DNA from: a bacterium
GTDB taxonomy: Bacteria > JAJVIF01
Reading direction: 5' to 3'
Assembly: GCA_022072165.1 (NCBI GenBank)
Contig: JAJVIF010000002.1
Location: 430,063-494,062, forward strand
DNA: 64,000 bases
The translations under genes and the position numbers were made by a program. This document shows positions 1 through 64,000 of the stretch, piece after piece (the stretch's first letter is position 1; every line of letters begins with the position of its first letter). The notes under the pieces are model-generated. The model did not search any database. It was not told where the DNA came from and was given only the letters and a program-made list of their open reading frames with translations.

Positions 1-1274
1 TTGAGCTGGTCCTGCTGGATGTCGGCCTCCCGGATCGCTCCGGACTCGCCCTCCTGGAGCACTTCACGAAAACCCGGCCCGATGTCACGGTGGTCATGAT
101 GTCCGGCCACGCCATGATCGAAGACGCGGTCCGGGCGACCCAGATCGGGGCCTTTGATTTCCTCGAAAAGCCCATCACCCTCGACAAACTGCTAATCACG
201 GTCGAGAACGCCCGCAAGCTGAAGCGTGCCACGCAGGAAGTGTCACAACTGCGGCATCAGGTGAGCGAGCAGCCGGACTTCCTCTGGAAAAGTCCGGCGA
301 TGGTGGAACTGATGGGGCAGGTCTCCCGGGTGGCTCCGACCGCCGGACGGGTCCTCATCACGGGGGAGAACGGGACCGGCAAGGAGCGAGTCGCACACGC
401 GATTCATCAGGGATCCCCCCGGGCGTCGCATCCCTTCATCCGGGTGAACTGCGCCGCCATTCCTTCGGAACTCATCGAGAGCGAACTCTTCGGCCATGTG
501 AAGGGGGCGTTCACCGATGCCCAGCAGGACAAGCCGGGCAAGTTCGAACTCGCCCATCGGGGGAGCATCCTGCTCGACGAAATCGGCGACATGTCGCTGC
601 AGACTCAGGCGAAGGTTCTTCGGGTCCTGGAGCAGCAGGAGTTTCAGCGGGTCGGTGGGGCGGAAACGATTCGGGTCGATGTCCGGGTCATCGCCGCGAC
701 GAACAAGAATCTGCCGCAGCTGGTCGATCAGGGCGAGTTCCGTCAGGACCTCTACTACCGCCTGAATGTCGTGCCGCTGACGGTGCCACCGCTTCGTTCG
801 CGACGGGAAGACATTCCGGTCCTGGCGGAATACTACGGGCAGTATCTGGCCCAGCAGATGGGCCTGGCGGCCCGCAAGTTCACGCCGGGAGCCCTGGAAG
901 CACTGGCAGCCTACGACTGGCCCGGCAATGTCCGGGAGCTGCGGAACATGATCGAGCGGGTCTGCATCATGGTCCCGCAGGAGACGGTCGGGGTGGAGGA
1001 GATCCAGGCGATGTTTCGCCAGGATCTTCCGGGCTCGCAGGCCAGCCGAACCCAGGAGCGCTGGACCGAGGAGGGCATCCGGATCGTGGTCCCCGCCGGG
1101 CTCACCTTTCGGGAGGCGGAGGAGTACTTCGGCGGGGAGTACATCAAAGCGACTCTGACCGCGCAGCAACAGAATGTCGCCGCCACCGCCCGGGAACTCG
1201 GGCTGGAGCGGAGCTATCTCTACAAAAAGATGAAAGCGCTGGGGATCGAACGGGAAGAGGCCGAAGTCAACTGA
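1..1274 (+). CDS. Sigma-54-dependent response regulator (NtrC type), 5' truncated
   Basis: The reading frame is open from base 3, so the true start lies left of the window. The visible part begins inside a receiver domain with the motif LVLLDVGLPD, whose Asp is the likely phosphoacceptor. A central AAA+ domain follows, with Walker A GENGTGKE, a GAFTDA loop (the common form is GAFTGA), and Walker B ILLDEIGD. The C-terminus carries a Fis-type helix-turn-helix (ARELGLERSYLYKKM). The family activates sigma-54 RNA polymerase after phosphorylation by a histidine kinase, which is not visible here. The target genes are unknown. The Gly-to-Asp change in the loop that contacts sigma-54 is a minor oddity. 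Confidence 0.93.
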   Translation, partial: ELVLLDVGLPDRSGLALLEHFTKTRPDVTVVMMSGHAMIEDAVRATQIGAFDFLEKPITLDKLLITVENARKLKRATQEVSQLRHQVSEQPDFLWKSPAMVELMGQVSRVAPTAGRVLITGENGTGKERVAHAIHQGSPRASHPFIRVNCAAIPSELIESELFGHVKGAFTDAQQDKPGKFELAHRGSILLDEIGDMSLQTQAKVLRVLEQQEFQRVGGAETIRVDVRVIAATNKNLPQLVDQGEFRQDLYYRLNVVPLTVPPLRSRREDIPVLAEYYGQYLAQQMGLAARKFTPGALEALAAYDWPGNVRELRNMIERVCIMVPQETVGVEEIQAMFRQDLPGSQASRTQERWTEEGIRIVVPAGLTFREAEEYFGGEYIKATLTAQQQNVAATARELGLERSYLYKKMKALGIEREEAEVN

Positions 1275-1345
1275 CCGACCTGGCACGTTCCGCAGTCGCT
1301 ACTATCAGTCACCCTAACTACTTCAGGCAGTCACACAGGAGCCTC

Positions 1346-1699
1346 ATGAGCGAGTACACCACCGACAGCGGTTTGCGTATCACCATTGTCAAAGCGGGGA
1401 GCGGCCCGGCGGTCGAGCAGTCCAGCACAGTCACGGTGAACTACACCGGCTGGCTGGAGGACGGCACCGCGTTCGATTCCAACGTCGATCCGGCGTTCGG
1501 TCATGTGGAGCCCTTCACGTTGCGGGGTATTCGCGGGGTCATCGCCGGCTGGCAGGAGGGGCTGTTGGGAATGCAGGCCGGGGAGGTCCGGAAGCTCTGG
1601 ATTCCCAGCGACCTGGCGTATGGCAAGCGGGGTGCGCCGGGGGCCATTCCGCCGGACGCGAATCTGATCTTTGAGATCGAACTGGTGGACCTGCGGTAA
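1346..1699 (+). CDS. FKBP-type peptidyl-prolyl cis-trans isomerase
   Basis: This 117-residue single-domain FKBP has the family signature from VTVNYTGWLEDGTAFDS through LGMQAGEVRKLWIPSDLAYG to the C-terminal strand LIFEIELVDLR. It has no signal peptide, so it is probably cytoplasmic, where it would speed proline isomerisation during folding. A CAGGAG ribosome site lies just before the ATG, and a TACTAT -10-like box sits at 1300-1305. It is about 70 bp downstream of the response regulator on the same strand but probably has its own promoter. Confidence 0.93.
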   Translation: MSEYTTDSGLRITIVKAGSGPAVEQSSTVTVNYTGWLEDGTAFDSNVDPAFGHVEPFTLRGIRGVIAGWQEGLLGMQAGEVRKLWIPSDLAYGKRGAPGAIPPDANLIFEIELVDLR

Positions 1700-2410
1700 C
1701 AGCGTAAGCCAGCGGCGGAACTCTCCACCATGCCGCGACCTGCCAAATCGCTCCATCTCTGAATTCGACCCGTTGTCGCATGGTTCTACGCCTTGCGTAT
1801 GGACTTAAACGTGGTTCAATCCTCCCTTGAGTGGGGGCGCGTCCTGACCGCGCTGCGGCCGTGACCCAAGTACGCCCCGTTTGACGGGGAACGACGCCCT
1901 CCCACTCCGGCAGCGTGCTGCCGTCGCAGAGGCTCCCGGAACAGACCCGGTCACGAGCACTGGTCGCCTCATTCGGCGACTGGAGGACCGGGCGAGGCAG
2001 CGGACGCGACATCGCGTCCTGGCCCAGTGAGTGGCCATGCCGGACCCTCTGAAGCGCCGAAGCATGTATGGGTGCATGCGGCGGCTCGACCTGACCCTGT
2101 CCGGGCGCGGATGGTTGGTCGAAGAGCGATTCCCTGTGCTCCGTCTCCTGGGGAATCAGCTGATCCGGCAGTCACCAATGCGGTGTCCTGTCGGTCGCTC
2201 CTCTTTGAGCCTGTCCTTTCAGCCTCGCTGGTGGGAAGAGCCCCCTGACTCCTGCGCATTGCAGCCCGACCCCGGTCCGGCTGTGCCCCTGCAGGTGCCG
2301 GCCCTCACGTACGTGTTGTTCTTCTGACACCCTGTCCTCTCCCCCCCACTGACTGGGGGATACTCCGTGCGTCTGCGTGTCAGACGCGATCGAAAGGCTG
2401 ATGGACCCCT
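1700..2410. other. Long GC-rich, hairpin-rich gap upstream of metE
   Basis: No convincing gene lies in these 711 bases. Several perfect short hairpins are visible: CCCCGT-ACGGGG and CGGCAGC-GCTGCCG around 1880-1925, TCGCC-GGCGA near 1960-1975, and GCGTCTG-CAGACGC at 2369-2387, only 23 bases before metE. The stretch may be a long metE leader, a structured RNA or decayed sequence. I looked for cobalamin, SAM and SAH riboswitch signatures, which are common before metE, and found no clear match. Confidence 0.5.
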
Positions 2411-4732
2411 ATGGTTCTTGCAACAAATCTCGGCTGTCCCCGCATCGGACCGAAGCGGGAACTCAAAAAAGCGCTGGAGCAGTTCTGGGCTGGCACGATA
2501 GGCGAGGAGGAACTCTGGCCGGTTGGCGAGTCCCTGCGTCGGCAGAACTGGGAGCTGCAGCGCGACCTGGGGCTGGCGCACATCCCGGCCAATGACTTCT
2601 CCTGGTACGACCATGTGCTGGACACCGCCGCGCTGGTCGGGGCGGTGCCTTCGCGCTATCGCTGGACCGGGACCTGGCTCAATCCGGTCACGTACTTCGC
2701 GATGGCTCGTGGACGCCAGGATCGGTCCGGCAACGGCGATGCCCTGGATGTCCCGGCCATGGAAATGACCAAATGGTTTGACACCAACTATCACTACATC
2801 GTGCCGGAGTTCCATCCCGACACCGACTTCCGGATCGGGTTTCTGAAGCCAATCGAGGAGTACGAAGAAGCGGCACGGCTGGGTATCCAGACCCGTCCGG
2901 TGCTGCTGGGTCCGGTGTCGTTCCTCCTGCTTGGCAAAACCCATGCCGCTGACTTCAAAGCACTGGACCTGCTGCCGAAGCTGCTGCCGGTTTATGCCAA
3001 GGTCCTCCGCCTCCTCTGGGCAGTCGGCGCAGAGTGGGTGCAGATCGATGAGCCCTGCCTGGTCCTGGATCTTGATCCTGCCGCGAAGCAGGCCTACCGC
3101 ACCGCCTATCGGGCGTTGCGGGATGCGGCACCGGGACTGAAGCTCCTTTTGGCCACTTACTTTGGGGACCTGGAAGATAACCTCGACCTCGCCCTGAGTC
3201 TCCCGCTCGATGCGCTGCATCTGGACCTCGTCCGGGGTCCTGGCCAGCTTGACCGGGCGCTGGACAAAGTCCACGCCTCCATGGCGCTGTCGCTGGGTGT
3301 GGTCGATGGCCGCAATGTCTGGCGGACGGACCTGGATGCCGCCATAGCGACCGTACAGAAAGCAGTACAGGCGCTGGGCACCGACCGGGTCATGGTGGGA
3401 CCCTCCTGCTCGCTGTTGACGTCGCCGGTTGATCTCGAAAGCGAAGAGCAGCTCGACCCCGAGCTGAAAAGCTGGCTGGCGTTCGCAAAGCAAAAGCTGC
3501 AGGAGATTCAACTGATTGCCCGGGCGGTCAATGAGGGCGAGGGTGCGGTCGCCGACGAGCTGGCAGCCTCACGCGCTGCCATCGCTGCCCGGAAGGCCAG
3601 CCCCCGGATTCATCGTCCGGAGGTCAAGGCCCGGGAAGCGGCGGTCACCGAAGCCGATCTCACCCGCCAGGCCGTCTATGCCACCCGTGCCCTGGCGCAG
3701 CGGGAGCGGCTCCAGCTGCCCCTCTTCCCCACCACCACCATCGGGTCCTTCCCGCAAACAAAAGACATCCGGGCGCAGCGGGCGGCGTTTAAAAGCGGCA
3801 AGCTGGATCAGGCCGCGTATGAGGCGTTCCTGAAAGAGCAGATTGCCGAGTGTGTCCGAATCCAGGAATCCCTGGGGCTCGATGTCTTCGTGCATGGCGA
3901 AGCGGAACGGACCGACATGGTGGAGTACTTTGGGGAACTCCTCGATGGGGTCGCCATCACCAGCAATGGCTGGGTGCAGAGCTACGGCTCCCGCTGTGTG
4001 CGTCCGCCCATCATCTACGGCGACATCACCCGACCGGAAGCGATGACAGTCCCCTGGAGTGTCTACGCCCAGAGCCTCACCACGAAGCCGATGAAGGGGA
4101 TGCTGACCGGCCCGGTCACGATCCTGCAGTGGGCCTTCGTGCGTGATGATCAGCCCCGGGCGGTCACCTGCCGTCAACTGGGACTGGCGATCCGCGATGA
4201 GGTCGTGGACCTGGAACAGGCGGGCATCAGCGTGATCCAGATCGATGAGCCGGCGATTCGCGAGGGGCTCCCCCTGCGACGTCATGCCTGGGGGGAGTAT
4301 CTCCAGTGGGCCATCGATGCGTTCCGCCTCGCGGCCGCCGGGGTCCGGAACGAGACGCAGATCCACACGCACATGTGCTACTCCGAGTTCAACGACATGA
4401 TCGACTCCATTGCCCGGATGGACGCCGATGTCATCAGTATGGAGACCAGCAGGTCGCAGATGGAGCTCCTCGATGCCTTCGCGACCTTCCAGTATCCGAA
4501 CGAAATCGGTCCCGGCGTGTATGACATCCACTCGCCCCGCGTGCCGGCGGAAGAGGAGATGTCAGCGCTTCTGGCGCGGGCCCTGGAGGTGCTGTCGCCG
4601 CAGCAGCTCTGGGTGAATCCCGACTGCGGCCTGAAGACTCGTCGCTGGGAAGAAGTCCTGCCAGCGCTGGAACACATGGTGGCGGCGGCACGGTCGTTGC
4701 GTACCAAGGTCGGCGAGGCAGTCGCGGTGTAA
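2411..4732 (+). CDS. metE: Cobalamin-independent methionine synthase
   Basis: This 773-residue protein has the usual MetE length. It transfers the methyl group of 5-methyltetrahydrofolate polyglutamate to homocysteine in the last step of methionine synthesis. The N-terminus [19 protein letters not shown] is typical. The C-terminal barrel has TTIGSFPQT, the [13 protein letters not shown] stretch, [10 protein letters not shown] and [11 protein letters not shown], which include the zinc-binding His and Cys residues. An AAAGG lies before the ATG. The gene stands alone behind a long hairpin-rich leader and ends at a strong terminator. A MetE enzyme needs no B12, but whether the cell also has metH cannot be told. 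Confidence 0.97.
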
Positions 4733-4758
4733 GAGAACCTCCTGTGCAGAGAGTTTCA

Positions 4759-4788
4759 GCCGACCGGGTCGCCGGTCGGCTTTTTTTT
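4759..4788 (+). terminator. Rho-independent terminator of metE
   Basis: A perfect 9-bp stem (GCCGACCGG / CCGGTCGGC) with a GTCG loop is followed by eight T residues. Its stem is identical to the terminator at 6602-6629. Confidence 0.93.
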
Positions 4789-4804
4789 AGGCAGTTCGAC
4801 ATTC

Positions 4805-4830
4805 CCCGGAGGCCGGGTCTTTAGACCCGG
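4805..4830 (+). repeat. Dispersed hairpin repeat, copy A
   Basis: A 26-base imperfect palindrome reading cccggaggccgggtct, then tt, then agacccgg. It lies 16 bases after the metE terminator. A copy differing at one base is at 6641-6666, and related halves occur at 17920-18102. It looks like a REP-type intergenic element. Confidence 0.75.
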
Positions 4831-4990
4831 TGGGCTCCCGCCGGCGGAGCGGAGTTAGGTGAATAAGTTGCGGAAAATCATGTTGCTTACTCCCCCTCAA
4901 ATGGCCACTTTGTGACCTCATTTTTTGCTTTGGTACGTTAGCATGAGCACGCTCCGTACTTTAGAAGCTCGATGACACAAGGAGGAGTAC

Positions 4991-6082
4991 ATGCAAACCA
5001 CGCAAACCTGGAAGCAACGGCTGGATACACTCCGTCAGCAGCATCAGGCAGAGATGCAGCTACTGAAAGCCGAGTTACAGGAGTCCCGCCAGGCCTTCAA
5101 CCAACAGGAGCAAGCGCTGGAGGAACTGAAGCTGACCCATCGTGCGCAGCTGGAGCAGTTGCAACGCGCATTGGACGCGGCGGCGCAGTTGCAGCTGGAG
5201 ACAGTGCAGTCGGCAAGATTCAGATTCGAGGAGGCCGAGCAGCGCCAGGAGGCCGCCCGGGGGCACCTCCAGGTGGCAGTCGACCAGCTGTTTGGTGATC
5301 TGCTGTATCAAGCATCCGAAAGCTTCAACAAACGACCAGCCATCGTGGCTTCCTACCGGGAGGAAAATGGCAAGCGGCTCGCGCTGGCGGAACAGCATCC
5401 GGACCTGCTGGACCAACTGGACTCCTATGAGCGCTATCGCCGTCAGCTGAAGGACTACGCCGATCTGCTCCGCCCATCGCGGGATGATCTGGACGAAGCG
5501 GGATGTCTGAACCTCGCGCGCGTGTTTCTGAAACCAGAACAGCTGGAACTGCTGGGTCGTATCGAGGACGCGGGGCTTGATCAGGAACTCGTGCTCGCCG
5601 ATGGCACGGTCCCGCTACCTGTGGCGGTCCGACAGGGCCATGTGGCGATGGCCGATGGCGGTCAGCCCATCCGGGAAGTGTTCCTCGTCGTGCCAGTGCC
5701 TGAGGAAACCCTCGAAGACCGGGCGATAGGGCTGGATCAGCGCCTTGCGCTTTGTATCGCTGAGGCCCTGATTGAGTTACAACTGCTGTACAAAGATCCC
5801 AGCCTCGAGCTCGATGCTGAGCAGTATGAGGAACATCTGGTGTACCGGGTACAGCTCTGCACCAGCGACACCGATGCCGAAATCCTGAGCTATCTGCAGG
5901 ACTATCTGAACGAACAACTCCAGCAGCAGCCGGCACTGCAGGACCTGGAGATTACGCTCCAACTGGTCCCTGATTTCGCACCGGCCATCCTGCGCCAGCT
6001 CACCAGCTGGGATGACATGGATCAGATTGCCCAGTCGGAAGCTATGCCCAACAAGGAGGAACCAGTCTATGCCTCGCACTAA
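4991..6082 (+). CDS. Coiled-coil protein of unknown function (cassette gene 1)
   Basis: I do not recognise this 363-residue protein. Residues about 1-90 are rich in Gln, Glu, Leu and Arg in heptad-like spacing and predict a long coiled coil. The rest is an acidic mixed alpha/beta region, with a hydrophobic strand (REVFLVVPVPEE) near residue 237 and Leu-rich helices after it. There is no signal peptide or membrane segment, so it should be cytoplasmic. A strong AAGGAGG at 4979-4985 fixes the start. The 3' end overlaps the next gene by 14 bases. The preceding 130 bases are AT-rich compared with the surroundings, with a possible -10 (TAGCAT) near 4938. Confidence 0.8.
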   Translation: MQTTQTWKQRLDTLRQQHQAEMQLLKAELQESRQAFNQQEQALEELKLTHRAQLEQLQRALDAAAQLQLETVQSARFRFEEAEQRQEAARGHLQVAVDQLFGDLLYQASESFNKRPAIVASYREENGKRLALAEQHPDLLDQLDSYERYRRQLKDYADLLRPSRDDLDEAGCLNLARVFLKPEQLELLGRIEDAGLDQELVLADGTVPLPVAVRQGHVAMADGGQPIREVFLVVPVPEETLEDRAIGLDQRLALCIAEALIELQLLYKDPSLELDAEQYEEHLVYRVQLCTSDTDAEILSYLQDYLNEQLQQQPALQDLEITLQLVPDFAPAILRQLTSWDDMDQIAQSEAMPNKEEPVYASH

Positions 6083-6581
6083 TTTGCTGGCCTTTGCTCA
6101 TGCCCGGGGCTGCGATCCGTTGGTGTTGCTCAAAGAACTCCGCAACAACGGCCAGCTGACCGGTGATTATGAGTTCCCGGAGGAGTACATCCCCACGCTG
6201 GAGCAGCGCCTGGATCTCCTGCCGGGGGTCATCGTCAGTGCACCTGCGGCTCCAGATCCACCGCTGGCAACCATCGGCGGCATGAACGAACTCGAGCTTT
6301 ACGTCCGGGCTTCTGTCCGCAAGCTGAAGTCCAAGGGCAAGGTCGGGGCGTCGCACACCAGCTACAAAAGTTTCCTGCGTGGTGCTCCTGATCATCTCAA
6401 GGGTGGAATGCACGAGGCCCTGCAACAACTGATGCAGTCGGGCGTGGTGGAGGGGAAGCACACGAAGTCCCGCGATATTCACATTCGGCTGAATCCGCAC
6501 CGGATGGATGTCATCGATGCCCTGCTGGACGGCAAGATCGAAGACCCGGAATTGCGACGGCGGCTGCAGCTGGAGCCGTAG
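6069..6581 (+). CDS. Unknown protein with a possible winged-helix C-terminus (cassette gene 2)
   Basis: This 170-residue protein is unrecognised. An upstream in-frame ATG at 6012 exists, but the AAGGAGG at about 6052-6058 points to 6069, inside the end of the previous gene, so the two are probably translationally coupled and may act together. Residues about 85-150 are basic and helical (KLKSKGKVGASHTSYKSF; later SRDIHIRLNPHRMDV), which could be a nucleic-acid-binding winged-helix fold, though this is only an impression. A strong terminator follows 20 bases after the stop. Confidence 0.75.
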   Translation: MPRTNLLAFAHARGCDPLVLLKELRNNGQLTGDYEFPEEYIPTLEQRLDLLPGVIVSAPAAPDPPLATIGGMNELELYVRASVRKLKSKGKVGASHTSYKSFLRGAPDHLKGGMHEALQQLMQSGVVEGKHTKSRDIHIRLNPHRMDVIDALLDGKIEDPELRRRLQLEP

Positions 6582-6601
6582 CGGCTGCTTTACCTACTCG
6601 C

Positions 6602-6629
6602 GCCGACCGGGTCACCGGTCGGCTTTTTT
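6602..6629 (+). terminator. Rho-independent terminator of the two-gene cassette
   Basis: A perfect 9-bp stem (GCCGACCGG / CCGGTCGGC) with a GTCA loop and six T residues. It differs from the metE terminator stem-loop by one loop base. Confidence 0.92.
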
Positions 6630-6640
6630 GTGCGCTCGCT

Positions 6641-6666
6641 CCCGGAGGCCGGGTCTTGAGACCCGG
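6641..6666 (+). repeat. Dispersed hairpin repeat, copy B
   Basis: It has the same 26-base palindrome as 4805-4830 with one base changed. It again lies 11 bases after the same terminator stem, in the same orientation. Confidence 0.75.
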
Positions 6667-6999
6667 CTCGTGGTCCCTCATTCGTTGCTCAGCGGTCGAG
6701 CGCCTTCGGCCTGCAAACGTTTGCATCCATCACGTCCCAGGTCTGAAGACCCGGGGTCTGCGTAGCGCATCACCAGACGCGCAACGGCCCCGGATTGGAT
6801 ACCGGGGCCGCGGGACTGGCGAGTCCACATGCGTCGTGCAGAGACTGAAGTGATGCCCGGGCCTGCTAACAGACCATCCCGGATCATGGTCCGGTGGCGT
6901 TAAAGGAACAGGTTGTGCGGGCTGAGTAGCAGGCCAAGTGTAGCAGGACCGCCCGTCCAGCGCTACCGTCAACGAACCCCTGTCTGATTACAAATCCCC
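6667..6999. other. Gap with degenerate hairpin repeats between convergent genes
   Basis: No gene is visible. Bases 6729-6748 (atcacgtcccaggtctgaag) recur exactly at 36843-36862. An inverted repeat cggccccgg/ccggggccg lies around 6788-6814, and a similar one is at about 37031-37056. The remaining bases before the protease gene show nothing I can name. Confidence 0.5.
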
Positions 7000-8127
7000 C
7001 TACCGATCCCGAAACCCCAGCGCTTCGGCCTGACGATCCCAGCCTGCCGCCAGCGCTTCCTCGCCCCGGGCTGCCACCAGATCTGCCAGATACGCAGCAC
7101 TCAGTCCATCCGTCGGACAAAGCGCGAACGCCCGGAAGAACGCCGCCTCGGCAGCGACCGGATCCTGGTCGACTAGCAGACAGCCGCGCAGATAGTGCGC
7201 CTGGGCATGTTCGGGAAACTCCGCGAGGAACGCATCGAGTTCTGCCAGCGACAGAGTCCGGCTCAGGAAGGGGTGTGTGGAAGGGACTTTGGCGGTTTCT
7301 ACATTCGTTACATAGCCCCGCAGGTCCGCGAAACCGGTCGGCTCAAAGAGCTGCGGCAACGCCGATGGCGTACCACCAGCATCGAACAGGACTGTCGTCG
7401 TCTGGGTCGATGTCAGTTGACCAGAGGTGTCTGCAGTCACTTCCGGGAAGCTCGACACCAGCGCTTCAAGTCCTGATGCAAAGTTGATCCCCTGCAGTTC
7501 ATCGATCCCCTTCGCCCGGACCACCCCGACCACGCCCCCGAGGTCAAGATCAAACAATGGACCGCCGGAGTTCCCCATGAAAATCGGCGCATCGGTCTGT
7601 ACCAGTTCCACCATGCCATGATCGTTGCGACGCAGCGCACTGACGATGCCCCGGGTCACACTCAGATCGGTGAGCCCCAGGATGTCGCCGACGGGATACC
7701 CCAGAGTAGCGACCGCATCGCCCACCCGGATGTCGGCCACCTGCGCCAGCGGAATGGTGGGGTAGTTGTAGCCCGGCAGTTGCAGCAACGCGAGGTCGTG
7801 ACGCACATCCTTCTGCAGAATGGTGGCCGTTTCGCTGGGACGCGCCAATTGCTGCGACCAGTGGATTTCCACCAGCTCTGCGTGACGAATCACATGCTCG
7901 CAGGTCACGATGAGCCCATCCTGTCGCACGATGAAACCGGTCCCCTGATTGGCGTTGCCTTCCGCATCAATTGCCAGAATCGCGACCACCGCCGGCTCCA
8001 GCACCCGCAGTTCATCCCGGAGGCTGCCGCGCGGTCCCTCGCTTGCAAAGCCAGGCACGACCATCAGCCATCCTGTCAGGACACCTGCGAGACACAGACT
8101 GCTCCGGAAACGCTGGGATCGCCACAT
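7000..8127 (-). CDS. Exported HtrA/DegP-like trypsin-type serine protease
   Basis: The 375-residue form starts at 8127, where GGGAGG precedes the ATG and the first ~30 residues form a signal peptide (basic MWRSQRFRS, hydrophobic core, cut near FAS). A longer in-frame start at 8175 would spoil the signal. The chymotrypsin-like domain shows the triad: His in TCEHVI, Asp in HDLALLQL and Ser in GNSGGPLF. No PDZ domain is seen. The C-terminal ~90 residues instead look helical and TPR-like (AHYLRGCLLVDQDPVAAEAA). The family degrades misfolded envelope proteins, but the substrate here is unknown. Confidence 0.88.
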   Translation of the reverse strand: MWRSQRFRSSLCLAGVLTGWLMVVPGFASEGPRGSLRDELRVLEPAVVAILAIDAEGNANQGTGFIVRQDGLIVTCEHVIRHAELVEIHWSQQLARPSETATILQKDVRHDLALLQLPGYNYPTIPLAQVADIRVGDAVATLGYPVGDILGLTDLSVTRGIVSALRRNDHGMVELVQTDAPIFMGNSGGPLFDLDLGGVVGVVRAKGIDELQGINFASGLEALVSSFPEVTADTSGQLTSTQTTTVLFDAGGTPSALPQLFEPTGFADLRGYVTNVETAKVPSTHPFLSRTLSLAELDAFLAEFPEHAQAHYLRGCLLVDQDPVAAEAAFFRAFALCPTDGLSAAYLADLVAARGEEALAAGWDRQAEALGFRDR

Positions 8128-8429
8128 GTCGGGCCTCCCGGGATGCGGGAATCGCTTCTGCCAGGGCAGAAGCACAAACGCCGGTTCGTGGAGTAGCGGC
8201 TAAGCCTGTCCGCGGTGACTGTCGCAACGCGCCGACAGCAGGCGGACTGGGCGGTGAACCGTGCTGCTGATAACGTCGCGATCCCCCGCAGCACCTGCCT
8301 GATATGTACTACAACAACCGAAGGAAGGTGGAGGAACTGCAAGCAAAAATTGCCAGATGCAATGCGCGCTTCCCATCGAGCTGCGCGGCCCACCCCCTCG
8401 TATAATCGAGGGCGCGACTGACCTCCTGT
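8128..8429. other. Intergenic region between the protease and tRNA-Leu
   Basis: It presumably holds the protease promoter on the minus strand and the tRNA promoter on the plus strand (TATAAT at 8401). A 33-codon plus-strand ORF (8304-8405) has no ribosome site and is not called. Nothing else stands out. Confidence 0.5.
8401..8406 (+). promoter_or_regulatory. -10 box of the tRNA-Leu promoter
   Basis: A perfect TATAAT lies 23 bases upstream of the tRNA. No good -35 is seen at the usual distance. Confidence 0.7.
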
Positions 8430-8511
8430 GCCCGGGTGGTGGAACTGGCAGACACGCAGGATTTAGGTTCCTGTGCCGCGAGGCATGCGGGTTCGAGTCC
8501 CGCCCCGGGCA
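8430..8511 (+). tRNA. tRNA-Leu (anticodon UAG)
   Basis: The acceptor stem GCCCGGG pairs with CCCGGGC before discriminator A. The anticodon stem CAGGA/TCCTG encloses the loop TTTAGGT, giving anticodon TAG at 8464-8466. A long class II variable arm (TGCCGCGAGGCAT) and the T arm GCGGG-TTCGAGT-CCCGC follow. CCA is not encoded. It reads CUN codons, chiefly CUA. Confidence 0.97.
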
Positions 8512-8531
8512 GGCGCACGTGAATGCCCGAG

Positions 8532-8996
8532 TTAGTCGAGATGGCGGAATCTGCGGGACATCACCACATGCAGACCAATCAGCGGCAGTTCGAAAATCTC
8601 CCCTATCCGTTCCCAGCCCATCCGGGCGTAAAACTCGCCGGCTGTCACCCGGGCGTTGCACCAGAGAACGCCCGTGAACCCGATTCCATCCAAATGGGCA
8701 TACACCGCTTCCAGCAACAGACGTCCGATCCCCTGCCCCTGGGACGCAGGAGCCACCGCCATGCCCCGCAGGCGATACGACGGCTCCGGGATCCCGGATG
8801 GCCCGGCTTCCGGGAAGATCGACACCACCCCCACCAGCGCTTTGCCGATGGACGCACCGCCGTGGAACGCGAGCGGATCGTCATCACCGGGGTAGACACA
8901 TTCCGCTAGCTGCTGCATCGGTCGCAGGACCTGCTGACGCAACTCCAGGACTTCGGCAGGCAACACCTGACGAATCTCGACTGCAGGGGCGTTCAC
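8532..8996 (-). CDS. GNAT family N-acetyltransferase
   Basis: This 154-residue protein carries the acetyl-CoA motif A (MAVAPASQGQGIGRLLLEA; the core is QGQGIGRLL) and the later ARVTAGEFYARMGW element that closes GNAT domains. The substrate is unknown. It starts with a GTG that overlaps the stop of the tautomerase gene (GTGA), so the two are translationally coupled in one leaderless operon. It ends 20 bases from the convergent tRNA. Confidence 0.88.
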   Translation of the reverse strand: MNAPAVEIRQVLPAEVLELRQQVLRPMQQLAECVYPGDDDPLAFHGGASIGKALVGVVSIFPEAGPSGIPEPSYRLRGMAVAPASQGQGIGRLLLEAVYAHLDGIGFTGVLWCNARVTAGEFYARMGWERIGEIFELPLIGLHVVMSRRFRHLD

Positions 8997-9250
8997 GTGG
9001 CCAGTGGTCCTGCTTCCGCAGCGAGGTCTGCTGCCCGGGCCGCCTCGCGTTGCGCGACCTTGTCAGGGCGGTCGCAAAAGAGGACGCCCCCCTTCGCCTT
9101 GTGCTCCAGGGGGATCTCATGCAGCGTGATAGCGACCACCGCCGGATCGACGGCGAGGCTCTCTGCGACCGCACGGGTGAGCGCGGTGACCAGCGTTCGT
9201 TTTTGTTCGAGGGTCCGTCCCTCGGCAAGTTCGACGATGACTTCAGGCAT
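8993..9250 (-). CDS. 4-oxalocrotonate tautomerase-like small enzyme
   Basis: This 85-residue protein starts M-P, so Pro becomes the N-terminal catalytic base after Met removal, as in the tautomerase superfamily. The pattern PEVIVELAEGRTLEQKRTLV and the strand VVAITLHEIPLEH fit the beta-alpha-beta unit. It is about 20 residues longer than classic 62-residue 4-OT. The substrate is unknown. The ATG lies six bases after a TACAAT box, so the mRNA is probably leaderless. Confidence 0.85.
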   Translation of the reverse strand: MPEVIVELAEGRTLEQKRTLVTALTRAVAESLAVDPAVVAITLHEIPLEHKAKGGVLFCDRPDKVAQREAARAADLAAEAGPLAT

Positions 9251-9256
9251 GGGAGG

Positions 9257-9262
9257 ATTGTA
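9257..9262 (-). promoter_or_regulatory. -10 box abutting the tautomerase start (leaderless)
   Basis: On the minus strand GCTACAAT is followed by six bases and then the ATG at 9250. No Shine-Dalgarno sequence can fit. Confidence 0.7.
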
Positions 9263-9421
9263 GCGACCTGCACTTCCCCCGCTGAATGCCAGCCCACGAA
9301 CGGGGCTGTTGCTGGAGAGAGCAGGACCTGGCAGAGATTGCGGAGAAAAGCCCCATCGCGGGCCGCCTGACGGGGGCTACACTCGCAGCCGCCGATGCCA
9401 CAGACACACCAGTCCGGGTCG

Positions 9422-9967
9422 ATGCCAGCGCTCCACGCCACCACAGTCCTGGGGGTGCGTCGCGATGGCATGGTCGCCCTGGGAGCCGATGGACAGATTA
9501 CGTTCGGCGACATGATCCTGAAGCCGAACGCCAAGAAGCTGCGACGGCTCCAGCAGGGGCAGGTACTGGCAGGCTTTGCTGGCGCAGTCGCCGATGCGTT
9601 CACGCTGTTTGATCTCTTTGAGGATCGTCTTTCAGCGCATCATGGCGACCTCCGACAAGCCGCGGTCGCGCTGGCCCAGGACTGGCGTCGGGACCGGATC
9701 CTCCGGCGGCTGGAAGCGATGCTGATTGTCGCCAACCTGGAGCATCTGATCCTCATCAACGGGACCGGCGAAGTGATCGAGCCCACCGATGGCATCGCCG
9801 CGATCGGCTCCGGGAGCGGCTACGCCCTCGCCGCTGCCAGGAGCCTGGCCCGTCACTCCGACCTGTCGGCGGAAGCCATCGTGCGGGCAGCGATGGGCAT
9901 CGCGGGTGAACTTTGCATCTACACCAACCAGGAGCTGCGACTGGAACTCCTGGGGGGCGGGGAATAG
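9422..9967 (+). CDS. hslV: HslV (ClpQ) peptidase subunit of the HslUV protease
   Basis: The 181-residue form begins MPALHATTVLGVRRDG. As in Bacillus ClpQ, a five-residue leader would be removed to expose the catalytic N-terminal Thr of TT. The conserved FAGAVADAFTLFDLFE, LRRLEAMLIVAN and IGSGSGYALAAARSL follow. HslV forms the proteolytic double ring capped by HslU. An in-frame ATG at 9395 is an alternative start; it lies 11 bases after a TACACT -10-like box, and neither start has a strong ribosome site. hslU follows three bases after the stop. Confidence 0.95.
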   Translation: MPALHATTVLGVRRDGMVALGADGQITFGDMILKPNAKKLRRLQQGQVLAGFAGAVADAFTLFDLFEDRLSAHHGDLRQAAVALAQDWRRDRILRRLEAMLIVANLEHLILINGTGEVIEPTDGIAAIGSGSGYALAAARSLARHSDLSAEAIVRAAMGIAGELCIYTNQELRLELLGGGE

Positions 9968-9970
9968 CGC

Positions 9971-11446
9971 ATGGGCGTATCACTCTCATCGCAGGAGACC
10001 CTCACTCCCGCTACCACATCGCCGCCCGACCTGACGCCGCAGGATCTGACACCGCGTCGGATTGTGGAATTGCTGGACGCCCATCTGATCGGGCAGAGTC
10101 GTGCCAAGCGGGCGGTAGCGGTAGCCCTCCGCAATCGTGATCGACGTCAGCGAGTCGCGGGCACCCTCCGCGAAGACATCACGCCGCGCAACATCCTGTT
10201 GATTGGTCCCACGGGCGTGGGCAAGACCGAACTGGCACGTCGCCTCGCGGAACTGGCAGGCGCACCGTTCCTCAAAGTGGAAGCGACAGGCTTTACCGAA
10301 GTTGGCTATGTCGGCCGCAATGTGGAGTCGATGATCGCGGACCTTTTCGAGGTCGGCCTCCAACTGGCGAAGCAACAGTGCGAGGCGGACGCTGCCGCAG
10401 TGGTGGCGCGGACAGTCGCTGGCCGACTGCTCGATCTCGTGCATCCCTGGCCCAAACGGCAGGGGAAATGGGAAGACCAGCAGCGCCCCGACGCAGTTCC
10501 GGCCGAGGAGTCGCTCTTCGGCGTCGCCCTGGTGCCAGCCGATGAATCGCAGGAGCAGCGCTACCCACAGGATGCCCGGGTCCGGGAGCAACTGGCGCTC
10601 GACCTCGCCGCCGGGAAGCTGGAATCGCGGATCGTGGCGGTCCCGGTGGAAGAGCACGCCTTTCCCCAGGGTCTGCCTTCGGCGGGAAGCGACCAGGAAT
10701 CCGCCATGACCGAAGTCCTGAGTCGCATGTTTGCACCGCGACGTCGGCGACGCCGGATGCCGGTGCGGGAAGCCCGGGAAGTCCTCACCGCGCAGGAGCT
10801 CGCCCGCTGCTGCGACCAGGCGACCATCACCCAACGGGCGCGGCTGCTGGTGGAACAGCACGGCATCATCTTCCTGGACGAGATCGACAAGATTGCCGAA
10901 CCGGAACGGGGACCGGCCGGGAGTCGGGTGTCACGGGAGGGGGTCCAGCGGGATCTGTTGCCGCTCATTGAGGGGACCACCATCCGGACGCGCTACGGCC
11001 CGGTTAGGACTGACCACATTCTGTTCATCGCTGCCGGGGCGTTTCATCTGGCACGTCCCGAAGCGCTGATCCCGGAGCTGCAGGGACGCTTCCCGGTGCA
11101 GGTCACCCTCGACAGCCTGGGAGTCGCGGAGTTCGTCCGGATCCTGACGGAGCCCCGGAGCGCCCTGACAAAGCAATACATCGCCCTGCTGGCAACTGAT
11201 GGCGTCGAACTCAGTTTTATGCCAGACGGGCTCCAGGCGCTGGCGGAGCGGGCGGTGCAGCTGAATCGCACGCAGCAGGACATCGGGGCGCGACGGCTTC
11301 AGCAGTTGCTGGAGCGCGTGGTGGAAGAGGTTGCGTTCAATGCGCCGGAGGGGTCGCCGCAGCAGGTGGACATCGACAGCGCCTATGTGCTGCAGGTGCT
11401 CGGCGCGGCCCCGACCGACCGCGGACTGGACTCGTACATTCTTTAG
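9971..11446 (+). CDS. hslU: HslU (ClpY) AAA+ unfoldase subunit
   Basis: This 491-residue protein has N-terminal TPRRIVELLDAHLIGQ, Walker A GPTGVGKTE, the VEATGFTEVGYVGRNVESM segment with the GYVG pore loop, Walker B HGIIFLDEIDKI, sensor region RFPVQVTLDSLG, the arginine-finger helix DIGARRLQQLLERV, and a C-terminal YIL tail that docks into HslV. The inserted I domain lies between residues about 145 and 290. It unfolds proteins and feeds them to HslV. Confidence 0.97.
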   Translation: MGVSLSSQETLTPATTSPPDLTPQDLTPRRIVELLDAHLIGQSRAKRAVAVALRNRDRRQRVAGTLREDITPRNILLIGPTGVGKTELARRLAELAGAPFLKVEATGFTEVGYVGRNVESMIADLFEVGLQLAKQQCEADAAAVVARTVAGRLLDLVHPWPKRQGKWEDQQRPDAVPAEESLFGVALVPADESQEQRYPQDARVREQLALDLAAGKLESRIVAVPVEEHAFPQGLPSAGSDQESAMTEVLSRMFAPRRRRRRMPVREAREVLTAQELARCCDQATITQRARLLVEQHGIIFLDEIDKIAEPERGPAGSRVSREGVQRDLLPLIEGTTIRTRYGPVRTDHILFIAAGAFHLARPEALIPELQGRFPVQVTLDSLGVAEFVRILTEPRSALTKQYIALLATDGVELSFMPDGLQALAERAVQLNRTQQDIGARRLQQLLERVVEEVAFNAPEGSPQQVDIDSAYVLQVLGAAPTDRGLDSYIL

Positions 11447-11472
11447 AGCCAGATGCCCTCAGTGACCCGCAA

Positions 11473-12639
11473 TCAGACGTAGGTGGAGGGGTTCACGGGC
11501 TTGCCGTTGATCCGGACCTCGAAGTGCAGGTGGTTGCCGGTCGACATCCCGGTGGTCCCGACCCCACCGACAATAGCCCCCTGATTCACCGACTGCCCTT
11601 CACGCAGGTTGATGGTCGACATATGAGCGTAGAGCGTCGCGAAGCCCTTGCCATGATTGATGATCACGCACTTGCCATAACCGTTCTTCCAGCCGCTGAA
11701 GACGACCGTGCCTGCTGCCGCCGCTTTGATGGGCGTCCCTGCCGGAGCCGGGATATCGAGACCGGTGTGCATTTTGCGTCGCTTCAGAATCGGATGATGC
11801 CGATAACCGAAGCCGGAGGATATCTTGCGCCCCGGGAGCGGATGGATGAAGGTGCCGTGGAATTGCGGACTCCCTGCGCCTGAGAGTGAGGCCAGGAACC
11901 ATTCGATCTCCCGGCTCGACTGCTCCAGTTCCGCGAATGCCCGTTCCAGCTTTCGGACATCGCTGTCAATAGCGCTCAGGGTGCTGGCTTTGGCCTGACG
12001 CAGTTCTGCGAACTTCGCGCGTTCGGCATCGACCTGCCGCGCCAGGTCCTCAGTCCGTTCCAGTTCCACCGCCATCTCGGCATGAGAGTCTGCGAGGAGG
12101 GTCCGTTGCTCCTGAATGAAGTCGATGGTCTTCCGGTCAGCGCTGAGGGCGGCCTCGGCATAGCGAAGTTTGTAGCTGAGTTCATTGGCGTCAGTCGAGG
12201 CGAAGAACATGGTCACCAGGGGGGCCTGCTGATGCTTGTACCAGGTCCGGAGTCGCGCCCCGAGCCGTCGCTGGGCTGATTCATACGATGTCAGATACCG
12301 CTCATGCTGGGACCGAGTCCGTGCGAGTTCTTCCTGCTGCTGCTGGAGTTCCGACTGCAGCGCATTCAGGCGTGTCCGGGTTTTCACCAGATCGTGGTCG
12401 ATGACATTCAGTTCGCCCAACACATTCCGGCGTTCCTTCCGCTTCTCCGACAACTGCGCGCTGGTAGCCTTCTTCTTCGCATCCAGGGCGGCCTGTTCTG
12501 CCGCTTTCTGCCGGGAAATCTCTGCGATTTCCGCCTCAGACGGTTTCTGGCTATCTGCCCCCTGCGCCAGCGCAAGGGACCCGGTGCAGCAAAGTAGCAG
12601 CAGCAGCCATGGCAGTCGATAGAGGCACAAGCGCAGCAT
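11473..12639 (-). CDS. EnvC-like murein hydrolase activator (coiled coil plus LytM/M23 domain)
   Basis: The start at 12639 overlaps the ftsX stop (TGATG) and begins a signal peptide (RLPWLLLLLCCTGSLALAQG). A longer frame reaching 12858 is only antisense overlap. Residues about 30-260 are charged coiled coil (QLSEKRKERRNVLGELN onwards). The C-terminal M23 domain has HTGLDIPAPAGTPIKA and HLHFEVRINGKPVNP, so both HxxxD-like and HxH zinc motifs remain and it may itself cut peptidoglycan, unlike E. coli EnvC. The family is driven by FtsEX during septum splitting, matching the operon. It is 388 residues long and periplasmic. Confidence 0.9.
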   Translation of the reverse strand: MLRLCLYRLPWLLLLLCCTGSLALAQGADSQKPSEAEIAEISRQKAAEQAALDAKKKATSAQLSEKRKERRNVLGELNVIDHDLVKTRTRLNALQSELQQQQEELARTRSQHERYLTSYESAQRRLGARLRTWYKHQQAPLVTMFFASTDANELSYKLRYAEAALSADRKTIDFIQEQRTLLADSHAEMAVELERTEDLARQVDAERAKFAELRQAKASTLSAIDSDVRKLERAFAELEQSSREIEWFLASLSGAGSPQFHGTFIHPLPGRKISSGFGYRHHPILKRRKMHTGLDIPAPAGTPIKAAAAGTVVFSGWKNGYGKCVIINHGKGFATLYAHMSTINLREGQSVNQGAIVGGVGTTGMSTGNHLHFEVRINGKPVNPSTYV

Positions 12640-13550
12640 CAGGACGTACCTCCTGCCGGGGAAGAATAGAGGTACTTCTCCGTGAGGTGGCGGTCGACAC
12701 TTACCAGCGCTCCCATGAGTCCGACCAGCGCACCTACTGTACTCAGGACCAACAATTCGTTGAACGCCACCATCGGCAGTCGGGCGAGGATCGTCAGGGG
12801 ACTCTTGGCGAGGATCCAGCCTTCGATGGCGGCATAGGACCCGGTGACAACGACCCACGCGACCAGCGCACCGACCGTGCCGTAGATCAGCCCCTCCAGC
12901 AGGAAGGGAATCCGGACGAACGCGGGAGTCGCGCCGACCAGCTGCATCACGCGGATCTCAGGACGCCGGACCATGATGGCGAGCTGAATCGTGTTCTTGA
13001 TCGTGAAGAGCGTCGTGCCCGCCAGGATCAGTGTCAGAAAGAAGCAGGCGGCCTGGATGAAGAACATGACCGGCAGGATGGTGGAGTACTTTCCGGGACC
13101 GATGACTTCCTCGACAGCTCCCACCTGCTGCAGATAGGTCTGCAGGTGCTCCAGGGCCGCGGCATGGGTGGCGCGAATCTCGAACGATGCCGGGAAAGGA
13201 TTTCCCTCCCCGAGCATGTCGCTCACCGGAAAGCTCAGCAGTTCCTGGGCCCGGCGGTAGGCTTCTTCTTTGTTTACATAGCGCACCACCGCGATGCCGG
13301 GCACGGATGTCAGTTCCACCTGCAGGCGCTCAGCTTCAGCGGTGGTGACTTCGGGTCGCAGAAACGCCACCAACTCGAGGCTGTTGAGAAAGTTCAGGGT
13401 GATGTAGTTGGCATTGATGATGAACGCCAGACAGATCCCCAGCACGGTGAGGGAACTGATGCACTGCAGGAGCGTGGTGATGGTGGCGCTCCGGTGCCGG
13501 ACCAGGCTGGTGAAGCACTCAGTCCAGAAGAAGTTCCAGGTCGTCGGCAT
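12639..13550 (-). CDS. ftsX: Cell division permease FtsX
   Basis: This 303-residue protein has the FtsX layout: TM1 at about residues 22-47, a periplasmic domain at about 55-165 (LVAFLRPEVTTAEAERLQ, YVNKEEAYRRAQELL), and three C-terminal TM segments with the cytoplasmic signature RRPEIRVMQLVGATPAFVRIPF. It couples ATP hydrolysis by FtsE to activation of the EnvC-type hydrolase outside. Its start lies 32 bases inside the ftsE 3' end and its stop overlaps the next gene. Confidence 0.95.
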   Translation of the reverse strand: MPTTWNFFWTECFTSLVRHRSATITTLLQCISSLTVLGICLAFIINANYITLNFLNSLELVAFLRPEVTTAEAERLQVELTSVPGIAVVRYVNKEEAYRRAQELLSFPVSDMLGEGNPFPASFEIRATHAAALEHLQTYLQQVGAVEEVIGPGKYSTILPVMFFIQAACFFLTLILAGTTLFTIKNTIQLAIMVRRPEIRVMQLVGATPAFVRIPFLLEGLIYGTVGALVAWVVVTGSYAAIEGWILAKSPLTILARLPMVAFNELLVLSTVGALVGLMGALVSVDRHLTEKYLYSSPAGGTS

Positions 13551-14226
13551 GACGCGGGGCTCCTTGTCGGTCAGCGATGAGCCGGCCCTGATCCATGTGG
13601 ATCACCCGGGTCCGGAGATGCTCCACCACATGCATGTCGTGCGTGGCCATCAGGATGGTGGTGCCGAGGCGATTGATCTCCCGCAGGAGGTCAACAATGG
13701 CGCGACTGGTGGCCCAGTCGAGGTTGCCGGTCGGCTCGTCGCAGAGGAGGAGGGCAGGACGATTAATGATCGCCCTGGCGATGGCGACCCGCTGTTGCTC
13801 GCCGCCGGAGAGCTGCTCCGGAAAGTTCTTTGCGCGACTCGCGAGCCCCACCAGATGGAGCGCCTGAGGCACCCGGGACTCGATGGTGGCCCGGGAAGCG
13901 CCGATCACCTGCAGGCTGAAGGCGACATTCTCTTCCACCGTTTTGTGCTGCAGCAGCTGGAAGTCCTGGAAGACCACGCCAATTTGTCGTCGCAACAGGG
14001 GGACTTTGCGGGCAGGTGCCCGGGTCCAGTCTTCGTTGAGGATGGTGATGGTGCCATCGGTAAGGCGCTCTTCGAGGTAAATCGCTTTGAGCAGGGAGGA
14101 TTTGCCCGACGACGTGCTCCCCACCAGGCAGACGAACTCGCCCGCCTCGATGTGGAGGTTGACACCCTGCAGGGCCATGACCCCGGTGTGGGGGTAGCGC
14201 AATGTCGCGTCGCGAAACGTAATCAT
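13519..14226 (-). CDS. ftsE: Cell division ABC ATPase FtsE
   Basis: The 235-residue form starts at MITFRDATLRYPHTG, which matches family N-termini; an in-frame ATG at 14286 would add 20 odd residues. Walker A is GSTSSGKSSL, the Q-loop region GVVFQDFQLLQHKT, the signature LSGGEQQRVAIARA and Walker B PALLLCDEPTGNLD. It powers FtsX. It is the first gene of ftsE-ftsX-envC; a minus-strand TATCCT near 14326 could be its -10. Confidence 0.96.
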   Translation of the reverse strand: MITFRDATLRYPHTGVMALQGVNLHIEAGEFVCLVGSTSSGKSSLLKAIYLEERLTDGTITILNEDWTRAPARKVPLLRRQIGVVFQDFQLLQHKTVEENVAFSLQVIGASRATIESRVPQALHLVGLASRAKNFPEQLSGGEQQRVAIARAIINRPALLLCDEPTGNLDWATSRAIVDLLREINRLGTTILMATHDMHVVEHLRTRVIHMDQGRLIADRQGAPRHADDLELLLD

Positions 14227-14390
14227 GGGTCGTGGCGGGTCACACCAGCATCCCTGTCGGTGCCGCCCGTTGTCAGCCTCCGGCAACTGCGTATCGCCCG
14301 GTGCGATGTCACAGGACCAGCAGGCAGGATAGCACTCACTCCCCTCTCAGCTGCCGGCTGGCGTCCGGTCCGATGCAGTTTTCTGCCGCG

Positions 14391-16148
14391 TCAGGAGGGG
14401 AGGGCGTACCGGGCCGCCTCTTCCTGTAAGAGGGTCTGCAGACGGCTGCTGACCTCAGCGACCGGGACATTTTCCCGCTCGCCATCGCGACGCCGCTTGA
14501 TCTCCAGCGTGCCGGCACCCAGGCCCTTGCGACCGATAATGACCTGGAACGGCAGGCCGATGAGGTCCGCGTCGGCGAACTTGACACCCGGACGCTCTTC
14601 CCGGTCATCGAGCACGACATCCCACCCCGCAGCCTCAAGACTGCCACCGAGGGCGGTCGCGGCCTCCAGTACAGCTTCATCACCCGGATCAAGCGCCAGG
14701 ATCGCGACATGGAACGGCGCGAGGGGCAGGGGGAAGCAGATCCCCTTGTCATCGTGATGCTGCTCGATGGCGCAGGCGACAATCCGCTCCATGCCGATGC
14801 CGTAGGAGCCCATCACAATCGGCTGCTGCTTCCCTTCGGCATCGAGGAACATCGCTCCCATGGTAGTGGAGTAGCGGAGTCCCAGTTTGAAGATATGCCC
14901 CAGTTCGATGGCCCGACTCACGGTCAGCGACCCGCCACAGGTGACACAGAGGTCGCCTTCCGCTACGAGGCGGAGGTGCTCCCGGGTGAAGGCGGGGAAG
15001 TCCCGGGCAGGCACGACCCCGGTGCAGTGGTGCTCGGCGCGGTTCGCCCCGGCGACATAAGCCCCCTCGGGCAGGATGTCCTGATCGAGGAGGATCATGA
15101 CACCCGTCGCCAGACCTACGGGTGAAATGAAACCCGCCGGAGACCCTGTGGCCTGCTGGACCTCGGCGTCATGGGCGGGGCGTACGCCCACCCCCCCCAG
15201 CACTTTCGTCAGGCGATCGACATTGACCTCGTGATCGCCACGCACGACCACCATGACCGCCCGCGGAGTCGCCTCCTGGGTCACATAGAGCATCGATTTC
15301 AGCGTCTGAGAAGGTGACACCTTCAGGAAGCCCGCCACATCGTCGATGCTCTTCTGCCCCGGTGTCTCGACCGGCGTCATGGCGGGCAATGCGCCCGCAG
15401 AAGGAGGTGTCTGCCCTGTGGGGGGCAGATGGCCAGCGGCGACTTCCACATTCGCGGCGTACCCGCAGTTCGGACAGACCGCGATGGTGTCCTCGCCGCT
15501 GGGGGTCAGGACCATGAACTCTTCAGAGCCCGAGCCCCCCATGAGTCCGGAAGAGGCCCCGACAATGACAAACTCGATGCCGCAACGACGGAAGGTCCGC
15601 TGGTACGCCTCCCGCTGATTGGCGTACGACACATCAAGGCCCGCCGTGTCGACATCCAGCGAGTAGGCGTCTTTCATGATGAATTGCCGTCCGCGGAGCA
15701 CCCCGGACCGGGGTCGCGGTTCATCGCGGAACTTTCCCTGAATCTGGAACCACATCTGCGGCAGCTGCCGGTACGAATGAATGAACGCCCGGGCGTGCTC
15801 GGTGATGATCTCCTCATGGGTCGGCGCCAGCGCTGCATCGGACTGCTTGCGGTCCTTGAGGCGGAACATGTCATCGCCGAAGGTGGCCCAGCGCCCGGAC
15901 TCCTGCCACAGATCGGCGGGGCTGAGGGCCGCCATCAGGAGTTCCTGGGCGCCGATCCGCTCCTGCTCTTCCCGGACGATCTCCTGGGCTTTGCGAATGG
16001 CGCGCCACAACAGCGGAAGGTGACTGTGTACGCCGGCCATGAGTTGCCGGATCATCCCGGCGCGGAGCATGAGCTTATGGCTCGGAATTTCCGCGCCGGC
16101 GGGGTCTTCTTTGGTGGTGGGGAGGAGGTAGTGCGCGAGTCGGTACAT
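14391..16148 (-). CDS. proS: Prolyl-tRNA synthetase, bacterial type
   Basis: This 585-residue class II synthetase has motif 2 FRDEPRPRSGVLRGRQFIMKD, the prolyl signature APTHEEIIT and motif 3 GSYGIGMERIVA. A YbaK-like editing insertion sits between residues about 230 and 390 (SIDDVAGFLKVSP, VMVVVRGDHEVN). The C-terminal anticodon-binding domain ends near residue 580. The ATG lies eight bases after a perfect TATAAT on the minus strand, so the transcript should be leaderless. Confidence 0.97.
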   Translation of the reverse strand: MYRLAHYLLPTTKEDPAGAEIPSHKLMLRAGMIRQLMAGVHSHLPLLWRAIRKAQEIVREEQERIGAQELLMAALSPADLWQESGRWATFGDDMFRLKDRKQSDAALAPTHEEIITEHARAFIHSYRQLPQMWFQIQGKFRDEPRPRSGVLRGRQFIMKDAYSLDVDTAGLDVSYANQREAYQRTFRRCGIEFVIVGASSGLMGGSGSEEFMVLTPSGEDTIAVCPNCGYAANVEVAAGHLPPTGQTPPSAGALPAMTPVETPGQKSIDDVAGFLKVSPSQTLKSMLYVTQEATPRAVMVVVRGDHEVNVDRLTKVLGGVGVRPAHDAEVQQATGSPAGFISPVGLATGVMILLDQDILPEGAYVAGANRAEHHCTGVVPARDFPAFTREHLRLVAEGDLCVTCGGSLTVSRAIELGHIFKLGLRYSTTMGAMFLDAEGKQQPIVMGSYGIGMERIVACAIEQHHDDKGICFPLPLAPFHVAILALDPGDEAVLEAATALGGSLEAAGWDVVLDDREERPGVKFADADLIGLPFQVIIGRKGLGAGTLEIKRRRDGERENVPVAEVSSRLQTLLQEEAARYALPS

Positions 16149-16156
16149 AGCGGGCG

Positions 16157-16162
16157 ATTATA
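16157..16162 (-). promoter_or_regulatory. -10 box abutting the proS start (leaderless)
   Basis: A perfect TATAAT on the minus strand is followed by eight bases (cgcccgct) and the proS ATG. There is no room for a ribosome site. Confidence 0.75.
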
Positions 16163-16196
16163 GGGATGCGGGGTACCAGGCAGTGCCGACTCCGGC

Positions 16197-16889
16197 TCAC
16201 AACTCCCATACCCACTCTTCCTGCCCCCGACCGGCAGTCGTGAGCCGGGTGATACGGCGCTCCAGCTCTTTGCGATCCACCGTGGGCGGTGCCTGCAGGC
16301 GACTGGGTTGTCCCTGGGCGACCAGTTCACTGGTCAGCGCCAGGGATCGCTGTGTAAAAGCCAGCAGCTGCTGTATGTCTGTGGTGTTGAACTCCATCCA
16401 GCCCTGACGATAGAGGGTCAGCGCGGCCGACTGGGTGCCCTGCACCAGGAGCCAGTCACGGAACGCGCCGGTGGTGTCGAGTTCGCTCGTATCTTCCAGA
16501 TCGTCGTACCGGGAATAGCGTCCCACGCAGATCCGCCGCAGCCGCCACCGCGCCTCGGTTCCCCAGTACAGCACTCCGGCGATGTCGTCGTCTGACCAGC
16601 GACGAGTAGCCCCCCCCGGGTCCGGCACTGTCGGCACCAGCGACTGGAGCCAGTCGGTAAGCGCGGATTTCTCCAGCGCGAGGATCGTCCGCACCACAAT
16701 CGGAAACTGACCGACTCCCTCTTCCTCGGGCTCCAGGGACTCAAGCTCGCCGAAGTCTTCCGGCGACAGACCATCGACCATAACGAGGTCGTCATCAATC
16801 AGGCGATGGACTCCCAGCGGTGCCAGCACCGGCAGCCGCAGGTAATAGTCGCCCGGCAACGCGGTCAGGACCGCCTGCAACTGGCTCAT
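16197..16889 (-). CDS. Conserved-looking protein of unknown function
   Basis: This 230-residue soluble protein has no signal peptide or membrane segment. It is acidic in the middle (EDFGELESLEPEEEG) and Trp-rich near the ends. I recognise no family. Its ATG overlaps the stop of the upstream zinc-ribbon gene (ATGA), so it is co-translated with it and may work with that membrane protein. Confidence 0.7.
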   Translation of the reverse strand: MSQLQAVLTALPGDYYLRLPVLAPLGVHRLIDDDLVMVDGLSPEDFGELESLEPEEEGVGQFPIVVRTILALEKSALTDWLQSLVPTVPDPGGATRRWSDDDIAGVLYWGTEARWRLRRICVGRYSRYDDLEDTSELDTTGAFRDWLLVQGTQSAALTLYRQGWMEFNTTDIQQLLAFTQRSLALTSELVAQGQPSRLQAPPTVDRKELERRITRLTTAGRGQEEWVWEL

Positions 16890-17821
16890 CCGCGATCAAA
16901 GGAGGCGCGGTAGGCGAAGGCCCACACGAGGTAGTAAATCGGCATGGTCCACAAGATGCCGATGCCACAGGCGAGGAAGCCGAGCCCCGCCACCAGCGCA
17001 CTGAGAATCACGAGGAAAAAGTACCCCCCCACGTCGGCTTTGGCGACTTCCAGACCATCGGTAAAGGCTGTCCAGAAGTCTGGCGAGCCATCGGCCAGAC
17101 GGAAGTAGCCCAATTGCATCGCAGCAGAGAGCCAGATACCCGGCAGGAGGCAGAAGCAGGTGCCGATACCGACAATGATGCTGGTGACGACGGTGTAGAT
17201 CGCTGCCGGGACCGCCAGGCCGAAGCCATCGGAGAGGGTCTGGCCCACATTGAGCGGATCACCAAAGCGAAAGCGTCGTAGCAACGAACTGGCGACTCCG
17301 ACTGCCAGGATGCCCTGGAAAATCTGAACCAGGAACTGCAGGACATTGGAGAGCATGTTGCCAGCCATCTGGGCATCTGAGTCTCCAAACACAACCATCA
17401 GCCAGGCCGGGGCGGTCAGGATGGCGGTCGCAGCGAGCTGGATCAGGAGGAGCACGAAGAAGTACCCCACCATCTCCCCCATGTTCTGCATCACGAGATT
17501 CCACGAGTCGCCGATCCAGCTGATGTTGGCAGGCTGTGGCATGGGGCCACGCCAGGGACCTCCGGTGTAGCTATCGTCGTAACCACCGGGCGCGACGGTG
17601 TAACCGGAGACTGGCGGAGCTTCGGGAGCACCGTAGACCGGTGGCGGTGGGGGTGGCACGGGAGGCGGCGCACTCAAGCTGGGGGGCGGGGCGAAGTCCG
17701 GCGCGGCGACCGTGGGAGGCGCTTGCGGTGCGGCAGGTCGGGGTAACTGCTGTCCGCACGCCTCGCAATAGAGATGGGTGTCGGGATTGTTGTAACCGCA
17801 GGATGGGCAGAGGAGGGGCAT
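16886..17821 (-). CDS. Zinc-ribbon, proline-rich, multi-pass membrane protein (paralog 1)
   Basis: This 311-residue protein starts with a zinc ribbon (CPSCGYNNPDTHLYCEACG; two CxxC pairs). A Pro/Ala-rich linker covers residues about 25-90. The remainder contains about four to six hydrophobic segments, such as YFFVLLLIQLAATAILTAP and FFLVILSALVAGLGFLACG. The gene at 18170-19456 has the same plan, so they are paralogs, although neither resembles a named transporter. A GGGAG precedes the start. The role is unknown; the cytoplasmic ribbon might bind a protein partner. Confidence 0.8.
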   Translation of the reverse strand: MPLLCPSCGYNNPDTHLYCEACGQQLPRPAAPQAPPTVAAPDFAPPPSLSAPPPVPPPPPPVYGAPEAPPVSGYTVAPGGYDDSYTGGPWRGPMPQPANISWIGDSWNLVMQNMGEMVGYFFVLLLIQLAATAILTAPAWLMVVFGDSDAQMAGNMLSNVLQFLVQIFQGILAVGVASSLLRRFRFGDPLNVGQTLSDGFGLAVPAAIYTVVTSIIVGIGTCFCLLPGIWLSAAMQLGYFRLADGSPDFWTAFTDGLEVAKADVGGYFFLVILSALVAGLGFLACGIGILWTMPIYYLVWAFAYRASFDRG

Positions 17822-17919
17822 CCTGTGAACTCCCGGTCAGACAGAGTGGGCAGCGCGGAAACGGTACCAGAGGCTGGCCGGTCCCTGTCCATGACGGGGT
17901 TAGATGTTCCGAGGTTGCG

Positions 17920-18102
17920 CCGGACACCAGGTCTTTAGACCTGGGGCGTGACACATGCCCCGCACGTCAGCCACCGGGGCTGAAGACCCGGCCTCCGGGG
18001 AGCGTGCTGCGATACCAACCACCCGGACACCAGGTCTTTAGACCTGGGGCGTGACACATGCCCCGCACGTCAGCCACCGGGGCTGAAGACCCGGCCTCCG
18101 GG
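17920..18102. repeat. Tandem pair of 80-bp hairpin repeats
   Basis: Bases 17920-17999 and 18023-18102 are identical or nearly so, separated by 23 unrelated bases (period 103). Each unit contains a perfect palindrome ccaggtctttagacctgg, a ggggc...gcccc stem, and an end that is the reverse complement of the cccggaggccgggtctt repeat found at 4805 and 6641. They lie between the paralogous zinc-ribbon genes, in the 348-base gap 17822-18169. Confidence 0.9.
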
Positions 18103-18110
18103 AAACACAG

Positions 18111-18133
18111 AAAAACCGGGACCTGCGTCCCGG
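18111..18133 (-). terminator. Rho-independent terminator of the 18170-19456 gene
   Basis: On the minus strand a 7-bp stem CCGGGAC/GTCCCGG is followed by TTTTT. Confidence 0.85.
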
Positions 18134-18169
18134 CTTGTTGCTGTCCGTGACTGTGCTGCCCGACCGAAG

Positions 18170-19456
18170 CTACTCGTAGTTGGCCCGGTACGCCAGCATG
18201 TAGGCCATGAGCACTACCGGAATCGGGAGCACGAAGCTGGAGAGGATGATGCAGACGAACGTGAACAGCAGATAGCCGCCGATGTCCGCCTTCGCGACCT
18301 CAATACCCCGCGTGAGCGGCTTCATGAAGTCCGTGTCCCCATCGCCGATCTGGAACAACCCCATGTACAGGGCGGTCACCATGAAAATGCCGGGGACGAA
18401 ACAGAGCATCATCCCGCAGCTCACGGCGATGCTGGAGATGATGGAGAACACGATGCCAGGCACCAGCATCGACATCGCCCCCTGGAAAACCGCGCCGAAT
18501 TCCGTGTTCTGACCTGTCCGGGCTTTGAGCAGGAGCGCGCCACAAGTCGAGGCCAGCACCGGGGCCATCGCCAGCGACACGATGCTGAGGAGTCCGCCGG
18601 AGAGGGCGCTGATGATGATGATGCCGATGTACGCCGCAATGAAGGGGACCATCAGGGTCAGCCAGCCGCCGAAGTCCGACGACAGCATCCCCCAGGCTTC
18701 CCCAATCCATCCCAGCTGCGCCGGGACCGGCCGGGGATCCCGACCTGCAGTGTTGCCACCCATGTAGCCACCACCAGATGGCGGCATCCCGCCTCCACTG
18801 GGTGCCACCGGTGGCGGGGGCGGGACATAGCCCTGATTCGACGGCGGCGGAGGCGGAGCAACCGACGGGGGAGGAGGAGGTGCACTCATGACCGGAGCCG
18901 CAGGCGGTGGAGGAGCCATCACGGGCGCTGGCGGCGGTGGAGCCATAGCAGGCGCTGGTGGCGGCGGAGCCGCGATGCTCGGAGCGCCCATCATCGGCGG
19001 AGCGGCCGGAGGGGCTGCGACCGGTGAGGGTGGCGGCGCAGAGAAAGTCGGCGGCGGAGGCGGTGGCGCTTCCAGGGTCGGCGGCGGAATGCTCGCGACC
19101 GCGTCGTCATCGTCATCCGCCACATTGGCGAAGGGCGACGGGGGGTCCGCTGCCGCCATCGGGGGGAGTGGAGCTGGGGCCACCGGGGGTGCGGGAGGTG
19201 GCGGGGCAGTCATTCCGACCTCGTGCGACATCCCGATCGCTGGTGCTGCGGGAGGCGCTGGCGCTGCAGGTGCAGGCGGAGCCGGGGCAGCTGACCCCGG
19301 GGCCGACCACATCTGGGTGGCGAACGGATCCATCTCCGCTCCTGCCGGGGCAGGCGCTGCCGGAGCGCTCGGCACCTCGAGTTTTGCGCCACAGGCTTCA
19401 CAGAAGCGGGCACCATCAACGTTGCTATGCCCGCATTGAGGACAGAGAGTCGCCAT
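18170..19456 (-). CDS. Zinc-ribbon, proline-rich, multi-pass membrane protein (paralog 2)
   Basis: This 428-residue protein starts with a zinc ribbon (CPQCGHSNVDGARFCEACG). A very long low-complexity Ala/Pro linker covers residues about 30-235 and is followed by hydrophobic segments (WLTLMVPFIAAYIGIIIIS; later LFTFVCIILSSFVLPIPVV). The C-terminal ~190 residues share the plan of paralog 1, including the segment GIEVAKADIGGYLLF (GLEVAKADVGGYFFL there). An AAGGAG lies upstream of the ATG. Function is unknown. Confidence 0.82.
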   Translation of the reverse strand: MATLCPQCGHSNVDGARFCEACGAKLEVPSAPAAPAPAGAEMDPFATQMWSAPGSAAPAPPAPAAPAPPAAPAIGMSHEVGMTAPPPPAPPVAPAPLPPMAAADPPSPFANVADDDDDAVASIPPPTLEAPPPPPPTFSAPPPSPVAAPPAAPPMMGAPSIAAPPPPAPAMAPPPPAPVMAPPPPAAPVMSAPPPPPSVAPPPPPSNQGYVPPPPPVAPSGGGMPPSGGGYMGGNTAGRDPRPVPAQLGWIGEAWGMLSSDFGGWLTLMVPFIAAYIGIIIISALSGGLLSIVSLAMAPVLASTCGALLLKARTGQNTEFGAVFQGAMSMLVPGIVFSIISSIAVSCGMMLCFVPGIFMVTALYMGLFQIGDGDTDFMKPLTRGIEVAKADIGGYLLFTFVCIILSSFVLPIPVVLMAYMLAYRANYE

Positions 19457-19741
19457 ACCGAGGGGGTCTCCTTACCTGGAACTGCCGAAAAGAGGGCAGA
19501 AGTCGAGACGAGCGCTAGGCAGCCGCCGGACGGGGGCCAAGGGTAGCACTTCTCCGATGACCGACCAGGTCTGTGGGTTGCACGGCCGCGGCCCGCCCGG
19601 CCCGACTGCCCTACAGGAAGTGCGCCACTTGGCGGGTGGAAACCGGCCGGAAGCGCTTGCTTCAGTGACCGGGCTGCGTTACCTTGTGGCACCTTCTGCT
19701 ACTCTCCCCGGCCCGCCGGGGTGTCGGAGCCTGTACGACCC

Positions 19742-20533
19742 ATGCGTCTTTCTGCTGTGACCTCCCCTTTTCTCCTCGCGCTGGCGCTGACCGGTCTGGT
19801 TCTGACCGCAGGCTGCAAGGGCAACGACAATAACGGCAACCCGGGGCTCTATCCCTTCCAGTTGCCGATTAACACGGGTCTCGACACGACCCGTCTCGAC
19901 CCGGTCCTCACCAGCATTCGTCTGGAACCGGGTGGCGGCCTCGACATTCAGCTGGGCACGGGCATCGAAGTCCGGGCGATCGGTACCTTCTCCGACGGCC
20001 TGGTGACCGACATCACCGACCTGACGACCTTCACGCAGACCAATTTCAGCGTGGGGAGTCTCTCCTCGAGTGGCCGGTTCGTCGCCCAGAACACCGGGCA
20101 GACCACCATCTACGGCCGGGTGAACCAGATTTACTCCGACGCCCTGTTTGTTCGGGCGGTCAATCTGATCACCACTCGCCCGAGCGCGGTCCAGGACCTC
20201 GATGGTGTGATCCTCCCCGGCAATCGCTTCCGGCTGACGTGGGCACCCAGCCCCTCAGAAGAGAACGTGATTGGGTATGTCATCTATCGCGCCCGGACCA
20301 GCGCCGAGTTCACCTTCAAGCAGGCGGACTCTGACCCCAATAGCCCACAGTCCATTCAGGCGGACCCCATCCCCGGGACCATTTACACCGATGAGACCGC
20401 CGTCGGCGGCGTGGTCTACTACGTCGTGCAGGCGATCCGCAAGGACGTCAATGATCCCGACGCCCGCGTGTATGGTCGCCCCAGCCGCCAGCTCAAGGTC
20501 AACTTCGCCACCGGTGAAGTCGGCGAGGACTAG
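19742..20533 (+). CDS. Secreted lipoprotein with Ig-like and fibronectin III-like domains
   Basis: The start at 19742 gives 263 residues with a lipoprotein signal ending LVLTAGC; an upstream in-frame ATG at 19721 would lengthen the n-region. Residues about 45-140 look like a bacterial Ig-like (Big_2) domain, with FSDGLVTDITDLTTF and GRFVAQNTGQTTIYG. Residues about 145-255 look like a fibronectin type III domain (FRLTWAPSPSEENVIGYVIY). It is probably anchored to the outer envelope, for adhesion or structure. Function is not known. Confidence 0.8.
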   Translation: MRLSAVTSPFLLALALTGLVLTAGCKGNDNNGNPGLYPFQLPINTGLDTTRLDPVLTSIRLEPGGGLDIQLGTGIEVRAIGTFSDGLVTDITDLTTFTQTNFSVGSLSSSGRFVAQNTGQTTIYGRVNQIYSDALFVRAVNLITTRPSAVQDLDGVILPGNRFRLTWAPSPSEENVIGYVIYRARTSAEFTFKQADSDPNSPQSIQADPIPGTIYTDETAVGGVVYYVVQAIRKDVNDPDARVYGRPSRQLKVNFATGEVGED

Positions 20534-20576
20534 GCTGGCCCTCTCAGTAGCGCGTCAAAGCTGTGCCCACAAACCC

Positions 20577-20600
20577 CGACCCCCGCTTGCGCGGGGGTCG
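20577..20600 (+). terminator. Hairpin terminator after the Ig/FN3 lipoprotein
   Basis: A perfect 10-bp stem CGACCCCCGC/GCGGGGGTCG with a TTGC loop is followed by only a weak T run (CTTGTT). Confidence 0.65.
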
Positions 20601-20627
20601 CTTGTTGGGGTTCCACGGAGGGGATGG

Positions 20628-20633
20628 CACACT
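20628..20633 (+). promoter_or_regulatory. Putative -10 box abutting the ChbG-like gene
   Basis: CACACT lies eight bases before the ATG at 20642. It is a weaker match than the other leaderless promoters. Confidence 0.45.
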
Positions 20634-20641
20634 GCAGCGCT

Positions 20642-21424
20642 ATGCCCGACCTGATCATCCATGCCGATGACTACGGCCTCACCGGGAGCGTGTCGGAGGG
20701 GATTCTGGAGGCCCATGCCCATGGCGTGGTGACTTCCACGTCGATCCTGATGACCCATGTCACGTCCCGGGAGCTCCTTTGGTTACGGGCAGATCCCACC
20801 TTGGATGTCGGGATCCATCTGAATCTCTCGGCCGGTGTCCCGGTGAGCGGCGTCAGCTCCCTGCCGACCCTGACCCAGGAACGGCGCACCTTCACGGTCC
20901 CCCGCATCGCTGATGTTGGGAGCCCGCATAAGCGTTTCGACTTCAGTGCAGTACCGGATGCGGAGCTGCTGACCGAACTGGAAGCCCAGGTGCAGGCCGG
21001 ACTTCAGACCGGTCTCCCCATCTCCCATCTGGACACCCACCATCACATCCATCGGGACCAGCGCATCTTTGTCATGGTGCTGGCGCTGGCGTACCGGGAA
21101 GGCCTGGGTGTGCGGACACTCTCCCCGGAGCAGCGGCAGCAGTGTGTTGATGTCGGCGTTCCGACGACCCATGCATTTTTGGGGGACTGGTTCGGTGATG
21201 CCTCAAACCTCAGTCGGGAAGCATTGTTGGAAGCGGTCAGCAGACTGGGAGCGGACCAGCGAGGGGAGCTCATGTGTCATCCGGGCAAAAATTCCGAGAC
21301 CCTGGAAGCCCTGTCATCGTATGCCGCCACCCGGGAGCTGGAGCTGGAGTTGCTACAGGACCCCGGACTCCGTCGCGCCCTGCGCAATGCCCAGGTCCGG
21401 CTGATTAGCTGGCAGGACCTGTAG
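20642..21424 (+). CDS. ChbG/YdjC-family carbohydrate deacetylase
   Basis: The 260-residue form starts at MPDLIIHADDYGLT, the family's metal-binding N-terminal motif (HADDYG). The second motif THHHIH and the later ELMCHPGK are present. Members remove N-acetyl groups from sugars such as chitooligosaccharides; the real substrate is unknown. An in-frame ATG at 20624 would add six residues, but the family pattern and the nearby -10-like box favour 20642. Confidence 0.9.
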   Translation: MPDLIIHADDYGLTGSVSEGILEAHAHGVVTSTSILMTHVTSRELLWLRADPTLDVGIHLNLSAGVPVSGVSSLPTLTQERRTFTVPRIADVGSPHKRFDFSAVPDAELLTELEAQVQAGLQTGLPISHLDTHHHIHRDQRIFVMVLALAYREGLGVRTLSPEQRQQCVDVGVPTTHAFLGDWFGDASNLSREALLEAVSRLGADQRGELMCHPGKNSETLEALSSYAATRELELELLQDPGLRRALRNAQVRLISWQDL

Positions 21425-21442
21425 CAGCCGCAAGGCTCAGGC

Positions 21443-21448
21443 TACAAT
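21443..21448 (+). promoter_or_regulatory. -10 box close to the SpoIIE-type gene
   Basis: GGCTACAAT is followed by 14 bases before the ATG at 21463, leaving a leader of about seven bases without a ribosome site. Confidence 0.6.
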
Positions 21449-21462
21449 GCCCCTGCTGTCGT

Positions 21463-23310
21463 ATGGCCCCGACTCCTGCCCCCGGCTCTCTACGCACCCG
21501 CCAGCAACCGGCTCCGGTCTCCACCGAGCAGTCGGTCCGGCTGATGGTCGCACGGACTTTTGGTCCGGGGATTCGACGAGCCATTTTTGAGGGGTTTGTC
21601 GCGCTCTTTGTCATCCTGGTGCTGGCGACCTACCTTTTCTTCAGTCTGGGCATCATCCGGGGCTACTCCCTCTACGAAGATCTGGCATTCAGCGAGTTCC
21701 AGCATCAGATCGATGACAACGAAGCGACCCGCGCCCGCCTCCTGGCCAATGGCCAGACCGAAGAAGCGCGCTCCCTCCCGAGCCTCCGCCCCAGTCTGGA
21801 TACCTTCGAAGACATCGCCACGATCATCAAAGGGAACCACCCTCCCAGCGACTTCGGCCCCGCAGAGTTTCTGAGCCTCCCTCCCTATCTGCTGGGACTC
21901 CCGCTGCTGTTGCTGGTGCTGGCGGTCCTGATGTCCGCCCGGATTACCCGGTCCATCAGCAATCTGCGGGCAGTCGCCGAGGGGATCGAAAAGGCCGACT
22001 GGGAGCATCCGATCATCGTCCTCGAAGAAGACGAAATCGGGGAGCTGGCGCGGTCGATGGAGCGGATGCGTCGGCGGATTCGGGACTCGCAACTGGCGCT
22101 GGAAAGCGCAAATGGCCAGCTGGCAGAGCAGGTCCGGGAACAGCAATACGCCCTGCAGCAGGCCCGGATCATCCAGGGGAACTTCATGCCCCTTCATTAC
22201 AAGGTCAAGAACTGCACGGTCGCCTCGCTCTTCTTACCCCAGGCGGAGCTCTCCGGCGACTTCTTCACCTTCAAGGAACTGACCGGCGACCGGGTGGCGT
22301 TCATCTTTGGCGACATCCAGGGCCACGGCGTTCCGGCCAGTCTGAACATGATGTCGATCGTCACCAGTTTCCGCCTGCTGGCAGAAGAAGCCGATGACCC
22401 CGCGCAGTTGGCGGCGAATCTGAACATGATGTGCGGCCACAACGCCCCCCGGGGTCCGATGCCCCTGGTGACGGCGGTCATTGGGGTCATTAATCAGCAT
22501 GATGGCGTCGTGGAACTCGTGAACGCCGGGCATCCCTCGCCGCTGCTCCTCGACTCCTCGGAGCGGGAAGTCCGGGAACTCGCGCAACGCGACCCTATCC
22601 TCGGCCTGATGCCGGACTATCGTTACTCCCCCACCCGGGTGCAGCTTCAGCCGGAAGACAAGATCCTCTGCTACACCGATGGCCTCACGGAATGCGAAAA
22701 CGCCCACGGGGAGCCGTTCGAGCGGTACTTCCGGACACTGGTTGCCGAGCAGAGCTTCAACACCACCGAGTCGTTCATTAACGTCATGCGGGAGCAGATT
22801 GAAACTTTCCTTGGTGACCGTCCGCAGGAAGATGACATCCTGCTTTCCTGCGTCAGTGTCGAAGTGGCCTCGTGGACCGATCTGGTTCTGCCACCGCTCG
22901 ACCGCGAGAGTGCGATTTCAGAGATCGTCGCCGCCTGCGCCCATGCCCATGTCCCCAACGAAGTTACCAGCGACATCCACCTCGCCCTCGATGAACTGAT
23001 CACCAACGCCATTGTCCATGGCAACGAAAGTCTGCCGGACAAGCAGGTGTTCATCCGCTACGCCATCGGGCACGGCGTGGTGCGGATCGCCATCCGCGAT
23101 GAAGGGGCGGGCTTCATCCCGGACCTCGACGAGTTCCATCTCACGAGCGAGCAGCTCATGGAGCGCGGGAAGCGCGGCATCTACCTGGTGAAAAGCCTCA
23201 TGGACGAGATGCAGTACAACGAGTCGGGCAACGAAGTCATGATCGTGAAGCGTTACCACTCCTATGGCAGTGTCAGTTTCGGGGACATCGCGCGGTACGA
23301 CGTCTTCTAG
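21463..23310 (+). CDS. Membrane PP2C (SpoIIE-type) phosphatase with HAMP and anti-sigma-type HATPase domains
   Basis: This 615-residue sensor protein has TM1 at about residues 40-62, an extracytoplasmic loop to about 140, TM2 at about 146-165, a HAMP linker (RSISNLRAVAEGIE), and a short coiled coil. A SpoIIE/RsbU phosphatase domain at about 240-440 keeps the metal-binding Asp motifs SGDFF, FGDIQGHG and CYTDGLTECEN. The C-terminus (about 475-600) is an RsbW-like ATPase with LALDELITNAIVHGNES and DEGAGFIPDL. Such proteins dephosphorylate an anti-sigma-factor antagonist; having the kinase-type domain in the same chain makes a bifunctional switch possible. Confidence 0.92.
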   Translation: MAPTPAPGSLRTRQQPAPVSTEQSVRLMVARTFGPGIRRAIFEGFVALFVILVLATYLFFSLGIIRGYSLYEDLAFSEFQHQIDDNEATRARLLANGQTEEARSLPSLRPSLDTFEDIATIIKGNHPPSDFGPAEFLSLPPYLLGLPLLLLVLAVLMSARITRSISNLRAVAEGIEKADWEHPIIVLEEDEIGELARSMERMRRRIRDSQLALESANGQLAEQVREQQYALQQARIIQGNFMPLHYKVKNCTVASLFLPQAELSGDFFTFKELTGDRVAFIFGDIQGHGVPASLNMMSIVTSFRLLAEEADDPAQLAANLNMMCGHNAPRGPMPLVTAVIGVINQHDGVVELVNAGHPSPLLLDSSEREVRELAQRDPILGLMPDYRYSPTRVQLQPEDKILCYTDGLTECENAHGEPFERYFRTLVAEQSFNTTESFINVMREQIETFLGDRPQEDDILLSCVSVEVASWTDLVLPPLDRESAISEIVAACAHAHVPNEVTSDIHLALDELITNAIVHGNESLPDKQVFIRYAIGHGVVRIAIRDEGAGFIPDLDEFHLTSEQLMERGKRGIYLVKSLMDEMQYNESGNEVMIVKRYHSYGSVSFGDIARYDVF

Positions 23311-23337
23311 CATTCACCATCTGAGCGTCACAAACAG

Positions 23338-23368
23338 GGGTCCCCGACCGCGTCACGGCCGGGGACCC
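23338..23368. terminator. Bidirectional hairpin between convergent genes
   Basis: An 11-of-12-bp stem (gggtccccgacc / ggccggggaccc) with a 7-base loop. It lacks a clear T tract on either strand but sits between two convergent stops. Confidence 0.55.
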
Positions 23369-23393
23369 GTTAGCTGATGCGGTGCAACACCGA

Positions 23394-24317
23394 TTACGTC
23401 GTCGCCATGTGGTGCTTTGCCGCTGATGGGCTCAAAAAGGCGAGGCCCGGCTGCAGGCGTGTTGGTTCGATACCGAAGGAGCGGGTCCAGGTGGTCTGAT
23501 CGCCCGTGTTGTTCTCTCGGAGCATCAGCAACTGATTCACCGTAAGCGGGAACCAGGGCTGGTACTGCAGCAGCATGGCGACCGGCATCACGGCCCATTC
23601 CGGGACCGGCAGCGGACGAAACGTCCGACCCAAGGCTTCCGTGATGTGCTGGTAAATGGTCCTGTAAGTGAAGGTCTCCGGACCTGCGATGTCATAGGTC
23701 TGCCCGAAAGTCACCGGAGCGTCTACACCCCGGGCAAACGCCTGCGCGACATCTTTGATCGCCACCGGCTGCGCCTGGCTCATCCCGCCGCCGATCACCG
23801 GGAAGACCGGCCCCTTCGCCAGCGGCACCATGGTGGTCGTGAAGCCATCGCCAGGACCGTAGATCAGGCTCGGCCGATAAATGGTCCAGTCGAGCTGGCT
23901 GCCGCGGACTCGCTCCTCCGCCAGCCACTTGGTCTGGTGATAGGCGCTGACCGCTCCGGGGCGTGTTCCGAGGGCTGACATATGCAGATAGCGCCGGATG
24001 CCCGCCGCTTCCGTGGCAGCGACGAGGTTCGCGGTTGCTTCAGTGTGGAGTCGCTGGAAGGTCACGCCTTTGGACGGGAACTCCCGGATGATCCCCACCA
24101 GGTGGATCACGGTATCGATCCCCACCAGTGCCTGCGGCAGGGAGTCCGGGTCCAGGAGGTCCCCCTTCACGGCACTCACCCGCGGAATGCTGGCGAGACT
24201 CGAGGGGAGCGTCGCGCGATGGGTCAGCGCCCGCACAGTGTGACCATCGGCAGTGAGGGCCTCCACGAGATGTCGGCCGACAAAGCCCGATGCGCCGGTA
24301 ACGAGGATTTGCGCCAT
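23394..24317 (-). CDS. NAD(P)-dependent atypical SDR / epimerase-like protein
   Basis: This 307-residue protein begins with the Rossmann motif ILVTGASGFVGRHLVEAL. It has the later VIHLVGIIREFPSKGVTF stretch and the YHQTK catalytic YxxxK, giving an extended SDR resembling the NDUFA9-like quinone-associated group. Members act as sugar or isoprenoid epimerases or complex I accessory proteins, and the substrate cannot be named. AGGAGG precedes the ATG. Confidence 0.87.
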   Translation of the reverse strand: MAQILVTGASGFVGRHLVEALTADGHTVRALTHRATLPSSLASIPRVSAVKGDLLDPDSLPQALVGIDTVIHLVGIIREFPSKGVTFQRLHTEATANLVAATEAAGIRRYLHMSALGTRPGAVSAYHQTKWLAEERVRGSQLDWTIYRPSLIYGPGDGFTTTMVPLAKGPVFPVIGGGMSQAQPVAIKDVAQAFARGVDAPVTFGQTYDIAGPETFTYRTIYQHITEALGRTFRPLPVPEWAVMPVAMLLQYQPWFPLTVNQLLMLRENNTGDQTTWTRSFGIEPTRLQPGLAFLSPSAAKHHMATT

Positions 24318-24437
24318 GGTGGTCGCCTCCTGGTGCTGCTGTTCTGGAGGTAGTGTACCACCGTAAATCGTCCAAAACGTTCACGGTCGAAAATTCTTCA
24401 AATTTCTGGTGCCCGCCGCCCGCGGCATGAGGGCTGC

Positions 24438-24443
24438 TACCTT
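24438..24443 (+). promoter_or_regulatory. -10 box abutting the propeller-like lipoprotein gene
   Basis: TACCTT is followed by seven bases and then the ATG at 24451. No ribosome site is present. Confidence 0.55.
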
Positions 24444-24450
24444 TGGGCGT

Positions 24451-26193
24451 ATGCGTCGCATGCTGTCCGCCTGGTCTCTCGCTTGTCTGATCTGCAGCAC
24501 CGTGCTGCTGTTGGGATGTCCGGGCAGTGGCTCGACTCCCCTGAATCCCGGCGATCCGGGCGACCCGCTTGACCCGGGGGATCCGGGAGGCCCCGGCGAT
24601 CCAGGCGACCCCCCCGGTCCCCCCCCCCTCACTGCCAGCATTCGCCTGGTCGAGGGGACTGCGACCACTCCCACCGGGACCTCGGTGGTCGTGGCGGAGG
24701 AGTTCAACACGACCGGGTTGCTGGCTGTCGAATGGGATTTCGCCTACGACGGCACCACGTTCACCCCTGACTTCATCCAGGCACCTCCCACGATTCCCGG
24801 TCCGCCGGTGCGCCTGCCCCTCATGGAGCCTGGCTTCCGGACCATCGCGCTGCGAGGTCGGTACCCCAACGATGCGCTGAGCCCGACAGCGACACTCACC
24901 CTCACCATCACGCCTCCGGACGATCCCACACTGTTCGGAGCGGATTCCCAGGACATCGGCGCGCTGATCTATGAGGCTCCGGTGTTTCGCGGGAGTTACA
25001 CCGATGTGCAGGGACGCGGGGGGCAAGGGCTCGCGGTCCGTGACTCCCATCTGGCCGCCGGCTGGTGGGGGATTCTCGATGGCCAGCCTGGGTACTTTGT
25101 CACCGCTTCCGCCGATGGAGGGAGTCGCTGGACCACGCCACAACGCATCAGCACCGCAGCTGAAGATCGCCCGAACATTAATCGGGAGCCGCAACTGGTC
25201 CTCACGCCGACCGCGACCGGCTTCCTGGTGGTCTGGCTCGGCACCGATGACACCACGCTCCGTGCGGCTGCGCTGTCAGTGATGGGACGTCCGGCGACGC
25301 TGACGCTGAGTCCACCTGCCACGCTGCCCTCGCTGGCCGGGTCGACGCTCGCCACCAATCCCTCCCTCTTCACCGACCCTGCCGATGCAAGCCGAGGACG
25401 TCTGCTCGCGGGTCATGCGGGCAACGGCCAGGGACTGTTGGTCGTTCCCTGGCAGCAGAGCGGGGAGACCATCACGTTCGGGACGCCGGCACGATCAGCA
25501 CTTGAGGGGATTCCCATTCGGATTCGCGGCAGCTGGGCTGCACCGACCCAGCTGGTTGCGATCGAGCATCGGCAGGTGAGTCTGGGCGGCGGGACTTCCG
25601 GCGGCGGGCAGTCTTCGGTCCGCATACGGGTGGATCTCGCCCGTCTTTCACCTGCCGGAGTCCTGGCGCGAACCACCGTGCTGGACAAGTCAGGCCAGCC
25701 ACAACGTCTCACTGGCTATGAAGCGACCCTGGCGGCGACTGCGGATCGATTTCTCCTCGCCTGGATCGAAGAAGCGCAACCCCCATTTTTCCCCGGCGGC
25801 CTGTCGGTGGCGGGAGGAAGCTACGACGCCAGCGCGGCGACAGTCGATGGGTTCTACTCGGGGCTCACCGACCGGGAAGACATCGCGCAGCTTGCCGCCG
25901 TAGCGGGTCGCGACCGTTTCGCGCTCGCCTATGCCCTCCCACGCCTCGATGTGGATCCGCAGCTCGCCACCGGACGCAGCGAAGAGCTGTACTCTGCACG
26001 CCTGCCGTGGCTGCCGGGTGCAGCGGAAAGCGTCGATGTCCCGATCAATCGGGGGGATCCCGATGGCAACGAGGGACTGGAGCAACCGTCCCTCACCAGG
26101 GATGCCGATGGTGCGGTGTACGCCTGCTGGATGGAATCGCACTGGAATCGCAAGGGACTCGGACGAGTCGGCTTCAACCGGACCTGGGAGTAG
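24451..26193 (+). CDS. Lipoprotein with a collagen-like Gly-Asp-Pro linker and a sialidase/BNR-like body
   Basis: The 580-residue form starts MRRMLSAWSLACLIC with a lipoprotein signal ending LLLGC. Residues about 30-65 are a low-complexity linker of PGDPGD/GGPGDPGDPPGPP units. A short Ig-like domain (about 70-160) follows. From about 190 to the end there are repeated strands of the kind RDSHLAAGWWGI, SADGGSRWTTPQRIS and GYEATLAATADRFLLAW, which resemble BNR/sialidase propeller blades with Asp-box-like SxDGGxxW. It is likely surface-exposed; no enzymatic residues can be assigned. Confidence 0.78.
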   Translation: MRRMLSAWSLACLICSTVLLLGCPGSGSTPLNPGDPGDPLDPGDPGGPGDPGDPPGPPPLTASIRLVEGTATTPTGTSVVVAEEFNTTGLLAVEWDFAYDGTTFTPDFIQAPPTIPGPPVRLPLMEPGFRTIALRGRYPNDALSPTATLTLTITPPDDPTLFGADSQDIGALIYEAPVFRGSYTDVQGRGGQGLAVRDSHLAAGWWGILDGQPGYFVTASADGGSRWTTPQRISTAAEDRPNINREPQLVLTPTATGFLVVWLGTDDTTLRAAALSVMGRPATLTLSPPATLPSLAGSTLATNPSLFTDPADASRGRLLAGHAGNGQGLLVVPWQQSGETITFGTPARSALEGIPIRIRGSWAAPTQLVAIEHRQVSLGGGTSGGGQSSVRIRVDLARLSPAGVLARTTVLDKSGQPQRLTGYEATLAATADRFLLAWIEEAQPPFFPGGLSVAGGSYDASAATVDGFYSGLTDREDIAQLAAVAGRDRFALAYALPRLDVDPQLATGRSEELYSARLPWLPGAAESVDVPINRGDPDGNEGLEQPSLTRDADGAVYACWMESHWNRKGLGRVGFNRTWE

Positions 26194-26203
26194 CAGCCGT
26201 CGA

Positions 26204-27475
26204 TTAGCGGCGCTTCACCAGCGCTTCCCGACTCGCGCCGCAGGAGACATAGTTCACCGGAACCCCCGTCGCGCCTTCGATGCGTCCCAGATAGGTCTGC
26301 AGGGCGGGGGGGAGATCGGCATTGATGGCGGCACGGCTGGTATCGGTCTTCCAGCCCGCCAGTTGCTGGTAGACCGGCTCCACTTGCTCCCATCCCCGGA
26401 GGGTGTGCGGGAACTCGGTGAGTCGATCGTGGCCTTTGAGGTAGCTGGAGCAGACCGGAATCGTTTCCAGATCATCAAGCACATCCACCTTGGTGAGGCA
26501 AAGGCTGGTGAAGCCGTTGGTGTCGCAGGCGTGACGCAGCAGCGGCAGATCGAGCCACCCGATGCGACGCGGACGTCCGGTGGTGGTGCCATACTCCCCG
26601 CCCCGCTCCCGCAGGGCATCGGCGATGTCGCCGGACTGCTCGGTGGGGAACGGTCCGACACCGACCCGGGTGGTGTAGGCCTTCACCACGCCGATGATTT
26701 CCGTGATCCGGTTCACCGGGATGCCGGTCCCCAGGGTCGCACCACTGGCACCAGGGTGCGATGACGTGACGTAGGGGTACATGTCGAAGTTGATGTCGAG
26801 GAGCACTCCCTGGGCCCCCTCGACGAGAATCGGTGCATCCACCTCCAGCGCTGCGTGAACGATGGGGAGCGGGTCGCCGACAAAGGGCTCCAGATCGGGC
26901 CAGAGGGCGAGGAGCTCGTCCATGAGGGGACCGACCTCGAATCCCGGATGACCGAACACACTCCGCAAGACCGGATTCTTGAGGGTCAGATTTTCCTCGA
27001 GGGCCGCCCGCAGGGCATCGGGCTCCGCCAGATGCGCGATCCGGATCCCCAGGCGACTCATTTTGTCGGCAAAGACCGGACCATTGCCCCGCTTGGTGGT
27101 CCCGATGCGGGTGAGCTGCGAGCTTTCCTGCCCTTCATCCAGCGCGATGTGGTACGGCAGGATCAGGTGACAGCGGGGCGAGATCGTCAGGTTGTCGCAG
27201 GGGAGCTCCCGTGCCTGCAGGGCTTCGATTTCCCCTAGCAGCACCTGGGGATTAATCGCGACGCCATCGGTGATGAGGCAGGGGGTTTCCTGGCGCAGGA
27301 TGCCCGAAGGGAGAAGGTGGAGTTTGTAGGTTTCATCGCTCACCACGACCGTATGGCCGGCGTTATTCCCCCCTTGCGCCCGGATGACCAGGGCGCTCTC
27401 CGCCGCCAGTGCGTCGGTGAGCTTGCCTTTGCCTTCATCGCCCCACTGGGCACCGACGATCACGGTAACTGGCAC
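26204..27475 (-). CDS. purA: Adenylosuccinate synthetase
   Basis: This 423-residue enzyme makes adenylosuccinate from IMP, Asp and GTP. The GTG start at 27475 (MPVTVIVGAQWGDEGKGK) follows AGGAGG; the longer frame to 27505 adds nothing conserved. The catalytic loop GDEGKGK, GGNNAGHTVV, VEGAQGVLLDINFDMYPYVTSS and CLTKVDVLDDLETIPVC are present. It is convergent with the lipoprotein gene, 10 bases away. Confidence 0.96.
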   Translation of the reverse strand: MPVTVIVGAQWGDEGKGKLTDALAAESALVIRAQGGNNAGHTVVVSDETYKLHLLPSGILRQETPCLITDGVAINPQVLLGEIEALQARELPCDNLTISPRCHLILPYHIALDEGQESSQLTRIGTTKRGNGPVFADKMSRLGIRIAHLAEPDALRAALEENLTLKNPVLRSVFGHPGFEVGPLMDELLALWPDLEPFVGDPLPIVHAALEVDAPILVEGAQGVLLDINFDMYPYVTSSHPGASGATLGTGIPVNRITEIIGVVKAYTTRVGVGPFPTEQSGDIADALRERGGEYGTTTGRPRRIGWLDLPLLRHACDTNGFTSLCLTKVDVLDDLETIPVCSSYLKGHDRLTEFPHTLRGWEQVEPVYQQLAGWKTDTSRAAINADLPPALQTYLGRIEGATGVPVNYVSCGASREALVKRR

Positions 27476-27553
27476 GAGGGCAGCGCCTCCTGCGGGGGTA
27501 CGCACAACTGCTCCAGCCCCGGCGGCGACTCGCTGCGGGCGGGAAAGGGCATT

Positions 27554-28342
27554 CTAGACCATGCCATCGCCGTCGGACCCGCGTCGTGCCCGCCAGTCGG
27601 CACCCAGCCGGGTTTTGAGGACCTCCCGGAACATCTGCAGTCGCCATTCCCAGCCCTTGAGCAGCCCGACTTTTTCTTCCTTCGTCACATGGCTCACACC
27701 CCGCCATTCCACCAGCTCGCGAGTCACCCCGTGATGCTTCACCAAATCTTCCAGGGCTTCTTCGACCCCGTAGCCCAGGGTGCCAGGGTCCGGGAAGCGC
27801 TGGCGGAACTGCTCCCAGACATCCCGGGTCAGCGCCCGCTGGCCGGAGAGACCTGGCGCGACCAGATGGGCAGCATCGGTATTGAGCCGCCCCCCCCGGA
27901 AAATGCCGGTGGTCATCTGGGCCTCCCCCCGGGCGATCGGCAGTGCCAGCGCGACCAGATGCTCCGGCTGGCAGCCGAGGAGATCGGCATCCACCATCAG
28001 CCAGTGATCGGTGGTGGCGTGGGCGAATCCGGTCACCAGCGCGGTGGCTTTCCCGGCATTCCGGGTATGGCGCAGCAGCAGCCAGCGCGATGGTGAGTCG
28101 ACGGGAATGTCGTGGGTCGCGCCAGGATCGACCTCAAGCAGCGGCGGGACCGGGCCGTCGGTGGCGGCGCAGGCCTGGGCGACTTCGCTGGTTTCATCGG
28201 CGGAGCCGTCATCAACCACGATGATCTGGGTCAGCCAGGGGCAGTCCGCCAGTACCCCCAGGACCGTCCCCAGACGGGGGGCCTCGTTGTAGGCGGGCAC
28301 GAGGCAAGTCCAGGGCTGGGCGGAGAGTGGCGCGTGGTCCAT
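27554..28342 (-). CDS. Family 2 glycosyltransferase
   Basis: This 262-residue GT-A protein starts WTCLVPAYNEAPRLGTVLG. It has the nucleotide-sugar motif IIVVDDGSADET and the DADLLG metal-binding motif (DxD-like). It has no membrane anchor except possibly at the far end. The likely role is sugar transfer to a lipid or polysaccharide; the donor is unknown. A minus-strand TAATAC lies a few bases before the start, hinting at a very short leader. Confidence 0.87.
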   Translation of the reverse strand: MDHAPLSAQPWTCLVPAYNEAPRLGTVLGVLADCPWLTQIIVVDDGSADETSEVAQACAATDGPVPPLLEVDPGATHDIPVDSPSRWLLLRHTRNAGKATALVTGFAHATTDHWLMVDADLLGCQPEHLVALALPIARGEAQMTTGIFRGGRLNTDAAHLVAPGLSGQRALTRDVWEQFRQRFPDPGTLGYGVEEALEDLVKHHGVTRELVEWRGVSHVTKEEKVGLLKGWEWRLQMFREVLKTRLGADWRARRGSDGDGMV

Positions 28343-28416
28343 GATCAGGTATTACAGCACGAGGACCGGTTCAGGGCTGAAGTCCCGCTCCCGGCGTCAG
28401 ACGCAGTCAAAGCGGC

Positions 28417-28445
28417 TTGCTCCGGGGGGCGGGGGGTGATATAGT
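28417..28445 (+). promoter_or_regulatory. Promoter of the rpsF-rpsR-rplI operon
   Basis: TTGCTC, a 17-base spacer and TATAGT. Transcription would begin near 28452, leaving an ~80-base leader before rpsF that includes a small CCCCC/GGGG hairpin. Confidence 0.75.
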
Positions 28446-28532
28446 CCACCTCTTGCAGCCGTCCCCCCGCAAGGGGATGGGCCTGTCTGTGCCACTGCCG
28501 AGGGCCTGAGCGCCAAGGGGAATACACCGAGC

Positions 28533-28883
28533 GTGCGTGAGTACGACGTCATCTTCATCGTGAATCCGACCTTCAACGACTCCAAAGTTGAGGATGCCCG
28601 GGAGTTTGTCCGCCGGACGGTCACCAATTTGGGTGGCCAGGTGTCGGAGGAGAATAACTGGGGCCTGCGCCCCTTCCCCTACCTGGTCAAAAAGTTCCGG
28701 CAGGGCCAGTGGCAGTACTGGAAAGTCATCCTGCCACCGGAAGCTCCGAATCAGCTGAGCTTCGAGTTGCGGATCCGTGACGGCATCATTCGTCAGATGG
28801 TGTCGAGCGCCGTGACCCCCTCCAAAATGTTCCGCCGCCGGGCCCAGAAGCTCGCTGCGTCGGGGGCCACCGCGTCCAGCTAG
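28533..28883 (+). CDS. rpsF: 30S ribosomal protein S6
   Basis: This 116-residue protein starts at a GTG (MREYDVIFIVNPTF) with AAGGGGA upstream. Typical S6 strands NWGLRPFPYLVKKFRQGQ and QLSFELRIRDGIIRQM are present. S6 pairs with S18 in the 30S platform, and the S18 gene is next. In many bacteria ssb lies between them; here it does not. Confidence 0.96.
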   Translation: MREYDVIFIVNPTFNDSKVEDAREFVRRTVTNLGGQVSEENNWGLRPFPYLVKKFRQGQWQYWKVILPPEAPNQLSFELRIRDGIIRQMVSSAVTPSKMFRRRAQKLAASGATASS

Positions 28884-28973
28884 TGGTCCACCGGACGCCC
28901 GTCGCCCGCAAGCGACCGGGAACGTCCGGGATCTCACCATCGATCTCACTTCCCGTCTGCAAGGAGCACTTTC

Positions 28974-29246
28974 ATGGGAGACCGCTATCGCGATGATGAT
29001 CGCGGCGACCGCCGGGGTGGCGGAGGCCGTGGCCGGGGACGGCGTCGCAAGCAGTGCTTTTTCCTGACTCACCCCGAGGTCATCATCGACTTCAAGGACG
29101 TTGACCTCCTGCGCAAATTCATCTCCGAACGGGGCAAGATCCTCCCGCGACGGCGCACGGGTACCAGCCCGGCCGCCCAGCGCAAGCTGGCCAAGGCCAT
29201 CAAGCGCTCCCGCGAAATTGGTCTCCTCCCCTACGCGGTCGACTAG
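28974..29246 (+). CDS. rpsR: 30S ribosomal protein S18
   Basis: This 90-residue protein has a Gly/Arg/Asp-rich N-terminal extension of about 25 residues before the S18 core ([34 protein letters not shown]; key part ILPRRRTG). The usual zinc-type cysteine set is reduced to one Cys ([11 protein letters not shown]). AAGGAG precedes the ATG. Confidence 0.96.
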
Positions 29247-29258
29247 GAGGACAGGCAC

Positions 29259-29717
29259 ATGGGCTACATGGAAATCATCCTCCTGCAGGATGTCGAACAC
29301 CTGGGAGGGGCCGGCGAAGTGGTCCGGGTCCGCCGGGGCTATGGCCGCAACTTCCTGATTCCGGAAGGCAAGGCGGAGCAGGTCTCCCGCGCGCGCCTCG
29401 CCCGGGTCGAAGCCCTGAAGCGTCGCGCCGAAAACATGCGCGCGGCGGCGCTGAAGGCCGCCCAGGACCTCGCCGCCCAGATCGAGGGCAAGAGCGTCAC
29501 TATCTCCGCCAAGGTCGGCGAAGAGAGCAAACTCTATGGTTCTGTCACTACGGCAGATGTCGCCAAGGCAATGAAGGACCAGCTCGGGCTCGCCCTCGAC
29601 CGCCGGAACATCACCCTCACCGACTCCCCGATCCGCCTGGCGGGTGAACATGCCGGGACGGTCAAGACCTATACCGGCGTCCTTGCGAATTTCACCGTCA
29701 ACGTGGTGCCTGAATAA
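29259..29717 (+). CDS. rplI: 50S ribosomal protein L9
   Basis: This 152-residue protein has the N-terminal L9 motif MEIILLQDVEHLGGAGEVV and RRGYGRNFLIPEGKA, a long central helix (about 42-75) and a C-terminal domain with LYGSVTTADVAKAM. AGGAGG lies before the ATG, 12 bases after the rpsR stop. The operon ends at the terminator 29746-29773. Confidence 0.97.
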   Translation: MGYMEIILLQDVEHLGGAGEVVRVRRGYGRNFLIPEGKAEQVSRARLARVEALKRRAENMRAAALKAAQDLAAQIEGKSVTISAKVGEESKLYGSVTTADVAKAMKDQLGLALDRRNITLTDSPIRLAGEHAGTVKTYTGVLANFTVNVVPE

Positions 29718-29745
29718 GCCGCTGCGCCGGGACGGGAACAACCTC

Positions 29746-29773
29746 ACCCCCTCCGCTGCGCGGAGGGGGTTTC
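29746..29773 (+). terminator. Rho-independent terminator of the rpsF operon
   Basis: An 11-bp stem (ACCCCCTCCGC / GCGGAGGGGGT) with a 3-base loop and a short TTTCT tail. Confidence 0.85.
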
Positions 29774-29855
29774 TAGTTGCTATCTCCCCCCGACGACCTG
29801 ACCACGCTTTGCTAGCATTCCGTCGCTCACTTCACGCACAAAGGACTCGCCCATC

Positions 29856-31202
29856 ATGCCTTCCGTCAGCGACCTCAAACCCCAGCTCCTTCTTCAGGAA
29901 GTCGGAACCCGCCCCACCATCGACCGCCTCGCGCAGTTTGTCGATCAGACGGTGACCCTCCAGGGCTGGGTCTTCAATCGCCGGGACTCCAAGCATGTGA
30001 TCTTTCTGGAGGTCCGGGACGGCACCGGGCTGGTGCAGGCGGTCGTGGCCCGGGATGTCGTGGGGGATGCGAAGTTCGAGGCGGCGCAGTTGCCGCAGGA
30101 AACCAGCCTGACAGTCACCGGCACCGTCACCCGCCATCCGAAAAAGGAGGGGGTGTACGAACTGCAGGTGAGCGACTTCCTGGTAGTCCAGACTCCCACT
30201 GAGGACTTCCCCATCTCCCCCAAAGAGCACGGGGTCGACTTCCTCATGGGGCAGCGCCATCTCTGGCTTCGGTCCCGGAAGCAGTGGGCGATCCTGCGGG
30301 TCCGGTCGCGGGTGATCCGGGCCATTCATGACTTCTTCGCGAGCCTGGGCTTTGTCCTGATGGACTCCCCCATCCTGACGCCCGCCGCCTGCGAAGGGAC
30401 CACCACGCTATTTGAAACACCCTACTTCGACAAGGGAATGGCGTACCTCACGCAGTCCGGGCAGCTGTATGGCGAAGCCAGCGCGATGGCCTTTGGGAAA
30501 GTCTATGTGTGTGGTCCGACTTTTCGTGCGGAGAAATCCGCGACGCGGCGTCATCTGACGGAGTTCTGGATGGTGGAGCCCGAAGTGGCGTACATGGACC
30601 TCGAAGGGGACATGCAGCTGGCGGAATCCTTCATCTGCTACATCGTGGCGCGGGTTCTGGAAGACTGCCGGACCGAGCTGGAGATTTTGGAGCGGGACAT
30701 TACGAAGCTGGAAAAGGTCCGGGCTCCCTTCCCGCGCATCAGCTACTCGGAATGTGTCGAGCAGCTGAATGGTCCGCTGGGAGAACCGCTGGAGTGGGGT
30801 ACTGATTTCGGCGCGCCGCATGAAACTGCGCTCACCCAAGATCAGGAGCAACCGATCATCGTGCATCGCTTCCCGCAGGTCTTCAAAGCGTTCTACATGG
30901 AGCCCGACCCCACCGACCCGCGGCTCTGCCTGAGCATGGATGTCCTGGCCCCTGAGGGGTACGGCGAGATCATCGGCGGGTCGGAGCGCATCGCCGACTA
31001 CGACCTGCTGCGCCACCGGATCCTGGAGCATGGCCTGCCGGAAGAAGCCTTCGAGTGGTACCTCGACCTGCGGAAGTTCGGCGGGGTCCCCCACGCCGGG
31101 TTTGGCATGGGGATCGAGCGGTGCGTCACCTGGCTCACCGGCACCCATCACATCCGGCAGACCATCCCGTTCCCCCGGACCATCGACCGGGTCTATCCCT
31201 AA
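29856..31202 (+). CDS. asnS: Asparaginyl-tRNA synthetase
   Basis: This 448-residue class IIb enzyme has an N-terminal OB fold (VTLQGWVFNRRDSKHVIFLE) and motif 2 around CGPTFRAEKSATRRHLTEFW. The AsnRS-type MVEPEVAYMDL and motif 3 GFGMGIERCVTWLTG are also present. The residues favour AsnRS over AspRS, so Asn-tRNA can be charged directly. Confidence 0.95.
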   Translation: MPSVSDLKPQLLLQEVGTRPTIDRLAQFVDQTVTLQGWVFNRRDSKHVIFLEVRDGTGLVQAVVARDVVGDAKFEAAQLPQETSLTVTGTVTRHPKKEGVYELQVSDFLVVQTPTEDFPISPKEHGVDFLMGQRHLWLRSRKQWAILRVRSRVIRAIHDFFASLGFVLMDSPILTPAACEGTTTLFETPYFDKGMAYLTQSGQLYGEASAMAFGKVYVCGPTFRAEKSATRRHLTEFWMVEPEVAYMDLEGDMQLAESFICYIVARVLEDCRTELEILERDITKLEKVRAPFPRISYSECVEQLNGPLGEPLEWGTDFGAPHETALTQDQEQPIIVHRFPQVFKAFYMEPDPTDPRLCLSMDVLAPEGYGEIIGGSERIADYDLLRHRILEHGLPEEAFEWYLDLRKFGGVPHAGFGMGIERCVTWLTGTHHIRQTIPFPRTIDRVYP

Positions 31203-31218
31203 AGCCTGCCGGGAGTCG

Positions 31219-31644
31219 TTGCTCATCGCCCGCCTGCCTCGTCAGCTCTGGCCGTTCCTGCTGGCGCATCTTGCGCTCTTCATGCTGCTCTGGTGGGTGC
31301 AGGACAACTTCGCGCGCCTGCTCTGGAAAGTCGGCGGCCTGCTGACCAACCTGCCTGAACAGACGCAAGGGGCGTATCTCCTCGCGACCTGGCTCGTGGC
31401 TCGCTGGCCGGTCTACACGATCCTCGTGCTGGCACTGGCAGGGCTCTATGTCGCGGTGCTGCAGCCGCCGGAAGGACGTCAGCCCCGGAAGTCACTGCTC
31501 TGGCTTTGCTGGATGCCGCTGATTTTCGGGTATCTCGTCATCATCTGGCTGACCTTTGCCCAGCGGGTGCCGATCCAGATTTTGCAGCGACGCATCGGTG
31601 GGTCGCCGGTGTCGCAGGTCGAGCCGGGCAGGACCACACCCTGA
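31219..31644 (+). CDS. Small multi-pass membrane protein of unknown function
   Basis: A 141-residue reading frame follows asnS in another frame. It has three hydrophobic segments (LWPFLLAHLALFMLLWW, VYTILVLALAGLYVAVL, LLWLCWMPLIFGYLVIIW) and basic ends. A TTG start at 31219 behind GGGAG keeps the first segment; an ATG at 31282 would cut it. The start is uncertain and the function unknown. Confidence 0.6.
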   Translation: MLIARLPRQLWPFLLAHLALFMLLWWVQDNFARLLWKVGGLLTNLPEQTQGAYLLATWLVARWPVYTILVLALAGLYVAVLQPPEGRQPRKSLLWLCWMPLIFGYLVIIWLTFAQRVPIQILQRRIGGSPVSQVEPGRTTP

Positions 31645-31647
31645 TCG

Positions 31648-31683
31648 TTGGCTAATGGACGACGGCCTTCGTCACAGCCAAAC
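31648..31683. terminator. Hairpin between convergent genes
   Basis: A composite stem TTGGCT/AGCCAA around an inner GACGA/TCGTC pair. There is no strong T tract, so terminator function is only likely by position. Confidence 0.45.
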
Positions 31684-31698
31684 AAGCGCTGTCGATGA

Positions 31699-32367
31699 TC
31701 AACTGGCGTACTGCCGGAAGAATGCCACCATCCGCTCCCAGGCGAGTTGCGCCGCCTCGGGCTGGTAGACCTCCGGTCGCGCCTCGTTCATGAAGGCATG
31801 GTCCGCCTCATACCACTGGAACTCATACACCACTCCAGCCCGCTGCAGGACTGCTTCCGCCTTCGCCACCGCCTCCGGTGAGCACCAGTAGTCCCTGGTC
31901 GCGAAGTGCCCCTGCAAAGGAATGCGGATGCTGGCGAGTGTCTCCAGATCCTGGGGCAGACCATAAAAGGGGACTGCCGCCTTCAGCGTTGGGATGGCCG
32001 CAGCAGCACCCAGAAAAGTCAGTGCGCCACCCATGCAGAAGCCGGTGAGACCGAACGGTGTCGGGACCTCATCGCCACCATGGGCCAGCGCCTGGATATC
32101 GGCGACTGCGGAGCTCCAGTCGAGGTGCGACATCATGTGACTGGCTTCATCGGCATTAGTGGCGACCTTCCCGCGATACAGGTCCGGCACGAGGACCGTA
32201 AAACCCTCGCTCGCCAGACGATCCGCCATGCGGCGAATCTGATCGTTGATGCCCCACCACTCCTGCACCAGGATGATGCCGGGAGCCGCCGCAGCCCCTT
32301 CTATCTGGGCACGGTAATAGGGAAGTGTCTGGCCATCCGGCCGGGTCAGTGTCTGCATGGAGTTCAT
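31699..32367 (-). CDS. Dienelactone hydrolase family protein
   Basis: The 222-residue form starts MNSMQTLTRPDGQ; an in-frame start at 32400 lacks support. This alpha/beta hydrolase has the DLH nucleophile motif GFCMGG (Cys), an Asp in FATRDYW and a His in EADHAFMNE. The WWG motif of the family is present (VQEWWGIND). Members hydrolyse dienelactones or related esters; the actual substrate is unknown. It is likely leaderless. Confidence 0.92.
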   Translation of the reverse strand: MNSMQTLTRPDGQTLPYYRAQIEGAAAAPGIILVQEWWGINDQIRRMADRLASEGFTVLVPDLYRGKVATNADEASHMMSHLDWSSAVADIQALAHGGDEVPTPFGLTGFCMGGALTFLGAAAAIPTLKAAVPFYGLPQDLETLASIRIPLQGHFATRDYWCSPEAVAKAEAVLQRAGVVYEFQWYEADHAFMNEARPEVYQPEAAQLAWERMVAFFRQYAS

Positions 32368-32374
32368 GCAACCG

Positions 32375-32413
32375 ATTATGCCCGATGGTCCGGCAGTCAC
32401 TGCGGGCTATCAT
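32375..32413. promoter_or_regulatory. Divergent pair of -10 boxes for two leaderless genes
   Basis: On the minus strand CATAAT (32375-32380) lies seven bases before the dienelactone hydrolase ATG. On the plus strand TATCAT (32408-32413) lies nine bases before the glycosyltransferase ATG at 32423. Confidence 0.6.
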
Positions 32414-32422
32414 CCCTGCACG

Positions 32423-33487
32423 ATGGTGTCGCCGACTCTCACGGTGGTCATGGTGGGCTATGCCGCGGGTCCCGAACGGACCCGTCAGACACTGACCGCG
32501 GCCTGCACCGAATCGAGCTATCCCCATCAGACGATCTTGCTGTTAAACGCGAGCCCCGTCCTGCAACCCGACGTCGTCGCAGGCTGGCGTTTGGACGCTG
32601 CGGTTGTGACGCTCGCTGACAACGTGGGCTACGCCGGAGCCATCAACTGGGCGCTGGATCACTGCACCACTGATCTCGTAGCGATTCTCAACGACGATGC
32701 CACTGTACAGCCGGGGACCTGGCGCGCCCTGGTGGCAGGCTTCGGTCCGTTGCCCGCGTCCCGCATCAGCGCGACCACGGCCATGATCCTGAATGCGGGC
32801 GAAACCGAGGAATCCGCCAACGGCACACTGAATCTGGCAGGACGCATCATCCCCGGACGCTTCGCTGATCGCTCCCAGGTGCTCTACCCCTCCGGTGCCT
32901 GCATGGTCCTGCGACGGGACCTCCCCTTTCGCGCCGACCCCGACTACTTTCTCTACTACGAGGATGTCCTGTTGGGGCTGGCGGCACGCCTCGCGGGGTA
33001 CAGGCCGACCCTGGCACCAGCGGCCCGGGTCCTCCATCAGCATCACGCGAGTATGCACACCATCGAGGCGACCGAGCTTGCCTTCCTGCGGGAACGCAAT
33101 CGCCTGATGACCCTCTGGACCATCTTTGAAGATGCGACGCTGGCGAAGCTGGATGGATACTGGCGGCAGGAACGGGAGCTGCTCCGTCTCGGCGCACTGG
33201 TCGGGCAGGGCAAGCTGGCGGCTGCAGAACGGGCGGAGCGCTGGATGCAGGAACACGCCGGGGAGATTGCTTCGAAGCGCGAGGCCCTCCAGGCGACACG
33301 GCAGGTCAGAGATGACGAGCTCATTCAGTACTTTTCCTACCGGCTCCTCCCATCGCATGTGCCGGGAGCCACGCTGTTTAACCGTCGCGCAAAGCACTAC
33401 TGCGAATCCGCCGGACTCCTGACCTGGGACCTGCGTGAGGAGTCCCGGGGTCGCTATCCCCTGCCACTGGCCGGTGGTCCCGCCTGA
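32423..33487 (+). CDS. Family 2 glycosyltransferase (rhamnosyltransferase-like)
   Basis: This 354-residue protein starts MVSPTLTVVMVGYAAG. It has the GT-A motifs NVGYAGAINWALDHC and AILNDDATV (DDA), then YPSGACMVLRRDL and DYFLYYEDVLLGLAARLAG, which match the WbbL/rhamnosyltransferase group. The C-terminal ~100 residues are helical and charged. Its stop overlaps the next gene's ATG (TGATG), pairing it with a membrane glycosyltransferase in a likely surface-polysaccharide role. Confidence 0.88.
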   Translation: MVSPTLTVVMVGYAAGPERTRQTLTAACTESSYPHQTILLLNASPVLQPDVVAGWRLDAAVVTLADNVGYAGAINWALDHCTTDLVAILNDDATVQPGTWRALVAGFGPLPASRISATTAMILNAGETEESANGTLNLAGRIIPGRFADRSQVLYPSGACMVLRRDLPFRADPDYFLYYEDVLLGLAARLAGYRPTLAPAARVLHQHHASMHTIEATELAFLRERNRLMTLWTIFEDATLAKLDGYWRQERELLRLGALVGQGKLAAAERAERWMQEHAGEIASKREALQATRQVRDDELIQYFSYRLLPSHVPGATLFNRRAKHYCESAGLLTWDLREESRGRYPLPLAGGPA

Positions 33488-35220
33488 TGCCCCCCGATCC
33501 CAGTCGCTATGCCGCGCTGGAAGCGACCGCGTTAGCAGCGCAGCGTCAGGGGCCGATTGCCGGGGAGGCGGACCCATACGCCTTCAGCGATGACCCCGGT
33601 CCGCACTCCCGGCTGGTGAGCGCATTTGCCTGGCATCCGTTGATGCGTCGTGATCTCGGCCTCCCCCCCTTGAGCCTCTTTCTGATGGGGTGGCTCTCGG
33701 CGGTGATTTTGCATGTCTGGTCCCGCATTCCCCAGCCCTGGAGCGATGAAGCGTTCACCTGGGAACTGGCCCAGGGCGACTGGTCGCATCTGCTGCAGCG
33801 ACTGGCGTCCGATCTGCATCCGCCCCTTTACTTCGCGCTGGCCAAGCTGGGGTATGACCTGGGACTGACCGACTTCCTGCAATTGCGGGTCGCGCTCTAC
33901 GGTCTGGTCGCGCTCCCGCTGGGACTCCTGCCACTGGTGATCCAAAGCTGGCCACCGATCTGGCGGCGATTCGCCTGTATGGCTGCCCTGGTCCTGGTCC
34001 TCTTTCCCTTCGACCTCTATCTGGTGCAGCTGCGGTACTACGGCCTGCTGGCGCTGGTGATCGCGCTGGGCGTGGTGGCGCTGGGGAACTGGCTCGACAG
34101 CGACGGGGAAGAGCGTCGCTGGCTGCCGATCAGTCAGGTGGCCTTTGGAGCCGCCGCGCTGACCAACTACCAGACCTGGCTCATCTGGGTCGTGGTGCTG
34201 ATCCTCGCCTCACGCTGCCGGATCGCGGTCATGGCAATGTGGCGGATGGCCGGGGCTGCCATGGTCGCGACCATGCTCCTCTCGTTCGGCGTGATGTCGC
34301 TGGCCGGGTCCTCGCCACTGGCGGCTCTCGCCGATGCCGGGACCAGTCCTTTCACCAGCGGCTTCGGGCATCTGCTCCTGGAGATCGTGGCGCGGTGCGG
34401 AGTGCTTCTGCTCGCGACCGTCGCCAGCGAGATGGTCCCGTTGTGGTGGATGGTGCTGTTTGTCGGCGTCGGCATCATCTGGTGGCGACTTGGGCCACAT
34501 CCGGCGCTTCCCGACCTCTCCCGGACTGCCTCCCTCTGCCTGCAGACCGCGCTCGTTGTTGGCGTCGTGATGGCAGTCCTCACCGCGACACTGCTACCGG
34601 TCGGGGTGGAGTTCCTGCCAGCACGTCTCGCCTATGTCATACCCCTCTTCTGGCTGGGAGCGACCGAGTGGCTGCTGCGTCAGCACTATCACCTGCGCCA
34701 CTGGCTGGTGCTGCTGCTGGTGCACTGGCTGATGCTGGGGTCCGGGTATCTGTTGTGCGCCGAGGCTCTGGGACAGCCTGCCCCGGCTGCCGGTGCGCCG
34801 TTTCTCCACGCGACCTATCTCACGCCGGTGCCGGGGGTGGTCCGGGTGCTCCAGGAGGCGCTAGATCCCGATGAGCCCGCGGGCTTGCTGATTTGCGCGA
34901 CACCCGGGCTGGAAGTCGCGATAGAGCGTCATCTGGCACCACTGCCACATGTCGATGACCAGGTGATGTGGGTGGTCACGCATCGGGTCCCGGAGTCGTG
35001 GCCCCTGGAGTGGTTTGTCCTCTCATCGACACGGGAGGAGACCATCCCGCCAGAGCTTCGCGCTGCGCTGGCCGATGCGTGGCTGGCAGAGGAGTGGCAC
35101 TTCGTGCGGGAGGACCCCCTCTGGTATCTGGTGAAATCGCGGACGCTCGACCGCTCTATCGCGCCCTACAAATACCGCCTCGCCCGCTATCGTCGGAACT
35201 CTGCAGGGCGCGTGCGCTAA
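33487..35220 (+). CDS. GT-C type membrane glycosyltransferase (ArnT/PMT-like)
   Basis: This 577-residue protein has about 10-12 hydrophobic segments. After TM1 comes the GT-C catalytic acid motif WSDEAFTWELAQGDW, followed by DLHPPLYFALAKLGYDLG, which is typical of polyprenyl-phosphate-sugar transferases (family 39-like). A soluble C-terminal part begins near residue 430. It likely transfers a lipid-linked sugar on the outer face of the inner membrane. It is coupled to the GT2 gene upstream. Confidence 0.85.
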   Translation: MPPDPSRYAALEATALAAQRQGPIAGEADPYAFSDDPGPHSRLVSAFAWHPLMRRDLGLPPLSLFLMGWLSAVILHVWSRIPQPWSDEAFTWELAQGDWSHLLQRLASDLHPPLYFALAKLGYDLGLTDFLQLRVALYGLVALPLGLLPLVIQSWPPIWRRFACMAALVLVLFPFDLYLVQLRYYGLLALVIALGVVALGNWLDSDGEERRWLPISQVAFGAAALTNYQTWLIWVVVLILASRCRIAVMAMWRMAGAAMVATMLLSFGVMSLAGSSPLAALADAGTSPFTSGFGHLLLEIVARCGVLLLATVASEMVPLWWMVLFVGVGIIWWRLGPHPALPDLSRTASLCLQTALVVGVVMAVLTATLLPVGVEFLPARLAYVIPLFWLGATEWLLRQHYHLRHWLVLLLVHWLMLGSGYLLCAEALGQPAPAAGAPFLHATYLTPVPGVVRVLQEALDPDEPAGLLICATPGLEVAIERHLAPLPHVDDQVMWVVTHRVPESWPLEWFVLSSTREETIPPELRAALADAWLAEEWHFVREDPLWYLVKSRTLDRSIAPYKYRLARYRRNSAGRVR

Positions 35221-35327
35221 AGGCCGATTGCAACTGACTCTGTTTGCATGATTCTGATCAGGCACAACTGCAGCGCTGCACCTGACTGTATTGCGGTATT
35301 CGACTTCTGTCTTCTCAGGACGCGATC

Positions 35328-35918
35328 ATGCCCCGTCCCGGACTTCTCTCCCACTCCCTCCCTGGCTGGAGCCTGGCAGTCCTCTGCCTCGCGCTCACGC
35401 TGCTGGGTTGCAACAAGGGCGAAGCGCCTGCCCCCAAGTCTGACCCGAACCGCGTCATCTGGAAACAGCTGGGCGTGGCGCTGGCGGACAACAATCTCGG
35501 ACGTGTCGCGCTGCTGCGTGTGGACGACACGGTCGGGAAGTCGGCGCATGTCGAGCGACAGGTCCAACAGGCGATCCTGGCGGAACTGACCCTGATGTCA
35601 GACCTGCAGGTCCTGGAGACCGATCAGCAGCAGGTCAACATCGCCATCAGCAGGCACAAGACCGATCCGGTCATCGGCATTCCTGCGGCGATGGCGATGG
35701 ACCTCTGTCAGGACCTGAAGGTGGACGCGTTCATCTACGCCACGGTCGAAAATAGCGACTATGACATCAACCTGAAGCTCTACACCGGGTCCACCGGAAC
35801 GATCATTTTCACGAAAACCCTGCAGGACCTGGAGCTCCCCGGCTCGGCCATGGGCGGGATGCCCTCCACCAGCACGGAAACCGCTGATCTGAGCGACCCC
35901 ACGGAGGGTCGCAGCTAA
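35328..35918 (+). CDS. Lipoprotein with an LpoB/FlgO-like fold (putative)
   Basis: This 196-residue protein has a lipoprotein signal ending LTLLGC. The mature part has a strand-helix pattern (RVALLRVDDTVGKSAHVERQ; VDAFIYATVENSDYDIN) resembling the TolB-N/CsgG-like fold of LpoB and FlgO. That assignment is tentative. It is likely periplasmic and lipid-anchored. Confidence 0.7.
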   Translation: MPRPGLLSHSLPGWSLAVLCLALTLLGCNKGEAPAPKSDPNRVIWKQLGVALADNNLGRVALLRVDDTVGKSAHVERQVQQAILAELTLMSDLQVLETDQQQVNIAISRHKTDPVIGIPAAMAMDLCQDLKVDAFIYATVENSDYDINLKLYTGSTGTIIFTKTLQDLELPGSAMGGMPSTSTETADLSDPTEGRS

Positions 35919-35950
35919 GCCCGCCTCGCACGACCTCGCATGATCGCTCC

Positions 35951-35986
35951 GCGGCTCTCCCTGTTACGGGGGGAGCCGCCTTGTTT
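35951..35986 (+). terminator. Rho-independent terminator after the LpoB-like gene
   Basis: An 11-bp stem GCGGCTCTCCC/GGGGGAGCCGC (one G-U pair) is followed by CTTGTTT. Confidence 0.7.
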
Positions 35987-36025
35987 CCCCGGCTGATTCC
36001 CCTGCCTTGAGCAGCACTGCACTGG

Positions 36026-36031
36026 TACCAT
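36026..36031 (+). promoter_or_regulatory. -10 box abutting the TonB-domain gene
   Basis: TACCAT is followed by six bases and the GTG at 36038. An in-frame ATG six bases later is an alternative. Confidence 0.5.
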
Positions 36032-36037
36032 CAGTCT

Positions 36038-36781
36038 GTGCGGATGCGCCCCTGGCCCCTCGCGATGCTGGTTCTGCTGCTGGTCCTGTCCGGACTGGCC
36101 GCCTGTCAGCAACCTCCCGCTCCGCCCGCTTCCGGGGGAGTCGTACAAATCCCCCTGGCGGAGATGCCACCTGCCGCTGCTCCGCCGACCATGGACCGGA
36201 TCCCGCTGTCGTCCCCTCCCGAGCCCGAGACTCCTGTCACTCCGCCGCAGGTCGCGCCAGAACCTCCGGCAGCATCGCCGCCCCCCCAGGTCGCGACACC
36301 CCCAGCCGAGCCGCCGGCGACAGCAGCAGCACCGACCACAGAACCCGAGCCTCCATCTGAGCCTGACGCTGCATCATCGACTCCACCAGAGGTGCCAGAG
36401 TCACCGGCCACGTCGGTAGAAGATCCGCCGACAGCGACTCCTCCCCCTGCCCCTGCACCTGTACCGGCTCCGCTTCTGGTGAGCTACGACGAAGAGCGGG
36501 CGGCGTATCTGCGGAAGTTCAATGCCGCCATCGAGCGCCACAAGCAGTACCCACCGCAGTCGCGACGCCTGGGGCGTCAGGGGCGGGTCGCGTTGCTCAT
36601 CGGCATCAATGCTGAAGGAGAGCTGGAGCGGCTGGAGGTCGCGAGTTCCTCCGGGCATCTGGCGCTGGACAACGCGGCGCTTGAAGCTGTACGGGCGGCT
36701 GCGCCATTTCCGCCGCCGCCACAGCCGGCGTTTGATCCACATCCGCTGTTTCAGCTCGGCCTGGAGTTTCGATTGCAGTAG
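36038..36781 (+). CDS. TonB C-terminal domain protein with a lipoprotein signal and long Pro linker
   Basis: This 247-residue protein has a signal ending SGLAAC, so it appears to be a lipoprotein rather than a classic TM-anchored TonB. A Pro/Ala/Glu-rich spacer covers residues about 25-145. The C-terminus is a TonB-type domain (YLRKFNAAIERHKQYPPQSRR, GRVALLIGINAEGELERLEV, LDNAALEAVRAAAPFPPPP). TonB passes proton-motive energy to outer-membrane receptors; a lipid-anchored form may do something else. No exbBD is seen nearby. Confidence 0.8.
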   Translation: MRMRPWPLAMLVLLLVLSGLAACQQPPAPPASGGVVQIPLAEMPPAAAPPTMDRIPLSSPPEPETPVTPPQVAPEPPAASPPPQVATPPAEPPATAAAPTTEPEPPSEPDAASSTPPEVPESPATSVEDPPTATPPPAPAPVPAPLLVSYDEERAAYLRKFNAAIERHKQYPPQSRRLGRQGRVALLIGINAEGELERLEVASSSGHLALDNAALEAVRAAAPFPPPPQPAFDPHPLFQLGLEFRLQ

Positions 36782-37117
36782 AAGCAAGCCGCGCCGCTAT
36801 GATGGTGCTCTGGACTGCGGCGCTTGCGCCGCCCCCAGCAACATCACGTCCCAGGTCTGAAGGCCTGGGCTCCGGGAGTGCTCACCGCAGTTTCGGAGGG
36901 GCGACCCCCGGTCGCCCGGTGCCCCGACGCCCGCGTCGGTGGGGACCGGGACGCCCCGTCCCGGCAGCACCCGCAGCGGCGCAGCAAGCCACGCCGCTAC
37001 GTCACCCCCTGGTTCGTCGGGCACCAGAAACCTCGCGGCCCCGGGACAATCCCGGGGCCGACACTCTTCCTTCGCTCGCTCATGCACGGAGTCAGGCTGC
37101 ATTTGGCAACTGGCGAC
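36782..37117. other. Repeat-rich gap before the sigma factor gene
   Basis: No gene is evident. Bases 36843-36862 repeat exactly 6729-6748. A GCGGCGCTTGCGCCGC palindrome lies near 36818-36833. A long perfect hairpin cggccccggga/tcccggggccg at about 37032-37056 may end the convergent sigma factor transcript, though no T tract follows. Confidence 0.5.
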
Positions 37118-37894
37118 TTACGCCACGCCGCGGCGGACCTGCGGGATCTTCTCGATCTCCATCGCATCCGCCTCGTCCTCCAGATCTTCCACCAGGTACT
37201 GAATCCGGCGCCACGCCTTCTTCAGCAGGCGGGAGAGGTACGACCGGGAGATGCCAAGTTCCTTCGCGACATCTTTGGGCACGCGATCCTTCAGCACCAC
37301 GGCTTCGAACGCGGTCTTTTCTTTCTCGGGGAGCTCGCCGATGACTTCGTAAATCCGCTCCAGCAGGAACGACTCCTGCGCCAGATCATCGGGGTCGCGC
37401 ATCAGTTTTTCTTTGCCCAGGATCAGGAGGGCCATCTGATCCGACTCAGTCATGGGCTGGTTGGCGCGGGTGTGCTTCTGCAGAAAAGTGAGGGCGCGTC
37501 CGCGAATCCGGAACGAGGCGTAGGTGGAGAACTTGAATCCCCGACCCGGCTCGAAGCGCTCCACTGCTTCGACCAGTCCCACAACCCCTTCCTGGAACAA
37601 ATCAAGATAGAGCTGCTCATTCGGCTTCAGAGCGGTCACGATCTTGCAGACCAGCGGCTGATAGCGCTCGATGAGTTCCTGGCGGGCATCAAAGTCGCCC
37701 TGATTCTTGCAGCGATCCCAGAGGGCGGCTTCTTCGCGCGGATTCAGGAGCGGAATGCGGGACAGCTGTTTGAAGAGCTGGTCGGTCAGGTTGTACATGC
37801 GTCGTCTACCCCTTTTGCGGCCTGTGCTGGTGACTGTGCTGCCAGCCCAATATCCAAACAGGGTGCCAAAGAGGTTTTTGAGATCGATGCGCAT
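37118..37894 (-). CDS. Sigma-70 family RNA polymerase sigma factor
   Basis: This 258-residue protein has region 2 (DARQELIERYQPLVCKIV, LDLFQEGVVGLVEAVERF, GFKFSTYASFRIRGRALTFL) and region 4 (PEKEKTAFEAVVLKDRVP, DVAKELGISRSYLSRLLKK). It has no region 1.1 and is in the SigB/SigF/FliA size class. AAAGGAGG lies upstream of 37894; an internal ATG at 37798 is possible. It could be controlled by the SpoIIE/HATPase protein encoded at 21463-23310, but no anti-sigma gene is adjacent. Confidence 0.9.
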   Translation of the reverse strand: MRIDLKNLFGTLFGYWAGSTVTSTGRKRGRRRMYNLTDQLFKQLSRIPLLNPREEAALWDRCKNQGDFDARQELIERYQPLVCKIVTALKPNEQLYLDLFQEGVVGLVEAVERFEPGRGFKFSTYASFRIRGRALTFLQKHTRANQPMTESDQMALLILGKEKLMRDPDDLAQESFLLERIYEVIGELPEKEKTAFEAVVLKDRVPKDVAKELGISRSYLSRLLKKAWRRIQYLVEDLEDEADAMEIEKIPQVRRGVA

Positions 37895-38116
37895 GTCCCG
37901 GGTCCCTCCTTTCGCTCGAATTTTCCGCTCTTTGAGCCCGATTCAGGACCGTGCGACCTGACTGGAACTTTTTCTCCCAGCCGGATGGATCCTGGCTCAG
38001 CTCCGAGGATTGCGACATCCTGTCGCTCGGGCGACAAGTTGTCGCGACTGAGTGACCGTCAGCGACGCAGCGTCGCTTCCCCTCAGACGGCTGTCAAGGA
38101 TAACAGGTTGAATCGT

Positions 38117-38122
38117 TACAAT
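38117..38122 (+). promoter_or_regulatory. -10 box abutting the E1 alpha gene (leaderless)
   Basis: GTTACAAT is followed by six bases and the GTG at 38129. Confidence 0.65.
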
Positions 38123-38128
38123 GCCGCC

Positions 38129-39175
38129 GTGACTCTCGCACCTCCTGTCACCCTCGCCGACTCTGGTATCAGCCCCGACGCGCACCGGGCGCTGTACCGG
38201 GCGATTCGCCTTTGCCGCGCCTTCGATCAGCGGCTGGTCGCGATGTTTCGCTCCGGACAAATCAAAGGGACCTACTTTCCGGCAGTGGGTCAGGAAGCCT
38301 GCGACGCCGTGCCGGTCTTCCTGGCGAATGAGCCAGATGACATCTATCTCCCCAGCCATCGCGACCTCGCCGCCGCCATTACCCGGGGCTTGCCGATTCG
38401 GGATCTCGCCCGGACCATCCTTTCCAAGCTCACCTCCACCGGCAAGGGGATCGCGAATCCCACCTGGTGGAGCGATGCCAGCCGGAACTACTTTGTCTTC
38501 TCCCCCTGCATCGCCAACCAGTACTGTGTCGGGGTCGGGGCAGCCCTGGCCTTCAAAATGCGACAGCAACCGCAGGTCGCGCTGGTTTTTCTGGGGGAAG
38601 GGGGCTCCTCGAAGGGACCCCTCTATGAGGCGATGAACTTCGCCGGGATCCACCGCCTCCCGGTGATCTTTGTCGTGCAGAACAACTGGTGGGCGGAATC
38701 GGTCCCGATCCATCTGCAATGTGCAGTGGAAGACCTCACCCTCCGGGCGATTGGATTCAACATGCCGGGGATCCGCCTCGATGGCAACGACCCGGCTGCG
38801 CTCATCGCCCCCTTCCGGGAGGCGATTGATCGCGCCCGGACTGGCGAAGGACCGTCCTTCTTCCAGCTCGATACCTACCGCTGGTACGGCCACTCCACCT
38901 CCGACCCCGCCGACTACCGGGATCCGGCAGAACTGGCCTACTGGAAATCGCAGGACCCGGTGGTCCGCTATGCCGACTGGCTCATCCGCCAGGAGGTCTT
39001 CACGGCCGACGCGATTGCCGCCCTCGATGCCGAACTGGAGGCCCATGTGCTTGGGGAAATCGAGGCCGTCATGGCGGAGGCGGAGCCGGAAGGCCGGGAG
39101 TATCTGGAGTACATCTATTGCCCCGACGGGCCTCCACCCGCCCCTTCACAACGTCGTTCAACACGCCTGAGTTAG
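38129..39175 (+). CDS. Thiamine-diphosphate dehydrogenase E1 alpha subunit
   Basis: The 348-residue form uses a GTG start; the frame extends far upstream to 36824 without coding signal. It has the E1 alpha layout: RLCRAFDQRL, YFPAVGQEACDAV, LPSHRDLAAAI, GVGAALAFKMR, and the cofactor motif GEGGSSKG...QNN. The canonical motif begins GDG, so the Mg-binding Asp is a Glu here. Later come RLDGNDPAALI and DTYRWYGHSTSDP. The family decarboxylates 2-oxo acids with an E1 beta, E2 and E3, none of which are nearby. The substrate is not determinable. Confidence 0.87.
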   Translation: MTLAPPVTLADSGISPDAHRALYRAIRLCRAFDQRLVAMFRSGQIKGTYFPAVGQEACDAVPVFLANEPDDIYLPSHRDLAAAITRGLPIRDLARTILSKLTSTGKGIANPTWWSDASRNYFVFSPCIANQYCVGVGAALAFKMRQQPQVALVFLGEGGSSKGPLYEAMNFAGIHRLPVIFVVQNNWWAESVPIHLQCAVEDLTLRAIGFNMPGIRLDGNDPAALIAPFREAIDRARTGEGPSFFQLDTYRWYGHSTSDPADYRDPAELAYWKSQDPVVRYADWLIRQEVFTADAIAALDAELEAHVLGEIEAVMAEAEPEGREYLEYIYCPDGPPPAPSQRRSTRLS

Positions 39176-39177
39176 GC

Positions 39178-39183
39178 TACAAT
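39178..39183 (+). promoter_or_regulatory. -10 box upstream of atpC
   Basis: GGCTACAAT lies directly after the E1 alpha stop. About 50 bases of leader follow before the atpC ATG, with GGAAGGAT as a possible ribosome site. Confidence 0.5.
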
Positions 39184-39238
39184 CGGCGGTCGGTGCCGCG
39201 AGCTCCAGTGCCAGTCTTGTTCGCCGGAAGGATCAGCC

Positions 39239-39643
39239 ATGCCCCGCCCGTTTCTCCTGGAAGTGGTTACCCCTGAGGGGGCCAGCATCGCCGAACAGGT
39301 CACGAGTGTCGTAGCCCCGGGAGTCGATGGGTATGTCGGCATCATGGCGAATCACCGCCCGTTTATGACGGTCCTGCAGGTCGGGATCCTTGAGTGGGAG
39401 CTCGAATCTGGCACCCGGGAAGTTGCCGCCGTGACCAACGGCTTCATGGAAGTCTCGGAGAATCGCTGTACCGTTCTCTGCGATACCGCTGAACGTCGGG
39501 CTGCCATCGATGTCGCCCGGGCCCAGGCAGCCCTTGATCGCGCCAAAGAACGGCTGGCCAGTGCCCAGCCGGGGGTTGATGTGGAGGCGTTGCGGGAAGC
39601 CCTGGAACGCGCCCAGAATCGCCTGCGGGCCGCGCAGCGCTAA
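39239..39643 (+). CDS. atpC: ATP synthase F1 epsilon subunit
   Basis: This 134-residue protein has the beta-sandwich pattern LLEVVTPEGASIAEQVTSVV, APGVDGYVGIMANHRP and TNGFMEVSENRCTVLCDTAE, then a C-terminal helical hairpin (ARAQAALDRAKERL). It regulates ATPase rotation. The gene is separated from the rest of the ATP synthase genes, which are not seen here, and is followed nine bases later by murA, an arrangement known elsewhere. Confidence 0.92.
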   Translation: MPRPFLLEVVTPEGASIAEQVTSVVAPGVDGYVGIMANHRPFMTVLQVGILEWELESGTREVAAVTNGFMEVSENRCTVLCDTAERRAAIDVARAQAALDRAKERLASAQPGVDVEALREALERAQNRLRAAQR

Positions 39644-39652
39644 GGAATCGTT

Positions 39653-41092
39653 TTGACCGATGCCACGGGGGAGAACTTGTGGGGTGAGGGCCCAGCGCCG
39701 GAGCCGGTTGGCATAGGGGATGCTACCGGGTCGGTGACTCCTGCAGCAGCCGGGAGTCCGGAGGCGACGGACGGGCGCGTGAGCACTTCACTGGACTGGC
39801 TCGATATTGCTGGCGGCACCCCGCTAAAGGGCGATGTCTCAATTTCGGGCAGCAAAAATGCCGCGCTGCCGATTCTGGCGGCGACCCTTTGTGTCCCGGG
39901 CCGGCACATCCTGCATAACGTCCCGGACCTCCTGGATTGCCAGATTCTGATCAAAGTCCTCGAAGCCCTGGGGGCGGTCGCCGAACCCCTCTCGCCCACC
40001 TCCTGGCGGATCGATACATCCGGCATTCATTGCAACCATCCGCAACCGCCGCAGGACCTCGTCGGCCAGATGCGCGCCTCGGTCCTGGTCATGGGGCCGC
40101 TGCTCGGGCGTTGCAAGCGGGCCATGGTGACGATGCCAGGCGGCTGTTCCCTTGGGGCCCGACCGATTAACTTCCACCTCGCCGGCTTCCAGCAGCTTGG
40201 CGCGCAGCTGGTTCCCGGACCGGATGATTCCGTCATGATCGATGCCGGGTCCGGTCTGATAGGCACCACCATTGAACTGCCCCTGGCATCGGTGGGGGCC
40301 ACGGAAAATCTGCTGATGGCTGCGGTTTTCGCGGAAGGGATCACGATCATCCGGAATGCCGCCCGGGAACCGGAAGTCGTGGACCTGGGGCACTTCCTGA
40401 TCTCTATGGGTGCGGACATCGAAGGCCTCGGCGAGCGGGACATCACCATCCGGGGCGGTCAGCCCCTGCAACCTGCGGCGGAGTACCGCATCATCCCGGA
40501 CCGCATCGAAGCCGGGAGCTTCCTCTGCGCTTTCGCCAACACCGGCGGTGCTGGGCGGCTGCTGGATGTCCATCCGGCGGACCTCGAGCGGCTCCTGGAA
40601 GTGCTGGACCTCAGTGGCTGCACCCTCTCCTCGACGGACAACAGCATCAGCATTGCCGCACCTGAGCGCCTGAAGGCGGTCGGCATCTGCACTGGCCCCT
40701 ATCCCGCCTTCGCCACCGACCATCAGCCGCTCTGGATGGCCTGCCTGGCGACCGCCACCGCCGGGGTCGAGTTTGAAATCGTCCTGGAAACCCTCTTTGA
40801 GCGACGATTCAACCAGGTCGAGGGATTGCGGCTCTTAGGTGCGGATATCGACGTCCTGTCGCAGGTCGCCTGTGTCCGCCCCGTCGATACGCTCGCGCCG
40901 GGCGAGGTCCACGCCCCGGACATCCGGGGAGCGATGGGACTGGTGGTCGCCGCCCTGCGGATTCCGGGCGTCACTCGCATCATTGGCCTGCATCACCTGC
41001 GACGCGGCTACGAGCGGTATGACGAGAAACTCCGGGCGCTGGGAGCGAAACTCCGGACCGGGAGTGCCACACCCATCGCGATGGCCTCCTAG
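39653..41092 (+). CDS. murA: UDP-N-acetylglucosamine 1-carboxyvinyltransferase
   Basis: This 479-residue protein is long for MurA (about 420) because of a ~50-residue N-terminal stretch rich in Ala, Gly and Pro. The TTG start at 39653 has AAGGAA upstream; a GTG at 39779 would remove the extension. The core has PLKGDVSISGSKNAALPILAA, the catalytic Cys in MPGGCSLGARPINFHL and DIRGAMGLVVAALR. It adds enolpyruvate from PEP to UDP-GlcNAc in the first committed step of peptidoglycan synthesis. Confidence 0.95.
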   Translation: MTDATGENLWGEGPAPEPVGIGDATGSVTPAAAGSPEATDGRVSTSLDWLDIAGGTPLKGDVSISGSKNAALPILAATLCVPGRHILHNVPDLLDCQILIKVLEALGAVAEPLSPTSWRIDTSGIHCNHPQPPQDLVGQMRASVLVMGPLLGRCKRAMVTMPGGCSLGARPINFHLAGFQQLGAQLVPGPDDSVMIDAGSGLIGTTIELPLASVGATENLLMAAVFAEGITIIRNAAREPEVVDLGHFLISMGADIEGLGERDITIRGGQPLQPAAEYRIIPDRIEAGSFLCAFANTGGAGRLLDVHPADLERLLEVLDLSGCTLSSTDNSISIAAPERLKAVGICTGPYPAFATDHQPLWMACLATATAGVEFEIVLETLFERRFNQVEGLRLLGADIDVLSQVACVRPVDTLAPGEVHAPDIRGAMGLVVAALRIPGVTRIIGLHHLRRGYERYDEKLRALGAKLRTGSATPIAMAS

Positions 41093-41139
41093 TTCGTCAT
41101 CAGCGTCAGACTGACGTCCCCACCTGGGAGGGAGCCCGT

Positions 41140-42726
41140 ATGGGGAGCCACGACATCGCCATCAGGCCGCACCGAAGTCGCCCTCTTTTGGGGGCGCTTT
41201 GCATCCTTTGGGGGCTGCTCCTCACCTCGGCTCCCATGCCGGTTGCAGCGTCCGGACTCTTCGAGATGGAGTACCCCGAAGGGGCGGAAGTCCGGATCGA
41301 GACTGCCCCGCCGGTCGATTTCGATGTCTCCCTGGCCCCCTGGAAAGAGGTCGCAGGGGTCCCTCAGGTCCGCTACGCCCAGTATCAGGAATTCATGCTC
41401 ATCGCTTTTCGCGGCGCGGGACGCGAGGCGGTCACGACTTCGGAGTTAAGCGAACCACCGCGGCATCTGTTTGACTGGCCCGGACGCTCCCTGAAGCTGT
41501 CCAAGCCGGTCGCGATCTCCTTCCCCAATCACAATCTCATCCAGGAACTGCGGGTCTCCAGCGCCAAGGATGGCACGCTGAAACTGGTCCTGGAGTCGCT
41601 GGTCCCCCTCCCGATGCAGGAGCTGGGGATGCTGCCCGATGACTGGCGCATTTTCTGGATCGGTACCAGCTTTGAGATCCGGATGCAGCGGACCATCGCC
41701 CCCCATGTGGTCTATCTCAAGCGGGTCATGGCGGATGCGAGCGGCCAACGACGGGTCCATCTAGTCCGGGCAAATCTGGCGACCAGCGGCTTTGAGCCGC
41801 ATCTGAGCTATCCGGCGGATGTCGGCCACAAGCGCGCTTCAGTCGGGACGCTGATGAAGTCCATCAACGGCTATGTCGCCATCAATGGGGGCTACTTCGA
41901 TGGCGCAGGCCGGTCGCAGGGGCTGCTGGTGCGCGATGGTTACCTGAACAACAAGCCGATCATGCTCCGCCCCAGCTTCGCCATGAACCATGAGGGGATC
42001 ATGGCGATTGGCTATCTCCCCGTGATTGGAACCATCAGCGGGCTCCGGAGTGAAGTGAACTTCGAGCACATCAATGGACACTTCGATGGCAATAACATCG
42101 TGCTCTTGTCGCCCGGCCACCCGAGCCGTCTGGCAGATGAGACCCGCCTTGCGAACGCCTGGAAAGTGGTCATCGACAACGACATCGTGCGCCGGGTCGG
42201 CTTTGAGCCCCTCACCCAGGAAGAGCGCCAGGTCGCCCATGTCCTGCTGGTCCCTCCGACCCTTGCCTACTCCGCCAACTTTGCGCCGGGAGAGCAGATT
42301 CGAGCCCGGTATCAGGTCGGACGAACCGGGAGCAGCGCGATTGATCTCGCGCTGCAGGCCGGGCCGATGCTGGTCCGGAATGGCGCTCCTGATGTCTCGA
42401 CCCAGGGCGATTTCCCGGCGGACATCCGGCGGGGACGGGCTCCCCGCAGTGCACTGGGGCTGTCCCAAGATGGCCGGACATTGTTCCTGATGGCGGTCGA
42501 TGGCCGCTCGAAGTCCGCGGCCGGGGCGACACTGACTGAACTCGCCCACTATCTCGTGGAAGCTGGTGCCTGGACCGCGATGAATCTCGATGGGGGGTCC
42601 TCCACGCAAATGGTGGTTGCCGGGGATCTGGTCACCCAGAATCCTGCCGGGGCCAAGCCGGTGGCTAATGCCCTGGTTCTGGTGGACCGTCACGGACGCT
42701 ATGGTCGACAGGAGACCTTCTTCTGA
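41140..42726 (+). CDS. Secreted phosphodiester glycosidase (NAGPA)-domain protein
   Basis: This 528-residue protein has a signal peptide (LCILWGLLLTSAPMPVAAS). Residues about 45-185 form a beta-rich region with an AMIN-like look. The C-terminal NAGPA/DUF2233 domain has YVAINGGYFDGAGRSQGLLV and MNLDGGSSTQMVV, both family hallmarks. Members cleave phosphodiester-linked sugars and are often linked to cell-wall metabolism, which fits the murA neighbour. GGAGGGAG precedes the ATG. Confidence 0.88.
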   Translation: MGSHDIAIRPHRSRPLLGALCILWGLLLTSAPMPVAASGLFEMEYPEGAEVRIETAPPVDFDVSLAPWKEVAGVPQVRYAQYQEFMLIAFRGAGREAVTTSELSEPPRHLFDWPGRSLKLSKPVAISFPNHNLIQELRVSSAKDGTLKLVLESLVPLPMQELGMLPDDWRIFWIGTSFEIRMQRTIAPHVVYLKRVMADASGQRRVHLVRANLATSGFEPHLSYPADVGHKRASVGTLMKSINGYVAINGGYFDGAGRSQGLLVRDGYLNNKPIMLRPSFAMNHEGIMAIGYLPVIGTISGLRSEVNFEHINGHFDGNNIVLLSPGHPSRLADETRLANAWKVVIDNDIVRRVGFEPLTQEERQVAHVLLVPPTLAYSANFAPGEQIRARYQVGRTGSSAIDLALQAGPMLVRNGAPDVSTQGDFPADIRRGRAPRSALGLSQDGRTLFLMAVDGRSKSAAGATLTELAHYLVEAGAWTAMNLDGGSSTQMVVAGDLVTQNPAGAKPVANALVLVDRHGRYGRQETFF

Positions 42727-42749
42727 ACACGCCGACTCCCCGCGCTGAG

Positions 42750-43346
42750 GTGGAAGTCCTCCCCGCTGAAGTCGAGGTCACGGTTTCCACGGTCCGGGAG
42801 CCATTCCCCGCACGCTGGCCTGCGACACTGTTGCTTCCAACCGGCGTCATGGCCGCGCTGCTGCTGATCATCTGTATGGCGCTGGCGTTCGCCTGGGGGA
42901 CTGTCAGCACCCTGCAACAACTCACTAATCCGTATGTGCAGTCGTCAGCGCTGGTCCGGGGGTTCTTCGCCCGACTCTCGGGTCACAGTGCTGAGAGTCG
43001 GCGGGCGAAATATGTCCAGGAGCAGCTGGCGGTCGGGGGATTAAAGTTCACCAAGAAAACCGGCTGGCTCATGCTCGGCAAACCGGCCAAAATCACCGGC
43101 ACGATCTCCAACGATGGCGATCGGATTGTCGATACGCTCACCGTCGGCATCTACTTCGCCAATGGAGCCGGTCGCATCGAGGCGGGGGGCGATGTGGTCA
43201 TTCCCCTGCTGATCCGCCCAGGGGAACAGCAGACCTTTTCGCTCACAGAGAAAGAAACGGGCTTTCCGCTACCGGCCCACCTGGAAGGACTCCGGCTCAT
43301 CCACCGGGTGGTGGACTGCCACTTCTACGAACCCCCGGCGCGTTAG
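42750..43346 (+). CDS. Single-pass membrane protein of unknown function
   Basis: This 198-residue frame starts at a GTG 24 bases after the previous stop, with no obvious ribosome site, so the start is unsure. One TM segment at about residues 28-50 (VMAALLLIICMALAFAWGT) is followed by a soluble beta-rich domain (AKITGTISNDGDRIVDTLTV, LIRPGEQQTFSL) that resembles FxLYD/DUF3426-type extracytoplasmic modules. It likely forms an operon with the NAGPA gene. Confidence 0.72.
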   Translation: MEVLPAEVEVTVSTVREPFPARWPATLLLPTGVMAALLLIICMALAFAWGTVSTLQQLTNPYVQSSALVRGFFARLSGHSAESRRAKYVQEQLAVGGLKFTKKTGWLMLGKPAKITGTISNDGDRIVDTLTVGIYFANGAGRIEAGGDVVIPLLIRPGEQQTFSLTEKETGFPLPAHLEGLRLIHRVVDCHFYEPPAR

Positions 43347-43480
43347 TCGCTCAGCGCACTCATGGAAATCAGCAGGATATCGTTGGGGCCCTCTGGCTGC
43401 ACCTGACCAGACATGACATCACCCACCCAGAGGAGGACACCGACGGTCATTGCGACCAGGACCGGCAGCCAGTGTTGCAT
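43343..43480 (-). CDS. Small 45-residue membrane or exported protein
   Basis: An ATG at 43480 behind GAAGGAG (spacing about 8) opens a 46-codon frame. It starts MQHWLPVLVAMTVGVLLWVG, a basic-free hydrophobic helix, and continues with a polar tail VMSGQVQPEGPNDI that ends SALSD. The stop overlaps the convergent upstream gene by four bases. The good ribosome site and coherent hydrophobic N-terminus argue that it is real. Confidence 0.6.
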   Translation of the reverse strand: MQHWLPVLVAMTVGVLLWVGDVMSGQVQPEGPNDILLISMSALSD

Positions 43481-43635
43481 CACAAGGCTCCTTCTGCGTC
43501 CTCCGGACTATCCCGATCGCCGGAGGTCGCACGATACTCTCGCCAGCGAGGGCCACATCGGGATTAATGCAATGCGGGGAGTTGCAATCAGCCTTGAAGT
43601 CAGTGGTCCCATCAGCAACGAACAGCGCACTACAA

Positions 43636-43674
43636 AGGCAAAAGGCCGGGGAAGCCTGTGGTGGCCTCCCCGGC
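43636..43674 (-). terminator. Terminator of the first giant lipoprotein gene
   Basis: On the minus strand, GCCGGGGAGGCC pairs with GGCTTCCCCGGC (one G-U) and is followed by CTTTTGCCTTT. Confidence 0.8.
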
Positions 43675-43709
43675 GATGATGTCCTGCACACAACCAGACC
43701 GGGCGGATC

Positions 43710-46700
43710 CTAGGACCCGAAGGTGAAGATCGAACTGGTGTCGTCGGCGACAAACCGGACGTTGTCGACCCAGAACCCGAAGGGGTCGTTGGGATCATCC
43801 TGCTGCGAGTCGGTGAAGGTGCCATCGAACTCGAAGCGGAGGCGGAGCCCGCTGGGGTTGCCAGCCAAACCGGTCACCGGGAAGGTGACATTGAGCCAGG
43901 TTTGGCCCGCCAGCGTGGCGTTCTGAGTCCACACGGGCGTCCCCCAGGTCACGCCGTTGTCCGTCGAGAAGTACATCCGGACCTGCACACCTAAGTCAGC
44001 CCCATCTTCGACGGGGCCATCATAGGTCCCGAAGTAGTTAGAGTCATCGACGTTCAGATAGGCGTTGAAGATGAGATTGACCTGACCGGAGCAGATCGGC
44101 GGAATGAGTACCCGGGGACTGACGATGTTGTACAGCGGGTCGCCCCCCCAGTCATCCTCGAAGCTGCAGAAGGAACTGTCGCTGGTGACTCCGATGGCAG
44201 AGCCGCTGATCGCGCCACCACTGTCAGTCTGGACGGCCAGCAGGGTGCCAGAGTTGGCGGGAGCGCAGTCGCTCCAGCCAAACTGACCCCAGCCGAAGTT
44301 CAGGTCGGTGTTCGGCAGCGCCGGCGTGAAGAGGTCGCCTTCGAGCCAGCCCTGGGCTGTCGTGGTGAAGTCGAAGGTGAGAGTGCGGGGCTGGCAGGGG
44401 AACGTCGGGGGATTGGTCCCGAAGGCCGATGCGGCACCAGCAGAGATCTCCACCTGGTCGAGGGTCATCGCGACACTGTTGCTGCTGTTGTTGTACGGGG
44501 ACGGCAACGAGTAGGTCAGGTCCACCGTGTCCACAAACTCGTAGCGTAGCAGGATCGTCTCGCCACCCAGCGCGTCAGGCAGTGCGACTGTGGTGTTCGT
44601 CAGAATCTGCTCCGTATCATTCGCGTTCTGGGTCCAGACCGGAGTCCCCCAGGTGGTCCCGAGGTCGGTCGACACATAGAGCCGCATCTGCGCCCCGGAC
44701 CGGGCCCAGAGGATCATGTTGAACCGGACCTGCAGGCTGTTCGGCGTACAGATAGTCGGCACGTTGATGAACGGGCTGATGATGTTGTAGTTCGCCTGCC
44801 GACCGTAGTCATACAGGAAGGAACAACCGCTGCCATCTCCGCCGCTGGTCCAGTACTCGCCGCTGATCGCACCGGCGGAGCGGGACTCGGTTTCAGTCCC
44901 ATTGCAGCCCCACTCAAAGTGTCCCCAGTTGGACTGATCGCCATTGGGCAGTCCGGGACCATATGCGAAGTCCGTGCCCTTGACCCACCCCTGGGCGTTG
45001 GCATCGAAATTAAACGCCAGTGACTGGGAAGCGCAGGTCGAGGGACCCAGGTCGTAGTTGAGGTCGACCGTAATCGGCGGATTGATGCCGTCGGAGTACT
45101 GAATCCGGGTAGTCCGGTTCAGGGTGGTCACGCCAGGGTTGTTCTGCGCCGACGACACATGCAGGGTGCTCGGGGCCGGCGGCGGATCGATGTTGGTGAC
45201 ATCTGGTGTAAAGACACCGGTGTAGTGGTAATCGATGGCGTACAGCACCGTGTCGCCATCGGGGTCATTCTCCGCATCGAGCTGGTAGGTCAGTTGCCCA
45301 CCCGACGGAATCGAGTTGGAAAGGAGGGTGATGGTCGCGGTGGGCGGATCATTGGGACCCGCTGGATTCACCGTGTAATCAAGCAGGACCACGGTGGGAC
45401 TCGCGATGCTGGCCGCATCGTAGTACCGCACCCGGGCCTGACGTGCCTGCGGGGTGGCTCCACCATTCACTGGTGCAATGCCGCTGTAGAGCGGGACGGC
45501 AGGCGGAGGTACACCGGCAGGGTCGATACCGGTCGCCTCGAAGGTGCCATCGTCATCGACATCGATGTCGTAGAGGACGGGATCACCGTCATCATCGTCT
45601 TCCGCGGTCACCTCGAAGTCGAGTGCGCCGCCGGAATTCACGGTCGGATTCGGACCTCCCACCAGTGCGACTGTCGCCGTCGGTGGGGTGTTGCTGCTGC
45701 CTCCCAGGGAGACCCGGAAGCGCTGGTAGGTCACCACTGGCAGCGAGTTCGCTGCCTGCGGGGCGAGATTCGGATCGAGGATGAACTCCCAGGCGGAGCG
45801 GTCGATGTTGTTCTCGGGATCGACCACTTTCACCATCCCGATGACATCTCCGGCACTCTGCCCCGACGAGGCACTGTTCTGCACCAGTCCCTCGTAGTAG
45901 AGATCATCAAACGCCATCCCGGAGTCGGCGGCGGCATCGCCCCCAAAGGCGGAGTCATCGTCGACCAGGTTGAAGACTGCCGGTGCGGAGGTGACACCCG
46001 GGATATCCACGGTGACCGTCGGGACACCTTCAGTACCGGCGGGGATGGTCTTGGGATCCGGATCGTCCCGCAGGTCGGTGCGGGAGGAGACGGTCGCCCG
46101 GGCATCCGCATCCCGGACATAGAGCCGAAGGGTCGAGGTGCTCAGCGGATTGTTGGGAAGCAGGCCCCCGGTTTCGCCCAGGGTCCGGACCCGCTCTGCA
46201 TCGATCGCCCCGTAGGGCATCCGGTAGACAAAGTTCGCGACGTTCTCGGGATTCGAGGGGAGGCGATTCGCCCGCTTTTGCGCCGCGGTCGTGCCACCGC
46301 GGGAATCGATGTACTTGGCCAGCACCGCGGTGTTGAAGCTGAAAGATGACTGGCTCTGCAGCGCATTGGTGTCGAGGCGCAGGACGTTGGAGGTACTTTG
46401 TCCCTGCATCAGCATCCCGAAGCCGGTCCACCCATTGTTGCCGTTCGGACCGGCGATGTTGTCGCCCTGCCAACCGGAACTCGGCTTGTAGTTGCCAGCC
46501 CCGTTCGAGCCGTTACCGATACCCACGCGATTTCCGGCCGTCCCTGCGCCTTCATCAACGATGAGCTTATAGGGGAAGGTGTTCGCGGTGAGCCCCAGCC
46601 CCGGCAGCAGGGGGCCGGGCTTGAAGTAGCCATCCGCCTGGACCACCAGCGACGTATTCGCGATCGCCTCGCCACCGAAGTAGGTATAAGGCGCGGGAGA

Positions 46701-47171
46701 ACCGGCAGGGAGGTCCATCAGGAAGACCAGCCGGGCCGCGATCCCCAGGTCAGCGCGATTCGCGGCCGTGGCGGGACCAGCCAGATTGGTCGGTGCAGCG
46801 AAGGGATGGGTAAAGGTGTATTCGATGTCGATCGTCGAGGCGGTCCGGGTGATGCCGGTAACACGCAACGAGTCAGGACGCAGGAAGTTCCCCACGGAGA
46901 GGAAGTAGATGTCGTCATTGGCGCTGGCGGTACGCCAGGGCGTGACAGTCGCTGACGGAGCATCACCAAGGGTCAGGTCGACGTGATACCCCCCCAGGGC
47001 TGCGATGCCAAGCATGCCCGGCATGGTGTCGCCGCCAGGCAGCGCGCTTTGTTCGAAGTCAAAGGCTCCCCCGGCAGTGCCGGCAGGATTGGCTGGGGTC
47101 TTGCTGCCGCTGGAGCAGCTGAGCAGACCAGCCAGCAGGGGCAATGCCAGCCCCCAGAAAAGTGTGCGCAT
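43710..47171 (-). CDS. Giant lipoprotein 1 with PKD-like pair and two C-terminal jelly-roll-like repeats
   Basis: The start at 47171 (behind GGGGAGG) gives 1153 residues with a lipoprotein signal ending LLSC; the frame runs further upstream without support. Layout: an N-terminal domain of about residues 22-490 (ANTFPYKLIVDEGAGTAGNR, GGTTAAQKRANRLPSNPENV, VKVVDPENNIDRSAWEF); two PKD/Ig-like modules at about 495-705 (NTPPTATVAL, NDPPTATITL); two repeats of ~220 residues (WGHFEWGC, CSFLYDYG, ISPFINVPTIC, YVSTDLGTTWGTPVWTQNA). The C-terminal repeats resemble MAM or immune-inhibitor-A-like beta-sandwiches. Function is unknown; the protein is probably surface-exposed. Confidence 0.85.
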   Translation of the reverse strand: MRTLFWGLALPLLAGLLSCSSGSKTPANPAGTAGGAFDFEQSALPGGDTMPGMLGIAALGGYHVDLTLGDAPSATVTPWRTASANDDIYFLSVGNFLRPDSLRVTGITRTASTIDIEYTFTHPFAAPTNLAGPATAANRADLGIAARLVFLMDLPAGSPAPYTYFGGEAIANTSLVVQADGYFKPGPLLPGLGLTANTFPYKLIVDEGAGTAGNRVGIGNGSNGAGNYKPSSGWQGDNIAGPNGNNGWTGFGMLMQGQSTSNVLRLDTNALQSQSSFSFNTAVLAKYIDSRGGTTAAQKRANRLPSNPENVANFVYRMPYGAIDAERVRTLGETGGLLPNNPLSTSTLRLYVRDADARATVSSRTDLRDDPDPKTIPAGTEGVPTVTVDIPGVTSAPAVFNLVDDDSAFGGDAAADSGMAFDDLYYEGLVQNSASSGQSAGDVIGMVKVVDPENNIDRSAWEFILDPNLAPQAANSLPVVTYQRFRVSLGGSSNTPPTATVALVGGPNPTVNSGGALDFEVTAEDDDDGDPVLYDIDVDDDGTFEATGIDPAGVPPPAVPLYSGIAPVNGGATPQARQARVRYYDAASIASPTVVLLDYTVNPAGPNDPPTATITLLSNSIPSGGQLTYQLDAENDPDGDTVLYAIDYHYTGVFTPDVTNIDPPPAPSTLHVSSAQNNPGVTTLNRTTRIQYSDGINPPITVDLNYDLGPSTCASQSLAFNFDANAQGWVKGTDFAYGPGLPNGDQSNWGHFEWGCNGTETESRSAGAISGEYWTSGGDGSGCSFLYDYGRQANYNIISPFINVPTICTPNSLQVRFNMILWARSGAQMRLYVSTDLGTTWGTPVWTQNANDTEQILTNTTVALPDALGGETILLRYEFVDTVDLTYSLPSPYNNSSNSVAMTLDQVEISAGAASAFGTNPPTFPCQPRTLTFDFTTTAQGWLEGDLFTPALPNTDLNFGWGQFGWSDCAPANSGTLLAVQTDSGGAISGSAIGVTSDSSFCSFEDDWGGDPLYNIVSPRVLIPPICSGQVNLIFNAYLNVDDSNYFGTYDGPVEDGADLGVQVRMYFSTDNGVTWGTPVWTQNATLAGQTWLNVTFPVTGLAGNPSGLRLRFEFDGTFTDSQQDDPNDPFGFWVDNVRFVADDTSSIFTFGS

Positions 47172-47473
47172 AGCTGCGACCTCCCCTTTCCGGTTGCCCG
47201 AAAAGGATGGATATGCACGAGCGACCGCACGGGCGACGCAGGACTGACGAAAGTGAAAGCGTCGGTACCAGGGCTTGCCCCAATGGGCAGCCCGGTGGTA
47301 GCGGGTTCGCACGCGACGAAAAAGTGTGTGAGACCGGTGCCTGCCGTCAGGGCCTAATCTGACAGCAGGTGTCATATGGTATCACGGCATTGCGGTGCAA
47401 CTGGCCAAACAAAAGCGCCGCTCCCATGGGAGCGGCGCGCTGGTTCTGTCAGAAATGCAGGTACCGGGTGCAG
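47172..47473. other. Leader region of giant lipoprotein 1 and terminator of lipoprotein 2
   Basis: It contains the terminator at 47407-47438 and probably the promoter of lipoprotein 1 (a minus-strand TACCAT at about 47376-47381). That would leave a leader of about 200 bases with GGGCAAGCCC-type inverted repeats. No known riboswitch was recognised. Confidence 0.4.
47407..47438 (-). terminator. Terminator of the second giant lipoprotein gene
   Basis: A perfect palindrome GCGCCGCTCCCA/TGGGAGCGGCGC is followed on the minus strand by TTTTGTTT. Confidence 0.92.
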
Positions 47474-50400
47474 TTACTGAAGAATGTAGATGCTGTTGGT
47501 ATCTGTGCTCTGCAACCGGACGTTGTCGACATAGAAGCCGAACGGATCGGTCGAGGCCGCACTCTGCGTACCCGTCCGGGATCCCTCGAACTGGAAACGG
47601 ATCCGGAGCCCATTGGCGCTGCCCGCATAGGAGGTGACGTCCAGCGACTGATTCAGCCAGGTCTGCCCGGCCTGAGTCGAGGCGTTCGACCAGACTGGCG
47701 TTCCCCAGGTGACGCCGTTGTCGCCTGAGACATACATGCGGACCTGGATGGTGTCGTCCCAGCCATCAGCGTTTGGATCTGAGCCGTTGGTGTCATCGAC
47801 GTTTAGGTAGGCGTTCCAGAGGAGCGTCACCGTGCCGCCCGAGCAATTCGCCGGGATCAGAATCTGTGGACTCACCGTGTTCAGGTTCGGGGTGGCACCA
47901 TAGTCGTAGAGGAACGAACAGCCGGTCCCGGTGCCGTCAGAGGTCGCCGTGAGGGACGAGCCGCTGATGGCTCCGCCACTGGCCGCTTCTACTGCCTGGA
48001 AGACCGTATTCGTGGGGCAGGTCGTCCAGCGGAGGCCGGACCAGTTCAGGGCATCGGTGTTCGGCAAAGCTGGCGAGAACGCCTGCCCGCCGATCCAGCC
48101 GCTCGACCCGCCATCGAAGTTCATGGTCAGGGTGCGGGGCTGACAGGGGAAGGTGGGGGGGTTGCTGTTAAAGGTCCCGACAGACCCCGCGCTGATGGCG
48201 ATGTTGTCGACCGTGAGGCCCACCGGGTCGAGCTGGGTGCTGCCACAAGAGGCCGACCCATTGAAGCGCCACGTCGTGGCGCTCACGCTGTCCTCGAACT
48301 GGAGGCGAAGGAAGATCGACTCTCCGGCCAGCGCATCCGGCAGATTCACGGTGACATTCCCCAGCACCTGGGAGGTGCCGTTGGCTGCCTGCGTCCAGAC
48401 CGCGCTCCCCCAGGTCGCCCCAAGATCGGTAGAGACATAGAGGCGAGCAACCGCGCCTGGCGCGGCGTTCATGAAGGCGTTGAAGCTGACCTGCAACGAC
48501 CCCGGCACGCAGATGGCCGGGACGTTAATGAACGGGCTGATCATGTTGTAGTTCGCCGTGATGGCATAGTCGCACAGCCAGCTGCAGGCGGAGTTGTCGC
48601 CATCATCACCACTTGTCCAGTAGCCGTTGGAGATCCCTGCTCCCTCGGCGGACGTGACACCACAGTACCCGGCACCGCCATAGGCGTTATGCCGCAGATG
48701 CCCCCAGTTGAGGCTGTCGGTGTTGGGCAGCGCCGGGCCATAGGCAAACGCGCTCCCTTCGATCCAGCCCTGCGAGCCGGTGTCGAAGTTCCAGCTCAGG
48801 CTGGTGGTACCACAGGTGGCGGGGCCGACGGTGTAATTCAGGTCGATGTTGATGGCCGGATTAATGCCATCGGAATACTGCACCCGGGCAGTGCGATTCA
48901 CCGGAGTTGCGCCGGGGTTGGTCTGCGCCGGGGTGGTGTGCAGAGGGGTGGGGGGCGGACCGGGATCCAGGCCGGTCACGTCCGGCGTGAAGATGCCGCC
49001 AAAGTCGTAGTCGATCGCGTAGGTGACCGGGTCACCATCCGGATCGTTCTCCGCATCCAGGTTGAATGTCAGGGTGCTGCCGGAAGCAATGGAGTTGTTC
49101 GCCAGCGACACTGAGGCGGTCGGGGGGGTGTTGGCTCCGACCGGCGCGACCTGGTAGTCGAGCAGGATGATGCTGGGGGTCGCGATGCTGCCAGCATCGT
49201 AGTACCGCACCCGCGCCTGATAGCTGTCATTGGTCGCCCCGCCATTGGCAGGCACGACATCCGTATGCAGCAGCACGTTCGGCGGCGGGACGCCTGCCGG
49301 ATCGAGACCGATGACATCAAAGGTGCCGTCATCCGTGATGTCGATGTCATACAACACGGGGTTGTTTTCGACATCGAACTCTGCCGAAACTTCGAAGACG
49401 ATGTTGCCGCTGGAAGGCAGGAGCGGATTCGGGCCGCCCTGGAGCACGACTGTCGCTGTCGGCGGGTTATTGCCGCCGGTGCCACCAATCTCCACATTCG
49501 CCCGCTGGTAGGTCACCAGTTCTGGCTTGTTGGAGGTCAGGGGAGTCAGATTGGGATCCAGCGCGAACTCATAGGCGCTGCGGTCGAGGTTGTTCTCCGG
49601 GTCGGTCACTTTCAGCAGGCCATAGACCGTGCCGTTGACCTGCCCGCTGGTCCCGGCGGTATTGAAGACGGTGCCCTCGAAGAAGAGAGGATCCCGCGCG
49701 ATCCCGGAGTCAGCCGCAGCATCGCCACCGTAGGCGGAGTCGTCATCCACCAGGTTCAGGACCACCGGAGTAGTCGCGACTCCCGGGATGTCGATCTGCA
49801 CAGTCGGAATCCCTTCGCTGCCAGGCGGGACCGTGGTGGGATCGGGATCATCCGCCAGGTCCGGCCGGGTGGAGGTCTGCGCCCGGGCATCAAAGTCGCG
49901 GACATGGAAGCGGACTACCGTGGAGGAAGCGGGTGCATTGGCGACCAGCCCCCCGGACTCACCCAGGGGCCGGATGAGCGAGACATCGAGTGCCCCATAG
50001 GGCATGCGATAAACGAACTTGGTGACATCGTAAGGATTTGCGGGAAGGCGATTCGCCCGCTTTTGCGCGGCAGTCGTCCCGCCACGGGAGTCCAGGTACT
50101 TGGCCACAATCGCCGTGTTGAAGGAGAAGGGATTGCCGGTCAGTTCCGACAGATTGAGGGAGACGACATTCTCGGCGCGCTGGCCCTGCATGAGGACGTC
50201 ATAGCCGGTCCAGCCGTTGTTTTGCCCAGCAAAACCGAGGGTGCCGAGCTGCCAGCCCCCTTCGGTCGGCCGATAGTTGCCAACCCCGGTGCCACCGTTG
50301 CCAATGCCCACGCGGTTGCCTTCCGCGCCCGCCGCCTCATCAACGACCAGCTTGTAGGGGAAGGTGTTCGCGGTGAGCCCCCCTGTATTCGTCAGCAGGC

Positions 50401-50956
50401 CCCGAGGCTGATAGAAACCATCCGCGTTGGCGAGAATGCGGGTATTGGCGATTGCCTCGCCACCAAAGTAGGTGTAGGAGCCGACCGGTCCGCCGGTGGG
50501 GATGTCCATCAGGAAGAGGAGCCGGGCAGAAATCGCGAGGTCGGCGCGATTCGCAGCGGTCGCGGGGGCCGCCGGATTCGTGGGACCGTTAAAGGGATGC
50601 GACACCTCATACGCGATGTCCAGGGTCGTCGCGGTCCGTGTCACGCCCGTGATCCGCAGATTGCGGGGCTGGAAGAAATTGTTCACCGACAGGTGATAGA
50701 TGTCATCGGTGGCCGAGCCCGTGCGCCAGCCATCGACTGTCGCCTGACTGGCGACCGGATCGACCCGGAAGGTATAGCCGCCCAGGACCGAGGTCCCGGC
50801 CAGTCCGGGGAGCGCGTCGCCACCCGGCAACGCGGTCTGTGCAAGATCAATGGCCGCTCCGCCGGTAATCGGGGGAGTCGCCGGAGCTTTCCCTCCGCCG
50901 GCACAGCCGGCGGCGGTCAGCGCCAGGGCCACAAGGGCCCAGTGGGTCAGTCGCAT
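47474..50956 (-). CDS. Giant lipoprotein 2, paralog of giant lipoprotein 1
   Basis: The start at 50956 behind CAGGAGG gives 1160 residues with a signal ending LTAAGC. The layout matches paralog 1: an N-domain at about 20-490 (ANTFPYKLVVDEAAGAEGNR, GGTTAAQKRANRLPANPYDV, LKVTDPENNLDRSAYEF); two PKD-like modules at about 495-710 (NNPPTATVVL, NTPPTASVSL); C-terminal repeats at about 714-930 and 935-1160 (CSWLCDYAITANYNMISPFI, YVSTDLGATWGSAVWTQAAN). The conserved Cys pairs in the repeats suggest disulfides. Function is unknown. Confidence 0.85.
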   Translation of the reverse strand: MRLTHWALVALALTAAGCAGGGKAPATPPITGGAAIDLAQTALPGGDALPGLAGTSVLGGYTFRVDPVASQATVDGWRTGSATDDIYHLSVNNFFQPRNLRITGVTRTATTLDIAYEVSHPFNGPTNPAAPATAANRADLAISARLLFLMDIPTGGPVGSYTYFGGEAIANTRILANADGFYQPRGLLTNTGGLTANTFPYKLVVDEAAGAEGNRVGIGNGGTGVGNYRPTEGGWQLGTLGFAGQNNGWTGYDVLMQGQRAENVVSLNLSELTGNPFSFNTAIVAKYLDSRGGTTAAQKRANRLPANPYDVTKFVYRMPYGALDVSLIRPLGESGGLVANAPASSTVVRFHVRDFDARAQTSTRPDLADDPDPTTVPPGSEGIPTVQIDIPGVATTPVVLNLVDDDSAYGGDAAADSGIARDPLFFEGTVFNTAGTSGQVNGTVYGLLKVTDPENNLDRSAYEFALDPNLTPLTSNKPELVTYQRANVEIGGTGGNNPPTATVVLQGGPNPLLPSSGNIVFEVSAEFDVENNPVLYDIDITDDGTFDVIGLDPAGVPPPNVLLHTDVVPANGGATNDSYQARVRYYDAGSIATPSIILLDYQVAPVGANTPPTASVSLANNSIASGSTLTFNLDAENDPDGDPVTYAIDYDFGGIFTPDVTGLDPGPPPTPLHTTPAQTNPGATPVNRTARVQYSDGINPAINIDLNYTVGPATCGTTSLSWNFDTGSQGWIEGSAFAYGPALPNTDSLNWGHLRHNAYGGAGYCGVTSAEGAGISNGYWTSGDDGDNSACSWLCDYAITANYNMISPFINVPAICVPGSLQVSFNAFMNAAPGAVARLYVSTDLGATWGSAVWTQAANGTSQVLGNVTVNLPDALAGESIFLRLQFEDSVSATTWRFNGSASCGSTQLDPVGLTVDNIAISAGSVGTFNSNPPTFPCQPRTLTMNFDGGSSGWIGGQAFSPALPNTDALNWSGLRWTTCPTNTVFQAVEAASGGAISGSSLTATSDGTGTGCSFLYDYGATPNLNTVSPQILIPANCSGGTVTLLWNAYLNVDDTNGSDPNADGWDDTIQVRMYVSGDNGVTWGTPVWSNASTQAGQTWLNQSLDVTSYAGSANGLRIRFQFEGSRTGTQSAASTDPFGFYVDNVRLQSTDTNSIYILQ

Positions 50957-51217
50957 ACAAAGCCTCCTGTGCAATCTCAAGACGCATGCGAGAGCGAAGC
51001 GTCGGTGCACGATGAACGCCGCAGGTCGGTGCGAAAGTGGGACTGGCAAAAGAGTCCAGGATCTTCCGTACAGACACTCCCGGCAAACCCCCGTACTTCT
51101 CGGGGACCCTCAGGAGTCAGCAGGGCGAGTAACGAAGAGTGTGACGACCGAGGCTCCATGCCTACCGGAGCCGGTCACATGCAAGTGTATCACCCGATCC
51201 CGTGTGATTTCGCTGGC

Positions 51218-53992
51218 TTACGGGAGCAGCAGGAGGGTTTCGGACCCCGTGATTGCGACCCGCACCTGATCGATATAGCAGCCGAACGCCTGGGTTGGCG
51301 TGGGAGCTTGCCGCACGGAAGCTGCCGTCGTGACGAACTCAAATCGCGCCCGGACTCCCTGGGGAGACCCCTCGAAGTCCTCCAGGTAGACCTGCTGATT
51401 GATCGCCACGGTCCCACCGTTAGAGGAGTTCATCGACCAGACCGGGCTCCCCCAAGTCTGGCCGTTATCTCCGGAAAGATAGAGCCGTATGGTGGAGGGG
51501 ACCATCCCACCGACCGCGTTGGTGTTCAGATAGGCGTTCCAGCGGAAGGTCGATTCATCGACTTCGGAGCAGAGCGAGGGGATGAAGTACCGGGGACTCA
51601 CGATGTTGTAAACCGCATTGCCGCCAAAGTCATCCAGGTACTGGCAGCCAGTCCCCAAGCCACCATCAGTCTGGTCCTGGTCTGCACTGATATTGAGTGA
51701 GGGACCAGAGATCGCTCCAACTGCCGCTGCTAACACTGCACTGTAGGTTCCCAGGGGATCGGTGGCGGCATCACAGGCGGTCCAGCGGAAAGATCCGAGC
51801 CCCCCGAGTCCCTGACGGATCGTCGCCTGGTCATCGCCATTCGGCAGCCCGAAGAACTGCCCCCCCTGCCAACCTTCAGCCGACAGGTCAAAGCTCTGCG
51901 TGATGTTCTGCGCCAGGCAGGTGCCGAAGGGGGGGGTGTACCCCAGCTTGATCGGCTCATCGGAGTCCTGGAGCAGGCGGACATGGTCGATGGACAAGCC
52001 TGCATGTTCGCCCCCGGCGGTCTGGTAGGTGTCAGTCCCACCCTGGAAGCGGAACCAGAGGCGCAACGGTCCAGCCGCCAGGTCGGTGGAGAGCGACACC
52101 TCGACATCGGTCAGGACCTGGACACCCCCGTTCCCGGACCGCGTCCAGAGAGGCGTCCCAGGGTCACGATCACTGGAAGTCGCATAGAAACTGGCTGTGG
52201 CATCGCTGTCCGCTGCGAGCACCGCGTTGAACCGGACCCGCAACTCCCCCGGATCGCACATGTGCGGCAGCGTAATGAGCGGGCTGCGGAAGGTCGCATC
52301 GGCGTGGGGGCCATAGTCATCGGTGAAATCACACTCGGCGTTGTCCTGATCATCGCCGGTCGAGAGATAGGTCCCGCCCGCACTCAATGCCCCGGCGGCA
52401 ATGGCTTCGGTAGCGGCATTGGCACAGCCCTGCCGAAAATGCGACCAGTCGTACTGATCGGAATTCGTGCCCCAGGGTGCCCAGCCTTCGGCCCCATCAT
52501 CGAACGTGAAAGTCAGTGTCCGCAGAGCGCATCCAAATGGCGCATCCAGCGTGACCGGGGCGAACTGCCAGGTCACTGGCAGCAGACCACTGGCGACCGG
52601 TGTCAGGGTGCTGTCGAGCGGGAACTCATAGCTGGAGCGGTCAAGAGCTGCTTCTGGATCCCGGACTTCCACAAGGGCCCAGTAGGGCCCTTCCGACTGC
52701 CCCGGAGTCGCGGCGGAATTGAAAACGCTGCCGTTGAAATAGACCGGGTCCTCCGGCATCCCGCTGTCAGCCGCCACATCGCCGCCATAGGGGGTGTCAT
52801 CGTCGGTGAGTGTGAGTGTTGCCGGAGTCGCCGTGACCCCGGGGATATCGCAGCGGACAGTCGGCGCGCCCGCCGCACCTGCCATCACTGTCCCGGGATT
52901 GGGATCGCTTGCCAGGGTCGCCGAAGCGGTGGTGGGTGCCCGGAGGTCAAAATCAGTCACACGCACGTGCATGGTGACCGATGAGGAGGGGTTCTCCGCC
53001 TGCAACGTGCCCGTGGTTCCTAAGGGGACCACGCGCGACACATCCGGAGCTCCGTGCGGCATCCGGTAGACAAACTTCATGACATCAGCAGGCGAGACCG
53101 GGAGTCGATTCGCCCGCTTCTCAGTCGCGGTAGTCCCACCGCGGGGATCCAGATACTGCGCCAGGACTGCCACCTGGAGCGGAGCGACTCCTGGTGTTTC
53201 AAAAAGCGAGACCACCAGGTCCAGTGGCACGGTCACGGTCTGTCCCTGATGCAGGACGCCATAGCCGGTCCAGCCATTCCGGCTCGGACCAATGTTCGCC
53301 GCCTGCCACCCTCCACTGGCGGGGGCATAGTTCCCCTGCCCGACTCCTCCGCTGCTGATCCCGATGCGGTTGCCAGTTCCGCCGAACACTTCATCGACCG
53401 CCATCACGAAGGGGAATGTGTTGGCGCGACGTCCGGGAGCGGCGGGCACCAGTTGCCCGCTCTGGCAGTACCCATCGCTATTGGGGACCACCCCCGGTCG
53501 CGCGATCACGGATCCAAACCAGGTGTAGTCCGCGACGGAGGCACTTGCAGGGAGGTCTGCCAGCACCACCAGGCGCGGGACGATCCCCAAGTCGGCGCGA
53601 TTGCTGGCGTTGGCCGGACCACTGAGGTCAGTCGGTCCGGCAAAGGGGTGACGCAACTGCCAGCGTGTCGAGAGCGTGTCGGCAGTCCGGGCGATGTCGA
53701 TCAGGCGCAGACTCCCGCCGGTGAGGAACGAGTCGAGGGGGATCTGATAGCGGTCAGAGGTCGCGGTGCCATAACGCGCTTCCTCGACAGTTAGTGCTTG
53801 TGTCGTTGGGTCCCAGGCGAGGTCGTAGAGTCCCAGCAAAGCCGTTTCAGCAACGCGCTGCGGCATCGCATCCGGCGACTGCGCCCCGTGTGCTGAGGGG
53901 TCCAGCGCCTGGGGCGAGGAACCAGCGCAGCTGGTCAGCAGGAGCAGCAGTGAAGTTGCGGAAAGTGCAGCGAGCAGCCGGGGTCGGAGCAT
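51218..53992 (-). CDS. Giant lipoprotein 3, shorter paralog without PKD modules
   Basis: The start at 53992 behind GGAGGG gives 924 residues with a signal ending LLTSC. The N-domain is shared (GRRANTFPFVMAVDEVFGGT, GGTTATEKRANRLPVSPADV, VEVRDPEAALDRSSYEF). The two PKD-like modules are missing, and the two C-terminal repeats start at about residues 486 and 689 (WSHFRQGC, CDFTDDYG, and CQYLDDFGG, FIPSLCSE). It is the first gene of the array on the minus strand and ends 260 bases before paralog 2. Confidence 0.85.
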   Translation of the reverse strand: MLRPRLLAALSATSLLLLLTSCAGSSPQALDPSAHGAQSPDAMPQRVAETALLGLYDLAWDPTTQALTVEEARYGTATSDRYQIPLDSFLTGGSLRLIDIARTADTLSTRWQLRHPFAGPTDLSGPANASNRADLGIVPRLVVLADLPASASVADYTWFGSVIARPGVVPNSDGYCQSGQLVPAAPGRRANTFPFVMAVDEVFGGTGNRIGISSGGVGQGNYAPASGGWQAANIGPSRNGWTGYGVLHQGQTVTVPLDLVVSLFETPGVAPLQVAVLAQYLDPRGGTTATEKRANRLPVSPADVMKFVYRMPHGAPDVSRVVPLGTTGTLQAENPSSSVTMHVRVTDFDLRAPTTASATLASDPNPGTVMAGAAGAPTVRCDIPGVTATPATLTLTDDDTPYGGDVAADSGMPEDPVYFNGSVFNSAATPGQSEGPYWALVEVRDPEAALDRSSYEFPLDSTLTPVASGLLPVTWQFAPVTLDAPFGCALRTLTFTFDDGAEGWAPWGTNSDQYDWSHFRQGCANAATEAIAAGALSAGGTYLSTGDDQDNAECDFTDDYGPHADATFRSPLITLPHMCDPGELRVRFNAVLAADSDATASFYATSSDRDPGTPLWTRSGNGGVQVLTDVEVSLSTDLAAGPLRLWFRFQGGTDTYQTAGGEHAGLSIDHVRLLQDSDEPIKLGYTPPFGTCLAQNITQSFDLSAEGWQGGQFFGLPNGDDQATIRQGLGGLGSFRWTACDAATDPLGTYSAVLAAAVGAISGPSLNISADQDQTDGGLGTGCQYLDDFGGNAVYNIVSPRYFIPSLCSEVDESTFRWNAYLNTNAVGGMVPSTIRLYLSGDNGQTWGSPVWSMNSSNGGTVAINQQVYLEDFEGSPQGVRARFEFVTTAASVRQAPTPTQAFGCYIDQVRVAITGSETLLLLP

Positions 53993-54117
53993 GGGGGATC
54001 CCTCCGGAAGGGAGTGTACACCGGGCTCACTGCAGAATCCCTGAACTGTGTGCGTTCCCTGCGCTTGAACCGTGGCGCTCGCGCCGCTGTTGACTCCCGC
54101 CGCGGACATCCCGGGGC

Positions 54118-54123
54118 TACAAT
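54118..54123 (+). promoter_or_regulatory. -10 box close to the 54138 gene
   Basis: GGCTACAAT is followed by 14 bases before the ATG at 54138, giving a leader of about seven bases. Confidence 0.55.
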
Positions 54124-54137
54124 CGATGCGCCATCCC

Positions 54138-54581
54138 ATGGAACTGACGAAAGAGATCTACCAGAACCCCGACGAAGCCCGTCAGGCACTCCGTGTCCTG
54201 AGTCCGTTCATGGTGGCCTACTGGACCCTCATCGTGATAGTCGCGGGGGTGATTGGCTTCGGCCTGTGGCGACTCATCTCGGCCCAGCGACGCATGGCGC
54301 GTCCCCCCGCCGCTCCGGCTTCCATGTCCAGCAAGGACGGCAAACTCACTGGCAGCAACTACGCTGGCCTGAGCAAAGAAGAGATGAAGCTCCTCCTCGA
54401 TGCCGAACTGAAACGACGAGCGGAAGCCGGTGAAACGGTGGTCCTGAAGAAGCCCTTCGAGGGTCCACTGGACTGGGAAGATGTCGACGAAAGCGGTGCG
54501 CCACGCCCGAAGGCCGAGCGAGGTCCGAGCTACGATGAGTGGCAGCGGTCGCAGGGGACCGGGCCTGCTGCCGACGTTTAG
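54138..54581 (+). CDS. Single-pass membrane protein of unknown function
   Basis: The 147-residue form starts MELTKEIYQNPDEAR. One TM segment lies at about residues 27-49 (YWTLIVIVAGVIGFGLW). The cytoplasmic tail is charged (SKEEMKLLLDAELKRRAEAG) and ends in an acidic linker. I do not recognise the family. In-frame ATGs upstream (54072, 54125) would lie before or inside the -10 box. Confidence 0.7.
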   Translation: MELTKEIYQNPDEARQALRVLSPFMVAYWTLIVIVAGVIGFGLWRLISAQRRMARPPAAPASMSSKDGKLTGSNYAGLSKEEMKLLLDAELKRRAEAGETVVLKKPFEGPLDWEDVDESGAPRPKAERGPSYDEWQRSQGTGPAADV

Positions 54582-54904
54582 TATTCCTCGAATATATCGC
54601 ATTAGACTGTCGCTATTAAGCAGCAGTTTAGCGATGCCGAGAGCAGCCGTCACTTACCAGAAATTTCGGGCTCCTGAAGCGCTGACATTTCCCGCATAGA
54701 ATGGGGAGAAACACAGGCCCTGCACAGCCTTCTGAGCCGGACCCCTGCCAGCGCAAATCCGGGAGAAAATCGGCACTTTTGAGCCGCCCTCAGCTTGCTT
54801 TTGCTCTTGGTAAGCCGCTATAATCGGAGGCCGCAACGGGGGCTGGCACTCGCACCCGGACGTCCCGACCTCGGGACGCTTTCTGTCTGCATGAAGGAGC
54901 ATCC
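54582..54904. other. Gap holding the gyrB promoter and an AT-richer stretch
   Basis: The first ~240 bases are AT-richer than the neighbours (for example TTCCTCGAATATATCGCATT) and have no gene. A TAGAAT box near 54696 might start a short transcript. The gyrB promoter lies at 54795-54824. Confidence 0.5.
54795..54824 (+). promoter_or_regulatory. gyrB promoter
   Basis: TTGCTT, an 18-base spacer and a perfect TATAAT within GCTATAAT. Transcription would start near 54831, with a leader of about 74 bases ending in AAGGAG. Confidence 0.8.
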
Positions 54905-56977
54905 ATGGCGCGAGCCAAGACCGGCAGCGAGACCCTCGATCTGCTGCCCGAAGAGCCGGTTCCCACTCCCCCGGATGTCGTCGATGAGGCGCTGGCGCAG
55001 GCCAAAGAGGTCACCAAAGCCAAAGGCCGGAGCGGTAAAGTCGCGACCGGAGTCGATACCGCCTACGGGGCCGAGCAGATCCAGGTCCTCAAGGGGCTGG
55101 AAGCGGTCCGGAAGCGGCCGGCGATGTACATCGGCTCCACTTCCGAGAAGGGGCTCCACCACCTCGTATACGAAGTGGTGGACAACTCGGTCGATGAGGC
55201 GATGGCGGGGCACTGCGACCGGATCGAAGTGCTGCTGAATCCTGATGGAAGTTGTACGGTCCGGGATAACGGGCGCGGCATCCCGGTCGAGATGCACCCC
55301 ACCGAGAAGAAGAGCACGCTGGAAGTGGTGCTGACTGTCCTCCATGCTGGCGGCAAGTTTTCCGGCGAGGGGTACAAAGTCTCTGGCGGCCTTCACGGTG
55401 TCGGGGTCTCCGTGGTCAACGCCCTCTCCGAGTGGCTGGAAGCGGAAGTCCAGCGCGATGGCAAAGTGCATCACATGCGCTTTCAGCGGGGCGATGCGGC
55501 GGGTCCCATTACCTCGAAGGGAAGCAGCAAGCAGACCGGCACCAGCATTACCTTCATGCCGGACAGCCAGATTTTCGAGACCGTCATCTGGGATTTCCAG
55601 GTGCTGGCCCGACGCTTCCGCGAGCTGGCGTATCTGAATCAGGGACTGGAGATTGTCTTCACGGATCGCCGCAAGGGCGAAGAGAAGACCGTCACCTACA
55701 AATACCCCGGCGGACTCCGGGCGTTCGTGGAAGAGCTGAATCACGACCACGAAGCCCTGCACAAGCAGATTTTTTACACCAGCCAGGTGGTGAAGCCCGG
55801 CGAGTCCGAAACCGACACCCGGGAGATCCAGGTCGAGTGTGCGCTCCAGTACAACACGGAGTACCGCGACCGCATCTTCACCTTCGCGAACAACATCAAC
55901 ACCGTCGAGGGGGGGACCCACCTAGAGGGCTTCAAAAGCGCCCTCACCCGCTCCCTGAATCAGGTCGCCCGAAAAACCAAGGTCCTGAAGGAGAAAGAAA
56001 AGAACCTCTCCGGTGATGATGCCCGGGAAGGGCTGACCGCGGTCATCTCAGTGAAGCTGCCCGACCCGCAGTTTGAAGGGCAGACCAAAACCCAGCTGGG
56101 GAACAGTTACATCAGGGGGCTGGTCGACTCCCTCATCTATGAGGAGTTCGGCACCTGGCTGGAGCAGAATCCAGCGATCCTGAAGCGCATTGTCGCAAAG
56201 GGACTCCAGGCGCAACGCGCCCGGGAAGCGGCGAAGGCCGCCCGCGACCGGACCCGCAAGCAGTCGCTCCTGAGGACCGGCGTCCTCTCCGGCAAGCTCG
56301 CGGACTGCTCCGAGATTAATCAGGACGAAAACGAACTCTTTCTGGTTGAGGGCGACAGCGCCGGTGGTACGGCCAAGCAGGGCCGCGACCGCCGCTTCCA
56401 GGCGATCCTCCCCCTGCGGGGCAAGATCATCAACGTCGAAAAGGCCCGCCTCGACAAGGTCCTGACCAACGAGGAAATCTCCAATCTCATCACCGCCATC
56501 GGCACCAACATCGGCGAGGAGTTCGACATCACGAAGCGTCGCTACGATAAAGTAATCGTGATGACCGACGCCGACGTGGACGGCGCACATATCCGGACCC
56601 TGATTCTCACCTTCCTCTTCCGGCACATGCCCGACCTCGTGCTGCGGGGGCATGTCTATGTGGCCCAACCACCGCTGTACAAGGTCACCAAGGGCAAAGA
56701 GTCGGTCTACTGCCTGGATGACGCGGCCCTCGACGCGCAGATGAAAAAGTTCGGTGGCAAAGCCGATCTCAAGCGCTTTAAGGGGTTGGGGGAGATGAAC
56801 CCCGATGAACTCCAGGAAACGACCATGGACCCGGCAACCCGCACCCTGCTGAAGATCAACATCGACGACATGGTGGAAGCCGAGGAGACCTTCGAGATCC
56901 TCATGGGGGACAACGTGGAGCCCCGTCGTAACTTCATCACCGACCGGGCCCGGACCGTCGTCGAACTCGACATCTAG
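54905..56977 (+). CDS. gyrB: DNA gyrase subunit B
   Basis: This 690-residue GHKL ATPase has KRPAMYIGSTSEKGLHHLVY, VRDNGRGIPVEMHP and GGLHGVGVSVVNALS. The Toprim domain has LFLVEGDSAGGTAKQGRDR, a DADVDGAHIRTL metal site and the C-terminal FKGLGEMNPDELQETTMDP. The N-terminus carries ~50 extra residues, mostly charged, before the ATPase core. With GyrA it introduces negative supercoils. AAGGAG fixes the start. Confidence 0.97.
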   Translation: MARAKTGSETLDLLPEEPVPTPPDVVDEALAQAKEVTKAKGRSGKVATGVDTAYGAEQIQVLKGLEAVRKRPAMYIGSTSEKGLHHLVYEVVDNSVDEAMAGHCDRIEVLLNPDGSCTVRDNGRGIPVEMHPTEKKSTLEVVLTVLHAGGKFSGEGYKVSGGLHGVGVSVVNALSEWLEAEVQRDGKVHHMRFQRGDAAGPITSKGSSKQTGTSITFMPDSQIFETVIWDFQVLARRFRELAYLNQGLEIVFTDRRKGEEKTVTYKYPGGLRAFVEELNHDHEALHKQIFYTSQVVKPGESETDTREIQVECALQYNTEYRDRIFTFANNINTVEGGTHLEGFKSALTRSLNQVARKTKVLKEKEKNLSGDDAREGLTAVISVKLPDPQFEGQTKTQLGNSYIRGLVDSLIYEEFGTWLEQNPAILKRIVAKGLQAQRAREAAKAARDRTRKQSLLRTGVLSGKLADCSEINQDENELFLVEGDSAGGTAKQGRDRRFQAILPLRGKIINVEKARLDKVLTNEEISNLITAIGTNIGEEFDITKRRYDKVIVMTDADVDGAHIRTLILTFLFRHMPDLVLRGHVYVAQPPLYKVTKGKESVYCLDDAALDAQMKKFGGKADLKRFKGLGEMNPDELQETTMDPATRTLLKINIDDMVEAEETFEILMGDNVEPRRNFITDRARTVVELDI

Positions 56978-57055
56978 GCCGCCCTGTTTCGTCACGCACT
57001 CGCTGTCCCGGCGCGGCAGCACCCAGCGCCATCGTTCATCCAAAGGAGTCCCGGC

Positions 57056-57601
57056 ATGTCGGAGCCCGCTATCAGTCAGGTCACCATCGTCAAAGACCCC
57101 AAGGACTGCCTCACCGAGGTCGCGAAGCTCGCCTTCGACCTCGTACTGCATGGCAGCCAGTACGACCCGGTGGAGGTCCCCCGGCAGGAGCTCGCCGCGT
57201 ATCTGGAGAGCAAAGTCCTCGACTGGATCCTTTCGGACTCCTTTGCGCTCTTTGTCGCGAAAGATGGCGAGACGCCGGTGGGGTATCTCCTGGCGGAGAT
57301 CACCCTGTTCCCGCTGGAGTTCGAGGTCCGGAAGCGGGGCCTGATTGCCGGGATCTATGTGGAGCGCCGGTATCGTCGCGATGGCCTCGGCCACAAGCTG
57401 CTGGAAGCCACCTACGACTGGTTCGACCGCCACGGCGTCACCATCATTGAGCTGGTTGACCGCTACGGCAACGACATCGGGCGGTCCTTCTGGGCCGCCG
57501 AAGGGTTCGAGCCGAGCCGGGTGATCCTGCGACGCACCATCGGCGATCACCTCCCGGACAATGGCGACAAGTCCAAAGCCGCCGGTCCTAACCCGAGCTA
57601 G
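57056..57601 (+). CDS. GNAT family N-acetyltransferase between gyrB and gyrA
   Basis: This 181-residue protein has a GNAT domain with motif A (GIYVERRYRRDGLGHKLLEA; core RRDGLGHKLL) and the late IELVDRYGNDIGRSFWAAEGF segment. AAAGGAG lies upstream of the ATG at 57056. It sits 78 bases after gyrB and 52 bases before gyrA on the same strand, so it is likely co-transcribed with the gyrase genes. The substrate is unknown. Confidence 0.88.
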   Translation: MSEPAISQVTIVKDPKDCLTEVAKLAFDLVLHGSQYDPVEVPRQELAAYLESKVLDWILSDSFALFVAKDGETPVGYLLAEITLFPLEFEVRKRGLIAGIYVERRYRRDGLGHKLLEATYDWFDRHGVTIIELVDRYGNDIGRSFWAAEGFEPSRVILRRTIGDHLPDNGDKSKAAGPNPS

Positions 57602-57653
57602 CCCCGCGCTTGTCGCTTCCCTTTCTTCGCACTCGCTGACAGGAGCCTGATTC

Positions 57654-60218
57654 GTGCCTCCCAAAAAGCCGCAGCCGCCACTTCCCGACCCGGAACTTCC
57701 CCTGGGGAACATCAAGCCCGTCGATATCTCCGAGGAGATGCGGGAGAACTACATCACCTACGCCCTGTCGGTGATCAAGTCCCGGGCGTTGCCGGATGTC
57801 CGGGATGGCCTCAAGCCGGTGCACCGCCGCATCCTGACCGTGATGTGGGAGGGGGGCTATCGCAGCGACCGCTCCCATGTGAAATCAGCCTCCGTGGTGG
57901 GCGATGCCCTGAAGATGTATCACCCGCATGGCGACCAGTCGGTGTACGACGCCATGGTCCGGATGGCGCAGGACTTCAATCTCCGCTACCCGCTGGTCGA
58001 TGGCCACGGCAACTTCGGGTCGGTCGATGGCGACCCCCCGGCGGCCTACCGGTACACCGAAGCCCGGATGAACAAGCTCGCCGAGGAACTCCTGGCGGAC
58101 ATCGACAAATCAACCGTCGATTACCAGCCTAACTTCGATGACTCCCGGCAGGAGCCTTCCGTCCTCCCGAGCCGGCTGCCGCATCTGCTGATGAACGGCG
58201 CGGATGGCATCGCGGTCGGGATGGCGACCAGCATCCCGCCCCACAACCTCCAGGAAATCGTCGCGGGGACCCTCGCCTATCTGAAGGATCGCACGCTCTC
58301 CGATGAGCAACTGACCGAGTACATCAAGGGGCCGGACTTCCCTACGGGCGGCATCATCCGGGGGCTGGAGGGGATCAAAAAGGCTTACACCACCGGCAAG
58401 GGGTTCGTGGACCTCTATGCGGTCGCGGACATCGAGCCGATGCGGGACCGCTCGCAGATCGTGGTGACCCAGATTCCGTATCAGGTCAACAAATCCTCGC
58501 TGCTGGAGCAGATTCGAGAAGGGGTGGAGACCGGCAAGCTCACCGGCATCTCCGACCTGCGTGATGAGTCCGACCGGAACGGGATGCGGATTGTCATTGA
58601 GTGCAAACGCGACGCCATCCCACGCGATGTCCTGAAGCGGCTCTACAAGCACACCCTGCTTTATAAGCGCTGGCACATCAATCTGCTGGCGCTCGATACC
58701 GCGCAGCCGACCCGGGACCCCCGGAAAACCGGCCTCAGAAAGCTGCCGTTGCGGCCGTTCAATCAGCCCCGGATTTTCACCCTCGGGCCGATTCTCGGAG
58801 CGTGGCTCGACCATCGCTTCGAGGTCATCATCCGCCGGACTATGCACGACCTCGCGGAAGCGGAGGCCCGTGCCCACATCCTCGAAGGGCTCCTGAAAGC
58901 CCTGGATCACATCGACCGGATCATCGCACTGATTCGGGGGAGCCAGTCCACCTCGGAAGCCCGGGCGGCCCTCATCGCGGAATTCGCGTTCTCCGAGATC
59001 CAGGCGAACGCTATTCTCGACATGCAGTTGCGACGGCTGGTGGGGCTGGAGCGCGAGAAGCTCCAGAGTGAGTACGACCAGCTGATGGCTACCATCGCCG
59101 ACTACCGCGACATCCTCGCCCAGGATGCCCGGGTCTGGGAGATCATCGAAAAGGACCTCAAAGAGGTCGCGAAGCAGTATGGCGATCCCCGGAAGACCCG
59201 CATTGAGGCCGAAGAGCTCAACATCGATCAGGATGATCTGGTGCCCCGGGAAAACATCATCATCTCGCTGACCGATGACGGGTACATCAAGCGGATCAAT
59301 CTCGGCGCGTACCGGGTCCAGGGACGCGGCGGCAAAGGGATTAAAGGCGCGAAAACCAAGGGTGAAGATGTTGTGACCCAGGTGGTCTCCACCACCACGC
59401 ATCACAACCTCCTCTTCTTCACCGACAAAGGGCGTGTGTTTGGATTGCGGGCGTATCAGCTCCCGTCATACGACCGGACCGCCAAAGGGATGCCGGTGAT
59501 CAACTTCATCTCGCTGAATCCCGGCGAGAAGGTGCTGTCGATTCTCCCGACATCGATTGGCGAGAGCAGTACGGATCAGTACCTCTTCTTCGCGACCTCC
59601 CTGGGGCAGGTGAAGAAAACAGCGCTGGCCGAATACGACTTCATGCCATCGAACGGCAAGATCGCCATCGATCTGCAGGACGATGATACGCTGGCTGGTG
59701 TCCATCTCCTCTCCCGGGAGGATGAAGTGATTCTGGTGACCTCCAAGGGGATGAGCATTCGCTTCTCGACGGAACAGGCACGTTCGATGGGTCGCGACAC
59801 GAAGGGAGTCCGGGGCATTTCGCTTGGTCCCGGCGATCTGGTGGTCGACATGGCGATCGCGACGCAGGCCCCGGATCTGGTGCTCCTGACAAGCGGTGGC
59901 TACGGAAAGCGGACTGCGGTCGAGGAGTTCCGGAAGCAATCCCGTGGTGGCAAGGGCGTCAAGTGCTATCGCGTCAGCGATGCGACCGGGTCGGTGCTCT
60001 TCTGTCGGGGCGTATCCAACGACGAAGAGCTGATTCTCTTCACGAGCAAGGGGATCGCCAATCGCCAGAAGCTCGATGACATCCGCAAGATTGGCCGCGC
60101 CACGAAGGGCGTCCGGGTGATCAAGCTGGGCGAGGGTGACACTCTGGCAACAGCGTCGGTGGTCGTGAGCGAGGACTTCCTGGCCAAAGCCGCCGAAGAA
60201 GAGGTCGTCCCGCAGTAG
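57654..60218 (+). CDS. gyrA: DNA gyrase subunit A
   Basis: This 854-residue protein starts at a GTG ([15 protein letters not shown]). The catalytic Tyr is in [10 protein letters not shown]. The breakage-reunion domain has [20 protein letters not shown] and the quinolone-region motif [13 protein letters not shown]. The C-terminal beta-pinwheel has a GyrA-box-like [14 protein letters not shown], supporting gyrase over topoisomerase IV. The residue matching E. coli Ser83 is Gln here. Confidence 0.95.
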
Positions 60219-60287
60219 TCAGTAGATACGCCAGTTTATTTCCCCGGCCTTTGGACGACGGTGCCTGGCCTGATTCGTAACTTTTGG

Positions 60288-60318
60288 ACGACGGCGCTTG
60301 CGCCGTCGTTTCTTTTTT
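60288..60318 (+). terminator. Rho-independent terminator of gyrA
   Basis: A 9-bp stem ACGACGGCG/CGCCGTCGT with a CTTG loop and TTCTTTTTT. Related ggacgacgg sequences flank it at 60253 and 60287. Confidence 0.9.
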
Positions 60319-60375
60319 CAGGAGCAACGGCGCGAGCGCCGGTGTCCATCAGAAGCCAGAAGCCCTGAGGGATAA

Positions 60376-61449
60376 CTACCAGGCTCGACCGTACTGCACC
60401 GGAGCGACCAGCTGCTCTTGTAGTCCCAGCTCGGCTGCTGCCCGACGCGGGAAGTAGGGGTCCCGCAACGACTCCCGGGCCAGCAGCACCAGATCGGCCT
60501 GTTCTTCCGCGATGATCCGCGACGCCTCCTCGCTGGTGGTGATGAGTCCCACGGCGGCGGTCCTGATAGCCGCCTGACTCTTCACTGCGGCGGCGAAGGG
60601 GACCTGAAAACAGGGACCCACCGGTATCGTGGCATCCGGGGTCGATCCGCCGGATGAGCAGTCGATGAGGTCGACCCCCTCGCGCTTGAGACGTTCCGCC
60701 AGGTCGACGCTGTCCTGCAGGGTCCAGCCACCCTCCACCCAGTCAGACGCACTGATCCTGACTGCCAGGGGGAGGGCAGCGGGCCAGACTTCCCGGACTC
60801 CCCGGACCGTCTCCAGCAACATCCGGATGCGATTCTCGAATCGACCACCATAGTCATCGGTGCGCTGATTCGACAGGGGCGACAGGAAGCTGTTGAGCAA
60901 ATAGCCGTGCGCCGCATGAAGCTCCACCAGACGAAAACCCGCCTGAAGCGCTCTGACGGCCGCATCACGGAAGGCTCGCTGGACAGAGGCGATGTCTGCG
61001 AGCGACATTTCTTTCGGCGCGGGGGTCTGGGGCGAGAACTGCAGCGCGGAGGGTCCGATGACCTCCTCGGGCCAGCCGCCGGCATCGGCCCAGGCGATGC
61101 CGCGGCCGCGCCAGGGCGCGAAGGTCGAGGCTTTACGTCCGGCATGGGCCAGCTGAATCGCCGGGACTGCGCCCTGCGATGCGATAAACGCGGTGACCCG
61201 CTCCCAGGGGAGGATCTGTGCATCCGACCAGAGGCCCGTATCTTCGGGCGAGATGCGCCCCCGTGGCTCAACTGCCGTCGCTTCGGCGATCACCAGCCCA
61301 GCCCCACCGACCGCCCGACTGCCGAGATGTACGAGATGCCAGTCGCCTGGCACGCCATCGATGGCAGAGTACTGGCACATCGGCGAGACACCGATGCGAT
61401 TGCGCAGCGTGACGCTGCGGAGCGACAGGGGGTCGAACAGTCCGGGCAT
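60376..61449 (-). CDS. Old yellow enzyme family NADH:flavin oxidoreductase (YqjM/NamA-like)
   Basis: This 357-residue TIM-barrel flavoprotein has SVTLRNRIGVSPMCQYSA (the Cys typical of YqjM-type enzymes), PAIQLAHAGRKAS, ELHAAHGYLLNSFLSPLSNQR (the core HAAHGYLL with substrate-binding His) and DLVLLARESLRDPYFP for FMN. It reduces activated C=C bonds with NAD(P)H. The physiological substrate is unknown. Confidence 0.94.
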   Translation of the reverse strand: MPGLFDPLSLRSVTLRNRIGVSPMCQYSAIDGVPGDWHLVHLGSRAVGGAGLVIAEATAVEPRGRISPEDTGLWSDAQILPWERVTAFIASQGAVPAIQLAHAGRKASTFAPWRGRGIAWADAGGWPEEVIGPSALQFSPQTPAPKEMSLADIASVQRAFRDAAVRALQAGFRLVELHAAHGYLLNSFLSPLSNQRTDDYGGRFENRIRMLLETVRGVREVWPAALPLAVRISASDWVEGGWTLQDSVDLAERLKREGVDLIDCSSGGSTPDATIPVGPCFQVPFAAAVKSQAAIRTAAVGLITTSEEASRIIAEEQADLVLLARESLRDPYFPRRAAAELGLQEQLVAPVQYGRAW

Positions 61450-61490
61450 CGGGCAGCGGCTCCGTTAGGGGGGGGTGATGAGATTCGGGG

Positions 61491-61895
61491 TCAGTCGCTC
61501 AGGCCAGGGAGGAGATCATCGAACTCGGTGGCCGCGGCAGTCGCGCCGACTGTAGCAGCGCTGCCGCTCGCAGCCTCTGTGCTGCTCACAGTTCCGGGAG
61601 ATGCACTGGCTTTCGAAGCTGCGGCCGCGAGTTTCGCCTGTTCCGCAGGACTCCGGGACTGCTTTTTCAATTCGGCGATCGCCCGCAAGCGCTCTTCCTC
61701 CCGGGCCCAGTCGACGTTGAGCTTGTCCTTCGATTCCAGTTGTCGACGGCCAACGAAGAGGAGCATAAGGAATATGAGGACGGAGAGTCCGGCTGCAATC
61801 AGGACGGCGATGCGTGTCTGCGCCTCGGCACTCTCCAGCTGACTGGACTGTGCCAAAACGAGGAAGCAAATGGCATCGAGCGACAGGGCGATCAT
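61491..61895 (-). CDS. Small membrane protein of unknown function next to def
   Basis: This 134-residue protein has one hydrophobic segment near the N-terminus (IALSLDAICFLVLAQ) and another at about 29-47 (IAVLIAAGLSVLIFLMLLFVG), then a charged helix (DWAREEERLRAIAELKK) and a low-complexity Ala/Ser tail. Its ATG overlaps the def stop (TAATG), so the two are coupled. No family was recognised. Confidence 0.68.
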   Translation of the reverse strand: MIALSLDAICFLVLAQSSQLESAEAQTRIAVLIAAGLSVLIFLMLLFVGRRQLESKDKLNVDWAREEERLRAIAELKKQSRSPAEQAKLAAAASKASASPGTVSSTEAASGSAATVGATAAATEFDDLLPGLSD

Positions 61896-62428
61896 TACCC
61901 CTGCGACGTCTCCAGCGCGGGCTCAGCGACGGCGGGAGCGGCTTCCACATCCTCGAACCGATTGCACTGCTTCAGCGTCCCGGATTCCATCCGGTCGACA
62001 AAGAGAATGCCATCGAGATGATCCATCTCGTGCTGGAAGATCCGGGCTTCCCATCCCTGGATGGTCCGTTCGACCTTCTTCATCTGCTCGTCGAGATACT
62101 TGACGGTGATCTCAAACGCCCGGGCGACTTCGGCGGTATAGCCCTCATAGGAGAGGCAGCCCTCTTCGGCGACAGAGTTCCCGCGGCGATTCGTGATGAC
62201 CGGATTGATCACCACCCGAAACTCGGTGGACTCCAGGTCCAGGGTGTAGATGAAGAAGCGCTTCTCGATGCCGACCTGCGGCGCGGAGAGCCCGACCCCC
62301 CGATGGGTGATCATGGTCTCGAACATATCCGCGAGCGTCTCCTCGAAATCATCGGGGAGGAACTTCACGGTGGAGCAGTTCACCCGCAGATCCGGATCTT
62401 CGATGTCGAGAATGGGCAGCAGCGCCAC
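61895..62428 (-). CDS. def: Peptide deformylase
   Basis: This 177-residue metalloenzyme removes the formyl group from nascent peptides. The three family motifs are GVGLSAPQVG, EEGCLS (metal Cys) and QHEMDHLDG (HExxH). The start is GTG at 62428 behind GAGG. A minus-strand TATATT at about 62479-62484 is a candidate -10. The C-terminus is about 20 residues longer than usual. Confidence 0.96.
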   Translation of the reverse strand: MALLPILDIEDPDLRVNCSTVKFLPDDFEETLADMFETMITHRGVGLSAPQVGIEKRFFIYTLDLESTEFRVVINPVITNRRGNSVAEEGCLSYEGYTAEVARAFEITVKYLDEQMKKVERTIQGWEARIFQHEMDHLDGILFVDRMESGTLKQCNRFEDVEAAPAVAEPALETSQG

Positions 62429-62540
62429 GGGGCACCTCGTCGGCAGCGTCGGCCGCGTACGGCCTCAGTAGTGTCACAAATATACCAGTCCCCATCTGGC
62501 TGACGGCCAATAGTTTCCCGCAGATACACACCCATACGCA

Positions 62541-64000
62541 CTACAGCAAATCCACCGGATCCACATCCACCGTCACACGGACCTCCCGGGGCCACCACTT
62601 GCGTCGCTCGCTCTCCCAGGCCCGGATGAGGGCAATCCCCTGCCCTACCTGCGGGACCTTCAGCAGCACATGGACACGATGCTGATTCCGCAGACGCTCC
62701 AGCGGTGCCGGGGCGGGGCCGAGAAGGACCAGCCGGTCCGGTCCCTCGGCCTCCAGACGGTTTCCCGCCAGTGCGGTCAGCTTTCTGACTGCATCGGCAG
62801 CTACGTCCAGCGCCATTTTCGCCTGCGGTGCCTCAAACAGCAGACGGATCAGCCGACAGAACGGCGGGTAGTGCAGCAGGCGTCGCAGCAGCATTTCCTC
62901 AGTAGCGAAGCTGGCGTAGTCCTGCGATGCCGCCTGATGGAGCACTGGATGCTCCGTGTCGAACGCCTGGATGATGACCTGCCCCGGAGTCTCCCTGCGA
63001 CCGGCGCGCCCTGCCACTTGTGTCAGTAGCTGGAAGGTACGCTCCGACGCTCTGAAGTCGGGCAGGGTCAGTCCCTGATCGGCCAGCAACACCCCGACTG
63101 CCTCCAGGCCGGGGATGTCCAGACCCTTCGCGACCATCTGGGTCCCGACCAGCAGATCAATCTCACCCAGTGCAAAGCGCTCCAGGACCCGTTCCATCGC
63201 TCCCCGCTGCTGGGTGATGTCCCGGTCAAGGCGGGCGACGCGGGCTCCCGGCCAGTACTGCTGCACCAGCGCTTCCACCTGTTGTGTTCCGAAGCCGAGA
63301 ATCGCCAGTTCCTCCCTATGGCACTGATCACACTTCCCCGGAATAGCTCGGGTGAAATCGCAGTGATGGCAAACGAGCTTGCGGTCGCGACGATGCACAG
63401 TGAGGGCGATGGCGCAGCGGGGACATCGGGGAATCCAGCGACAACTCAGACACTGCAGCGCTTTCGCGAAGCCCCGCTGATTCAAAAAGAGGAGCCCCTG
63501 TTTGCCACGCTGGAGGGTGTCATCCAGCAGCCCGTGCAATTCCGCCGACAGGGCAGGTTCGCCTCCCCGCATCGCCGACGGATGCAGCTCCACGATCCGG
63601 ACCGTAGGGAGGACCGCCGCGCCAGCGCGCTCCGGCAGGACATGGTGCGCGACTCCCAGACGCTGGGCCGCGTGCCACGACTCCAGCGAAGGGGTCGCAC
63701 TCCCGAGGATCACCACCGCCCCATGCAACTCGGCGAGCTTCTGCGCTACGGTCCTCGCGTGATAACGGGGTGTCGCGTGTTGCTTGTACGCCTGGTCATG
63801 CTCCTCATCGAGAATGATCAGGCTGATGCGGTCCGCCGGTGCGAAGAGCGCGCTCCGGGGACCAATGAGGACCCGCACCTCGCCGCGACGAATCGCTTCC
63901 CAGACCCCGCGACGCTCGCTATCAGTCTGCCCGCTATGGAGCAGCGCAACCGCAGTCTCCCCAAAGTACGCGGTCACACGCTGGACAGTCTGATGCGTGA
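62541..64000 (-). CDS. priA: Primosomal protein N' (PriA helicase), N-terminus outside the window
   Basis: The frame is open to the right edge. The visible C-terminal part (about 486 residues) has the DEAH-type motif IILDEEHDQAYKQH, GSATPSLESW, the Cys-rich zinc region (CLSCRWIPRCPRC ... CHHCDF ... CDQCH), and helicase motifs V and VI (GTQMVAKGLDIP, QVAGRAGRRETPG). It restarts replication forks by loading the replicative helicase. The N-terminal DNA-binding and Walker A parts are not in this window. Confidence 0.96.
   Translation of the reverse strand, partial: THQTVQRVTAYFGETAVALLHSGQTDSERRGVWEAIRRGEVRVLIGPRSALFAPADRISLIILDEEHDQAYKQHATPRYHARTVAQKLAELHGAVVILGSATPSLESWHAAQRLGVAHHVLPERAGAAVLPTVRIVELHPSAMRGGEPALSAELHGLLDDTLQRGKQGLLFLNQRGFAKALQCLSCRWIPRCPRCAIALTVHRRDRKLVCHHCDFTRAIPGKCDQCHREELAILGFGTQQVEALVQQYWPGARVARLDRDITQQRGAMERVLERFALGEIDLLVGTQMVAKGLDIPGLEAVGVLLADQGLTLPDFRASERTFQLLTQVAGRAGRRETPGQVIIQAFDTEHPVLHQAASQDYASFATEEMLLRRLLHYPPFCRLIRLLFEAPQAKMALDVAADAVRKLTALAGNRLEAEGPDRLVLLGPAPAPLERLRNQHRVHVLLKVPQVGQGIALIRAWESERRKWWPREVRVTVDVDPVDLL

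Follow-up and report, generated by a model that had tools for sequence, protein, structure and literature searches.

An uncharacterised N-domain found in one bacterial phylum heads a large family of lipoproteins with varied C-terminal tails

Three neighbouring genes of the window (the whole 64,000-nucleotide stretch of DNA analysed here) belong to a genome-wide family in which one conserved N-domain stands behind a lipoprotein signal peptide and in front of dissimilar C-terminal tails. We consider it probable, with a rough probability of 0.62, that this N-domain serves its lineage as a presentation chassis on which lipoproteins carry exchangeable tails, diversified by recombination within the 5' half of the genes.

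Results

Positions 43710-53992 of the window hold three consecutive minus-strand ORFs of 1153, 1160 and 924 residues (g1, g2 and g3). All start at an ATG behind a Shine-Dalgarno-like sequence and encode a signal peptide with a lipobox, in agreement with the original prediction of three large lipoproteins. Behind its signal peptide and lipobox (LLSC), g1 (43710..47171) continues into the shared N-domain (45705..47138, matched by the family HMM), a PKD-like pair (45039..45704; PKD_4 at a sub-threshold E of 2e-4) with no counterpart in g3, and two Cys-containing repeats that are predicted to fold as jelly rolls (44418..45038 and 43725..44399, with repeat HMM scores of 256 and 248 bits). The same layout recurs in g2 (47474..50956, lipobox TAAGC), where the HMM places the N-domain at 49487..50929, PKD_4 marks the pair at 48818..49486 (E 5e-4, again sub-threshold) and the repeats lie at 48167..48817 and 47486..48148. 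The shorter g3 (51218..53992, lipobox LTSC) is built without the PKD pair of about 210 residues; its first repeat (51947..52534) abuts the end of the N-domain (52547..53950, family HMM), and the second, also found by the repeat HMM, lies at 51230..51922. These sub-threshold PKD_4 matches were the only Pfam result for the window proteins, and NCBIfam gave no match to them; PKD-like modules in the two longer proteins and none in the third is what had been proposed. The two clear terminators claimed earlier were also recovered on the minus strand, one after g1 (43645..43674, a 12-bp stem with a T-rich tail) and one after g2 (47415..47438, a 10-bp stem with a T run). A plus-strand ORF of 528 residues with a signal peptide (41140-42726) adjoins the array and encodes what we take to be a phosphodiester glycosidase-like (NAGPA-like) protein.

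At the protein level, identity between g1 and g2 is 58% along the full length; g3 matches them at 48% across the N-domain (residues 23-482) and at 33-34% across the C-part. With family HMM matches in all three proteins the common N-domain is real, and the two C-terminal Cys repeats proposed for each protein can be aligned across eight proteins of the genome, in which the repeat HMM finds twelve copies. The array had been explained by recent duplication with domain loss or gain. Loss or gain of the PKD pair stands; recency is unsupported for the trio, since the synonymous divergence of g1 and g2 is near saturation (dS about 1.1 in the N-domain and about 1.3 in the C-part). The g1/g2 pair is an old duplication without decoupling of N-domain and tail. 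Nor does the tandem array of three hold as a unit, as the trio makes up three of about 137 such loci genome-wide; it is a local cluster sharing one tail type, two jelly rolls of the CBM/cleaved-adhesin kind.

Structure prediction, as suggested at the outset, was applied to this repeat. The second repeat of g2, of about 200 residues, models as a jelly roll (AlphaFold2 pLDDT 84.7, pTM 0.88), and its top PDB match in Foldseek is the Kgp K3 cleaved-adhesin domain (E 3.6e-6), followed by CBM4, Eph receptor ligand-binding domains, CBM22, CBM61, CBM16 and reelin. Target-normalised TM-scores reach 0.60 at 10-15% identity, and weak profile matches fall on F5/8C, Reelin, InhA-MAM and Cleaved_Adhesin. 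On the model and these matches, the repeat belongs by fold with the beta-sandwich jelly rolls of the CBM and cleaved-adhesin type. For this tail type, the gingipain and CBM4/22/61/16 fold matches lend weight to the early guess of an adhesin or a carbohydrate-binding role, and, judging from the modelled fold, the trio tails most likely serve to bind glycans or other surfaces.

The N-domain spans about 440-470 residues across the family and about 465 in the window trio. Its AlphaFold2 model, computed for g2 on a 72-member alignment, is confident (pLDDT 87.3, pTM 0.87) and nearly all beta with a few short helices. Foldseek returned nothing at E<=1e-3 against the PDB, where none of the matches listed covers the whole domain (query-normalised TM-scores no higher than 0.18); the search of BFVD gave nothing significant either. 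Sequence searches of the PDB, Pfam, NCBIfam and PHROGs were empty or at noise level, which bears out the view that the domain has no named family. Across 124 N-domains, His108 and Asp342 are invariant, and the near-invariant positions include P109, F110, R125, D127, L128, R291, P293 and Y304. The two invariant residues and the HPF...NRxDL region may mark a site of binding. With dN/dS values of 0.08-0.28 in the informative pairs, the N-domain is under purifying selection.

We then counted the family in its source genome (3.26 Mb in 4 contigs, 99% complete). A search with g2 alone gave 87 matches, and N-domain profiles built from 72 and then 124 members gave 141 domain-spanning matches; with the parts of split genes joined, these amount to about 137 loci. 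This census combines profile searches with fetched loci, and it may be slightly low because 150 of 176 candidates were scored. Among the 129 full or near-full members that were fetched, the median ORF is 966 codons long and the total length is 372 kb; with five further loci added, the family takes up about 385 kb, or 11.8% of the genome. Some members stand alone at scattered positions, others form tandem runs with at most nine genes, and a few consist of the N-domain only (about 460-560 residues). A strict rule of ATG start plus lipobox holds for 109 of the 129 members, and all three window genes have the signal peptide and lipobox Cys expected of a bacterial lipoprotein.

Several loci deserve mention on their own account. 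C2:381231-384215, C2:420314-421517 and C1:1684874-1688037 are broken by stops or frame splits and are apparent pseudogenes. The genes at C1:1622303-1625245 and 1627718-1630525 match at 99.9% identity along 2.8 kb, so that a unit of about 5.4 kb was duplicated very recently. At C3:44144-48297, an insert of about 40 residues splits the N-domain of two adjacent members close to HMM position 115.

The family is present in each of the four available phylum genomes, with 141, 108, 111 and 93 matches; for the three relatives these figures count matches and not genes, because their assemblies are drafts. The order of lipobox, N-domain and dissimilar tail was seen in sampled loci of all three. One relative, GenBank JAGGVT01 (MAG 'bacterium isolate AUK107', bin PB_MBMC_061), may come from the Auka vent, as its PB_MBMC bin naming is shared with PMC9213671, whose main text does not contain this bin. 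A broader profile run over 385 genomes gave no match that held up in the 381 outside the phylum, and a narrower one over 289 genomes was positive in the four phylum genomes only. A phylum-restricted family, which the original observation had named as support for its claim, is what we find: within the genomes sampled, the family is restricted to this phylum. Two kinds of candidate kin were rejected. A partial match in one outside genome (E=2e-6) falls in generic Ig-like repeats and has no counterpart in the rest of the 17 genomes sampled from that phylum. Loci from other organisms that a second scan picked up align only from query residue ~364 onwards, essentially the PKD part. A single-protein scan of genome contigs found no relative, and a search of a plasmid collection gave no family match.

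BLAST clustering of 116 tails gave 16 multi-member types and 28 singletons, that is, at least 44 clusters. Propeller and stalk modules recognised by Pfam and NCBIfam comprise PKD, Ig, SBBP, LipL53-type, Kelch, BNR, PQQ, FG-GAP, TolB-like PD40 and NHL, and 17 of 71 scanned tails match the SBBP LipL53 model NF047494 of NCBIfam. Other tails match F5/8C, cellulose-binding-protein, reprolysin- and M57-type peptidase, GH43 and metallo-beta-lactamase models, two match choice-of-anchor J (NCBIfam), and redox tails match cytochrome c and di-haem peroxidase; the individual annotations are to be read as leads, because several rest on one member each. Among the scanned tails, one matches the di-haem peroxidase CCP_MauG at 1.6e-49 and one matches cytochrome c. 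Cytochrome-like tails occur at C1:905006-907882 and C1:1196350-1198068.

The histories of N-domain and tail are decoupled in the family. In the neighbouring genes C1:1694601 and C1:1698503, a common tract of 1516 nt with 98.5% identity runs from about 60 nt upstream of the ATG to 16 nt beyond the N-domain, with four differences within the N-domain itself (N-half dS 0.008); their tails fall in different BLAST clusters and their tail divergence is saturated. Between C1:1016325 and C1:1022273, identity is 99.9% for 2225 nt, after which the C-part dS is 0.74, and at C2:200867/203647 the N-domains are 93% identical and the tails about 40%. Among the 18 pairs whose N-domains are at least 70% identical, 10 have tails that do not align over half their length. 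Duplication with uniform divergence would not yield near-identical N-halves joined to unrelated tails, whereas conversion or recombination within the 5' half would.

When the six largest tail types are placed on a FastTree tree of the N-domains, 19 changes are required, where the minimum is 5 and shuffling gives a mean of 40.7, so that tails are inherited yet repeatedly changed. For the SBBP-type tails alone 12 changes are needed, at least six of them forced by well-supported branches. Since tail types cluster on the tree, swapping is occasional. A tract scan found no near-identical tails on different N-domains, and conversion of the 5' half therefore fits at least as well as mobility of the tails. 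Repeats flanking the genes on the 3' side, considered as integron-like recombination sites, turned out to be intrinsic terminators.

An intrinsic-terminator-like hairpin lies within about 130 nt downstream of 73 of 127 genes, where shuffled sequences predict 0.4, and -10-like hexamers (TATACT, TATAAT) are enriched upstream of members, a simple k-mer count that is merely suggestive. From these signals, many members appear to be separate transcription units, with a promoter-like region and a terminator of their own.

As to location, the residue at +2 after the lipobox Cys is mostly S, Q, A, N or G and never Asp, and Omp85 is present. LolA, the usual carrier of outer-membrane lipoproteins, was not detected (PF03548) in any of the four phylum genomes, where the controls gave their matches. 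Of the two features expected of Lol-sorted outer-membrane lipoproteins, the lack of Asp at +2 and the presence of LolA, the family thus shows the first, and the genomes give no sign of the second. The proteins may lie at the outer membrane or the surface; targeting there would then need a divergent LolA or another route, or else many members remain at the inner membrane. A search for SlipAM/Slam gave no match, nor did any of its controls.

Discussion

Mechanistically, a lipid anchor would hold the all-beta N-domain at a membrane, presumably the outer one, and the N-domain would in turn hold an exchangeable functional tail away from it. Conversion or crossover inside the conserved 5' half would join near-identical N-halves to unrelated tails, and new combinations of N-domain and tail would arise because this conserved half is a large homology patch. 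The tails may well act in ligand binding, and their swapping may be adaptive. A wider picture, which we offer tentatively, is that of a phylum whose cell surface is built around one private anchor domain, with enzymes, redox proteins and binding modules grafted onto it, possibly delivered by a route other than LolA, and with 5'-half recombination reshuffling the pairs.

Other readings of the family were considered. One is a polymer-capture lipoproteome, scavenging carbohydrates or proteins in the manner of SusD/SusE-type lipoproteins, in which each tail binds or degrades a different substrate and the N-domain docks to a common transporter or scaffold. CBM-like jelly rolls and F5/8 type C, GH43, peptidase, BNR and cellulose-binding-protein matches among the tails are what it would require, and a docking surface would show the purifying selection seen in the N-domain; however, many of the genes appear to be monocistronic and to end in a terminator of their own, the ORFs flanking the window array include no shared transporter neighbour, and most tails lack an enzymatic match, which makes this reading unlikely. 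Rather less probable still is a recognition or decoy repertoire resembling surface antigens, acting in kin discrimination, aggregation or evasion of predators and phages, in which 5'-half conversion keeps the anchors uniform while the tails diversify. The many copies, the recombination between N-halves and the adhesin-like and beta-propeller tails agree with it, and own promoter-like regions and terminators would permit individual expression. Yet the tails are mostly recognisable ancient domains and not hypervariable versions of one, neither phase variation nor silent cassettes were found, and peroxidase and cytochrome tails are ill-suited to such a role.

Plain lineage-specific duplication, with each tail acquired once and then changed by divergence alone, with no significant recombination, we regard as the most doubtful of these readings, and it is already disfavoured. 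The tandem runs and the clustering of tail types on the N-tree would agree with it, and the window trio by itself fits it, but it does not account for an adjacent pair with nearly unchanged N-halves and saturated tails, or for the repeated, partly forced changes of the SBBP-type tail. A presentation chassis diversified by 5'-half recombination remains our preferred reading.

Among known systems, the closest in organisation is the PE/PPE family of Mycobacterium, which counts 169 genes in M. tuberculosis and about 7-10% of the genome (PMC12209268). Both families join a conserved N-part to a variable C-part at very high copy number (about 137 loci here), take a similar share of the genome and are lineage-restricted, and recombination and gene conversion are reported for PE/PPE. 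However, the PE/PPE N-domains are alpha-helical, of about 100-180 residues, and carry a secretion signal, whereas the domain described here has about 440-470 residues, is modelled as all-beta, lies behind a lipoprotein signal peptide and has no sequence match to them. Known folded modules form the tails here, whereas those of PE/PPE are mainly glycine-rich or tandem repeats. Because the PE/PPE N-domains are short and helical, the present family is not PE/PPE despite the similar organisation.

The SBBP beta-propeller lipoproteins LipL53 of Leptospira (NF047494) resemble some members in propeller tail and lipoprotein nature only: there the propeller is the whole ectodomain, whereas here a 440-residue N-domain separates it from the lipobox. 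Likewise, the fold that the window Cys repeat shares with the gingipain cleaved adhesin, choice-of-anchor J, reelin-type jelly rolls and CBM4 concerns a tail module and not the family-defining domain. Large paralogous sets with diverse binding domains are also formed by the SusD/SusE-type lipoproteins of Bacteroidota, but the N-domain described here is unrelated to any Pfam family.

Taken together, one uncharacterised domain, missing from the libraries searched, takes up about one eighth of a genome and occurs in all the genomes available for the phylum. This raises the question of how more than 100 large lipoproteins are delivered with Omp85 but no detectable LolA. The N-domain is a candidate new fold and would serve as a marker of the phylum, and the family offers a natural experiment, set outside the pathogens, in how modular surface proteins evolve, on a scale like that of PE/PPE.
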